Shown in pieces: positions 1 to 39,135 of a stretch of DNA of 39,135 nt (position 1 is the first letter of the stretch; the number at the start of each line of letters is the position of its first letter). The stretch is from a virus. Location: positions 1 through 39,135 of IMG/VR virus record IMGVR_UViG_3300035698_020236; one strand, 5' to 3'. A program made the position numbers and the translations under genes. The notes under the pieces were generated by a model. The model did no database searches. It saw only the letters and a program-made list of their open reading frames with translations, and had not been told where the DNA came from.

Positions 1-3000
1 AAGGAAATCGTCTTGGACATTAACGGTTTCTTTGTTAAAGTCAAGTATTTCTTGCTGCCAGTCGGCAGCCTCTTGCGTGGCCGTGACCTCTTCCTCCGCT
101 ACCTTTAGTTTGTCTTTTAGCGCGGCGGGAATATACCCCTCTTTTTCAGCATCTATTATCTCTTGCCGAACCGCTTCTACCTTAGCCGTAGCTTCCTTGA
201 CCTTAAGTTGCAAACGAATATACTCTGAAAGCTCGGCGTTTTGTTCTCCCAGAACCTGTCTGAATTGATCAAACTGCTCTGTGTCGAGTACGCCCGTCTC
301 ATTTATTGTTGCAACCATTTGGGCGATGGCCTCACGCGAGTTTCTGTACGCCTCAAGAGCCTCCTCTTCGTTTGCAAATGCCTTTGATTTGAAAAAGTCT
401 TTCAGGGGGGAGACGAGCGAATCTATAAGTGACAGATCGCCCTTTTTCATGCTCGGCATTAGGGCCGACATGTCTATGTTCCCAAAGCCGGCGAAAGCGG
501 CAGCGGCCTGTGCCTGTGCTCTTTGGATTGCAGCGGTAGCCTCCCCGATGTTCAGCTTCGAGAAAGCGTCTATGAACGCATCCCCCGCTACGAATCCGGC
601 AGATTTAAACAGCTTTGCCATATCTGCCGTCATATTGTTAATTGTATCAAGGTCGTTAATCCTGCCAATGGACGCCCCAAACACATCCATCAACTCTTTA
701 CCCCACTTGTCTATGGTAGACAGTGGTCCCTCTTCCGGCGGCGACCCTGGCTCTAGGAAACTAGAGATTATATCTCCAACATAATTTAACGCATCTATGA
801 GAACGCTACTCGCGGCATCTACTATTCCCTCAGCAATCTGATAAACAAAGTTATATCCCCAATCAAGTGCGACGGCAAGATAACTATTAAGCATTATTGT
901 CGCTTGATCTAACGTTTGGTTAAGCAAAGATAGTATTATCGCGAATGCTTCTTCAAGATCGCCAGAAAATAATGCCCTAAAGAATGCAATGGCTTCTTTG
1001 CCCTGCTCCTTCAATGGATTGAGAAGGTTTAGAACAGAAGCGATTGCATTTGCCATGGTGTCCCCTAACGCTCTTGCCATCGCACTAAGGGCTGGCATAA
1101 TAGCCTCTATTTTAATCAGTAGATCAGACACGGCTTTGGTTACTTTATCAAATACTGGCTTCCCCATAACCATAAAAAGGTTTGATACAACATCTCTAAG
1201 GTTTGATATAACACCAATGAATGTTGTACTCCGGGCCGTAGCCGCCCCCGCATATGTAGATGTCTGACCGAGATAGCCATTAAGGATATTCATGGCCTTC
1301 CCTGTTTCTGTCATCAGTCGCCCGTTTTTTAACTCAAGCATTGCGTATTCCGCACTTGAATTATTTAGCTCTTCTTGTGTCATATTGGATGCTGCCTGTG
1401 CCTCCTCAAATGACAACAATTCCCCCGTTGTTTTGTCAAGCCAGGCACCAGCCTTATTTACGTTAATGCCAAAGTCTCGCAGCATCATAATAGCTTGTCC
1501 GGTGTCCTTAATAAGTAGCCGCTGGAATGCACCGGCAAGCTGCTCCATTGGCTTGCCCATCGCTGCGGCGGCATCGGCAATCGGGCGCAACCACTTAACT
1601 GGGTCTAGTCCGGCGATTGTTAGCTTTTGGAATGTTTCTACGGCATCTGCTAACTCAAACGGGGTCTCAGCAACCTGCCTCTTAATAAACCCCATGCTGG
1701 CCTCGAACGCTTCCTGCGCATTTACGGAGGTCCCGCGAAGCATATTTGTTACTGTTACTTCAAAATTTTGAGCAACATTGTTGACATCCATAAAAGACTT
1801 TTCAACACCTCTAACAGCAAAAGCGAGGTTATCAAATATAAACCTAAGCCCCGTAAATAATGCGAGTGCATTGAAAAGCCCCCCAGCCGCCCCCTTTGCG
1901 TAATCCATGGCAGTCTTTGTTTGCGTAATGGCTACAGAGGACTCTTTCATTTTCAGGCCAAACCCAGTAAGCTCGCGTACTAGATTCTGATATCTTGGAA
2001 CAAGCTCTGATACATCGGTGGTAAGTTTGTTTGTAACTCGCGACAAAATACTCGTGCCTTCTGCGGCATTCTTGTCAGATGTCGTTTTTGCATCTGTGTG
2101 TTTTTTAAGTGCACTTAGGTTCGCTGACAGAAACTTGACCCTGTTTGATTCTTCGTTGAGGGCTTTCTCTAGTGCTCCAACGGAGTCTAATACTTCCTGG
2201 GGGATAATTTTCCCCTGAAATTGCTTCTTGAGTAAATCAAGCTGCGTTCTTGCTTCTGTAACAGACTGTGTTACCGCCCCCACCTGATAAGCCGATGGAG
2301 TTCCCCCCGCCGACAGGGTCGTCATAAGACCGGACCAAGCCCTGCTAAGATTGCCGAGGTGATATGTCACTTGTGTCATTTCTTTACCACTAAGCCCCAT
2401 AGTGGCCGACAGCCTTTGCATTGTGGTAGATTGCGTTGTCATAACCTGCGCCACGCGCACGCCTTCTTCTCCAATGCGAATCATTTCTCTATGGAACGGA
2501 GTGGTCTTTGTTGTTAGCTTAGCAAGCATTGACTCGGCATGTCCCAATACGGTAGCAAAAACACCAGTGGCGCCAGACGCCCCAAACACGGCTTGTCTTA
2601 CCGCTGTTAGTATTTGCGTCTGGTCAACGAGTCCTATTCTGACAGCGCCAACAACATCGTTTACGCGCCCCATTTCTGCTACAAAAGACTCGGCTCCTGA
2701 ATCTGAAAGTTGCTTGAATTGCCGATTGAACTCTGCTGTAGCATCTGACAAGCGCTTCATGTCTTCATCTATCTTGGCTTGTTTCATTTTTGCCGACACT
2801 TCATCGATGTTGGTCCCGAACTTTGCCACCATTTGCAAAAGTGGCTCTAGCTCTGATTTTATCTGCTCAACATCCCTGCCTGTATCACTCGCAATTTGAT
2901 TGAGAGCAAAAGATTTAACCGTTTCACTGACCGCACCCCTGGTTTTCATTGTTTCTTGGACTAGCATTTCAAAGCCGGCTTTCGCCCTGCCGGTAAACTC

Positions 3001-4107
3001 TTCTGATACGGTTATAAGCTCATCAAATACGTGTTTTATAACTTTGAATTGCGTGCCAAGCCGGATCACGTCCGCCGATGTGCGATTGGGCAATTGCCGA
3101 AATTGAGATTCCACATCAGCAAGCATTGATTCTAGTTCTGCTTTTGTCCCTGTAAAATCAAAAAACGATCTTTGCCATTCACCTATTTTATCTAGGCGGA
3201 TAGATGTGTTTGCCTTTTCTACCGTTTGCTGCAACTTCAAAATTTCAGCGACTATTTTGTTAATGTTTACCTGCACCTTATTCGATGATCCCTCAGAAGC
3301 AACCGCTATCTTTTGCAGAAGGTCCTGTGTTGCTTTTGCCCCTGAAGAGGTCCCCTCCGCCAACTCCCTCATAACCTTGTCCAAGTCTATCGTCACTGAT
3401 TCGCCTAGATTTAATTTTAAGACCTTAGCCCTTAATGCCTCAAGCGATGAGTGAACCTTATTGAGCTGCTCATCAACGGCAACTGGGATTCTGCCCATTT
3501 GGGCTATTGTCCCATCGACAAGTATCGGGACTGGGGATTCTTTTAGCGTGGCCCTAGTTAACCACTCGAATTTCAGATATATCTTCCTAATTGGACCGTC
3601 GTCAGCTGTGATTTCGTCTGACAATCTGTTGAACTCTTCAACAACGCCGATTGAAAGCGCAGCAACCTCTTCCCTAATTAGGTCGCTAATCTCGCGAAAC
3701 TTATCAATAATTCGTTCGATTGCGTAACCCACGTTATCAACAGATGTCTCTGGAAACATTTCGCTTGCGGATTTGCCAATCTCTTTGAGCTTTGGGGACA
3801 CCTCTTTGCCAATTCCTGCTAACGCACCGAGGAAACTGCTTAACGCCATCTCAGCGGCTTTAATCTTAACCACATCAAAATTAAAATCTTTTGCGCTATT
3901 GTTAACCGCCTGGAGCACTGGCCCGATCTCGCTAAGGCGGTCAAATACTCCGGAAAAAGGAGTTAAACAAGCCTGAACAGATGAATTCATCGTGTCAAGG
4001 CTTGTTTTTATATCCTTTGTCCCGTTTTGTATTTGCGTGATTGCATCAGAGATATCCGCCTCAAAAGTCAGGCTTACTCTAAAAACCTCATGTTTAACCG
4101 CCGCCAT
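1..4107 (-). CDS. Tail tape measure protein (partial, C-terminus missing)
   Basis: This frame stays open for 1369 codons from ATG at 4107 and runs off the left edge with no stop. The start follows directly on the stop of the tail-chaperone frame, with GGAGG just upstream. The first ~700 residues are long amphipathic helices, as expected of a tape measure that sets tail length and is threaded through the tube. Past the middle there is a hydrophobic stretch (GGLFNALALFTGLRF) followed by the family-typical block with VAETPFELADAVETFQKL, AAAMGKPMEQLAGAFQRL and MLRDFGIN. This matches the N-terminal conserved domain of phage tape measure proteins (TIGR02675-like). Position directly downstream of the frameshifting chaperone supports the call. 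Antisense frames here are shadows. The long gene implies a long, siphovirus-type tail. Confidence 0.93.
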   Translation of the reverse strand, partial: MAAVKHEVFRVSLTFEADISDAITQIQNGTKDIKTSLDTMNSSVQACLTPFSGVFDRLSEIGPVLQAVNNSAKDFNFDVVKIKAAEMALSSFLGALAGIGKEVSPKLKEIGKSASEMFPETSVDNVGYAIERIIDKFREISDLIREEVAALSIGVVEEFNRLSDEITADDGPIRKIYLKFEWLTRATLKESPVPILVDGTIAQMGRIPVAVDEQLNKVHSSLEALRAKVLKLNLGESVTIDLDKVMRELAEGTSSGAKATQDLLQKIAVASEGSSNKVQVNINKIVAEILKLQQTVEKANTSIRLDKIGEWQRSFFDFTGTKAELESMLADVESQFRQLPNRTSADVIRLGTQFKVIKHVFDELITVSEEFTGRAKAGFEMLVQETMKTRGAVSETVKSFALNQIASDTGRDVEQIKSELEPLLQMVAKFGTNIDEVSAKMKQAKIDEDMKRLSDATAEFNRQFKQLSDSGAESFVAEMGRVNDVVGAVRIGLVDQTQILTAVRQAVFGASGATGVFATVLGHAESMLAKLTTKTTPFHREMIRIGEEGVRVAQVMTTQSTTMQRLSATMGLSGKEMTQVTYHLGNLSRAWSGLMTTLSAGGTPSAYQVGAVTQSVTEARTQLDLLKKQFQGKIIPQEVLDSVGALEKALNEESNRVKFLSANLSALKKHTDAKTTSDKNAAEGTSILSRVTNKLTTDVSELVPRYQNLVRELTGFGLKMKESSVAITQTKTAMDYAKGAAGGLFNALALFTGLRFIFDNLAFAVRGVEKSFMDVNNVAQNFEVTVTNMLRGTSVNAQEAFEASMGFIKRQVAETPFELADAVETFQKLTIAGLDPVKWLRPIADAAAAMGKPMEQLAGAFQRLLIKDTGQAIMMLRDFGINVNKAGAWLDKTTGELLSFEEAQAASNMTQEELNNSSAEYAMLELKNGRLMTETGKAMNILNGYLGQTSTYAGAATARSTTFIGVISNLRDVVSNLFMVMGKPVFDKVTKAVSDLLIKIEAIMPALSAMARALGDTMANAIASVLNLLNPLKEQGKEAIAFFRALFSGDLEEAFAIILSLLNQTLDQATIMLNSYLAVALDWGYNFVYQIAEGIVDAASSVLIDALNYVGDIISSFLEPGSPPEEGPLSTIDKWGKELMDVFGASIGRINDLDTINNMTADMAKLFKSAGFVAGDAFIDAFSKLNIGEATAAIQRAQAQAAAAFAGFGNIDMSALMPSMKKGDLSLIDSLVSPLKDFFKSKAFANEEEALEAYRNSREAIAQMVATINETGVLDTEQFDQFRQVLGEQNAELSEYIRLQLKVKEATAKVEAVRQEIIDAEKEGYIPAALKDKLKVAEEEVTATQEAADWQQEILDFNKETVNVQDDFL

Positions 4108-4994
4108 TTATTCCTCCGATGCCACAAAAACTCTGCTACCGATATCTATAGCATTGCCCCCCTCGTCAGTTAGTGTCCCATCCGTTTGTCTATAAACTTT
4201 CCTTAGACCACGAACGCTGGCATATTCACCAACTGTCCCTGTTTTCCTCAGAGGACCGCCCCCCGATATTGCTCTCGCGAAATCAGTCAGGGACTTGTAA
4301 ACGTTTTCTCCAGTCTCAATCGATTTTGTACCAGCATGGTCTGGGGTCTGCCATTTCCATTTCTTGATGGCATCCTTACCATGAGTTAACGCTACAAACC
4401 GGTAATCATCTAATTCCTCGGCGTCTAAGGCTTCTGCAAGCATGCAATAGTAATCCCCAACGCCAATCAACTCATCTAAGTCTACGATGGATGTGTTGAA
4501 ATGCTTACAAATTATTCGGGCGGTCCTATACTCTGACAGCGGGTTTACGCTTCCGCTTCCGCCACTTCGCCCCCGCCTGTCGATTTTTTTAGAGCCGCTT
4601 TCACCTCCGGTCGGTTGTAACTTTTCTCAAGAGCAAATGATGCGGCCTTTGAAACCTCTTCAATAATCACCACCTGCGTTAGATAGTTTTCATAAATATC
4701 TATTTCCTCATCTGTTTCGATTTGTAGCAAGTAGGGGAACAGCACTTCTTCAAACTCGGCATTCCCAGAAAACACCTTCATCATTTCTAGTTGTGCTGCA
4801 ATGTTGTCATCAGCTGCATCGCTATATTTGCTCATCTCTGAGATAAACTCAAGAATCAACGGCATCGCTTTACGGGCAGCCTTGCCACGAGGAGCCTTTA
4901 GCCTCTTTTTAAGCTCATGGACCTCTCCGTCATCATCCTCCCATGTCAACCTGATAAAATTGTCGTTTTCTTGTGTTTTGCCCTTAGCCGCCAT
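4108..4994 (-). CDS. Tail assembly chaperone, -1 frameshift long form (gpGT-like)
   Basis: The frame 4108-4470 has no plausible start of its own: its first candidate is a TTG without an SD. The same frame is open upstream without a stop to the A7 run at 4584-4590, where it lies in -1 relative to the gpG-like frame. Slippage at A AAA AAA would join 137 residues of the short form to 158 more, giving about 295 residues. The stop at 4108-4110 abuts the tape measure ATG. In lambda and many other phages, the long form bridges the tape measure and the tail tube. The T part contains the helical stretch GVGDYYCMLAEALDAEELD. Frameshifting efficiency cannot be read from sequence. Confidence 0.82.
4545..4994 (-). 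CDS. Tail assembly chaperone, short form (lambda gpG-like)
   Basis: A 149-residue acidic, helical protein immediately before the tape measure gene, which is the classic slot of the gpG chaperone that coats the tape measure during tail assembly. The N-terminus (TQENDNFIRLTWEDDDGEVHELKKR) reads as a small beta-rich domain, then helices. The frame ends GGGEVAEAEA-stop. Codons 136-137 (AAA AAA) form a canonical -1 slippery heptamer, so a fraction of ribosomes should make the long form. The start overlaps the end of the upstream small gene by 11 nt, suggesting coupled translation. No residue-level family match is claimed; the call rests on position, size and the frameshift. Confidence 0.8.
   Translation of the reverse strand: MAAKGKTQENDNFIRLTWEDDDGEVHELKKRLKAPRGKAARKAMPLILEFISEMSKYSDAADDNIAAQLEMMKVFSGNAEFEEVLFPYLLQIETDEEIDIYENYLTQVVIIEEVSKAASFALEKSYNRPEVKAALKKSTGGGEVAEAEA
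4584..4590 (-). promoter_or_regulatory. Programmed -1 ribosomal slippery site (A AAA AAA)
   Basis: On the minus strand the zero frame reads CTA AAA AAA TCG, so the seven A's fit X XXY YYZ exactly. After slipping, the -1 frame continues ATC GAC AGG and stays open to 4108. A G-rich tract follows within 10 nt, which may stall the ribosome; I did not identify a clear downstream stem-loop. Confidence 0.82.
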
Positions 4995-5265
4995 TACTGC
5001 CCTCCAGTTTACTCAGATTAAATGAAAAAGCTGCAAGAGAATACGGGAATCCACTTATGTTGGTACGCCGTACCATCACCCTGTCAACACAATCTAACTT
5101 TTGCCCGCGTCTGATTAGCATCCGCATTCGCTTTGTGGTTGACCCCAACATCTCTGACCATTCGTCTATGGTATGGAATCCCTCAATATATGTATCATCT
5201 TCTTTACGAAGAATGTCTTGTAGCTCTTGTAAGGTAAATCTTGCGGGAATATCAATTTGCGCCAC
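4984..5265 (-). CDS. Small tail-region protein with HTH-like segment
   Basis: A 93-residue protein of unknown function between the phosphoesterase and the tail chaperone. The middle (TIDEWSEMLGSTTKRMRML) resembles a helix-turn-helix, followed by a basic stretch (IRRGQKLDCVDRVMVRR), as in small winged-helix proteins. It overlaps the phosphoesterase stop by 14 nt and the chaperone start by 11 nt, so the three are probably translationally coupled. It could be a minor tail assembly factor or a DNA-binding regulator. I see no catalytic motif. Confidence 0.55.
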   Translation of the reverse strand: MAQIDIPARFTLQELQDILRKEDDTYIEGFHTIDEWSEMLGSTTKRMRMLIRRGQKLDCVDRVMVRRTNISGFPYSLAAFSFNLSKLEGSNGG

Positions 5266-6082
5266 GGTTGTCTCCCTCTACGTGTATGTCGGGCAACGGG
5301 AAAATTCTTGGCCGTACAATAATGTCGGTGCCGTCATAGTCTATTATCGCGTAGCCTATCTGCGGCAGCATTGAGGATGAAACCTTGTATGAGAACGATG
5401 TCTTGAGCTGCCAAGCCGGTGTTACAAGAGCGTGCATATCAGGCGGTGCGTTGACATATATTGACCGATGCCGGTGAGAGCGCACAATCCCCTTAATGCG
5501 TGGCCCCAAGCTACCCTGAAATCTGTTTACCTCTGATAACAATAGCAACATATCCCTCAAAGGAACCGTCGCCTCGTACCAGGGAACAGAGGAACACCCA
5601 ACATGGTGTGCAAAGTGGAAGATAGGGCCTTTGTCCTCAAAGGCGTAGAACATCTCATAGCGTGTGTACTGCGCCGTCTGAGGGTCTAGCTCAGCCCCCA
5701 ATAGCTGGCCGAGCATCTCGGCCTCATTTGCCGCTTTGCCCTCGTGCCACTCTGTACCACGTATCATGTAAAACTTTTGCGCCAACGCCCTAAGCGGCTC
5801 TAGTAATGTCAGCGCCGCCCTAACCTGATCCTTCGGGACAGGAGCAATAAGCCCGCCGTCACGCGCGTTGACGCCCTGTATGGGATCGCCGTTCACTATG
5901 CAGTCGAATTTCCCCATACTCTTTGCTTCATCTATCATATGCAACCAACATTGATACATCCACTTCTGGAACTCGTTTGATTCGTATTTGCCACCACCCT
6001 CTATTGGATGGCTTCCGGGCCACAGGCCAACTGAATGCCCAACATGTAGATCGGATATCACGAGGACCCTCTTCAAGTCCAT
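5252..6082 (-). CDS. Calcineurin-like metallophosphoesterase
   Basis: A 276-residue protein with the full metallophosphoesterase signature: DLHVGH (D11, H13), NGD (N64-D66), RGTEWHEG replacing the usual GNHD/E block (H113), AHH (H159-H160) and SHRH in place of GHTH (H203, H205). These residues bind two metal ions and hydrolyse phosphomono- or diesters (nucleotides, DNA ends or phosphoproteins; the substrate cannot be told). Start chosen at ATG 6082 because GGAGAGG sits 6 nt before it; an ATG 15 nt upstream has only a weak SD. It lies among tail genes, between tail tube and chaperone, which is unusual for such an enzyme. It is either a morphogenetic nuclease/phosphatase or an inserted 'moron'. 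Confidence 0.88.
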   Translation of the reverse strand: MDLKRVLVISDLHVGHSVGLWPGSHPIEGGGKYESNEFQKWMYQCWLHMIDEAKSMGKFDCIVNGDPIQGVNARDGGLIAPVPKDQVRAALTLLEPLRALAQKFYMIRGTEWHEGKAANEAEMLGQLLGAELDPQTAQYTRYEMFYAFEDKGPIFHFAHHVGCSSVPWYEATVPLRDMLLLLSEVNRFQGSLGPRIKGIVRSHRHRSIYVNAPPDMHALVTPAWQLKTSFSYKVSSSMLPQIGYAIIDYDGTDIIVRPRIFPLPDIHVEGDNRGAN

Positions 6083-6132
6083 ACGGTGCCTCTCCATTCC
6101 ACTAATTCGATATTTGGTTTACCGTATAGCCC

Positions 6133-6170
6133 CTCCCGTGGCATAAGATAGAAACATTATGCCACGGGAG
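6133..6170. other. Strong 14-bp hairpin after the tail tube gene
   Basis: Perfect inverted repeat: CTCCCGTGGCATAA (6133-6146) pairs with TTATGCCACGGGAG (6157-6170) around a 10-nt loop. It lies in the intergenic gap just downstream of the tail tube gene on the transcribed strand. No U-run follows in either direction, so it is more likely a 3' mRNA-stabilising or partial-termination hairpin than a full intrinsic terminator. Confidence 0.75.
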
Positions 6171-6192
6171 ATGGTCTTTGTCAAGCTAACGC

Positions 6193-6837
6193 TTACCAGA
6201 CATAAACTGAACCAAGACGCCCTCCGCGAGCACGTGCCAACACAGGGCGTGCCTCAAAAGTCAGCGCCAGTGTGTTGATCTCGCCAGCCGCGATGGAGTC
6301 CCACGGCAAGCCACTGGTGCAAACGGTATCGTACAGAGTAATGACAACTCCGCTGACCCCATTGGAGATATTCGGCGACGTTGGTGCATCGCATGAAACG
6401 TTACCGCTTTCAATCGACAGTGGCCGATTCTTAACGTTACAAGCTCCACCAAAGGTGATAAGTCGCTCATTGCCAAGCTCGTACATAACGCCAGTTGCCA
6501 TAGCAATTTCAAGCACGCGCGGGTCGAACTGGCGCACGCCGACTTCCACTGTGGTTTCCTCACCGGTTACAAGGTAGATACTGGAATCTGACACGTTCGC
6601 CGATTCCAAGGGTTCGATAGAAGGCGCGTGGGTAAACCCAAGGCTCTCAACAAGCCCTAACTCAAAAGACGAACCATTTACCAACCCAACGCTGGCTTGA
6701 TAGGTCGCATATGTCCAACTAGACGTTTCCAACGACCCGTACAGAGAAGCACTACCAATCCTGATTTGCGACTCTGCTTGAACCAAGAACCCCGCCGTAG
6801 CGGAAGGTGCAGTTGCGGTATAATATGTAGCCATCAT
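6193..6837 (-). CDS. Major tail tube protein (probable)
   Basis: A 214-residue protein, rich in beta strand, Ser/Thr/Gly/Val and poor in Lys, as is typical for tail tube subunits: N-terminal YYTATAPSATAGFLVQ, central TGEETTVEVGVRQFDPR, C-terminal NTLALTFEARPVLAR. The gene order (terminator-like protein, tube, then chaperone and tape measure) is that of siphophage tail modules. The start codons at 6837 and 6834 are tandem ATGs overlapping the upstream stop (ATGATG). A strong hairpin follows the gene, as also seen after the capsid gene. The assignment is by composition and position; no unique motif exists. Confidence 0.68.
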   Translation of the reverse strand: MMATYYTATAPSATAGFLVQAESQIRIGSASLYGSLETSSWTYATYQASVGLVNGSSFELGLVESLGFTHAPSIEPLESANVSDSSIYLVTGEETTVEVGVRQFDPRVLEIAMATGVMYELGNERLITFGGACNVKNRPLSIESGNVSCDAPTSPNISNGVSGVVITLYDTVCTSGLPWDSIAAGEINTLALTFEARPVLARARGGRLGSVYVW

Positions 6838-7412
6838 TCTTCCTCCTGATCTTCATCATCTTCACTATAGAGCGCGCTATCATCAACGCACTCATCAACC
6901 AAAATGAAACGTATCTGTGACGTAAGCATAGCATGGAAAACCTCCGCAGAGTCAAACCACCCCTGCATTCCATTTTCCCTGGATATGGCTCTGTCACTCC
7001 CACCCGGGTTGCGTCTAAGTTTAAACACTGTTCCGCTAATGTCATCCGCAAAGCCCGTTTTGGATTCTATCAGCGATGCAATTCTGTCCACAAACAGATC
7101 GAAATCTGAATGCGCCGCTTCGTATAATTCATCTTCATTTTGGGAAGAAACGGCATAGTCCTCTATGTGGACAACAATGTTGTATTCGGCAACCCTCGGC
7201 GCTCTTCTTGTAACGGCCGAGCCGCCAGTAGAGAATTCGTCGCTTCGCTCACAATGAACAGCAACGAAATAATAAGCCTGCGCTGGCGTCAAAACCGACA
7301 GGGTTATATGAGCTATCTCTCTCTTGGCGTCCTGAGCTAAATCCGCTACAAGGGCAGCCTTTGATTCTATAAGTAAATCCCTGATGGCTCTTTTAGCTGC
7401 TACCGAGTTCAT
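6834..7412 (-). CDS. Tail terminator / completion-like protein
   Basis: A 192-residue mixed alpha/beta protein directly upstream of the tail tube gene, where tail terminator (lambda gpU-like) or completion proteins lie. It starts with a basic helix (AAKRAIRDLLIESKAAL). A central strand pair (AYYFVAVHCE, AEYNIVVHIEDYAV) precedes the family-like helix EAAHSDFDLFVDRIASLIES. The tail is very acidic (EDDEDQEEE). Its start overlaps the receiver-domain gene by 20 nt and has no good SD, so translation may depend on coupling. Function is inferred from order and secondary-structure pattern. Confidence 0.55.
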   Translation of the reverse strand: MNSVAAKRAIRDLLIESKAALVADLAQDAKREIAHITLSVLTPAQAYYFVAVHCERSDEFSTGGSAVTRRAPRVAEYNIVVHIEDYAVSSQNEDELYEAAHSDFDLFVDRIASLIESKTGFADDISGTVFKLRRNPGGSDRAISRENGMQGWFDSAEVFHAMLTSQIRFILVDECVDDSALYSEDDEDQEEE

Positions 7413-7791
7413 CTTTTTTAAGCACCGTATCCAATAAAACTCTTAATGCGGTGGGCTTGGTAAAGTATCCATCGGCCCCAGCCGCCTTAACCGCTGACGC
7501 TGGATACTCTTCTGGATATCCCGTTATCGCGAATATCTTAATAAGCGGCTTGCTCGCTTTTACCTCTTTTATTAGCCAAAGCCCATCGAACTCATCGCCA
7601 TTCATCTTCATATCTGTGATTATTATGTCCAGAGATATAGCATTCACTTTTCTGAGGGCCTCGTTGGCATCTGTTGCTATTATTAACTCGACCCCGTATA
7701 TCTCTTTTACAATCTGCTTGCAGCTTTCAAAAAGCGCCGACAAATCATCATCAACTACCAACAGCCTTAGCGTCTTGAGTCGCTTTCGCAT
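7393..7791 (-). CDS. Stand-alone response-regulator receiver (CheY-like)
   Basis: A 132-residue single receiver domain with every key residue intact: acidic pocket D14-D16 (LLVVDDD), phosphoacceptor D60 (DIIITDMKM), switch threonine T90 (FAITGYPEE) and lysine K112 (GYFTKP). There is no output domain. Such proteins are phosphorylated on Asp by histidine kinases and signal by protein binding. No kinase is in the window. It overlaps the upstream membrane-protein gene by 41 nt and the tail-terminator gene by 20 nt, so it is embedded in the late head-tail operon. A receiver in this position is unusual. It could be a captured host gene that interferes with, or reads, a host two-component or chemotaxis pathway. 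Confidence 0.93.
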   Translation of the reverse strand: MRKRLKTLRLLVVDDDLSALFESCKQIVKEIYGVELIIATDANEALRKVNAISLDIIITDMKMNGDEFDGLWLIKEVKASKPLIKIFAITGYPEEYPASAVKAAGADGYFTKPTALRVLLDTVLKKDELGSS

Positions 7792-8140
7792 TATTTTGTG
7801 TGTCCCCCCCGCCGTTCATAATGTATCTGAGAAGCAACTCTTGGTATGTTATACCTTGCTGTTGCACTAATCGCATTTGATTCATGGATTCACAGAATTC
7901 TGCGAACTTCTCTGTCATTTTATCAATCGCAACGCAAACACGCGAGTCTGACTCTGTTTCTGCCACTATGCGCTTAAGCTCTATCTCCCTTGAGAACGAT
8001 CTCGCCTGCTCCATGCTCTCGGCAATCCATTTCCACCCTGTACCAAAAAACCAAAAGACGAGCGAAACGATAACTACAAAGAATGTGACTGAAAATACGC
8101 TTTCCGGCGTAAATAAACTAATGATTGAATCAGGAGTCAT
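7751..8140 (-). CDS. Single-pass membrane protein with cytoplasmic coiled coil
   Basis: A 129-residue protein with one strong transmembrane helix near the N-terminus (VFSVTFFVVIVSLVFWFF). It is followed by a Glu/Arg/Gln-rich helical, probably coiled-coil region (EQARSFSREIELKRIVAETESD) and a Gln/Asn-rich tail. Start taken at ATG 8140, overlapping the upstream gene by 11 nt; a longer frame to 8203 lies inside that gene. The tight overlap with the receiver gene suggests a functional pair, for example a membrane anchor or transducer. A holin-like role is possible but the single helix plus long coil does not argue for it specifically. Confidence 0.7.
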   Translation of the reverse strand: MTPDSIISLFTPESVFSVTFFVVIVSLVFWFFGTGWKWIAESMEQARSFSREIELKRIVAETESDSRVCVAIDKMTEKFAEFCESMNQMRLVQQQGITYQELLLRYIMNGGGDTQNNAKATQDAKAVGS

Positions 8141-8753
8141 CGCTAGTATCCTCAGATTCGTAAATGGTTCTACCAACTCGCGCCATGATCCCGCGAATCT
8201 CACTTACATACCCTTCACGCGGCTTCTTTATAGCTGTTTTGAGCCAAGTGTTGGTCGGCCTTATTGGCCCCTTCACGGTCATAGTAGAGAAACGTAGTCC
8301 CCAATGCTGAATCCTGTTCCACATCAGCTTTGTCCTGGGGGGGTTAGGCGTAATGGGCCAGCGCCTATTTATCACGGATGTTATAAATGCATATTGCGGG
8401 GCACGCGACCAAACCCTGCCGGAAAAGCTAGATTTAACGATACCATCATTGCTTATGCTGTCTTGCGGATATATCTCGTTCCAAAAGGAATCTCTTAGTA
8501 TAATGCCATGGAGCCTTAAACTTGGCCGCCCATGGCTTATAACCCTTCCGCTTGGCAATGTTACATCTTGCTCTATCCACTTCTCCCCGCTCGGTGCGTT
8601 TTCTCGGGCGCTTACTGTCAGGTCGCGCATATGACTCGTGAAAACATCCCTAAGCCCTTTAATTGCATTGGATGCAATATCCTGCATTGGAGCGCGAACA
8701 TTCTCTGGGGTGTTCTTTATAACCATTCGTGTCCTAAAAGAAGCACCAGCCAT
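8130..8753 (-). CDS. Neck / head-tail joining protein (HK97 gp10-like, probable)
   Basis: A 207-residue basic protein between the connector and tail genes. N-terminal helices (IKGLRDVFTSHMRDLTVSARENAP) are followed by Gly/Arg-rich strands (SGRVISHGRPSLRLHG, YAFITSVINRRWP) and a long C-terminal helix, the pattern of HK97-gp10/minor-tail-type neck proteins that cap the portal-connector stack. Its start overlaps the upstream stop by 1 nt. Family membership is inferred from order, charge and the helix-strand-helix pattern, with no diagnostic motif. Confidence 0.55.
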   Translation of the reverse strand: MAGASFRTRMVIKNTPENVRAPMQDIASNAIKGLRDVFTSHMRDLTVSARENAPSGEKWIEQDVTLPSGRVISHGRPSLRLHGIILRDSFWNEIYPQDSISNDGIVKSSFSGRVWSRAPQYAFITSVINRRWPITPNPPRTKLMWNRIQHWGLRFSTMTVKGPIRPTNTWLKTAIKKPREGYVSEIRGIMARVGRTIYESEDTSDDS

Positions 8754-9379
8754 TATAGTCCCATTCCAACGTTAAACATCGTGTATAGATAATCCCATGG
8801 ATGGTCAGCGGCCAATACCTGTCTTTGAATATTCCTTATTTCATCTGTTATCGCCCAGACCCCCTGATAACGCGTGGGGTCATACATTCCCTCCATGTAG
8901 TCAAGCCCCGGGCCACTCGGCAGCCGCAGTGTGTTCTCCGCGGGTGTCCCCGCATAGTATTGGGCGCGAATAGCAACACTCGTCTTACCGTTCAGGTACA
9001 TTTTATTTAAGGCGGATTCAAACGCAGCCTGATAGACGTTCCCTGCGCTTCCCTCTCGCCCAGGCCCAACAGCTGGGGCCGGCTTCATTACCGCCCCTGT
9101 TATGTATGACGCAGCCCCTGTGCAAGCAACAAGCGTCAAGTATGCAGTTTGAGATGTGGGCCAGGTCTCGCCGCTAATTTCTGCGAGTGGAACCACATAC
9201 CCCGCGGATTGAAGCTGCATGTCAATTTGCGCGCTCACCCACGAGATTATTGTCTCAACATACGATTTCTTTATCGATGTATCTTCTGTGAAATCGCTTA
9301 TGCCTTGAATAAGGTTCTTCAAGAGTATCGCTACGTGCGTAGATGTTGCATATGGGGGCGTAGGTGCAGCCACGGGCAT
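8753..9379 (-). CDS. Head-tail connector / adaptor protein (probable)
   Basis: A 208-residue protein directly downstream of the capsid gene, the usual slot of gp6/gp15-like adaptor proteins that dock under the portal. The N-terminal half is helical (VAILLKNLIQGISDF, SYVETIISWVSAQIDMQLQS), with the WVSAQIDMQL segment resembling adaptor helices. The ATG at 9379 has AGGAG immediately adjacent, which is too close. The GTG six bases further in (9373) is better spaced, so the true start may be two codons later. Assignment rests on order and helical content. Confidence 0.55.
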   Translation of the reverse strand: MPVAAPTPPYATSTHVAILLKNLIQGISDFTEDTSIKKSYVETIISWVSAQIDMQLQSAGYVVPLAEISGETWPTSQTAYLTLVACTGAASYITGAVMKPAPAVGPGREGSAGNVYQAAFESALNKMYLNGKTSVAIRAQYYAGTPAENTLRLPSGPGLDYMEGMYDPTRYQGVWAITDEIRNIQRQVLAADHPWDYLYTMFNVGMGL

Positions 9380-9397
9380 CTCCTGGTTTAAGCGAAC

Positions 9398-9425
9398 GGG
9401 AAGGGGGATATTACGCCCCCAACCC
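9398..9425. other. GC-rich hairpin after the major capsid gene
   Basis: GGG-AA-GGGGG (9398-9407) pairs with CCCCC-AA-CCC (9416-9425) around an 8-nt loop, in the 73-nt gap between capsid stop and connector start. No U-run follows on the transcribed (minus) strand. It may stabilise or differentially process the abundant capsid mRNA. Confidence 0.65.
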
Positions 9426-9452
9426 TATTCGCACACGGCATACAACTAACTA

Positions 9453-10634
9453 TCAATTATACGCGTCAAGAACAAAGATGCTTTCTGGTTGTTCAAGCAC
9501 GGGGAACCCGACGTACCCAACGCCCAACCGAAGCTGGAACGGAGGCTCATCGTCTTCATGTAACCAAGTCCATTTCCCGGTCTTGAAGTCGCCAGCGCCA
9601 TCCTTATGATACGTGTTCGCAAAGTAACCCAAAGACGACATCTCGGACTTCGGCAGGATAAGAACCTTACCCTTCGGCAAGAACCGCACGCGGTTGGTTG
9701 TCGGAGGCGCACCATCGATATCCGTTCGATACGTCCACTGAGCATCATACGTTCTGATATCAAAGCCCAGCTTGGTCTTGATGAAGTCCTTTAGCATCGA
9801 CGTAGTTACGCTGGACCCCGCAAGAGACGACTCGTAATTCTTACCACGAATCCAATCTAAGACAGTAGTGTTAAACGCCTGGTAGGACAAAATGTCACGG
9901 GACATGATAATTAACATGTCATCGGCGTTGATACCCTTTTCCTCTACCATATACTGAGCGATAATCTCAAGGTCTTTGATGATATTGGAATCCGTTGCGG
10001 TCCAAACCTTTTGGGTAGCCGCACGCGACCCTGCCCCCGTCAAGGTAGAAGCATCCTGCTTGAACCCAGATTTCAGAGGGAACGTAACAGACAAGCTCAT
10101 GTCAGAGTTCCAGTGCGGCATGGCTGGCGTGATAGCAGCCCCGGCCTCAGTTGTCGGAGGCCATACAAGCGCCCCCTGCAACGCGCTCATAATCATAAAC
10201 TCGATTTGAGCATCAATTGCATCGTCACACCAGGCCAAGCGCGATCTAACATGGTCATCAAAGCGCTGCCTGATACCCTGGATTGGGAACGCACTTCCGC
10301 CCTCAGAGAACACGGCAGACATGCCTGGAGCGCGTACAGAATCTACGATCTCCTCATCCAGGTGGCGAGTAGCCATCATGTCGATCATGTTCGCAAAGTG
10401 CGAACTGAACAGCAAGTCTTCCCCGGGGATCGGCTCGCCCTTTCGCCCATAGAATCCAGCAAGGTTGTTCTCTGACTGAATACTATCCCACATCAACCGA
10501 CGCGACGGAACTTCTTTTTGCCCAAGCAATTCCAGGCCGATGTAGCTCTGTTTAATCGCCTCACGAGTTGGGCGCTGTTGAATTGCGCCTGTCAAGAAGT
10601 GAGGGGTTAAGATATCATTCGGGTAATAAGCCAT
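9453..10634 (-). CDS. Major capsid protein (lambda gpE-like)
   Basis: A 393-residue protein with the look of the lambda-gpE/phage_cap_E group of HK97-fold capsid proteins: N-terminal LTGAIQQRPTREAIKQ, then LLFSSHFANMIDMMATRHLDEE and SVRAPGMSAVFSEGG, a helix with DDAIDAQIEFMIMSALQG, and a C-terminal beta-rich part. Start is ATG 10634 with AGGAGG spaced 6 nt, one of the strongest ribosome sites in the window, fitting the high copy number needed. It follows protease/scaffold and decoration genes, as in lambda-like head modules. Confidence 0.9.
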   Translation of the reverse strand: MAYYPNDILTPHFLTGAIQQRPTREAIKQSYIGLELLGQKEVPSRRLMWDSIQSENNLAGFYGRKGEPIPGEDLLFSSHFANMIDMMATRHLDEEIVDSVRAPGMSAVFSEGGSAFPIQGIRQRFDDHVRSRLAWCDDAIDAQIEFMIMSALQGALVWPPTTEAGAAITPAMPHWNSDMSLSVTFPLKSGFKQDASTLTGAGSRAATQKVWTATDSNIIKDLEIIAQYMVEEKGINADDMLIIMSRDILSYQAFNTTVLDWIRGKNYESSLAGSSVTTSMLKDFIKTKLGFDIRTYDAQWTYRTDIDGAPPTTNRVRFLPKGKVLILPKSEMSSLGYFANTYHKDGAGDFKTGKWTWLHEDDEPPFQLRLGVGYVGFPVLEQPESIFVLDAYN

Positions 10635-10644
10635 CTCTTACCTC

Positions 10645-11034
10645 CTATACCCATTCGATACGGGCAAGCGCAGTTTTGACAGCACCGGAAACAGTGCCAA
10701 CAGCGACCCCGTATACATAAACATGGGCTTCAATGAGCTTGCCTAGATAAACAGGCGTGATAGCCTCATCACCCATGGTAACATCCAGAAACTCGTCCAG
10801 GACACCAACAGCAGTATTGCTACCGGTGCCATACGATGCGCCAGAGCTATACGGCACAAACTTATTAGTATCTGTATCTCGCGCTACAACAAGGCCAGGA
10901 TAAACATATTTCTGACCTGTACTATCTTCGCCGGCATAGGTGCTATCGAAGAAGTTTGAAATCAGGCGATCAAATAAATGACCCTGCTTGACTTCAAGGA
11001 TGGACCTCCGGCTCTTAGAAGTTATATACGGCAT
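10645..11034 (-). CDS. Head decoration protein (lambda gpD-like)
   Basis: A 129-residue, beta-rich, Gly/Val/Thr-rich protein between protease/scaffold and capsid genes, where lambda D-type cement proteins lie. The N-terminal strand-turn (GLVVARDTDTNKFVPYSSG) and VGVLDEFLDVTMGDEAITPVYLGKLIEAHVY match the pattern of these trimeric capsid-stabilising proteins. AGGAGG sits 6 nt before the start. Only 10 nt separate its stop from the capsid start. Confidence 0.78.
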   Translation of the reverse strand: MPYITSKSRRSILEVKQGHLFDRLISNFFDSTYAGEDSTGQKYVYPGLVVARDTDTNKFVPYSSGASYGTGSNTAVGVLDEFLDVTMGDEAITPVYLGKLIEAHVYVYGVAVGTVSGAVKTALARIEWV

Positions 11035-11046
11035 TTCTTCCTCCTA

Positions 11047-11613
11047 TTACGCCCAAAAAGTGGCGAAGTCTGTTTCACTATACGATTCGCCTTTGTCTTC
11101 AAGTCTCTTCTCATCACCGCTGGTATGCGACTCCACCGGTACCTGACAAGGAATATTCTCAAGCAGATACTTGACAGCGTAATGGGTGTATCTAACAACG
11201 GTCCCAATCCCACTGCCCTCTTCGAGCTTGATCGCTTCGTCGCCTTCCACAACGGGCTTTCCGTTCAGAACGTTCTCGGCCCATTCCAGAATAAACGGCG
11301 AAACAGCGCGCCCCTTATCATCACGCCGACTCTTCGCACTATCAAGAGTAGATTTCACTTCAGCAGAAATCGCTCTCCGTCGCAACACGGCTGCCTCAGC
11401 GCGGCTTTCATCCAACATTGTCTTGAGAGACTCGTAATCTTCCAGCATTACGCTGCCCTTAGATTCCTCTGCCTTGGTCGGCTCCGCTTTAGCATTCAAC
11501 GCCTTAATCTTCGCCATGGCAGCTTCCTCTGTAGCAAGCCCACTCGCGACCACCTTGCCGTCTTCATCGACGACATCAAATTTACCGTCTTTCGGCTTAA
11601 TCTCAAACTTCAT
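11047..11613 (-). CDS. Nested scaffold protein from an internal start
   Basis: Within the protease gene, codon 224 is an ATG (11613) preceded by AGGAGG with 5-nt spacing, as good as the capsid gene's ribosome site. Initiation here yields a 188-residue protein (start MKFEIKPKDGKFDVV) comprising only the charged helical scaffold part, in the same frame. Lambda Nu3 inside C and Mu gpZ inside gpI are made this way, so a separate scaffold product is expected. The call is an inference from the SD position at the domain boundary. Confidence 0.72.
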   Translation of the reverse strand: MKFEIKPKDGKFDVVDEDGKVVASGLATEEAAMAKIKALNAKAEPTKAEESKGSVMLEDYESLKTMLDESRAEAAVLRRRAISAEVKSTLDSAKSRRDDKGRAVSPFILEWAENVLNGKPVVEGDEAIKLEEGSGIGTVVRYTHYAVKYLLENIPCQVPVESHTSGDEKRLEDKGESYSETDFATFWA

Positions 11614-12282
11614 CTGTTCCTCCTGCAATTCGATCTCAGTAAGCTCTCGCATGTCATCGGCGCTTAATGCGGAAACAACATTGCTATGATAGTCCGGCAC
11701 AAATTCAGCGGAGGCATACATATACGCCCCTGATCTAACAATATCAAGTGCGGCTTCTGAAACGGGCTTTCCATAGCCGACAAGATACAATATACCGTCT
11801 ATCTTCTCTTTCGCAATACGTCCGCCCTTGATGCCCCCAAACCATGCCAGTGCCCCAATTTCCGGTTTGTGTTTAACATCTAGACTCACACCATAATGGG
11901 ATAACCCATTTTCATGGTTACGCAGCATTTTATCAAAGACGGCCTCGTTGAATGCCAGGTCGCCCTGCGGATGCCTGAATGTGCCCTCTCTCAAGAACGG
12001 CACGCGAACAATATCTTCATCGCCATCATTTACCACGCCCATCGGGGGCAGCGGTAAATGAGGTCGGTTGGTAGCCGCAATCCCCAAGATTACAGGGTTC
12101 GCCTGCTTGACACCCTCTTCCAGACTTCTTTTCGCGTCACCAAGAGCCGTATCCTGTAGGACAGCCATACGATCCTCAGCCGCCGCCATGGTCGCGCATG
12201 TATCTATAACCTGCCCAGCATTCGGCCCGTTTAACGCCACGATATTATATTCTGCGTCTCTCGCCATTACCGCTAAAGGCAT
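11047..12282 (-). CDS. Head maturation protease-scaffold fusion (Mu gpI-like)
   Basis: A 411-residue protein. Residues ~70-215 resemble the Mu I / phage-I protease family: FRHPQGDLAFNEAVFDKML, YGVSLDVKHKPEIGALAW (putative catalytic Asp/His region), ILYLVGYGKPVSEAALD and YMYASAEFVPDY. Residues ~220-411 are charged and helical (EEAAMAKIKALNAKAEP, LKTMLDESRAEAAVLRRR), as in scaffolds. Proteases of this family cut the scaffold and themselves after prohead assembly. Start ATG 12282 has GGGGTGG upstream. It is the first gene of the leftward structural operon, directly behind the last promoter-terminator module. Confidence 0.85.
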   Translation of the reverse strand: MPLAVMARDAEYNIVALNGPNAGQVIDTCATMAAAEDRMAVLQDTALGDAKRSLEEGVKQANPVILGIAATNRPHLPLPPMGVVNDGDEDIVRVPFLREGTFRHPQGDLAFNEAVFDKMLRNHENGLSHYGVSLDVKHKPEIGALAWFGGIKGGRIAKEKIDGILYLVGYGKPVSEAALDIVRSGAYMYASAEFVPDYHSNVVSALSADDMRELTEIELQEEQMKFEIKPKDGKFDVVDEDGKVVASGLATEEAAMAKIKALNAKAEPTKAEESKGSVMLEDYESLKTMLDESRAEAAVLRRRAISAEVKSTLDSAKSRRDDKGRAVSPFILEWAENVLNGKPVVEGDEAIKLEEGSGIGTVVRYTHYAVKYLLENIPCQVPVESHTSGDEKRLEDKGESYSETDFATFWA

Positions 12283-12300
12283 AGTCCACCCCCAAAAATG

Positions 12301-12328
12301 AAAAACCCCACAGTAGCTTCCTGCGGGG
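12301..12328 (-). terminator. Intrinsic terminator T3 in the leader of the head operon
   Basis: On the minus strand CCCCGCAG (12328-12321), a 7-nt loop and CTGTGGGG (12313-12306) form an 8-bp stem with one G-U, followed by U5. It lies about 25 nt downstream of the expected transcript start of the 12359-12387 promoter and 18 nt before the protease start codon, so head genes can be expressed from this promoter only by read-through. Confidence 0.8.
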
Positions 12329-12358
12329 TCTAGCCCTCTTATACAAGTTTATGGTTAC

Positions 12359-12387
12359 ATTATACCACATATTATACATTATGTCAA
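12359..12387 (-). promoter_or_regulatory. Late promoter P3 (sigma70, extended -10)
   Basis: Minus strand TTGACA (12387-12382), 17-nt spacer, TATAAT (12364-12359), preceded by TGTGG: a full consensus promoter. The transcript would start near 12352 and meet terminator T3 after about 50 nt. Confidence 0.85.
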
Positions 12388-12424
12388 GTCCCGTGCGCGT
12401 TTTTGGAAGACGCCCCGAAAACCC

Positions 12425-12453
12425 TTGACAACGCGAAACTTCTGTGGTATAGT
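12425..12453 (+). promoter_or_regulatory. Rightward promoter into the non-coding region
   Basis: TTGACA (12425-12430), 17-nt spacer, TATAGT (12448-12453) with the same CTGTGG element before the -10 box. It points away from the head genes into about 950 nt without convincing coding sequence, so it most likely makes a non-coding or antisense RNA starting near 12460. Confidence 0.83.
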
Positions 12454-12530
12454 ATAAGCATGGATAGGCAGAGGAGTTCCTACCGGGCACCGAATAGCAC
12501 CGAGAACAGCGTTCTCGGATATTGTGGTGC

Positions 12531-12567
12531 AAAAAAGAGGACGCTCTCAGTGGCATCGAGCGCCCTC
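12531..12567 (-). terminator. Intrinsic terminator T2 of a short leader RNA
   Basis: On the minus strand GAGGGCGCTC (12567-12558) pairs with GAGCGTCCTC (12546-12537), one mismatch, followed at once by U6 (12536-12531). It ends a transcript of about 74 nt starting from the 12611-12639 promoter. Confidence 0.85.
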
Positions 12568-12610
12568 CAAATACAGGGAATAGCCATAAAACCCAGGCGG
12601 CTACACACTT

Positions 12611-12639
12611 AATATACCACAGTTTGTGGATTTTGTCAA
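12611..12639 (-). promoter_or_regulatory. Late promoter P2 (sigma70, extended -10)
   Basis: Minus strand TTGACA (12639-12634), 17-nt spacer ending CTGTGG, TATATT (12616-12611). Transcription starts near 12604 and runs into terminator T2. Confidence 0.84.
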
Positions 12640-13324
12640 GTCCCTAGACAAAATTAGCACCACAAACTTGGCAAGTGGGGTAGCGGAGCGGTGCAACAAA
12701 AAGCCACGACTCTGCAAGTATATCGTCAGGCAGCTAAGACAGGCGAGAACGCTGAACCCTGCGCCACGATACACGAGTATTCTATTCAGGGAGGTCCGAC
12801 CGCCACCTAGCACCGGACACTTCCAAGCAAGGCGTTAAACGCGGTACCTGGACGCCACTTGAGCTTGGAGGTGGGACGACTACGGAGGGCGAACTCCGTC
12901 GTATAGCGTAACACACCCTTCCCCACAGAACAAAAGCAGATATACGTCCTGTTTCAAAAGGTACGAAACAGGACTAAAAAAACGGCACTTACAAGAGACG
13001 TTAAAAAAAACGCGAACCTGCTCTAAACCAATAAACCCGTTTTTTTAGGGGGAACTCTGCTTTAAAAAAAGCGGTTAGAGGGCAAAGGTCAAGGACAAAG
13101 GGCAAGGGCCTGAACCGCGTTACAAGGAATTTGTACCGCCATGAGAATCGCGCGAGTGAGCTATATCCTTTTTTTCCTTAACTGAAAACCAACCAGGGGC
13201 AGGGTCAAATTCAAGACCAGTGGAATAGAGCTAAACAAGACGGGGTCAACGCGACAACCTAAAGAAAACACAACTTTGAACGAACCAAACAAACGGCCCT
13301 GTTTTTTGAAAGAGGGATTCGCGT

Positions 13325-13367
13325 AAAAAGGGCGAGGGCGACATCCCAGTGACTGAATGTCGCCCTC
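13325..13367 (-). terminator. Intrinsic terminator T1 of a short leader RNA
   Basis: On the minus strand GAGGGCGACAT (13367-13357) pairs perfectly with ATGTCGCCCTC (13344-13334), followed after four bases by U5. It would stop transcripts from the 13400-13428 promoter after about 69 nt. Confidence 0.84.
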
Positions 13368-13399
13368 TATGAATAAGGGGAGTTACCCAAGCAACTACT

Positions 13400-13428
13400 A
13401 TTATAGCACAATTCTGTTCGTTTGTCAA
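13400..13428 (-). promoter_or_regulatory. Late promoter P1 (sigma70, extended -10)
   Basis: Minus strand TTGACA (13428-13423), 17-nt spacer, TATAAT (13405-13400) preceded by TTGTGC. The -35 hexamer contains the TGA stop of the Com-like gene. The start near 13393 is followed by terminator T1. Confidence 0.84.
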
Positions 13429-13775
13429 CCCCCTCCGAACACAAAAACCACAATTGATCCGCAACGCGTACACTTGTGCTCAAGTGTACCACTGAGCAGG
13501 TTATTCTGGAATAGGCGCTTCTGGCATTTTGGGCAATAGACCCACGACACGAGAGTGCTGTGGAATCTAACAAGAACCTTTTCTTGTCCATCCCTGTCCA
13601 CAAACGTTGTGGCCGTTGAATGGTATAGAGGGTTATCTGTATATACAGATTCTTGCTGTTTGGCCTTTGGGGGCCGGCCACGCCGCTTTGGTTTATCATT
13701 TCCGGTATCGGCTAACTCGTCGTTTATCAGTTCTTCCTCAATATCAAGGGTATTAGCGCTTTTGTTTTCTGTCAT
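13425..13775 (-). CDS. AT-hook plus Com-like zinc-ribbon protein
   Basis: A 116-residue protein with an acidic N-terminus, an AT-hook-like KRRGRPPKAK at ~31-40, and a C-terminal treble-clef/zinc ribbon with CPKC and CTRC separated by LFQNNLLSGTLEHK. That spacing and the LEHKCTRCGSIVV end resemble the Com family, whose Mu member is an RNA-binding translational activator of the mom DNA-modification gene. Com-like genes often lie in phage head modules. A GGAGGTGG ribosome site precedes ATG 13775. It could bind the mRNA leaders or structured RNA just downstream; this is inference. Confidence 0.72.
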   Translation of the reverse strand: MTENKSANTLDIEEELINDELADTGNDKPKRRGRPPKAKQQESVYTDNPLYHSTATTFVDRDGQEKVLVRFHSTLVSWVYCPKCQKRLFQNNLLSGTLEHKCTRCGSIVVFVFGGG

Positions 13776-13784
13776 ACCACCTCC

Positions 13785-13802
13785 GAGTCTACTATTAGAC
13801 TC
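13785..13802. repeat. Dispersed palindrome, copy 1
   Basis: GAGTCTACTATTAGACTC forms a 7-bp stem with a 4-nt loop between the stop of the large glycosyltransferase gene and the SD of the Com-like gene. Near-identical copies are at 18713-18730 and 31576-31593. Confidence 0.6.
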
Positions 13803-16800
13803 CGCCTATAATGTCGTTAATTGCACCGACAATCTTATTCGTACAGTCTTCCCATTTGTACTGAGAGGCGCACGCGAACGCGCTCTTGCTCATTGCCTCT
13901 CTCTTTTCGGGATCGTTCTTTATATCAAGGATTACGTTGGCGACCTTTTCTGGAGAGACGAGATGCAATATTGAGCCAGTGTGCCATGTAGCCTGAAAAT
14001 CTGGCTTGAGCATAAGAGCGCCATCGCCAAAGATTTCACTTCTCACAAGGCCGTCATCTATTGTAACTGATGGGACGCCACACTTCATGGCCTCAGTTAA
14101 GGGTAAATTCCATCCTTCGACGCTGCTTACATCCAGGAACATATCAGCACAGTTGAACCGCGCGATGATATCATAATGGCCAAACAGGAATCCGCGCTGT
14201 TTCGCATCCGATGGTTTGTGTATCTTCCCCGCAAGTTCAAGCGTGTCGGATTCATACTCGGCCCCCTCATACGAACCGCCACGCATTTGGAACGAGTCTG
14301 GTTTCCACAAGAACATGTCTTCAACGCCATACTTCTCCGCCATCCAGCGTAGTGGATACCCCTGTAGGATAGGGTTATTGGGTTCAGTGTGGACGTAAAA
14401 CAATATGTCCTTGTCTTCGCCGATGGAACGCAAGTAAGCAGCTGCGTAGATAAGTGTGTCGTACTGTTTCACCCTCTTATTCACGCCCATTGACATAACA
14501 ATGAATTTACCATCAAGTCCAACAAGAGAGCGAATAGACTCCCTGTCCCTCTTGCTAAACGGCCTGAAATTGGCATGGTCGGACCCGTGGTGCGCCCAGC
14601 CAACCCCAAAGTCCTCACCAAACTGTTCACGGATGGCGTTAACCCCTGATTGGCTATACGTGAAAGCCTTGCCTTTGTCGCTCTGTATCTTCATCAAAAG
14701 ATGTCGCGTTGTTTCAGGGATAGGGTATCCTTCTAGAGGGAAGTAGGCCACTACAGGCAACCGTGCCCCATCTCTGGACAGGCTGCCAGAGTATTCGCCA
14801 AATGTGAGGTATTTGTGCAAATTGCCAGGATCGTAAAGGGTGAACAGCACGTCGGGGTTGATAGTCTTTAAGAACCGGATAAGGTTTCGCTCCCCCTGCA
14901 TGTCGTTTGTTTCCATGGGCCAGAACCCAAAGTCAAATTCCCCCGTGTCGGCCGGCTTGTTGTCCAGTATGGCGTATTGCCATACCTTATAGCCATGCTC
15001 TACCAGAGAATCAATTATGGGCCGCCCTACCGTTGCAAACCCAGTCTTTTTACGGTAGCTGTCTGTTATAACCCCAATAACTGGTTGGTTCCTGACAACA
15101 GAGGCGCTGCTTTGCTTATTTATGGAAAGGCACCCAGCGTTTGCTTGATAGACCACATCCGACCACATATTCGCAAAGTTATCAGCATCGTAGAATATCG
15201 GGTTTGGCTTGAGAGCGAATCCATCCCTAATTACGCCGAGGGTAATCTCTATCAATTCGCCGGCGGTATTCCAGCGCAACTCCTTGGGAGTTGTTTCAGT
15301 ATGTCCACCAAGGTTATACACGATGGGCGTACAATTGAAAGCCATGGCCTCTATTGAGGTTAGGCCAAAGTGCTCGGCCTCTCTCTTGTCCCCATCTGCA
15401 TCTACAAGGAACCCCTTGGCGGCCCACAAGAACTCGGCCTTTTCATAATGGGAGATAAGCTCATCAAGCGTCACATCCTCATGACAAAACACAGCGTCAG
15501 TTGTTTCTGCAAACTCCTTAACATCTCGTATATATTCTTGCTGGCTGCTCCCCACCGTGGCCCCAACAATGTGAAATGTATAACCCATAGCTGGCAGCAC
15601 AGACTCGGCAAACCTTTCGGCGAGCCACAGCGTCCCCTTCCATTGGTCAATACGCCCGACGCACAGTATCGTTTTTTCCTTTTCAAGCGACTCCGGTTTA
15701 CTAGGTTTCATCTTGGTTATAGGGTAGATTACACGCGAGTCACATTTCCACTTATCAACAATTTCTCTCCTGACGAAATTCGATAGTGTCACAACTTCAC
15801 AGAACCGACCCAGATCGGCTTTCTTGCCGAACGGATAGAATGTGAATAACACCCTGTTCTTGGCGACGGCGTTGCTTTTGAAATCATCAGGGGAGTCCCC
15901 CATCTCTATTACAACGTCAAACCTGTCCGGCTCATCCCTGTTCTTTTCCTTAATGCCAATATATTGCTTAGACTCGGCCCCCATACGTTCCCCCAACAGA
16001 TATACATTTATGTCGGGGTTCTTATCAAGAGCGTCGTATATGTCGAACATAAGGTGTGGTCCACCGCCGACAAACATACCATGCTGACTATATATGCCAA
16101 CGTCTATTTTCCTGTCGAATGCGCCTGGCATATCAGCAAGCCGCCCGTTGCGCTTGGGGTTATCAAGTGCTCTGGCAGACTCTTCCATAGCCCTGCCGTT
16201 TGCGCGAATCCCCCCAGGAGAGCGCAGGTGAATACCGGTCACGTCAGGCAAAATTACCAGCTTCCCTCCAGTCAAGAACAGACGATAAGTCCCATCTGTT
16301 TCTTCCCCATGAGCAACCCCGCGTGAAAAGATTTCCGGCCAGCCTCCCGCTCGGCGCATCTGTGCTGTCCGATACATACACGAACCGTACAGGTGCTCTA
16401 CTTCCATGGCCCCTTTGCTCTGAACCGCCGGATTGTTTGTGTGATATACGCGTTGCGCCCAGTTAGACGCTACCCCATCTATCAGGCGTCCCTGTAGATC
16501 GTAGCAGTCCCAATCGTCAGGGGATGGAACGTCCCTGTCAGATAGGGAGTTGGAATTGTTTTCGTTCTCAAACCACAAGCCGCTTACAGCATACGTGGAT
16601 TGGTGCGATTCCAGATAGTCATACATGCTTTCAATAGCACAAGATGACAGGATAACATCGTCATCCAGGCGCAAGATATAGTTGTATCCTCTGAACCGCT
16701 TATCGAACAGAGCAGTGTTATGGTTATGCGTTTGGGAGATTTGCTTACCATCAATTAGATATGATTCTCGCCCCCGTGATATCCGCTCCCAGAACATAGC

Positions 16801-16953
16801 AGTAACAGGATTCTCTGTTATCGGGTATTGCGGGGAGTCGTTAATTACAAGGATATCCCAATCCTGAGATGTTTGAGACATAAGACCGGCAAGACATCTT
16901 GCAAGCACCCTCACCCTTTGTTTTGTGGAAATTTCGACTAATAGCTTATGCAT
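13795..16953 (-). CDS. Three-module glycosyltransferase (GT2-GT4-GT4)
   Basis: A 1052-residue protein with three glycosyltransferase modules. Residues ~1-270 are GT2/GT-A like: LLVEISTKQRVRVLARCLAG, WDILVINDSP, LRLDDDVILSS (metal-binding DDD at ~97-99) and HGEETDGTYRL. Residues ~300-620 are GT4/GT-B like: VGIYSQHGMFVGGG, ILCVGRIDQWKG and the E-x7-E block EHFGLTSIEAMA. Residues ~650-1050 form a second GT-B module: VIGVITDSYRKKTGFATVGR, FIVMSMGVNKRVKQYD and EGWNLPLTEAMKCGVPS. Start set at ATG 16953, overlapping the upstream stop by 8 nt; the frame opens further up but only inside the next gene. It probably builds an oligosaccharide on a phage or host acceptor; sugar and acceptor are unknown. 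Confidence 0.88.
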   Translation of the reverse strand: MHKLLVEISTKQRVRVLARCLAGLMSQTSQDWDILVINDSPQYPITENPVTAMFWERISRGRESYLIDGKQISQTHNHNTALFDKRFRGYNYILRLDDDVILSSCAIESMYDYLESHQSTYAVSGLWFENENNSNSLSDRDVPSPDDWDCYDLQGRLIDGVASNWAQRVYHTNNPAVQSKGAMEVEHLYGSCMYRTAQMRRAGGWPEIFSRGVAHGEETDGTYRLFLTGGKLVILPDVTGIHLRSPGGIRANGRAMEESARALDNPKRNGRLADMPGAFDRKIDVGIYSQHGMFVGGGPHLMFDIYDALDKNPDINVYLLGERMGAESKQYIGIKEKNRDEPDRFDVVIEMGDSPDDFKSNAVAKNRVLFTFYPFGKKADLGRFCEVVTLSNFVRREIVDKWKCDSRVIYPITKMKPSKPESLEKEKTILCVGRIDQWKGTLWLAERFAESVLPAMGYTFHIVGATVGSSQQEYIRDVKEFAETTDAVFCHEDVTLDELISHYEKAEFLWAAKGFLVDADGDKREAEHFGLTSIEAMAFNCTPIVYNLGGHTETTPKELRWNTAGELIEITLGVIRDGFALKPNPIFYDADNFANMWSDVVYQANAGCLSINKQSSASVVRNQPVIGVITDSYRKKTGFATVGRPIIDSLVEHGYKVWQYAILDNKPADTGEFDFGFWPMETNDMQGERNLIRFLKTINPDVLFTLYDPGNLHKYLTFGEYSGSLSRDGARLPVVAYFPLEGYPIPETTRHLLMKIQSDKGKAFTYSQSGVNAIREQFGEDFGVGWAHHGSDHANFRPFSKRDRESIRSLVGLDGKFIVMSMGVNKRVKQYDTLIYAAAYLRSIGEDKDILFYVHTEPNNPILQGYPLRWMAEKYGVEDMFLWKPDSFQMRGGSYEGAEYESDTLELAGKIHKPSDAKQRGFLFGHYDIIARFNCADMFLDVSSVEGWNLPLTEAMKCGVPSVTIDDGLVRSEIFGDGALMLKPDFQATWHTGSILHLVSPEKVANVILDIKNDPEKREAMSKSAFACASQYKWEDCTNKIVGAINDIIGGV

Positions 16954-17920
16954 TAAGATATGCCTCCCATGCCCCACTAAACCTTTGGAGCGAGAAATAT
17001 TCCTCAGCGTATTCCCTGGGGATATAATCTGCCTTGTTTTCCATAACATACCCCAACATTTGGGCAAAGTTGTTTGTGTTGCAGTCATCAGTGGTTTCAG
17101 CTACCCCATCCGGTAGGTCAAATACATACCCTGTTTTATACGCAACCGGAATAAGCCCACAGGCCATGGCCTCTAACAGTGCATAGCTGTTGCCCTCATA
17201 CTTGGTGGGGGCCAGGAAAATCTCACCCCGCTTCCACAAATCGGCCTCGCCATAGAACGTCTTTGCATACCCAAGTTGCTCTATGTCGAATGGCGCGAAC
17301 CCACTATACTCCTCATGGAATCTGGAAAGAATTGCAACCATGGATGCGCTCTTGCGCTCAGACACGGCTACATGCAGAATTTTATCCTTTACGGGAGTCC
17401 CTGGTACATATATCTCAAGGTCAATGCCGTGTGGTATTACCGCATCGCACAATACCCCACACGTTGTTTCAAGCTCTTGCGCTGACCGCTTAGAAATAGC
17501 TACAACTTCTACTTCTGCCTGTTTCCAAATGCGCTCTTGGTCAAGCGCCCAGTCTCCTATCCAGGTATCACCCCACGGCTCTCTTTCGTGCTCAAGCGCC
17601 ATTCCCCAATACGAACCATGGCAGATAGACACAAGCCTCGCAACTTCCCCCTCTAGCCCATGTACCCAAAAGCCGTCCCCAATTACAACTGTATTTTTGT
17701 CTATAAGCCCCTGGTCTAAAAGCCACGTATTCAGGTGTTCTGCTCTGTCTACATCCCTCCGTTTCTCTGTTGGCACGGTGCAATCCGCTAGAGAAAATAT
17801 GCCCATCTCGGGGAAACACCGCTTGAGATACTCAGCAAACTTCTCCACCCCTCCGCCATGAAACGTCCCGTCCTGTTCTACCCTCTTGAATAAGCTGACA
17901 TGCGCCAACTTTGCTGCCAT
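16946..17920 (-). CDS. GT4-family glycosyltransferase
   Basis: A 324-residue GT-B enzyme. The N-terminal nucleotide-sugar fold has FHGGGVEKFAEYLKRCFPEMG, SICHGSYWG and VIPHGIDLEIY. The C-terminal catalytic signature is APTKYEGNSYALLEAMACG (E-x7-E), followed by IPVAYKTGYVFDL. Start at ATG 17920 with GGAGG upstream; a TTG at 17929 overlaps the SD and is rejected. It overlaps the three-module glycosyltransferase by 8 nt and sits 2 nt after a methyltransferase-like gene, so the set is one operon. Confidence 0.87.
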   Translation of the reverse strand: MAAKLAHVSLFKRVEQDGTFHGGGVEKFAEYLKRCFPEMGIFSLADCTVPTEKRRDVDRAEHLNTWLLDQGLIDKNTVVIGDGFWVHGLEGEVARLVSICHGSYWGMALEHEREPWGDTWIGDWALDQERIWKQAEVEVVAISKRSAQELETTCGVLCDAVIPHGIDLEIYVPGTPVKDKILHVAVSERKSASMVAILSRFHEEYSGFAPFDIEQLGYAKTFYGEADLWKRGEIFLAPTKYEGNSYALLEAMACGLIPVAYKTGYVFDLPDGVAETTDDCNTNNFAQMLGYVMENKADYIPREYAEEYFSLQRFSGAWEAYLNA

Positions 17921-17922
17921 TT

Positions 17923-18489
17923 TTACCAACCTCCAATTATAGCCATCTCCCTATTAAGGCGCGGTTGAAAATCTCCCTGGAGCTTGATTATTGTATCCGC
18001 ATTTCTGCTGTAGTCCAGCCCCATGTAATTCAAAGACAGGTAATCCACTTCCGCTAGAATCCTGTCCTTTAGTCCGACAGCCGGGTCATAATCAAGCGCA
18101 TATTCTAGCACAATTTTTGATGCACGCTTTGCCAGCGCGACAAAGGCATCGCATTCATCATCGCCCAGTATGTCTAACCCCAACGCCACAAGCCCAAGAT
18201 CGCCCCAGTCAATTGCATACTCCGTGTTTAATAGCAAGCCTGATATAACATCCAATGACAATTTCCTGTCAATCCTATGGTATATGGGTGAGCTTATTGT
18301 GTCAATTTGTATCGGGTCTATTTCAATAAATTGCTCACAATCTCCCCACATATATGGGAACAGCGGCGTAGCGCCCCCCCCAATTTCTATTACACTTACT
18401 TGCCATTTAAGCACATTTGCTGCTATGATTTGCCTGGATTGTAGAATTGGGTGGGTAAGGTATGTCCACGGGTATTCGTCCTTATCCAT
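17923..18489 (-). CDS. SAM-dependent methyltransferase-like protein
   Basis: A 188-residue protein with a Rossmann-like motif I (VSVIEIGGGATPLFPYM) and an acidic end of strand 2 (FIEIDPIQID), as in class I methyltransferases. Later strands (IDWGDLGLVALGLDILG, IVLEYALDYD) fit the fold, though no substrate motif is visible. It overlaps the next upstream methyltransferase by 8 nt. A role in methylating the glycan made by neighbouring enzymes is plausible from context only. Confidence 0.62.
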   Translation of the reverse strand: MDKDEYPWTYLTHPILQSRQIIAANVLKWQVSVIEIGGGATPLFPYMWGDCEQFIEIDPIQIDTISSPIYHRIDRKLSLDVISGLLLNTEYAIDWGDLGLVALGLDILGDDECDAFVALAKRASKIVLEYALDYDPAVGLKDRILAEVDYLSLNYMGLDYSRNADTIIKLQGDFQPRLNREMAIIGGW

Positions 18490-19087
18490 TTTCGCCTCGC
18501 GTTATGAGTGCAAGCCCAGCCCCGATGTTAAACTTGATAATGTTCCACTCGCCCAGCGCAGATAGTTCGGCGATAAACTCCGGCACACCGCACTTTGTGA
18601 GGGTGTCATGTATGGTGATTATGCCGTTTGGCCTATTCAGCAGGGCAGAATAGTTGAGAAAATCGCGTGTCACATTTGCGTGGCTATGGTTGGCGTCTAT
18701 GTGGCACCAATCGAATCTAGTATTAGACTCGCCGAACATACTTGCTGCATCGTCAGTCGTCTTTATGTGTATCTTTATTTCTGGAAAGTTTGTTCTCAGG
18801 AAAGAATCCTCTTGAACCCATATGGGCCGGCCCCACTGCCCGTTGTTTGCATCGACAAGGTGAACCTCGCCGGCTTTGCCTAAGTCCCTGAAAGCCTGGG
18901 CCATAAGACGTGGCACGAATCCGTTACCAGAGCCAAGGCACACAACCTTTTCAAACGCAAGCGAATACACGAGACTGTAGTAAATTAACCCAAGACCAAG
19001 CTGTCCATTATCAGCGGCATGCCCCTTTAACCATTCAGGGCTATTAAGAAGGTTCTCTTGTATATACTTATCATTCAAAACCGACAT
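18482..19087 (-). CDS. Class I SAM methyltransferase (Methyltransf_24-like)
   Basis: A 201-residue protein with motif I VVCLGSGNGFVPRLMAQAF, acidic strand-2 HLVDANNG, and the distinctive WCHIDANHSHANVTRDF followed by GIITIHDT, a pattern of sugar O-methyltransferases of the Methyltransf_24 / cephalosporin-hydroxylase-like group. Start placed at ATG 19087; a TTG at 19114 lies inside the upstream gene. It overlaps that gene by 17 nt. The His/Asp block suggests metal-dependent O-methylation. Confidence 0.78.
   Translation of the reverse strand: MSVLNDKYIQENLLNSPEWLKGHAADNGQLGLGLIYYSLVYSLAFEKVVCLGSGNGFVPRLMAQAFRDLGKAGEVHLVDANNGQWGRPIWVQEDSFLRTNFPEIKIHIKTTDDAASMFGESNTRFDWCHIDANHSHANVTRDFLNYSALLNRPNGIITIHDTLTKCGVPEFIAELSALGEWNIIKFNIGAGLALITRGENG
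18713..18730. repeat. Dispersed palindrome, copy 2 (inside a methyltransferase gene)
   Basis: GAATCTAGTATTAGACTC, one base from perfect symmetry of the shared GAGTCTA..TAGACTC motif. This copy lies within coding sequence. Confidence 0.5.
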
Positions 19088-20171
19088 AGCCAAGAGCGCG
19101 CAGCCTTTCTTCAATTATATCATCAAACCTATATTCCGAATCGGAATCTATGCCGAACCGGCCCGCAAATTCTTGCATGGCTTTCCACATCTTCATTTTA
19201 CCAAGACGTTGTATTGGGGACACCTTGTCAGAAGCTATGTCCAGCTTTACGGCGACTAGGCTATCATCGATAGAGTCGTGTTTTCTTATTATCATTGTAT
19301 CCCCATCGGTAATAGCGCGCCGTAAAAACGTCTTGCCCCTTCCAACCATATATGCGTAGTCCTGAACAGGAATCTTTACCGTGCAAGTCGATGCCTCAGC
19401 CCCAAGTTCAATTACCTGTTTCATAAAACTATATATGGATGGCATTTGGACAATTCTGTTTATTTCTGCTATGCGCACGCTAGACCCTGTGAATAACGCT
19501 GGCATGTGGATTAAAAGCGGAATGTGAGTAACCTGCGGCCACATAACCCCGTGCTGAGGAACCCCGCGCTCACCAAGCCCCTCCCCATGGTCCGCCATGA
19601 CTATCACAATCGTTGTGTCTTTCTGATACTCGCCAGACTTATCTATGGCGTCTATCACTCTTAGCAGGTCATCGTTCACTAGAGAGCAGGCTGTGTCGTA
19701 GTCTCCGCCTCTGTAGTCTGTATGGCAGGATGCATCATGGAAAACTGTAAGATGCGGTTCGGTTGTTGTGCTCTCTAGCTGAGAGACAAGCATGTCCCAG
19801 GCGGCGGCATGTTCCATAGGGCGCGTGTTTACAAAGACATCGTTACCCCGTTCGTACCAGCGCCCCTCACCCGCATTGGTGTACAACGTTGTTTTGTATC
19901 CATGCTCTTTGGCCGTCTCCGCAAGAAGGGGGAATCCGGTTGGGATGGTGTATTCAGGTATCTCGAACATCATGCTGTATAGTCCAATTTCATCGGGCCA
20001 TTTTCCACTTAATAGTGAAGTGACCGCAGGGTCTGTACAGTGCGATACAGACCACGCGTTATTAAAAGAAATGGCAGTTTCTTTAATACGGTCTCTAAAC
20101 CCACCAAACAGCTCGGAGTTGAATCTGTCATATCTCAGGCAGTCAATGATAAGTAGCACTATGCTAAACAC
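19071..20171 (-). CDS. Alkaline-phosphatase/sulfatase-superfamily enzyme with Thr nucleophile
   Basis: A 366-residue protein. Metal-binding motifs are visible: N-terminal IVLLIIDCLRYDRF, and C-terminal VMADHGEGLGERG followed by PQHG. The active-site block is HCTDPAVTSLLSGKWP. Aligned on the LLSG end, the sulfatase Cys/Ser is Thr and the following Arg of C/S-x-P-x-R is Val. Formylglycine therefore cannot form, and a phosphotransferase or phosphodiesterase of the LtaS/MdoB kind is more likely than a sulfatase. Start is GTG 20171 with AAGGAG 7 nt upstream. It is embedded in the glycan island, overlapping genes on both sides, and could add or remove a phospho-substituent on the glycan. Confidence 0.8.
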   Translation of the reverse strand: MFSIVLLIIDCLRYDRFNSELFGGFRDRIKETAISFNNAWSVSHCTDPAVTSLLSGKWPDEIGLYSMMFEIPEYTIPTGFPLLAETAKEHGYKTTLYTNAGEGRWYERGNDVFVNTRPMEHAAAWDMLVSQLESTTTEPHLTVFHDASCHTDYRGGDYDTACSLVNDDLLRVIDAIDKSGEYQKDTTIVIVMADHGEGLGERGVPQHGVMWPQVTHIPLLIHMPALFTGSSVRIAEINRIVQMPSIYSFMKQVIELGAEASTCTVKIPVQDYAYMVGRGKTFLRRAITDGDTMIIRKHDSIDDSLVAVKLDIASDKVSPIQRLGKMKMWKAMQEFAGRFGIDSDSEYRFDDIIEERLRALGYVGFE

Positions 20172-20752
20172 AAGAAAGCTCCTTTTTAAGCTCCTCTAGA
20201 CTGTTGGCCCTCGTCCTCTTTATCCATTCGACATTTGACAAGGAGCCAATCGTAATAACATCCTCGGGTACTGATCCCCATCCGCTCCAAATAGACTCAA
20301 CGCCTGCGTTACCCATCAATAGAGAGAGCGCACTTGGCGTAAAGCGCCAATAATCATTAGGCGATGGGATGATATGGGAAACTGAACACCGTATCAATAA
20401 TTATAAAGCCGTCCTCTTTGGCAATCTTTGCCAGATTGTCAACGAATATTTGTGGATTATAAACATGCTCTAAGGTCATAAAGGAAAAAACGAAATCGAA
20501 AGGCTCCTGAAATTGGCTTGTTGCAAGTGGGTCGCAAAAGTCGGCCCTTACGTATTTTGTCGTTTGGGGCGCACGAAGAAATCCGGCATCGACAAAAGTG
20601 AGATCACACTCTAGTTGCAGTATTGGGTTTGGTGAATCCTTATTATCCAGTATGACCATCTCTGATCCGCCTACGTCAACTATGCGTCCGCTTGGTTTCA
20701 TGCCAACAGCATTGAATATATCGACTGTCCAGAAAAAATTATTTGCTCTCAT
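20164..20752 (-). pseudogene. SAM methyltransferase split by a 1-base frameshift
   Basis: The first frame (ATG 20752, 131 codons) carries motif I (IVDVGGSEM), FDFVFSFMTLEHV and DGFIIIDTVFSFPYHPIA, then stops. The next frame continues with the family's C-terminal part (PSPNDYWRFTPSALSLLM). Removing one C from the CCC at 20368-20366 restores PYHPSPNDYWRFTP without a break, exactly the pattern of Methyltransf_11-type enzymes. It is therefore a recent frameshift, a sequencing or assembly error in a short homopolymer, or translational recoding. An intact version would have about 195 residues. Confidence 0.82.
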
Positions 20753-20762
20753 TTAGCTGGGA

Positions 20763-21374
20763 CTATTCCTTTCTGCCAATAAACCAGAACACATCATTCT
20801 TAAACTTCCAGCTTGGGGCACGTTCTGCATATATAACGGCGTAATCCGTCTGAAGGCTGGCACGCAGCCATCCCAAATTTAACGTATGAGGGTGCATTAC
20901 ATCGGGCGGCTTTTCAATATCTACATAGAATAACAAATATCCATCAAAGCTCGTTATGCGATATAGCTGATATAGCATTTCCTCAACATCCCTAACATGG
21001 TCAAGTGTGTTTGCACAAATTGTTAACCCAATTGATTCTGATTGCAAGGCGGATATATCAATAAGCCTCTCATATGGGACAACGTTGTTCTTTGCGTACT
21101 TTTCAATCTTTTCATATTTCATGGTTAGAGGGTCTACTGCATAATAAAGAATATCTTGCTCAAGGAATATTGGGTTATTGAAGTATGGAACCGGGCCACT
21201 CCCGATATCCGCAATTGTCCTAATGGGCATTGAGGTTAGTATATCTGGCACAAATTTAGCAAAAACTTTGTCGTAGTGTGTCCATTGGCCTCTTGGGTTA
21301 AATGGGTAGTTTTGCCACCACGAAAGCTCATGTTCTTGAATCTTATCAAAGTCTTTAGTATCAACTATTTCCAT
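20763..21374 (-). CDS. Class I SAM methyltransferase
   Basis: A 203-residue protein with motif I (IADIGSGPVPYF), strand-2 acidic YAVDPL, and motif IV-like LTICANTLDHVRDVEEMLYQLYRI, then LLFYVDIEKPPDVMHPHTL. The last resembles small-molecule or sugar methyltransferases. The ATG overlaps the upstream stop as TAATG. It belongs to the run of five methyltransferase-like genes in the island. Confidence 0.78.
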   Translation of the reverse strand: MEIVDTKDFDKIQEHELSWWQNYPFNPRGQWTHYDKVFAKFVPDILTSMPIRTIADIGSGPVPYFNNPIFLEQDILYYAVDPLTMKYEKIEKYAKNNVVPYERLIDISALQSESIGLTICANTLDHVRDVEEMLYQLYRITSFDGYLLFYVDIEKPPDVMHPHTLNLGWLRASLQTDYAVIYAERAPSWKFKNDVFWFIGRKE

Positions 21375-21931
21375 TAATCACTTCCCGGTTTATGCATAAC
21401 CACGCGAACCTCAGAACCAGTTATGACAACTTGTTCTTTTAGGATGAAGTTGCAAACGATACCGTAATCGGAAAACTTTTCCACAAAGGGAGTCCCATCT
21501 TCTCTCTGGCAAAAATATTGAAACGACACCTCAGAGAACGCTCTCACATGCGTAGGGTCGCCCCAAGCGTATGGGGAGCTATGGTGCGGTACAACGTGTT
21601 TCATTATACCGCCAGGAACAAGAACGCGCCACATATCATTCATCAGGTGTATGATATCTGATATGTGCTCAAGGACTTGGTTGGATTTTATCAGATAGAC
21701 CGAATTATCCGCAACCGGCATGCCCCAATTCAGGTCTGTGTAAATGTTACAATTTGGATCAGCGGCTGGCGTGTACCCTATTTTAAGGATACTATCTGAC
21801 ATTAGTGGCCCATGCTTGCCAGGGCCAAGCTCTACTGTATACGGATGATATAGGTGGAAACGTTCAAATATCTCCTCATTTGTGATGGTTTCCCCTTTGC
21901 CTTGTATAAAAAACGGTTTAGCCACTTCCAT
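21374..21931 (-). CDS. SAM methyltransferase (Methyltransf_11-like)
   Basis: A 185-residue protein. YTVELGPGKHGPL looks like motif I, and LIKSNQVLEHISDIIHLMND with MWRVLVPGGIMKHVVPH is the family's strand-4/5 region; ending SSPYAWGDPTHVRAFS. Start chosen at ATG 21931, which has a GAGGGGGG ribosome site. The longer upstream frame is only a shadow of the neighbouring gene. It overlaps that neighbour by 14 nt. Confidence 0.76.
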   Translation of the reverse strand: MEVAKPFFIQGKGETITNEEIFERFHLYHPYTVELGPGKHGPLMSDSILKIGYTPAADPNCNIYTDLNWGMPVADNSVYLIKSNQVLEHISDIIHLMNDMWRVLVPGGIMKHVVPHHSSPYAWGDPTHVRAFSEVSFQYFCQREDGTPFVEKFSDYGIVCNFILKEQVVITGSEVRVVMHKPGSD

Positions 21932-22265
21932 TGAACCCCCCTCTAACTCCGCTAATTCCCTTGAATATTCGCGGGATTTTGAACCATGCCGGCTTATGAT
22001 AAACAGGAATGTCGTAGTGCGTAATCGGTTCTTGTATCTTGATGACATGCGGCTTGTACACGCTGAACGGGTCTTCCCTGAGTTGGACCAGCGTTGGGTA
22101 TCGTCCTCTGTTATTATAATACTCTTTGTACGCAATATCAAGTGAGTAGATTAGGGCCGCGTCCGCGTCCTGAACGAGGATGCCCCCATACTGTGCTTCC
22201 ATGTCCTTGACCTGGGTAGTAGGTATATTCACCCCGCGGATTGGCGTGTACTCAATATCAGTCAT
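21918..22265 (-). CDS. Hypothetical protein at the island border
   Basis: A 115-residue protein I do not recognise. It has Tyr/Pro-rich segments (YGGILVQDADAALIYSLD, KPHVIKIQEPITHYDIPVYH) and a Gly-rich end. It overlaps the first methyltransferase of the island by 14 nt and follows the portal-side small genes after a 38-nt gap. Its composition matches its neighbours. It could be a small virion protein or part of the glycan system. Confidence 0.6.
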   Translation of the reverse strand: MTDIEYTPIRGVNIPTTQVKDMEAQYGGILVQDADAALIYSLDIAYKEYYNNRGRYPTLVQLREDPFSVYKPHVIKIQEPITHYDIPVYHKPAWFKIPRIFKGISGVRGGFNGSG

Positions 22266-22303
22266 CTGTGAGCCGTCCTTTCGTGCATGTCGTTAAAACT
22301 CAT

Positions 22304-22540
22304 TTATTCTTTTTCGTATTCTTGGTGTTTTTCATGCATCGCGCCGAACTCAAATGCCGCAAAGTTGTGGACTTGCGATCTTGCATTAATCGACTCTAAT
22401 CTATTTATCTCCCAGAAGTCGCCAACTTTTTCAAAGCCGTAGTCCAAAAGCAGATCGGGGCCATATAGCCCATCTTTGAGCCTAAGCATTTCTTCATTAC
22501 TATCAAAGATAAAATCATCAAGTAGTTCGTAAATCTTCAT
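22304..22540 (-). CDS. Small acidic hypothetical protein
   Basis: A 78-residue acidic helical protein (MKIYELLDDFIFDSNEEML, C-terminal MHEKHQEYEKE) overlapping the stop of the zincin-like gene by 1 nt. No family recognised. Coupling to the zincin gene suggests a partner or inhibitor, by context only. Confidence 0.6.
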   Translation of the reverse strand: MKIYELLDDFIFDSNEEMLRLKDGLYGPDLLLDYGFEKVGDFWEINRLESINARSQVHNFAAFEFGAMHEKHQEYEKE

Positions 22541-23187
22541 TATGATCCTCCATGCGCCATCATCTCATTGTATGCCGCGTGTGAATTTATTCCATAATCT
22601 TTCGATAGATACTTATTTACTTGTTGTGTTGTTGCCCAACGACCAAACTCTTTTGCGCGATAGCCTTGCGAATCAAATCCGCGTGTTGGGAACAATTGAT
22701 TAAATGTGCCCGCTGTCTTATCAATGTCTCCATATGTTTTATGTGTATCATATACAAACTGTTTTGCGCTTATCCCAGTTTTCTTCTCGTGTGCCATTGC
22801 AACTCCGGCCCACGATTCAACCTCTTTCTGATATGGACCATTTGTCATTACCCCGGCCCCAATATCTTTCATGAATAACCTAGTTGCAAGTTCATTATTA
22901 CCCTCAAGTGAATGCACATAGCTTGTATTTGATAACAATCTTATATTTTCATCGGATGTTGTGCCCTCGCTGCCTTTGTATGAAAACTGCCTACTATGTA
23001 GCATTTCATGAGATGCTACATGGATCGCTGATGGATCACCCTCTTTTAGTGCCGCTGCCGTGCTTTTAGCGATTAACACTTTTTTGTCATGCGGAGAATA
23101 TATAGCCGTTGCTCCCCATATTCTTGGGTTTAATTTTGATATTGTATCAACCCTGAAGTCTGTTCCGCCAAGACCGTTACTGTTCAT
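22540..23187 (-). CDS. Zincin-like metallopeptidase in the head module
   Basis: A 215-residue protein with an HExxH zinc motif, VASHEMLHSRQF (near residue 60), preceded by a strand (KKVLIAKSTAAAL) and followed by helical segments (WAGVAMAHEKKTGISAKQF), as in small zincins. A third zinc ligand is not obvious. The start overlaps the portal stop as TAATG. Mu-like phages normally have a minor head protein (gp30/F) here. This may be a replacement, a processing protease for virion assembly, or an injected peptidase. Confidence 0.7.
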   Translation of the reverse strand: MNSNGLGGTDFRVDTISKLNPRIWGATAIYSPHDKKVLIAKSTAAALKEGDPSAIHVASHEMLHSRQFSYKGSEGTTSDENIRLLSNTSYVHSLEGNNELATRLFMKDIGAGVMTNGPYQKEVESWAGVAMAHEKKTGISAKQFVYDTHKTYGDIDKTAGTFNQLFPTRGFDSQGYRAKEFGRWATTQQVNKYLSKDYGINSHAAYNEMMAHGGS

Positions 23188-25277
23188 TAGGGTTTGTATT
23201 CGTCCAGTTGACTCCGCTGGGCTTTTCCCCCCAATTCCCCCATGTTCCGGCTATAGTGAATTCTTCCTCCAAGCCCACCTGTCTTGCTGGAAAACCTTCC
23301 GACAGCATCATGAAATTTATTAAATAGCAATATTTTATCTCTATCCATTGATATGCAAGAAAGTGCAACCGAATCGCCCTCCACCGCCGAAGCTATTGTC
23401 GATTTTTGAAAAACTTCATTCTTAATATTTCTTAATCGCCCTACAGAAACAACTGTCTTATTGGACTCGCCTTTTTCTATCTGGCGCTCTTTAACCAAGT
23501 TGTTCATTTCGTGATCGCTCATGATAATCGGGATATAGTCGCCACTATCAATCCGTGCCACAAGTTCTTGTAGGCGCGTGTCTTTTTCTTCCTTGTCGGC
23601 AGGATTTGGCCGCTCTTGCTTTTCGCCATCATCTTTGGGGGGGAAAGGTGCCTTTGTGTCTACGCTCATCTCCATCATCTCCCTCTGTTTCCGCTTGGCC
23701 TGGTCCTCCATCTCTTTCTTTATTAGCGCAAACTCGTCATCACTCAACGTTGGGATATTGGAAACCTCATATACAGATTTCCAGTCAATTCGCATGAGTG
23801 CATCTTGGAACGATGCCGAGTTCCCCCCAATATTCAGTAGTTTGAATATGCGCTCTTTCTCAGATGGGTCAAGTCCCTCGGTCACGATCCAGGCCGGAGG
23901 CCCGTTTTCGCCGCTATTGTATTGAGCGTACTTCCCAACGAAGTATTCGTTCATGTAGGCAAGCTGCTCTATCAGGATAAGCTCATTATGCCCCTGTGTA
24001 GCAGCGTTGTGGATTTCGCCGATATTATAGCTGCCCGTACCACCGCTGGATTGGGTAAGAGAACGATCAGCGGACAGGCCGGCCCTTATCATCATCTGTG
24101 TCAGAATTTCCATGGCGGATGTAAACACATCCCCCTTATCCCCTGACGACAGGTATTCTAACCGCCACAGGGCCGCACCAGTTTCAGGGTGCACATCAGA
24201 TGGCAATACGGCTGCGTTCGATTTGCTGATATTCCCAGCGATGGTCAGCCCCCAGGTCATAGCATCCACTAGGGTGTTTGTCCCTGGCCTGCGCACTTGC
24301 GCCCGCGAGGGGGCATAGCAAACAGCAACCGGTGTCCCCTGCCGTTCCATAAAGCGGACCCAGGCTCGCATAGCAACCTCATACCAGAACCAAATCGGGT
24401 ATAGTGGTTTAAGATAGCTTTCTCCCCACAGGTTCCTGAATTTCCCGTTGTAAGGGATTACAAGAGCTTGGTCAGCGGGAACATGAATTTCAGACATGCT
24501 GCTGCCCAAGAGGGTTAGCCGTGGCTTTTGCACAAACCCGTTAAACGAACCGTCTTCGTTTATCTTTATACTATCTATGGTGGATGGGTTACAGGATTTG
24601 GGCACCCTGGCAACAGCGTATTCCTTGCCGCCAGCGGTGTCGGAAATGCCAAGCTCGTACTTCGTCCTCATTTCCCAGACTAGCTCAGAGAAACTGGACC
24701 CATATGTAAGGCTACTGCGTGTTACATCTAGCATCATACGGGGCAACACCCTGCGAAGGTTGGCCTCAATTACGCTCTTTAGCTCCTCATCAGGGCTTTC
24801 AACACTCCAGCTTCTATCATTGCGCCACACTGACATAATGGCGGCAAGTTTCATTTCCATAACAAATAGGACGGCCCCACACTTTAGCATCTCATCTATG
24901 ATGTCAAAGTCAAGCGCCGACCCTGGCCGGATGGCCTTGCCGCTGGCAAACAGAACATTCTGATCTCCATATGTGTGGTATGTTGTTGGGGCTGTCGGGA
25001 TAGATGGCTTGTCCTCAAGCATTATTTCAGCCATGCCTGAGAGCAACGTATTTGCATCGTCACCAAACTTCTCTGACATCATCTTTGAGATGCCTTCAGG
25101 GATGACATCCCTTACCTGTGTTGGTAGCCCCCTCCTATCCCATTCGTAAGAGATAACAGTAAGCTCTTTGCTTTCACTCTTTTTGCGCCCGCGATCCGCG
25201 GCTGCGCAGCTTCGGGAGCAGTACTTACTGCCCGTTTTAAGCTCTTCGTTACATCCTGGTCGCAGGCATTTAGCCAT
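23187..25277 (-). CDS. Portal protein (DUF935/Mu gp29-like) with N-terminal zinc finger
   Basis: A 696-residue protein. Residues ~100-510 match the gp29/DUF935 portal type: FVMEMKLAAIMSVWRNDRSW, SLTYGSSFSELVWE, IPYNGKFRNLWGESYLKPLYP, FWYEVAMRAWVRFMERQGTPVAV and GGTGSYNIGEIH. An unusual N-terminal Cys cluster (C4, C9, C20, C24; CX4C-X10-CX3C) looks like a zinc ribbon. The C-terminal ~150 residues form an extension (KFHDAVGRFSSKTGG) not needed for the portal core. The portal forms the dodecameric DNA gate. It overlaps terL by 8 nt. Confidence 0.87.
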   Translation of the reverse strand: MAKCLRPGCNEELKTGSKYCSRSCAAADRGRKKSESKELTVISYEWDRRGLPTQVRDVIPEGISKMMSEKFGDDANTLLSGMAEIMLEDKPSIPTAPTTYHTYGDQNVLFASGKAIRPGSALDFDIIDEMLKCGAVLFVMEMKLAAIMSVWRNDRSWSVESPDEELKSVIEANLRRVLPRMMLDVTRSSLTYGSSFSELVWEMRTKYELGISDTAGGKEYAVARVPKSCNPSTIDSIKINEDGSFNGFVQKPRLTLLGSSMSEIHVPADQALVIPYNGKFRNLWGESYLKPLYPIWFWYEVAMRAWVRFMERQGTPVAVCYAPSRAQVRRPGTNTLVDAMTWGLTIAGNISKSNAAVLPSDVHPETGAALWRLEYLSSGDKGDVFTSAMEILTQMMIRAGLSADRSLTQSSGGTGSYNIGEIHNAATQGHNELILIEQLAYMNEYFVGKYAQYNSGENGPPAWIVTEGLDPSEKERIFKLLNIGGNSASFQDALMRIDWKSVYEVSNIPTLSDDEFALIKKEMEDQAKRKQREMMEMSVDTKAPFPPKDDGEKQERPNPADKEEKDTRLQELVARIDSGDYIPIIMSDHEMNNLVKERQIEKGESNKTVVSVGRLRNIKNEVFQKSTIASAVEGDSVALSCISMDRDKILLFNKFHDAVGRFSSKTGGLGGRIHYSRNMGELGGKAQRSQLDEYKP

Positions 25278-26970
25278 CTAAATCCTCCTGAAAGCGCCTG
25301 AAATCCCATGGATTGTGTTTCCCCCTAATTGTGGGGGCACCAGGAACTGGCGCGTTAATTCCGCTAGTAAACTCAGACGTTCGCATGTTGCTAAAATCAA
25401 GTAAGTCTGGAGCCTGTGGAGCATCACTTATTATGTCCTTCTCCTGGACAGCAGACATTCTACGTTGTGGCTCCCCGTCGGCCCACGAAAACTCCATGTT
25501 GCCATATGTAAAGCGCAGGTCATTGGCGAGGGCAAGGGAGATTACGGGGTCATCGTTATACCCAGGTGGTGCCTCATACTGCCCCGGCGTTGTCCCGTGC
25601 TGAAAGACCATTAGACACTGGTACGTGAACAAATCCGTTATGGTGATATCGTGGCTCTCAATTGCCGTGATAAGCCGCTGAATTAAGCGCACCTTGGTTG
25701 GAGCATCTGTATGGGACGACACAATTTCACTTCTCCCATCGTTCGGGAGACTATGCATGTGAATTACCGTTTCACCAGGCCCGTTATCCTCTACCTTTAG
25801 CACGCCCGGAAACAACTTGTGCAGCTTAGACACCATCCCAGGAATTACTACTTGGTTTCCGACCTCATCTGTCGCGATCCGCCCTGCCCAGTCAGTCAGA
25901 GGCTTTTTGTTGTGTTCGGCATGTGCTTGTATGCCTGTTTTTGTCATGCTTGTCCAAGAATGATAGTCTTTAAGCGAGTTCCTTTTGTTCACGCGCCCAA
26001 GGGCCGAGTCAACACCAGAATAATACTCAGCGCCCATCGAGTTTCTATAGTCCTCAAGATGTTTTGCCACATCTGGGTATTCGTCAAGTGGCTTATAACA
26101 TGCAGCAAGGTCTGTAGCGTTAAAGACTGGGTTGCCCGATTGAATAAAGTCAAGCTCCCATTCCTGGGCTATCTTCCCAGCCTCCATCCCCTCTATGGCG
26201 GCCTCGTACTGCTCTTGAGTAATTCCGGCCTCGCTCCAGTGAACCTCAAGGTATTTATATGACTTGTTTTCACCGCGCTTTGCCTGTTCACAAAGCCGAT
26301 GGAATACTCCCCCGGCCCCGGAAGGGGTCGAGCCAATCAACCAAATCCCTCCACGGGCGACAGTCGGCTTAATGGCGGTCCATGTGCTCTCATCGTCTGG
26401 CTTCACAAAAGCGAACTCGTCCAAGAATATTACGGATGCGCCCTCTGAGCGGCCTGCTTCTGACGTGGTTGTCAGGCTGGATGCCTCACTCTCGAAGGCA
26501 ATGTTGCCATCGTCACCACGGTGAGCTATTGAATATTGCTGTTGGTTATTGGTGTAAACCTCCCCCCGTAGCCAGGAGCACTTGGTTGCATTCGCAATTT
26601 CGTCGGCGTCGTGCTTAGCGAGGTTGTTTAAGACAAACTTGACCTTTGCCAACAGCTTCTTCGCATCGGCTTCTCTTTTTGACAGGAACAGCACGTTAAT
26701 GCCGACACGAAAGTTGATTAGCCAGGCTGCGTATGCGGCCACGATCCAGGAAACTCCAACGCGCCGGCTTTTGTTAATAACCATGCTATTACCAGATTGC
26801 AGATTATCTAAGATTTTATATTGGTACGGGAATGGTACAAACGGTATAATCCGCTGCGTTTCTTTTTCCTCAAGCCAGCAGTAGTTGGTTATAAAATAGG
26901 ATGAAGATAGAGCGCAACGCGCAATCTCCATAGCTTGCTCTGGACTGACATTTAGCATATCGCCAGACAT
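25270..26970 (-). CDS. terL: Terminase large subunit
   Basis: A 566-residue packaging ATPase-nuclease. The ATPase half has the terminase Walker A variant INKSRRVGVSW (~65-75), Walker B VIFLDEFAFV (D184/E185 region) and coupling motif GIWLIGSTPSG. The nuclease half is RNase H-like, with GVDSALGRVNKRN, VEDNGPGET and NDDPVISLALAN supplying acidic residues. It cuts and pumps phage DNA through the portal. Start overlaps the small subunit stop (shared base 26970). The order terS-terL-portal is standard. Confidence 0.93.
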   Translation of the reverse strand: MSGDMLNVSPEQAMEIARCALSSSYFITNYCWLEEKETQRIIPFVPFPYQYKILDNLQSGNSMVINKSRRVGVSWIVAAYAAWLINFRVGINVLFLSKREADAKKLLAKVKFVLNNLAKHDADEIANATKCSWLRGEVYTNNQQQYSIAHRGDDGNIAFESEASSLTTTSEAGRSEGASVIFLDEFAFVKPDDESTWTAIKPTVARGGIWLIGSTPSGAGGVFHRLCEQAKRGENKSYKYLEVHWSEAGITQEQYEAAIEGMEAGKIAQEWELDFIQSGNPVFNATDLAACYKPLDEYPDVAKHLEDYRNSMGAEYYSGVDSALGRVNKRNSLKDYHSWTSMTKTGIQAHAEHNKKPLTDWAGRIATDEVGNQVVIPGMVSKLHKLFPGVLKVEDNGPGETVIHMHSLPNDGRSEIVSSHTDAPTKVRLIQRLITAIESHDITITDLFTYQCLMVFQHGTTPGQYEAPPGYNDDPVISLALANDLRFTYGNMEFSWADGEPQRRMSAVQEKDIISDAPQAPDLLDFSNMRTSEFTSGINAPVPGAPTIRGKHNPWDFRRFQEDLDG

Positions 26971-27395
26971 TATATGATCTTGCCCTTGCGTAGCTCATCT
27001 AATATTGTATCAACGGGCGTCTTTGGCCCACTGCCACGGATACCGGCCTTTCTAATATCCATGAATGCTGACACAAGCGATGAAAGCTCTCGCGGATTGG
27101 TTGTGTTCTCAGGATCAAGAATTGTGTCATAGACAATTCGAGCCAAGTCGTCTACCATGTCCTCATCGTCTTTTGGCAGGCCGTCTTTGCCAAACGTATG
27201 CCTACGCCTTTTGGTACCCCACCGAAACTGCGTTGCGTAATGCCGGATGGATTCACAGGAGATGGTGAAACCAACCAGTTCCATGCTTCTTTTGGCAAGC
27301 TCGTCCAAAGAAATCACGTTCTGGATGTATATTTCCTCTAGCTGTGCTAGAATATGGTCAGGAATACCCTTTGCCATACCGGTTGGAGTTGACAT
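26970..27395 (-). CDS. terS: Terminase small subunit (DNA-recognition)
   Basis: A 141-residue protein with an N-terminal HTH-like region (ISLDELAKRSMELVGFTISCESIRHYATQFRWGTKRRR) and a C-terminal helical part ending in a basic tail. It lies directly upstream of terL, the position of small terminases that bind packaging sites. The predicted transcript start of its promoter falls at or within a base or two of ATG 27395, so it may be leaderless; an internal ATG at 27377 (MAKGIPDHIL) is an alternative start. Confidence 0.82.
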   Translation of the reverse strand: MSTPTGMAKGIPDHILAQLEEIYIQNVISLDELAKRSMELVGFTISCESIRHYATQFRWGTKRRRHTFGKDGLPKDDEDMVDDLARIVYDTILDPENTTNPRELSSLVSAFMDIRKAGIRGSGPKTPVDTILDELRKGKII

Positions 27396-27401
27396 AACAC
27401 C

Positions 27402-27430
27402 ATTATACCACAGTTTTCTCAGAATTGCAA
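27402..27430 (-). promoter_or_regulatory. Leftward promoter for terminase and head genes
   Basis: Minus strand TTGCAA (27430-27425), 17-nt spacer ending CTGTGG, TATAAT (27407-27402). The start of transcription is expected near 27395, coinciding with the terS ATG. Confidence 0.8.
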
Positions 27431-27432
27431 GT

Positions 27433-27447
27433 AATTTGTCACAAATT
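27433..27447. promoter_or_regulatory. Operator-like dyad between divergent promoters
   Basis: AATTTGTCACAAATT is a perfect 6-bp inverted repeat with a 3-nt centre, exactly between the two outward -35 boxes. A dimeric repressor here could control both the packaging and early transcripts. The cognate regulator is not identified; the small winged-helix protein at 29422-29646 is one candidate. Confidence 0.62.
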
Positions 27448-27448
27448 G

Positions 27449-27477
27449 TTGACTTTTTTCGCGTTCTGTGGTATACT
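27449..27477 (+). promoter_or_regulatory. Rightward early promoter
   Basis: TTGACT (27449-27454), 17-nt spacer ending CTGTGG, TATACT (27472-27477). The leader to the first gene is about 40 nt and contains GGAGAG before ATG 27526. Confidence 0.82.
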
Positions 27478-27525
27478 ATAGGGGTAGTACAAAAATACAG
27501 GTTTTAATACGAAGGAGAGAGATGT

Positions 27526-27828
27526 ATGGACGATAAGAATATACTTGAAAAGGCACAGGCTATCTACTCGCAGGCGGTACGGTATCCAGCTTGGGAAAAG
27601 GAACAACAGCACGTCAAGGCGCACTACCTGTCTTTGGCTGCTATAGAATTGAGCAATGAAGAGGGTGTTTTTACCAGTCGAAGGAAACCGGCCCCAGTAG
27701 TTTTTGAAAAAGAGGTTCAGGCTGATGAATCTGATAAGCCGGATGGCGACGATGATGAGGTGTTCACCAGTTACCTTAAGCTGGCGACTGCGCCTCCGAC
27801 ACAGAAGAAGGGGGGCTGCAAGAAGTGA
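27526..27828 (+). CDS. First early gene, acidic hypothetical protein
   Basis: A 100-residue protein: a helical N-terminal half (ILEKAQAIYSQAVRYPAWEKEQQ) and an acidic linker (ADESDKPDGDDDEVF), ending with basic KKGGCKK. No family recognised. As the first gene behind the strong early promoter it may be a host-takeover or regulatory factor, which is inference from position. The stop overlaps the next start. Confidence 0.65.
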   Translation: MDDKNILEKAQAIYSQAVRYPAWEKEQQHVKAHYLSLAAIELSNEEGVFTSRRKPAPVVFEKEVQADESDKPDGDDDEVFTSYLKLATAPPTQKKGGCKK

Positions 27829-28019
27829 CAATTGATTACTTATCGTTTTTTGTTGGGTGCGTAGTCGGATTCTATATTTTCCCCGCCTTGTCCGCGGCCC
27901 TGCTATCGATTGGGCGGCGAACAGAATCGGGAGAAGTGTCTACTGCCACAACGGGACTATTCATCATGATCCCGTTTGCGGCGTTGTTTGCGTATCTACT
28001 CATCAAGACGTTTTCATGA
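27825..28019 (+). CDS. Small two-helix membrane protein
   Basis: A 64-residue protein with two hydrophobic segments (YLSFFVGCVVGFYIFPALSA and TGLFIMIPFAALFAYLLI). GTG start overlaps the upstream stop (GTGA). Size and topology resemble small phage holins or superinfection-exclusion proteins; nothing decides between them. Confidence 0.62.
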   Translation: MTIDYLSFFVGCVVGFYIFPALSAALLSIGRRTESGEVSTATTGLFIMIPFAALFAYLLIKTFS

Positions 28020-28477
28020 ACGCGGGGAGTGTGGTCACAGAGCTGCGGTCGCTATCTGGTAGGATGGCATACATGCGCGACAAGGGCTTGTGCATGTATT
28101 GTTGGCACAATAATAACAAGACAGTACGCGGTAGTGAGACACACCACGTATTTGGGCGAGCAAAGGGCAAGTCGTTATTCCTGGAGCATTGGGACTTACG
28201 GCTTACCCTTTGCAGGGAATGTCACTACAAGATACACCACGGGACAGGGCTACCGAAGGCTTTGGTTATAAGCGCCCTGGCCGCTGCTGTGGTATCAAGT
28301 TTTGCAAACGAGCTTGAGGATATGATGCTCATGCAGGCGCGCAAGAATCTCATACGCACAACATACAAGTCCCTAGAGGATGTTGATCTAGACGATCTCA
28401 CCAAGATTGCGACACGCTTTCTTGGGAAAGAGCTCCGGAGAATCCAATGGCAAGGAACGAGTTTGAATCCGAAATAG
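28016..28477 (+). CDS. HNH endonuclease
   Basis: A 153-residue protein with zinc-binding CMYC (C26, C29), the HNH core THHVFGRAKG (H43-H44) and CRECHYKIH (C66, C69, H74). ATG 28016 overlaps the preceding stop as ATGA; the frame upstream is only a shadow. HNH nucleases near terminases often assist DNA cleavage in packaging, but here the gene is on the opposite strand, in the early operon next to a resolvase-like nuclease, so a recombination or host-DNA role is equally likely. The C-terminal half is helical. Confidence 0.85.
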   Translation: MNAGSVVTELRSLSGRMAYMRDKGLCMYCWHNNNKTVRGSETHHVFGRAKGKSLFLEHWDLRLTLCRECHYKIHHGTGLPKALVISALAAAVVSSFANELEDMMLMQARKNLIRTTYKSLEDVDLDDLTKIATRFLGKELRRIQWQGTSLNPK

Positions 28478-28920
28478 GAAAATTCCTGTCGGATTTATTT
28501 CCGATAGCAGAGCGTGTTGATGATGTTGCCTTTAATCGCTATGGTGGGCATCAGGTAAAACAGAAGCCGTATGATTATTATGGCTGTACGGACTTGGGCG
28601 CTATTTGGGTTGCCGAGATAAAGAGGGTCAAATCCAGTCGGTTCCCAATCGATAATCTAAAAGAGCACCAAATTGCGGGGCTTTCGGGGGTTGCGGGCGT
28701 TCGCGGGAATGCGTGGCTTTTCATTAACTGGCGGACTGGTGGAAGTCGCGGGACGGGGCAAGCTGCGTGGTTAACCTACGACTACTATATGGGTATAGTG
28801 GGCAAGTTGGGCGAACGAAAAAGTATTAAGCCGAATGATATTGAGGCGGGTTGGATGTTAGATAGAATTCCTGGGGGCTGGTCCTGTGCCCCTGCACATA
28901 AAGGACTTAGGGGGATTTAA
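28447..28920 (+). CDS. RecU-like PD-(D/E)XK nuclease
   Basis: A 157-residue protein with the PD-(D/E)XK pattern KPYDYYGC (D43) then VAEIKRVKS (E57, K59), followed by KEHQIAGLSG (H74-Q75) and AWLFINWR. The HQ-x-x-L helix after the catalytic strand is the mark of RecU/Hjc-like Holliday junction resolvases. It overlaps the HNH gene by 31 nt. It probably resolves replication or recombination intermediates before packaging. Confidence 0.8.
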   Translation: MARNEFESEIGKFLSDLFPIAERVDDVAFNRYGGHQVKQKPYDYYGCTDLGAIWVAEIKRVKSSRFPIDNLKEHQIAGLSGVAGVRGNAWLFINWRTGGSRGTGQAAWLTYDYYMGIVGKLGERKSIKPNDIEAGWMLDRIPGGWSCAPAHKGLRGI

Positions 28921-28922
28921 CG

Positions 28923-29405
28923 ATGGCCGAAAAACTTGCACCAGAGATAATATACGATTTTAATAGCGCTGGGTCTGACACCCCAATTCGGCAGGTGGTG
29001 TATGGCGATGATGTCATTCGCAATGACAAAAAGGGGGATGGCCCATGGGAAAGCAAGTATTACGCCAATGAGCTTGAGCAGTTGTTCGTAGACGAATCGC
29101 ATGCGATTCCGGTCAGTAAGGTTCACCCCAATGCCATAAAGTTACTGAACGAGCTGCGATCCACGTTTTGCTCTGACAAACACGTTTTCGTAACGTATCA
29201 GCAAGTGATGGCATATGGGCGCGGGCATGGGTGGGTGCGCCCTGAATACAAGTACAAAGCAAGTCCGCGAATAACAGTCTACATGAACAAGCTGTGGAAA
29301 GCTGGCATAATAAAGAAATATAGGCGTGGGATATGGCAAAATGCCGACCTGGGCAATATCAAGGGAATGAACCATGGGGTTACATATTGGCTATATGTTA
29401 CCTAG
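28923..29405 (+). CDS. Hypothetical protein with winged-helix-like C-terminus
   Basis: A 160-residue protein. The second half (HPNAIKLLNELRSTFCSD, VTYQQVMAYGRGHGWVRP, ITVYMNKLWKAGIIKKYRRG) reads as a helix-turn-helix with a beta wing, like small DNA-binding replication or regulation proteins. ATG follows the upstream stop by 2 nt. Function unknown. Confidence 0.62.
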   Translation: MAEKLAPEIIYDFNSAGSDTPIRQVVYGDDVIRNDKKGDGPWESKYYANELEQLFVDESHAIPVSKVHPNAIKLLNELRSTFCSDKHVFVTYQQVMAYGRGHGWVRPEYKYKASPRITVYMNKLWKAGIIKKYRRGIWQNADLGNIKGMNHGVTYWLYVT

Positions 29406-29421
29406 CCTCAGAAAGGGCATA

Positions 29422-29646
29422 ATGGAAGTAGACGAGAAAAGCGAGCTTATCTTTAGGGCTACGATAAATTACAAATCCGACAATTTAGGGCAAAGCCCAA
29501 CGTTGGCGGAATTGGCGCACATATGTGAATTACCGCGCACAACCGTTCACTGGCACGTAAACAGGTTGGTGGCAGACGGACGCCTAAAGCGCCTATTCCA
29601 CAGGAACCGGCTGTTCTATCGGGACGACGACGGAAATTGGGTGTAA
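29422..29646 (+). CDS. Small winged-helix DNA-binding protein
   Basis: A 74-residue protein, essentially one winged helix: LIFRATINYKSDN, PTLAELAHICELPRTTVHWH (turn and recognition helix) and LVADGRLKRLFHRNRLFYR (wing), similar to LexA/MarR-type DNA-binding domains. Start chosen at ATG 29422 with AAAGGG upstream; longer in-frame starts at 29374 and 29395 lack an SD. Likely a transcription regulator of the early region and possibly the protein acting at the 27433-27447 dyad. Confidence 0.72.
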   Translation: MEVDEKSELIFRATINYKSDNLGQSPTLAELAHICELPRTTVHWHVNRLVADGRLKRLFHRNRLFYRDDDGNWV

Positions 29647-29674
29647 CGGGTTTTTATTTTGCCCCCAAAAGCTA

Positions 29675-29703
29675 TTGACAAGAAGTCCAATACGTGCTAT
29701 AAT
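29675..29703 (+). promoter_or_regulatory. Promoter dedicated to the RAMP-like gene
   Basis: TTGACA (29675-29680), 17-nt spacer ending CGTGC, TATAAT (29698-29703): a full consensus promoter. Start near 29710, with GGGAGG before ATG 29736. Confidence 0.86.
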
Positions 29704-29735
29704 AGATACAACGATAAATAAACAGGGAGGCGGCT

Positions 29736-30332
29736 ATGGAAAAGTATTATACTATTGATATTACGTTCATAACCCCTGTCTTGGGTGGGCAACCGTCCGA
29801 GACGATCACTACTGACTACGTTGTCGGTAAGTCTGGCCTGGAGGTGCCGGATGACGAGCTTGAAACGATTCCAGATACATTAGACAAAAGGACAACCGGA
29901 TTTCACAGAGATGACAATGACAATGTTTTGTTGTATAATTATGTTCTGAAGGGATTCATGAAAGCAGCGGCGTTCGCATTGAACGGCAGGGATGGCATGC
30001 CGAAGGCGTTCAGATCAAAGATTGGGAAGTACGTGTTTGTGTATCCGCGGGTATCGGCATTTACCCATCCCGGTACCAAAGGGGTATGGAATCTGATTGA
30101 CATTCATGAGCGTCCGGTTAGAACACAGACCCCATATGGGGAAAAAGTGGCACTGGCGCGCAGCGAGATGCTGCCTGAATCGACAGGCATCCGTTTTTCC
30201 GTTTGTGTGGTTGCTGATGGTGTGTCAGAGGATCAGCTACGTGCAATATTTGATTATGGTTTCCACCACGGCATTGGGCCGCGGCGTGGAGATGGGTTTG
30301 GTTCGTTCCGATACGAACTCAAGGCTGAATAG
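29736..30332 (+). CDS. Standalone CRISPR RAMP-like protein (Cas7/Csm3- or Cas6-type fold)
   Basis: A 198-residue protein. The N-terminal strand ITFITPVLGGQPS resembles the first strand and loop of RAMPs. NYVLKGFMKAAAFAL (~68-82) resembles the 'GSSLKGALR' helix of Cas7-type proteins. The C-terminus has a glycine-rich loop GIGPRRGDGFGSFRYEL (179-195), the classic RAMP G-x-G-x-x-x-x-G-x-G-x-G signature after a helix. In CRISPR systems such proteins bind crRNA (Cas7, Cas5) or process it (Cas6). No cas genes or repeat array lie within the window. Its own consensus promoter suggests early or constitutive expression. It could be a dominant-negative Cas7-like anti-CRISPR, part of an RNA-guided system, or an RNA-binding regulator. 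The 135 nt after it are non-coding, with a tandem GCTAAGTA (30347-30354, 30357-30364). Confidence 0.72.
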   Translation: MEKYYTIDITFITPVLGGQPSETITTDYVVGKSGLEVPDDELETIPDTLDKRTTGFHRDDNDNVLLYNYVLKGFMKAAAFALNGRDGMPKAFRSKIGKYVFVYPRVSAFTHPGTKGVWNLIDIHERPVRTQTPYGEKVALARSEMLPESTGIRFSVCVVADGVSEDQLRAIFDYGFHHGIGPRRGDGFGSFRYELKAE

Positions 30333-30467
30333 AGAACAACGCAGTGGCTAAGTATTGCTAAGTAGAGTTTTTTCGCGTCTTGATGCGTAGCGTCTAGTGC
30401 CGTTTAGCAGCGGTGCAGTAATGTGTTTTTGCGTGAAGCAACGTTTAAATTAGATTAGGGGGTGGCA

Positions 30468-31121
30468 ATGGAAGATGTTTTACTTCTAAGCGGGGATTGG
30501 CGAGATTACACCGATGAAATAAATAGGGACAGGGTTTCTGCCGTTATCAGTGATCCCCCATATGGGGCGAATGTGAATTGCGACTACCGCCGGTTTTCGG
30601 GGGGCAAGGGACGACGAGGGAAAGAGGGGACAAAGTTTGACAGTATCATAGGCGATGGACAAGAGTTCGACCCTGCCCATTGGTTAGATTATCCCCAGGT
30701 TATTCTATGGGGGTATCAATTCTTTGCCCAGCGATTGCCGGTAGGCACGGTGTTAGTATGGAATAAGCGCCGCGATAACATGTTGGGGGCGTTTATGTCA
30801 GATTGTGAGTTGGCATGGCAAAAAGGTAATAAGGGGTGCTATCTGTTCCATCATGAGTGGTCTGGGTTTCTGAGAGATTCAGAGAAAGGCGAAAAGACGT
30901 TACACCCATCGCAAAAGCCGGTCCCCCTGATGGAGTGGTGTATAGAGAGGTGTACCAAGGAGGGGGATGTAGTGCTTGACCCGTACATGGGGAGTGGGGC
31001 TACGGGTATCGCATGCGCTCGGACCGGCAGGAAGTTTATTGGCATCGAGATACACCCCCCATATTATGAGATAGCACGGGACAGGGTTTTGGAGGCATAC
31101 AGACAACGGAGCTTATTTTAA
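30468..31121 (+). CDS. DNA N6-adenine methyltransferase (DPPY, beta class)
   Basis: A 217-residue amino-methyltransferase. Catalytic motif IV DPPY (29-32) comes before the SAM motif LDPYMGSGATGIACA (~170) and GRKFIGIEIHPPYYEIARDR, the beta-class order. LHPSQKPVPLMEW is the conserved pre-motif I helix. A short central insert holds the target-recognition part. Start at ATG 30468 with GGGGG 6 nt before; GTG 30462 overlaps that SD. No cognate restriction enzyme is near, so it is an orphan enzyme probably protecting phage DNA from host restriction. Confidence 0.92.
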   Translation: MEDVLLLSGDWRDYTDEINRDRVSAVISDPPYGANVNCDYRRFSGGKGRRGKEGTKFDSIIGDGQEFDPAHWLDYPQVILWGYQFFAQRLPVGTVLVWNKRRDNMLGAFMSDCELAWQKGNKGCYLFHHEWSGFLRDSEKGEKTLHPSQKPVPLMEWCIERCTKEGDVVLDPYMGSGATGIACARTGRKFIGIEIHPPYYEIARDRVLEAYRQRSLF

Positions 31122-31139
31122 CGCAAGAAAGGTGGCTAA

Positions 31140-31577
31140 ATGAAAAAGGTTAAAGATTATATTGTTGGTATGTGGAAATACAGATCGTTGCGGATGGTTA
31201 TGTTTCTGGAGTTTGGTGTAACTGGCATTCTGATTATACTGCCAGTGATTCTGTTCTTTATAACAGGCTTATACTCAACCCTGATTGGTGAGGCGCTGCC
31301 GATTCTTTACATCAAGATATTGAGGGAGACCTGGGTAGAGCCATATGAGGAAAAAGTGAAGGACGATGTATTTGCGGCTATCGAGACAACCGCCGATGTT
31401 ATTTTGATGTACGCTGAGAATGGGGACTGGGATTCGTTTAACTTTGAGTACGACAAACTGCTTGAGGGGCGTGACGAAAATCCGTTGCGTGGCATGATTT
31501 TGGATAAGGTGGATGTTGGGATATTGCAGTTTGCGGCACCGTTTGAGTTTGCTGCTGGGCAGCGGATTGTTCAGTGA
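31140..31577 (+). CDS. Membrane protein of unknown function
   Basis: A 145-residue protein with a basic N-terminus (MKKVKDYIVGMWKYRSLRM), one long or two short hydrophobic segments (GVTGILIILPVILFFITGLY) and an acidic soluble C-terminal part. GAAAGGTGG precedes the start. It could act at the envelope (exclusion or lysis), but no motif decides. Confidence 0.65.
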   Translation: MKKVKDYIVGMWKYRSLRMVMFLEFGVTGILIILPVILFFITGLYSTLIGEALPILYIKILRETWVEPYEEKVKDDVFAAIETTADVILMYAENGDWDSFNFEYDKLLEGRDENPLRGMILDKVDVGILQFAAPFEFAAGQRIVQ

Positions 31578-31593
31578 GTCTAGTATTAGACTG
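31576..31593. repeat. Dispersed palindrome, copy 3
   Basis: GAGTCTAGTATTAGACTG overlaps the stop of the membrane-protein gene and precedes the SD of the next, the same placement as copy 1. Confidence 0.55.
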
Positions 31594-31608
31594 GAAAGGT
31601 GGGGTGGA

Positions 31609-31884
31609 ATGCCGGAAATTAACACCACGCGGTATGTAGTAATTATTGGCAAGGATGATGACAATGGTGAGCCGATTTTCATGTGTGGCGGTCGGACCGG
31701 AGAGCGAATGGAATTCAACACCATGATGGATGCGGTACACGCTCGTGACCGTCTACCGAGAAGTTATGGCTGGGATGACACGCGAGTTGTTAAACTTGTG
31801 CATAAAGACGGCGAATGGAAAACAGAAGAGGTATGGGAGCTTGGCTATAACACGATTTCACAGATCAAGGAGGAGATTAAGTAA
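31609..31884 (+). CDS. Small hypothetical protein
   Basis: A 91-residue protein (YVVIIGKDDDNGEPIFMC, HARDRLPRSYGWDDT, DGEWKTEEVWEL) with an alternating strand-turn pattern; no known family. Start at ATG 31609 behind GGTGGGGTGG; the longer frame upstream overlaps another gene. It overlaps the next start by 1 nt. Confidence 0.62.
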   Translation: MPEINTTRYVVIIGKDDDNGEPIFMCGGRTGERMEFNTMMDAVHARDRLPRSYGWDDTRVVKLVHKDGEWKTEEVWELGYNTISQIKEEIK

Positions 31885-32069
31885 TGGAAAAAGCGAGGAA
31901 CACACTTGGCGATGACTCAACAAAGTTGTGCATTGTATCAAAGGGAAACGAAATGTCTAAGTGGCAGATCAGCCAATTGCGGGCCGCTGAGAAACGCGGT
32001 GATTTAATAAAGATGGACACCCGCGGAAAGTGGACACATTGCAATTGGGAAGACGTGGAGGCGAATTAA
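31884..32069 (+). CDS. Small basic hypothetical protein
   Basis: A 61-residue protein with a helix KWQISQLRAAEKRGDLIKMD, possibly nucleic-acid binding. AGGAGATTAA precedes the start and the stop directly abuts the ssb ATG, so it is likely co-translated with SSB. No family recognised. Confidence 0.58.
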   Translation: MEKARNTLGDDSTKLCIVSKGNEMSKWQISQLRAAEKRGDLIKMDTRGKWTHCNWEDVEAN

Positions 32070-32480
32070 ATGTATCATAAGGTAACGATTATAGGTAATT
32101 TGGGTGGCGACCCGGAGCTGCGGTATCTTGCCGGGGGGATGGCGGTGTGCGACTTCAAGGTGGCCGCGAACAAAAAGTATAAGAAAGATGGGGAGTCGTT
32201 CACTGAGACAGTATGGTTTAAATGCACCGCTTGGGGCAAGCTGGCCGAGACGCTCAATGAATATCTTAATAAAGGGAGGCTGGTCTATATTGAGGGCACT
32301 ATTAAGCCGAATGAAAGTGGACATCCGCGGACATTTGAGTTAAAAGATGGAACCGCCGCGGCAAGCTACGAGATAACAGTTAATGAATGCAAGTTTCTCA
32401 GCAAGGGAACTGGCGGGGGGGATGAAGAGCCTACTCCTGGATTTAGCGAGAAACCTCAGTCCGACGAGATTCCGTTTTAG
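32070..32480 (+). CDS. ssb: Single-stranded DNA-binding protein
   Basis: A 136-residue OB-fold SSB: HKVTIIGNLGGDPELRYL, VCDFKVAANKKYKKDG, VWFKCTAWGKLAETLNEYLNKG and LVYIEGTIKPNE are all family-typical, with a short linker and the acidic tip SDEIPF that recruits partner proteins. It coats single strands in phage replication and recombination. The tail is short, as usual for phage SSBs. Confidence 0.95.
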   Translation: MYHKVTIIGNLGGDPELRYLAGGMAVCDFKVAANKKYKKDGESFTETVWFKCTAWGKLAETLNEYLNKGRLVYIEGTIKPNESGHPRTFELKDGTAAASYEITVNECKFLSKGTGGGDEEPTPGFSEKPQSDEIPF

Positions 32481-32489
32481 GAGGTGGCG

Positions 32490-32771
32490 ATGAAGAGCTT
32501 TGCTGAAAACGCCTTGCTGGTAATATGCTGTGCCGTCATAGTTGTTGCTGTTGTTTTTTCGTTGTGGATAATTTTTGCAAAAGATGCATCGGCGCAAGAG
32601 GTTAGTGGGGCATGGTGGCATGTTTGTTTTACCGAGCATGGCTGCCTTGTATCCGATGGTGTTCAAGCGAATCTAATATATGCTCCATATAAGTGGGGGT
32701 ATATGTATCAGCCAAATTCGCCCGCGCGGAACGTGTATGGGTATTGGGGCTGGATTTGGGTGGCCGGATAG
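32490..32771 (+). CDS. Small exported or membrane-anchored protein
   Basis: A 93-residue protein with an N-terminal hydrophobic segment (LLVICCAVIVVAVVFSLWII) followed by a Ser-Ala-Gln site (AKDASAQEV) that could be cut by signal peptidase. The remainder is aromatic-rich (WWHVCFTEHGC, YGYWGWIW) with two Cys. Start at ATG 32490, with AGGAGG 5 nt upstream. Possibly an envelope-acting protein; unrecognised family. Confidence 0.66.
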   Translation: MKSFAENALLVICCAVIVVAVVFSLWIIFAKDASAQEVSGAWWHVCFTEHGCLVSDGVQANLIYAPYKWGYMYQPNSPARNVYGYWGWIWVAG

Positions 32772-32783
32772 TACGCGTTAATT

Positions 32784-32846
32784 GGGGGGAGAGGGGATAC
32801 ACCATTTCAGAGTCTCATCTCTCTCCCCCCCATTATGCAGGGGGGG
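32784..32846 (+). promoter_or_regulatory. Competing hairpins at a ribosome binding site
   Basis: In the gap between two early genes, C7 (32825-32831) can pair either with G6 at 32784-32789 (extended by AGAGGGG/ATCTCTCT to about 12 bp) or with G7 at 32840-32846 around an 8-nt loop. The G7 is part of the ribosome site of the next gene (ATG 32857), so the two folds could expose or hide it. Confidence 0.5.
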
Positions 32847-32856
32847 TGGTAACAAT

Positions 32857-33108
32857 ATGGACATCGTATTTGATTATGACAGGTTGCTGCTTAGAGATTA
32901 CATAACTCTAAGCAACTTGGTATCCAGCGGGGATGTGGGAATCAACACAATTTTTGCAATATTGACTGTAATAGACAAGCTCACGGACAACCCGATTGCC
33001 ATTGGCGCTCTGGCTGATGGGGCCGGGAATGACATCATCAACAAGTTTGCTGCCGGCCTATCTAAATATATAGACAGTCTTGGGTATAAGCCAGCAGGGG
33101 CTCCGTGA
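32857..33108 (+). CDS. Small hypothetical protein
   Basis: An 83-residue helical protein (LLLRDYITLSNLVSSGDVG, TIFAILTVIDKLTDNPIA, INKFAAGLSKYIDSL). ATG 32857 has a G-rich site 10 nt upstream that can be sequestered in a hairpin. No family recognised. Confidence 0.62.
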   Translation: MDIVFDYDRLLLRDYITLSNLVSSGDVGINTIFAILTVIDKLTDNPIAIGALADGAGNDIINKFAAGLSKYIDSLGYKPAGAP

Positions 33109-33323
33109 TGGCCACATATTATGGCTCCGGATGGGTCCCCTACAGGGTATGGCCGACAACTTATGGGGACGGAAACGATGAAATATATACCGTGGATTAT
33201 ACAGGCCTCACTGAATACAGCATGGGCAACCCAAGGTGCCCATATTGTAACGTTGAACACAAGTCTGGAGATGTCAAATGCAAGTGGTGCGGAGCGCCGC
33301 TAGACAGCAGGAGGTGGCTATGA
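33108..33323 (+). CDS. Small zinc-ribbon protein
   Basis: A 71-residue protein whose C-terminal half has two CxxC knuckles, CPYC and CKWC, 13 residues apart: a zinc ribbon. The N-terminal part is Tyr/Gly-rich. TGATG overlap with the upstream gene. A nucleic-acid or protein adaptor role is possible. Confidence 0.68.
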   Translation: MATYYGSGWVPYRVWPTTYGDGNDEIYTVDYTGLTEYSMGNPRCPYCNVEHKSGDVKCKWCGAPLDSRRWL

Positions 33324-33721
33324 AACTAGATGCCGATTTGTTCAAAAAGGCGGCTAGGGAGATCAAAGAATCGGGTTTAATGAGATGCTATAGTGGCGTG
33401 CCAACTGGTAAAAGCGCCGTAGAGTGTGTCGAGTTTGTTCTTACGGAATATCTCGATATGGCTGCTGGCGATGCAGTAATTACCGTCCTGGCAGAGGGCG
33501 ATCTAGTGGCAATTGTTTCCATTGTGTTCAGCGACGGGAGCGGAGTTGAAATCCTGTTCGTCCTGGATGGGAACACACTTGATGGGTCGTTTGTTCCTCT
33601 TGAGCTGTTTGATATAGAGGAACTGGCATCCGAGATAGCAAAGGATGTTTTGGAACAAGGCGCTCGCCTGGACAACCTGAGGGCTTTATACGCAGAGAGA
33701 GGGGGGACCGTTACATGGTAA
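33320..33721 (+). CDS. Hypothetical protein
   Basis: A 133-residue protein: helix LFKKAAREIKES, strands GDAVITVLAEGDLVAIVSIVF and VEILFVLDGNTLDG, then helix IEELASEIAKDVLEQ. Start ATG 33320 with AGGAGG 5 nt upstream. Compact alpha/beta domain of unknown function. Confidence 0.65.
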   Translation: MKLDADLFKKAAREIKESGLMRCYSGVPTGKSAVECVEFVLTEYLDMAAGDAVITVLAEGDLVAIVSIVFSDGSGVEILFVLDGNTLDGSFVPLELFDIEELASEIAKDVLEQGARLDNLRALYAERGGTVTW

Positions 33722-33927
33722 TGATGGGAGAGACAGTAGAAACGGGAGCGGAGATTCCAAAGGGGTCGGTTTTGTCTGTAATGCGTTCAGCGGCTGGGTA
33801 TTTCCTTGGGTACGAGGATGAAGATGGGAGTCCGTATACGCGAGAATCGGGGTATTTCCAATCCAGCGAGTCTGCCACTGTTGCTCTTAGACTGTGGGAG
33901 AGGGGACTAAAGGTAAAGGCGCGATAG
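33715..33927 (+). CDS. Small hypothetical protein
   Basis: A 70-residue protein with a strand-rich centre (VLSVMRSAAGYFLGYED) and a helical basic end (ATVALRLWERGLKVKAR). It overlaps the previous gene by 7 nt. No family recognised. Confidence 0.58.
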   Translation: MVMMGETVETGAEIPKGSVLSVMRSAAGYFLGYEDEDGSPYTRESGYFQSSESATVALRLWERGLKVKAR

Positions 33928-33958
33928 TTTTTAATTTATAGGACGGGAGGTGGGCGCA

Positions 33959-34225
33959 ATGGTAGCTGATATTGACCGTATCGAATTTGTGGTTAATGCC
34001 ATAGATGATATAAAGAAACATGTAGAGGACAATTTCAACGTTGACGTGTGTTGTGTTGAGGCCGTTGAGTCGATGCTTGAGATGTTAGATGAGCTGTGCT
34101 TTCAAGTCTCCGGCACAATTGAAACATTGCAGATGGAGCTTGGAGCCGCTCAAGATTACACCTCGGAGTTATGTGATCAAGTCGCCGAGTTGGAGTATGA
34201 ATTGGAAGAGCTTGGAAATGGGTAA
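33959..34225 (+). CDS. Small acidic coiled-coil protein
   Basis: An 88-residue, nearly all-helical acidic protein with heptad-like spacing (VESMLEMLDELCFQVSGTIE, LCDQVAELEYELEELG). GGGAGG lies 8 nt before ATG 33959. Probably oligomeric; function unknown. Confidence 0.62.
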   Translation: MVADIDRIEFVVNAIDDIKKHVEDNFNVDVCCVEAVESMLEMLDELCFQVSGTIETLQMELGAAQDYTSELCDQVAELEYELEELGNG

Positions 34226-34313
34226 GGATTTTCTGCTAGACTTGGGGGCGTTCCTGTTGTCGTGCATAATATTTATAGTGATAATAGCCATTACAATGAG
34301 AATGGGGGGGTAA
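34218..34313 (+). CDS. Tiny single-pass membrane protein
   Basis: A 31-residue protein: MGKDFLLDLGAFLLSC then IIFIVIIAITMRMGG, a single transmembrane helix. It overlaps the coiled-coil gene by 8 nt and is followed after 1 nt by another membrane protein. Too small for family assignment, but the hydrophobic design and the tight packing support a real gene. Confidence 0.5.
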   Translation: MGKDFLLDLGAFLLSCIIFIVIIAITMRMGG

Positions 34314-34314
34314 T

Positions 34315-34500
34315 ATGAGTAAACTTGTTGTGGCCGGGATTGTTCTTGCCTTAATCCTATTTTTGTTTTTTGGGGGTGTTTTGTACAAGAGAGGGAGGCA
34401 AGATGTGTACAATAAGCAATACCCCAAAGCCTGGGTCTGCGTAGAAAGGTATTTTGGGGAAGGGTCGAAGTGTACAGAAATTGACGCGATGAAATACTAG
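34315..34500 (+). CDS. Small N-terminally anchored membrane protein
   Basis: A 61-residue protein with an N-terminal transmembrane helix (LVVAGIVLALILFLFFGGVLY) followed by a basic then mixed soluble part with two Cys. GGGGGGG precedes the start. Could belong with the adjacent tiny membrane gene. Confidence 0.58.
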   Translation: MSKLVVAGIVLALILFLFFGGVLYKRGRQDVYNKQYPKAWVCVERYFGEGSKCTEIDAMKY

Positions 34501-34508
34501 GCGGTGCT

Positions 34509-34581
34509 GGATGCGTAGCTTAGTGGTTAAAGCGTTCGGCTCATAACCGATTGATCGCGCGTTCGACTCGCGCCGCATCCA
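34509..34581 (+). tRNA. tRNA with CAU anticodon (tRNA-Met or tRNA-Ile2)
   Basis: A complete 73-nt cloverleaf: acceptor GGATGCG (34509-34515) pairs with CGCATCC (34574-34580). The D stem is GCTT/AAGC. The anticodon loop CTCATAA (34540-34546) carries CAU. The T stem GCGCG/CGCGC (34557-34561/34569-34573) encloses TTCGACT. The anticodon stem has one T-T mismatch at its base and lacks the three G-C pairs of an initiator. No CCA is encoded. It may be elongator Met, or Ile2 if the C is modified to lysidine. Confidence 0.92.
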
Positions 34582-34608
34582 CTATTAGTATAACAGGGGG
34601 GGGCAAGA

Positions 34609-35205
34609 ATGGACGCAAAACTGTTTGATAATTATATTAAAATTAGCATGTTCCCGGGGCGTGTGGAGCCAGAACTTCAGATTCGTTCGATGGTTTTCCC
34701 TCAGCCTATCCGAGTTACCCCCGATTTTGATGGGGCTTGGGAATGGCTTGAGCCTGACAAGTTTTTCGACGACTTGACGATGGCCGCCGAAATCAAGGGG
34801 TTGGGGCCATACAGGAAGGGGGTAAGGTTGTGGGCAGCGGAGTGGTGGCGCATTGGGGCGTGGGATGAAGACTCATACCGGATCGCGGTTGACTACTCTG
34901 GCAGGGATTGGGTCAAGACGTGGCTAGATGTAGAAGATGATGACATATTTGAATTCCTATGGTCCGAGTCTAGCGATGAGGCACAACGCGCGTTTGGTGG
35001 ACGCGATGACTATGAATGGGAACCTGGGCATTCCCCCTGTCGCTGGCGTGCTCCAGAGACGATGCCGGAGTTCGTTTGTCGTTCACGGTACGTAGTTGAG
35101 AATGTATCCATAGAATACCCCAGACTGATACACGGGGACTATCGCGGGGGGAATCGTTTTGAGGATATTGGGTGGCAATTTGTAGTTGACGTTAAAAGGG
35201 TATAG
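34609..35205 (+). CDS. Hypothetical protein
   Basis: A 198-residue Trp/Asp-rich acidic protein (GAWEWLEPDKFFDDL, GVRLWAAEWWRIGAWDEDSY, GRDDYEWEPGHSPCRW). GGGGGGG lies before ATG 34609, just after the tRNA. I do not recognise a family; the acidic, aromatic composition is reminiscent of DNA-mimic or inhibitor proteins, but that is speculation. Confidence 0.65.
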   Translation: MDAKLFDNYIKISMFPGRVEPELQIRSMVFPQPIRVTPDFDGAWEWLEPDKFFDDLTMAAEIKGLGPYRKGVRLWAAEWWRIGAWDEDSYRIAVDYSGRDWVKTWLDVEDDDIFEFLWSESSDEAQRAFGGRDDYEWEPGHSPCRWRAPETMPEFVCRSRYVVENVSIEYPRLIHGDYRGGNRFEDIGWQFVVDVKRV

Positions 35206-35214
35206 GGGGCAGCA

Positions 35215-35421
35215 ATGAAATACGTTGTAAGCGGTGATGCGAGAATGCACTACGGGGAGATAGCGAGTATTGTGAACATATCCACAGAGGTATCGGCGAG
35301 TGATGAGAAAGAGGCGATAAGCAACGCCTTGTACGGTTATAAGCGACGCCATCACGCTGATAGCGCCGAGTGGGTTTCAGGTGTTCAGTGTCGCGTAATC
35401 AAGAGAACTATGGGGTGGTGA
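35215..35421 (+). CDS. Small hypothetical protein
   Basis: A 68-residue protein (YVVSGDARMHYGEIASIVNI, ASDEKEAISNALYGYKRRHH), a single alpha/beta unit. GGGGGCAGCA precedes the start. Directly adjoins the next gene. No family recognised. Confidence 0.58.
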   Translation: MKYVVSGDARMHYGEIASIVNISTEVSASDEKEAISNALYGYKRRHHADSAEWVSGVQCRVIKRTMGW

Positions 35422-35781
35422 ATGATGAAAGTAAACGTAAATAAACTTGTAAAAATAAAGCCAATTAACGGGATTGCCGATTTCTTGGCGCTTGGGCTTT
35501 TCGGGTACAGGAACGGCTGGAGTCCTGAGGATGTAGCGGCAGCGGTAGAATCTGATACTGGCATACCGCGCACCGTGCTTACCTCAGCATATGTTATAGA
35601 CAATACAGCCTCCCTTAACGTGGTAGCCGTTCAGCCGGTGAGTTCGCATGGGCGCAGCAAGCGGTATCTTACTGTTGACCACAGCCATGGGGGTTTTTCG
35701 CCAAAAGTTGCCGTGGTCAAAAAGGTTCCGATGTACAAAGATGCACGTGGGGACATATTTATCAATGAGAATGACATGTAA
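35422..35781 (+). CDS. Hypothetical protein
   Basis: A 119-residue basic protein (VNVNKLVKIKPINGIADFL, SPEDVAAAVESDTGIPRTVL, SHGRSKRYLTVDHSHGGF). Tandem ATGs at 35422/35425 abut the previous stop, and its stop overlaps the following methyltransferase ATG (TAATG). Possibly a DNA-binding partner of that enzyme; unproven. Confidence 0.62.
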   Translation: MMKVNVNKLVKIKPINGIADFLALGLFGYRNGWSPEDVAAAVESDTGIPRTVLTSAYVIDNTASLNVVAVQPVSSHGRSKRYLTVDHSHGGFSPKVAVVKKVPMYKDARGDIFINENDM

Positions 35782-36452
35782 TGTCTAATAAAATAAAACA
35801 TCCAGCTACGTACAGCAAGGTGATACTTCCTGAATTGGCACGGTTTCTTGTGGGTATCCATGAGGTTCTTGACCCGTTTGCTGGAACCGGCAAGCTGGCC
35901 CTGATAAAAGAGCATGGGTATAGAGGGCGGATTGTTTGCAACGGAATAGAGCCGTTGTGGGCGGGTATGAACGAATATGATGTGGATGAGTGGCACGTTG
36001 GGGATGCAGAGAATATGTCGTGGTGTCCTGATGCGAGGTTTGATGGCATATGTACATCGCCGACTTATGGGAATCGCATGGCAGACAACTACAGTGCTGG
36101 GGATCAGTCGCATCGCATTACATATCGGCACTACTTAGGGGAGCCGTTAAAGGATGGCAATACCGGCAGTATGCAATGGGGCGATGCATACAGAGAAAAG
36201 CACGTTGCTGTATATCAGGAATGCATGCGCGTTTCCAAGAGGGGTGCTCTCATTATTATCAACGTATCAGATCATATTCGCAAGTGGGAGATAATGCATG
36301 TCGTCGATTGGCATCAAAGAGAGCTAGAGCTACTTGGGGCCGAATTCTTGACCAACATTGAAATAGAGACTCCCCGTATGCGGTTTGGGCGCAACTCCGA
36401 ACTGAGAGTTGGGCATGAGAATATACTATTATTTGTTGTTGGGGGTGCCTAA
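35781..36452 (+). CDS. DNA methyltransferase with unusual TSPTYGNR motif
   Basis: A 223-residue enzyme: SAM motif I first (VLDPFAGTGKLALI, ~30-43), then acidic NGIEPLW, then catalytic motif IV TSPTYGNRMAD (~93-103), followed by GALIIINVSDHIRKWE. The SPxY core in place of DPPY suggests N4-cytosine (or adenine) methylation of DNA. Motif order is unlike the beta-class enzyme at 30.5 kb. Second orphan DNA methyltransferase in the early region, consistent with anti-restriction. Confidence 0.83.
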   Translation: MSNKIKHPATYSKVILPELARFLVGIHEVLDPFAGTGKLALIKEHGYRGRIVCNGIEPLWAGMNEYDVDEWHVGDAENMSWCPDARFDGICTSPTYGNRMADNYSAGDQSHRITYRHYLGEPLKDGNTGSMQWGDAYREKHVAVYQECMRVSKRGALIIINVSDHIRKWEIMHVVDWHQRELELLGAEFLTNIEIETPRMRFGRNSELRVGHENILLFVVGGA

Positions 36453-36901
36453 TGGATTTAAATAAAGATAGTCTTGCCGCGTATGTTGTATTCGAGGAGG
36501 TTGGCGACGATTATGGGGTGGAGTTTACGATAAGGGCTGTTTATGGCAATTCTGGCGATGCCATCCGCCTTGTTAATGATAACCCCGAGTTGTTTATTGA
36601 GCCGTGGCCGGTTGGGGGCGGTGAATATATGACAATTGATGGTTTGACACCATTTCTTGTATCGCTGTTCCCTGTTCTGTTCGGCGGTAACGATGACTGG
36701 GACGCGCACCCTTTCAGCGCAAGCATTACCTGGGATCGGCTGCGTACAGGTAATAATGGTGTTCTTTCTGACCGCATGTTCAGGCGATATGTGCTGGCGT
36801 TAAGCGCGGAAGAGGCAATCGAAATGGCTAAAGAAATGTACAGACTCGTGGAATCGCCGTCACTTGTGGTGATACAGAGGGAGAATCGCAATGGGGGATA
36901 A
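36452..36901 (+). CDS. Hypothetical protein
   Basis: A 149-residue acidic alpha/beta protein (YGVEFTIRAVYGNSGDAIRL, MTIDGLTPFLVSLFPVLFGG, YVLALSAEEAIEMAKEMYRL). It overlaps the methyltransferase stop by 1 nt and the next gene by 11 nt. The C-terminal AEEAIEMAKEM repeats a pattern of the N-terminal GDAIRLVND, hinting at an internal repeat. Function unknown. Confidence 0.62.
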   Translation: MDLNKDSLAAYVVFEEVGDDYGVEFTIRAVYGNSGDAIRLVNDNPELFIEPWPVGGGEYMTIDGLTPFLVSLFPVLFGGNDDWDAHPFSASITWDRLRTGNNGVLSDRMFRRYVLALSAEEAIEMAKEMYRLVESPSLVVIQRENRNGG

Positions 36902-37124
36902 TATCGGAGGGGGGCGGGATTGCACGGAGCTATTGCAAAATGCGCTTGCCATGGTCGAGGTTCTTAACGAGGAGAACAAACGGCTGAATAGGACCATTGG
37001 CAAGCTGGTGTATATGTTAAAGTATCCATGGGCCATTGTTTCTATAGAGAAAACGCTAAAGAGTTTTGGGCTATGGGATGCAGAGCGCGAGTCCCTTGAA
37101 CAGATAGATAGGATGAGTGAATAG
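36891..37124 (+). CDS. Small coiled-coil protein
   Basis: A 77-residue protein with a leucine-zipper-like helix (ELLQNALAMVEVLNEENKRL, TIGKLVYML) and an acidic end. ATG 36891 overlaps the upstream gene. No family recognised. Confidence 0.58.
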   Translation: MGDNIGGGRDCTELLQNALAMVEVLNEENKRLNRTIGKLVYMLKYPWAIVSIEKTLKSFGLWDAERESLEQIDRMSE

Positions 37125-37125
37125 C

Positions 37126-37416
37126 ATGACCGTTGAGGAAATCAAAAACAGGTTGGCCGAATTGCCACCAGGGGTGTGGAGCGCCAGGTCTATGGAAATC
37201 ACCTCCGTTATTACTCTGGATTCAGAGGAGATTGCTGAGGTGTACAATGTAAGTGGCAACCCGTTTGGAGATATACGAATTGCCTGTTTCTTTGCAGATT
37301 CAGTTGAGATGGTTAAGTATTTGCTTGCCAAGTTAGAAGAATCAAAGAGGCCCAAATATGAAGAATTTGTAGTATTCCCCGATAAGCGGAAGTGGGGGGG
37401 GGTGAATAGTGGTTAA
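37126..37416 (+). CDS. Small hypothetical protein
   Basis: A 96-residue alpha/beta protein (VEEIKNRLAELPPGVWSAR, ITSVITLDSEEIAEVYNV, CFFADSVEMVKYLLAKLEES). ATG 37126 follows the previous stop by 1 nt; GTG 37117 is a weaker option. A run of nine G's close to its 3' end could cause slippage or sequencing error. Function unknown. Confidence 0.58.
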   Translation: MTVEEIKNRLAELPPGVWSARSMEITSVITLDSEEIAEVYNVSGNPFGDIRIACFFADSVEMVKYLLAKLEESKRPKYEEFVVFPDKRKWGGVNSG

Positions 37417-37606
37417 ATCATCTTGGATGAGCAAAGAGTTTAGGTATGACAATTCGTGGCATGATGGGGTGAGAGCGCCGGCCCTGCCATCCCTGGTAGT
37501 TTGGCTTAACGAGCTACAGGGCAATTACGATGTAGTAGATATTATTTCCATAGACGTCGGGAATGGACTTGTGCTTGTATTGGTAAAGGTAATTTCAGAA
37601 AGATGA
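37409..37606 (+). CDS. Small hypothetical protein
   Basis: A 65-residue protein (NELQGNYDVVDIISIDVGNG, LVLVLVKVISER) starting at GTG 37409 behind a G9 ribosome site, or at ATG 37427. It overlaps both neighbours. It is not a HicA: it lacks the GSHH active-site motif expected of a toxin beside hicB. Confidence 0.52.
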   Translation: MVKSSWMSKEFRYDNSWHDGVRAPALPSLVVWLNELQGNYDVVDIISIDVGNGLVLVLVKVISER

Positions 37607-37836
37607 AAGACAAGACTATAGATGACTACATGGCGTTGCCGTACAAGATACTTATTATTCCCGATGAGGACTGTGGGTATTTCATACAATTGCCTGAACT
37701 CCCTGGGTGTATGAGTCAGGGGGACACAATTGAGGAAGCCGTAGAGATGATACGGGATGCGCAGCGGTTAATAATAGAGTACCTGCTTGAATCCAAACAG
37801 AATATTTCGTTACCAGAAAGCATGACAGGGGTATAA
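37603..37836 (+). CDS. hicB: HicB-family antitoxin-like protein (orphan)
   Basis: A 77-residue HicB-fold domain: YKILIIPDEDCGYFIQLPEL, PGCMSQGDTIEEAVEMIRDA, LIIEYLLESKQNISLPES, matching the partial RNase H-like HicB domain almost end to end. There is no C-terminal DNA-binding extension and no HicA toxin adjacent. An orphan HicB could neutralise a host HicA toxin deployed as anti-phage defence. ATGA overlap with the upstream gene. Confidence 0.85.
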   Translation: MKDKTIDDYMALPYKILIIPDEDCGYFIQLPELPGCMSQGDTIEEAVEMIRDAQRLIIEYLLESKQNISLPESMTGV

Positions 37837-37838
37837 AT

Positions 37839-38192
37839 ATGAATCCAGAAACGTTACAAGCGTACCTAGAGGTTATTAAAGAGGTATCGCAGCCTATTTA
37901 TCAAGCTGCATATCAGCGGGTACTGTATACAAACATCTTTTCGATTGTTGCTGCAGTGTTACTAATTGTCGTGGCTGCGGCAGTATTAAAGATGACTCGC
38001 CCGTTATACAGAAACAAAAGTGATGCCCCTGGGTTCACAGAGTGGGTGCAAGATGAGAAGACTAGTTTTACAGGGATTGTAGTTTCCATGGTAATACTTT
38101 GTTTCGCTCTTCCGTTACTGATTTGCTCTATTTGCAACCTGTATTCTATTGACTACTGCGTTTACGATTTGGTACTTAGGACATTGCGATGA
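37839..38192 (+). CDS. Two-helix membrane protein
   Basis: A 117-residue protein with two clear transmembrane helices (IFSIVAAVLLIVVAAAVL and FTGIVVSMVILCFALPLLIC) joined by a ~30-residue loop. The stop overlaps the next start (ATGA). Holin-like topology, yet located among early genes; function not decided. Confidence 0.66.
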   Translation: MNPETLQAYLEVIKEVSQPIYQAAYQRVLYTNIFSIVAAVLLIVVAAAVLKMTRPLYRNKSDAPGFTEWVQDEKTSFTGIVVSMVILCFALPLLICSICNLYSIDYCVYDLVLRTLR

Positions 38193-38305
38193 AAGTTGAG
38201 GCGATGGCAAGTGAGCTGAAGCTGCTGATGGATGAAAACGATGCACTACTCGCGAAGATTAAGGAGTATGAGGCTCGGCGTTATGATGCGGTGAATCTAT
38301 GGTAG
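38189..38305 (+). CDS. 38-residue coiled-coil mini-protein
   Basis: ATG 38189 overlaps the upstream TGA (ATGA) and its stop overlaps the next ATG, so it fits the operon's overlap pattern. The product is one amphipathic helix (MKVEAMASELKLLMDENDAL, LAKIKEYEARRYD). No family. Confidence 0.52.
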   Translation: MKVEAMASELKLLMDENDALLAKIKEYEARRYDAVNLW

Positions 38306-38697
38306 CCGCCCACAGCATAGAATACAGGAACCTATTGTCATTGTTTCTGGTGCATTCGGTTTGGCATGAGAACACATGCCTGAATGACTACAACGCTGGT
38401 CTAATTATGGAATACCTTGGACTCTCCAGTGTACCATTACTGTATGGGGGTATCTACAAAACCAGTATAGCCAAGGACATAGCCAAACGCCTCAACCCAC
38501 AAACACAAGAGGGGATTGTAGTCCGCGTAAATGAGATATTCAGGCTAGACCAATTCCAAACACACGCAGCCAAATACGTTCGGGCCGGCCACGTCCCAGA
38601 CGATTCCAAACACTGGACACACACCCCAATCACATATAATAGTATTAAGGAAAGGGACACCGAGCGAAATGATACTAGATACAGGAGAACACAATGA
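38299..38697 (+). CDS. Hypothetical protein, C-rich coding strand
   Basis: A 132-residue protein: helical N-terminal half (YRNLLSLFLVHSVWHEN, NAGLIMEYLGLSS), a middle (TSIAKDIAKRLNPQTQEG, IVVRVNEIFRLDQFQ) and a hydrophilic tail. The tail resembles operator-binding or nuclease-accessory proteins only vaguely. From about 38.45 kb its codons become C- and A-rich, unlike the G-rich genes upstream. It overlaps the zinc-ribbon gene by 4 nt. Confidence 0.6.
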   Translation: MVAAHSIEYRNLLSLFLVHSVWHENTCLNDYNAGLIMEYLGLSSVPLLYGGIYKTSIAKDIAKRLNPQTQEGIVVRVNEIFRLDQFQTHAAKYVRAGHVPDDSKHWTHTPITYNSIKERDTERNDTRYRRTQ

Positions 38698-38966
38698 CAG
38701 ATAGCACAGAAAAATACAGCACGGTCGCAAGCTGGCTAAAGATGAACCTGGACCGGGACCCCAACTTCGTCCCCGTGTACGAAGTATTCTGCCCCAAGTG
38801 CAACAAGTCACAAGGCATACGCCCCGAGGGAATGCCAAGCTGGACCTGCGAATGCGGCGAAGAACTCTACCTAGACCCCGCAGGAAGACTATGGGGCAGC
38901 AAACACCTACAACACTACAGAGATACTTTCCACCCACAAAAAGAAAAGAAACCCCAAAACCCATAA
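38694..38966 (+). CDS. Zinc-ribbon protein
   Basis: A 90-residue protein with CPKC (~33-36) and CECG (~52-55) forming a zinc ribbon, then LYLDPAGRLWGSKHLQHY. Codon third positions are mostly C. The antisense frame here is open for 158 codons but is low-complexity Arg/Cys/Leu-rich, so this frame is the real gene. After it, 169 nt to the window end hold no gene that I can support, only a short GTTCGG/CCGAAC hairpin near 38990. Confidence 0.68.
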   Translation: MTDSTEKYSTVASWLKMNLDRDPNFVPVYEVFCPKCNKSQGIRPEGMPSWTCECGEELYLDPAGRLWGSKHLQHYRDTFHPQKEKKPQNP

Positions 38967-39135
38967 CTTTCCTACGGGTTCCACGTGTTCGGAACAACCG
39001 AACAGCTGACACTAACCCCAACCCCGCACACTAACCCCACCAATGTTACTATGCAACACCCCACCCAATAACAAGAAAACCCCAATATACACACCAGATA
39101 GAACAAACACATAGAGAGGGAAACAAAGCAAGCAA

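What the first reader, a model, noticed from the sequence alone, without database searches (positions are those of the whole stretch)
29736..30332. Solitary RAMP (Cas7/Cas6-like) protein in a phage early region
The C-terminal glycine-rich loop (GIGPRRGDGFGSF), an N-terminal TPVLGG strand-loop and a LKGFMKAAAF helix together form a RAMP-type signature. It has its own consensus promoter and no CRISPR-Cas partners in the window. A lone crRNA-binding-type protein in a phage could be a decoy subunit that poisons host type I/III complexes, or part of an undescribed RNA-binding system with the non-coding 135 nt that follow.
Basis: partly seen in the sequence, partly recalled or inferred. Interest (0 to 1): 0.9.

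Follow-up and report, generated by a model that had tools for sequence, protein, structure and literature searches.

The report
Phage Cas7-like protein with guide-like RNA
This phage carries a small CRISPR-related RNA-binding protein next to a stretch of RNA built from five-letter repeats, the layout of the recently described 'VIPR' RNA-guided systems that phages appear to use against competing phages.

Summary
The predicted structure is confident (pLDDT 94), and its 50 best PDB matches come from Cas7-bearing CRISPR effector complexes (types III and VII). The protein belongs to a family with at least 161 matching stretches in IMG/VR and 86 in bacterial and archaeal genomes.

Window 30341-30443 is a quasi-periodic tract of 21 units of 'G-Y-N-N-N' (period 5). 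It is the best such stretch in the window on either strand (0 of 2000 shuffles reach it). The same kind of tract lies within 800 nt of the RAMP gene in 160 of 165 loci examined. Conversely, 35 of 45 viral contigs found by tract sequence alone carry the RAMP gene within 53 nt.

This is the layout of VIPR (Viral Interference Programmable Repeat), reported in a 2026 preprint (PMC13142463): a phage RAMP ('Vipr') plus a pentanucleotide-repeat guide RNA ('vrRNA') that binds DNA through a gapped code and represses competing elements. I file the finding as a VIPR member with a divergent repeat consensus and no recurrent accessory gene. The 'decoy that poisons host CRISPR' idea gains no support. No target was found for the window's guide.

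The parts
29675..29703 (+). Sigma-70 type promoter TTGACA-17-TATAAT with TG before the -10
   Evidence: 12 of 12 consensus matches; read directly. Not a general feature of the family: only the window's gene had a match with at most 1 mismatch.
29725..29730 (+). Ribosome-binding site GGGAGG, 5 nt before the ATG
   Evidence: Read directly.
29736..30332 (+). vipr-like gene: solitary RAMP (Cas7/Csm3-like fold), 198 aa
   Evidence: AF2 model pLDDT 94.4, pTM 0.88. Foldseek against PDB: the 50 best matches are chains of type VII, Csm and Cmr complexes, best E 1.9e-9. Profile against SUSP1 ALH47069.1: E 1.5e-4 over 171 columns.
30341..30443 (+). Quasi-periodic G-Y-N-N-N tract, 21 units, candidate vrRNA repeat region
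   Evidence: Cyclic HMM scan found only this tract in the window on either strand. Model score 15.3 bits against a shuffle mean of -23.0 (sd 6.6), 0 of 2000 reach it; best 103-nt stretch of the window on both strands. G[CT] autocorrelation 2.31, 2.13 and 1.70 at lags 5, 10 and 15.
30333..30467 (+). Non-coding gap between the vipr-like gene and the next gene, holding the tract
   Evidence: 0 of 2000 dinucleotide shuffles reach the tract-model score. No RNA folding beyond shuffles, z = +0.83. No Rfam match.

Best explanation
The locus is a minimal VIPR-type RNA-guided system. The RAMP protein (a Vipr) is made from its own strong promoter together with, or next to, an RNA whose core is about 20 tandem pentanucleotides with a fixed G-pyrimidine and variable bases. 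By analogy with the experimentally studied VIPR of phage SUSP1, several Vipr subunits would line up on this RNA, about one per repeat. The conserved bases would be held by the protein (G-loop and thumb) and the variable bases presented to double-stranded DNA as a gapped guide. Binding would block transcription of a competing phage, satellite or prophage. Shown here: the fold, the tract, their near-universal linkage, and their strand and period specificity. Inferred from the preprint: RNA processing, RNP assembly, gapped DNA reading and the repressive outcome. Unknown: which variable positions are read in this variant, and the target.
For: Structure: AF2 pLDDT 94.4 with 71 homologues; the 50 best PDB fold matches are chains of Cas7-bearing type III and VII complexes; the family profile hits type VII Cas7 at E 4e-5 and Csm4 at 5e-4. 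Tract: G[CT] autocorrelation peaks at lags 5, 10 and 15 in the 3' flanks of 163 loci, absent 3 kb away where only codon period 3 is seen; a learned model gives G 92%, then C/T/A, A-rich, N, N, plus an extra G in about 18% of units. Linkage: 160 of 165 loci have a sense-strand tract within 800 nt, with only 13 sense-strand tracts elsewhere in 1.92 Mb; GCAAAGG occurs 161 times on the sense strand and once on the other in the first 250 nt. Reverse test: a tract pattern alone finds 45 IMG/VR contigs, 35 with the RAMP gene within 53 nt. Window: tract significance 0 of 2000 shuffles, best stretch in 39 kb. Precedent: the VIPR preprint describes exactly this architecture. SUSP1, read here, shows a 195-aa RAMP-like gene flanked by gaps with GGYNN tracts, and its protein aligns end to end with our family profile.
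Against: The repeat is not strictly GGY/NN: the base before the G is variable (G in about 25% of units across the family and in none of the window's 20 full units). No target was found for the window's guide. Rule tests on 2.5 Mb of phage and host DNA did not rise clearly above shuffles. No recurrent neighbour gene that could be a vap. No 3' structured tail was recognised. Sequence similarity to the SUSP1 protein is weak (hhalign E 1.5e-4, Prob 51%; 18% identity), and the assignment of ALH47069.1 as the SUSP1 Vipr is mine, from its position, size and flanking repeats.
Confidence: 0.82

Rival explanations
1. Autoregulatory or protective RNP: the protein coats its own mRNA flanks (the G-Y-N-N-N tract) to control its own level or to protect phage RNA, without any guide function.
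For: The tract is always next to the gene and on its sense strand. No target was found for the window's guide, and the gapped rule was not confirmed in this variant.
Against: Tracts are often long (median 436 nt) with hypervariable third to fifth positions (0.31 to 0.35 substitutions per position against 0.05 at the G), as expected for guides rather than a fixed binding site. The VIPR precedent with the same anatomy is a DNA-targeting guide system.
Confidence: 0.12
2. Decoy subunit or anti-CRISPR: the lone RAMP inserts into host type I or III complexes and poisons them.
For: Its fold is close to Csm3 and type VII Cas7, and it lies in phage early regions with many other small genes.
Against: Carrier genomes are not enriched for PF03787 RAMPs (7/50 against 41/291) or for Cas1 (17/50 against 122/291), and 43 of 50 carriers have no PF03787 protein. 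A decoy would not need a linked repeat RNA in 97% of loci. The profile is nearer to SUSP1 Vipr (E 1.5e-4, 171 columns) than to Csm3 (E 0.0085, 51 columns).
Confidence: 0.04
3. The period-5 tract is a DNA feature (for example a replication or protein-binding site with half-helical-turn spacing) unrelated to the RAMP's RNA binding.
For: The mean period from the model, about 5.2 nt, is near half a B-DNA turn (inference). The gene sits in replication and recombination regions, often with an SSB gene nearby.
Against: The signal is strand-specific relative to the gene: GCAAAGG counts 161 against 1, and G is far more conserved than its neighbour. It can lie on either side of the gene but almost always on its sense strand. 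The published relatives transcribe it as RNA.
Confidence: 0.02

Closest known systems
VIPR (Viral Interference Programmable Repeat), phage SUSP1 and Pseudomonas fulva prophage systems (PMC13142463)
   Same: Phage-encoded ~20 kDa single RAMP with G-loop; flanking intergenic RNA made of pentanucleotide repeats with conserved and hypervariable positions; no CRISPR array or other cas genes; minimal locus.
   Different: Repeat is G-Y-N-N-N with a variable base before the G (not GGYNN) and, in most relatives, a boundary unit GCRAN+G every 5 to 7 units. No recurrent vap gene and no recognised tail. Protein identity to the SUSP1 protein is only 18% in a multiple alignment. The gapped target rule was not demonstrated for this variant.
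Csm3 / Cas7 backbone subunits of type III and type VII CRISPR effectors
   Same: RAMP fold, 'LKG' helix, C-terminal glycine-rich loop, two adjacent long beta strands where Csm3 has its thumb.
   Different: No CRISPR array or cas operon in the window; no counterpart of the Csm3 'AIGAVDSPVIRD' catalytic-Asp motif in the family alignment; profile match to Csm3 limited to the C-terminal region.
'Cas system-associated RAMP superfamily protein' of Siphoviridae sp. ctcMb1 (A0A8S5R426)
   Same: Close structural relative, 33% identity, E 1.1e-17; already named a RAMP in its database entry.
   Different: The annotation says nothing of a linked repeat RNA or a function.

Membership tests
VIPR | RAMP protein of about 20 kDa with RRM core, G-loop and thumb | tested here: met
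   AF2 pLDDT 94.4, pTM 0.88; the 50 best PDB fold matches are from type III and VII complexes; conserved G-loop. Thumb placement is inferred from the two long strands 122-132 and 135-146.
VIPR | Sequence relationship to a characterised Vipr (SUSP1) | tested here: inconclusive
   hhalign E 1.5e-4 over 171 columns but Prob 51%; HMM E 6.5e-5 in a two-sequence database. The SUSP1 gene was identified by me from position and flanking repeats.
VIPR | Phage or prophage encoded, minimal locus, no CRISPR array | tested here: met
   Window is a virus record with terminase, portal and major head genes; relatives in IMG/VR and MAGs; no CRISPR repeats in the window. One relative, L142, is an exception.
VIPR | Gene flanked by RNA of tandem pentanucleotides alternating conserved and variable positions (GGY/NN 'or a related consensus') | tested here: met
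   Period-5 tract in the window and in 160 of 165 loci. Consensus is GYNNN, so it is the 'related consensus' clause that is met; strict GGY is not.
VIPR | Invariable structured 3' tail on the vrRNA | tested here: inconclusive
   No folding beyond shuffles in the window gap or in tract centres of relatives; no tail search by alignment of close relatives was made.
VIPR | Adjacent vap accessory gene (typical) | tested here: inconclusive
   Immediate neighbours fall into 147 and 155 different clusters. In the window a winged-HTH protein precedes the gene and could serve, but it is not recurrent.
VIPR | Variable bases specify DNA targets with a 1-nt skip | tested here: inconclusive
   No target for the window's guide; family-wide tests near shuffle level, the single 22/22 match being compatible with chance.
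VIPR | Small RNA of about 100 nt that co-purifies with the protein | not testable with these tools
   Needs small-RNA sequencing and pull-down.
Class 1 CRISPR-Cas (Csm3/Cas7) | Encoded with other cas genes and a CRISPR array | tested here: not met
   No repeats; no cas model among the 25 PADLOC families shown for 45 window ORFs.
Class 1 CRISPR-Cas (Csm3/Cas7) | Csm3 catalytic Asp motif for RNA cleavage | tested here: inconclusive
   No counterpart of the Csm3 Asp-containing motif is visible in the family alignment, which has a nearly invariant Glu (E41) in that region instead; the profile alignment does not reach this region.
Anti-CRISPR decoy | Occurrence tied to hosts with type I/III CRISPR | tested here: not met
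   7/50 carriers against 41/291 background for PF03787; an order-level draw gave 11/245. Type I was covered only through Cas1: 17/50 against 122/291.

The most novel reading that the evidence does not exclude
This family is a separate VIPR type with its own reading code. The conserved frame is G-Y rather than GGY, leaving three variable bases per unit, and GCRAN+G marks divide long arrays (up to 353 units) into modules of about 31 nt, so that one short array may hold many guides. At least one relative (L142) sits between a Cas12f-like gene and a true CRISPR array, which could be an intermediate or a fusion of VIPR with CRISPR.
Probability: 0.3. Interest if true: 0.8.

Novelty: new member of a known kind. 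Interest (0 to 1): 0.62.

Why it matters
VIPR is a very recent (2026 preprint) class of RNA-guided system proposed to be ancestral to CRISPR, with experiments reported for only a few systems. The family described here is large and spread over phages of Clostridia, Chloroflexota and others. It has a repeat consensus that differs from the characterised type, which makes the question of how the code is read, and how strict it is, directly testable. The statistical tools used here (period-5 autocorrelation, a cyclic HMM and a DNA pattern search) find such guide arrays without knowing the protein.

Tried and rejected
Curated libraries (Pfam, PHROGs, NCBIfam, PADLOC) gave no hit for the window protein itself.

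Plasmid collection: no relatives.

Rfam: only a tRNA in the window. The 135-nt gap is not a stable structure (z +0.83), nor are tract centres in relatives (mean z -0.18, against -0.36 for controls), so a structured-RNA reading was dropped.

CRISPR-like reading of the flanks: exact repeats in several relatives first looked like arrays but on reading were degenerate GCAAAGG-type tracts. Only L142 is a true array.

Host CRISPR enrichment: none.

Target decoding: spaced-seed searches under many position and skip rules. In one search the apparent excesses at rules whose step is 5 are probably self-matches to tracts in newly fetched loci that had not been masked. With masking, only NN = third and fourth base with a 1-nt skip stood out (7 against 1 shuffled), but a second test with other lengths gave 2 against 3. 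The best match (22/22, L157 to a thyX-like gene in L007) is out of codon phase and is the only one in IMG/VR, so I treat it as chance.

Convergent guides between phages: none found beyond simple homology.

Full report
WHAT IS AT THE COORDINATES. Window 29736-30332 is a 198-aa ORF with an ATG, a ribosome-binding site and a perfect sigma-70 promoter at 29675-29703. It has no hit in Pfam or PHROGs nor, as a single sequence, in the PDB. Four gut phage records encode relatives at 31-34% identity. A five-sequence profile then found 161 relatives in IMG/VR, and a 71-sequence profile found 86 in bacterial and archaeal genomes. These genomes are mostly Clostridia, but also Chloroflexota, Coriobacteriales, Saccharibacteria, Synergistaceae and others by record title.

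THE FOLD. With 71 homologues the AlphaFold2 model is confident (pLDDT 94.4, pTM 0.88). The best 50 PDB matches are all chains of CRISPR effector complexes that carry Cas7-type subunits: type VII, Csm and Cmr, best E 1.9e-9, TM about 0.6. The family profile matches type VII Cas7 at E 4e-5 and Csm4 at 5e-4 over the C-terminal glycine loop. A relative in Siphoviridae sp. ctcMb1 is already annotated as a RAMP.

THE NEIGHBOURHOOD. In 165 loci the gene is single copy and sits among phage early genes (SSB and XRE-like regulators most often), with no fixed partner. PF03787 RAMPs are found in 7 of 50 carrier genomes and in 41 of 291 genomes of the class; an order-level draw gave 11 of 245. Cas1 is 17 of 50 against 122 of 291. 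A decoy against host CRISPR is therefore not indicated.

THE TRACT. While looking for CRISPR-like repeats I saw that the stretches beside the gene in several relatives are full of GCAAAGG-like motifs. Counting showed 161 copies of GCAAAGG on the sense strand and 1 on the other within 250 nt downstream, more than twenty times the distant background. Reading them shows a quasi-period of five: G, then C or T, then three variable bases. Autocorrelation of G[CT] in the 3' flanks is 2.26, 1.85 and 1.56 at lags 5, 10 and 15, and 1.25 and 1.50 at lags 11 and 16. Regions 3 kb away show only codon period 3. A cyclic HMM learned from the flanks gives G 92%; C 56, T 22, A 20; A-rich; N; N; and an extra G in 18% of units. 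The scan places a sense-strand tract within 800 nt of the gene in 160 of 165 loci (3' in 105, 5' in 36, both in 19; median 436 nt), with 13 elsewhere on the sense strand in 1.92 Mb. The HMM was trained on the 3' flanks of the same loci, so the first test is partly circular; the 5' tracts, the rarity elsewhere and the reverse test are not. In the reverse test, a 20-base tract pattern finds 45 IMG/VR contigs and 35 have the RAMP gene within 53 nt. Several of the other ten tracts lie close to the end of the stretch held, and four (L231, L237, L241, L248) read as GGCNN arrays.

THE WINDOW'S OWN TRACT. 30341-30443 holds 21 units, starting GCAGT-G-GCTAA-GTATT-GCTAA-GTAGA. It scores 15.3 bits against a shuffle mean of -23.0 (sd 6.6), 0 of 2000 shuffles reach it, and it is the best 103-nt stretch of the window on both strands. 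The 5' gap shows nothing. It does not fold better than shuffles.

WHAT IT IS. A literature search for pentanucleotide, RAMP, Cas7 and phage found PMC13142463, which reports VIPR: a phage RAMP, 'Vipr', more basal than the CRISPR RAMPs, with RNAs of 9-16 YNNGG repeats whose NN bases specify a gapped DNA target with one skipped base. It was demonstrated for phage SUSP1 by repression, phage defence and prophage induction. I fetched SUSP1. A 195-aa gene (ALH47069.1) next to a 146-aa gene is flanked by gaps of 449 and 531 nt that visibly carry GGYNN tracts. Our profile aligns with that protein over 171 columns (E 1.5e-4), better than with host Csm3 (E 0.0085, 51 columns), and the G-loop residues coincide. 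I therefore file the window's locus as a VIPR member.

WHERE IT DIFFERS. The base before the G is variable (none of the window's 20 full units has G there), so the repeat is GYNNN rather than GGYNN. The preprint allows 'a related consensus' but I could not read its supplement. In relatives the extra G follows a conserved unit GCRAN and recurs every 5 to 7 units (mode 6), which would divide long arrays into modules of about 31 nt. In homologous tracts, substitutions per position are 0.05 at the G, 0.24 at the second base and 0.31 to 0.35 at the last three.

TARGETS. Searches for the window's guide under the published 1-nt skip rule found nothing convincing in IMG/VR. A family-wide search in 2.5 Mb of phage and host DNA did not separate any rule clearly from shuffles. 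The code of this variant is thus undetermined here.

VERDICT. A real, well-supported RAMP plus repeat-RNA system, matching a class made public in 2026. The novelty lies in the variant consensus and the breadth of the family, not in the principle.

Noticed in passing
L142 6460-9250: In a T4-like (gp23 capsid) phage contig from a Lokiarchaeota MAG, a Cas12f/Cas12u-like gene (6460-7851), a Vipr-family gene (to 8687) and a CRISPR-like array of 29-nt repeats GTGACGCCCACGTGCGCATGGGAGGATGG (about 8976-9190, four full copies and a degenerate fifth) lie in a row, with no period-5 tract.
   Followed up: partly
L248 5877-7059, L241 4989-5622, L231 1737-1928, L237 638-888: Long GGCNN-type tracts (39 to 239 units) without a recognised member of this RAMP family nearby; perhaps arrays of another VIPR type, or carriers that hold only the RNA.
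   Followed up: partly
L118 1628-5219 and 10518-10840; L082 8049-9342: Extra period-5 tracts 1.4 to 6 kb from the RAMP gene, up to 252 units.
   Followed up: no
L182-L185 (carrier genomes G022, G019, G025, G039): Host clusters with several large PF03787 proteins (about 410-700 aa, some with two RAMP domains) and no Cas1 found anywhere in the genome; they look like adaptation-less type III variants common in this bacterial group.
   Followed up: no
window 29374-29646: A winged-helix protein just upstream of the RAMP gene; possible accessory DNA-binding protein, but not recurrent in relatives.
   Followed up: partly
window 34509-34581: A tRNA gene in the phage; among the window proteins there are also an RNA ligase and glycosyltransferase matches.
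   Followed up: no
L007 6620-7130: This relative's tract is almost purely GTNNN rather than GCNNN, so the second base can switch C to T as a block.
   Followed up: no
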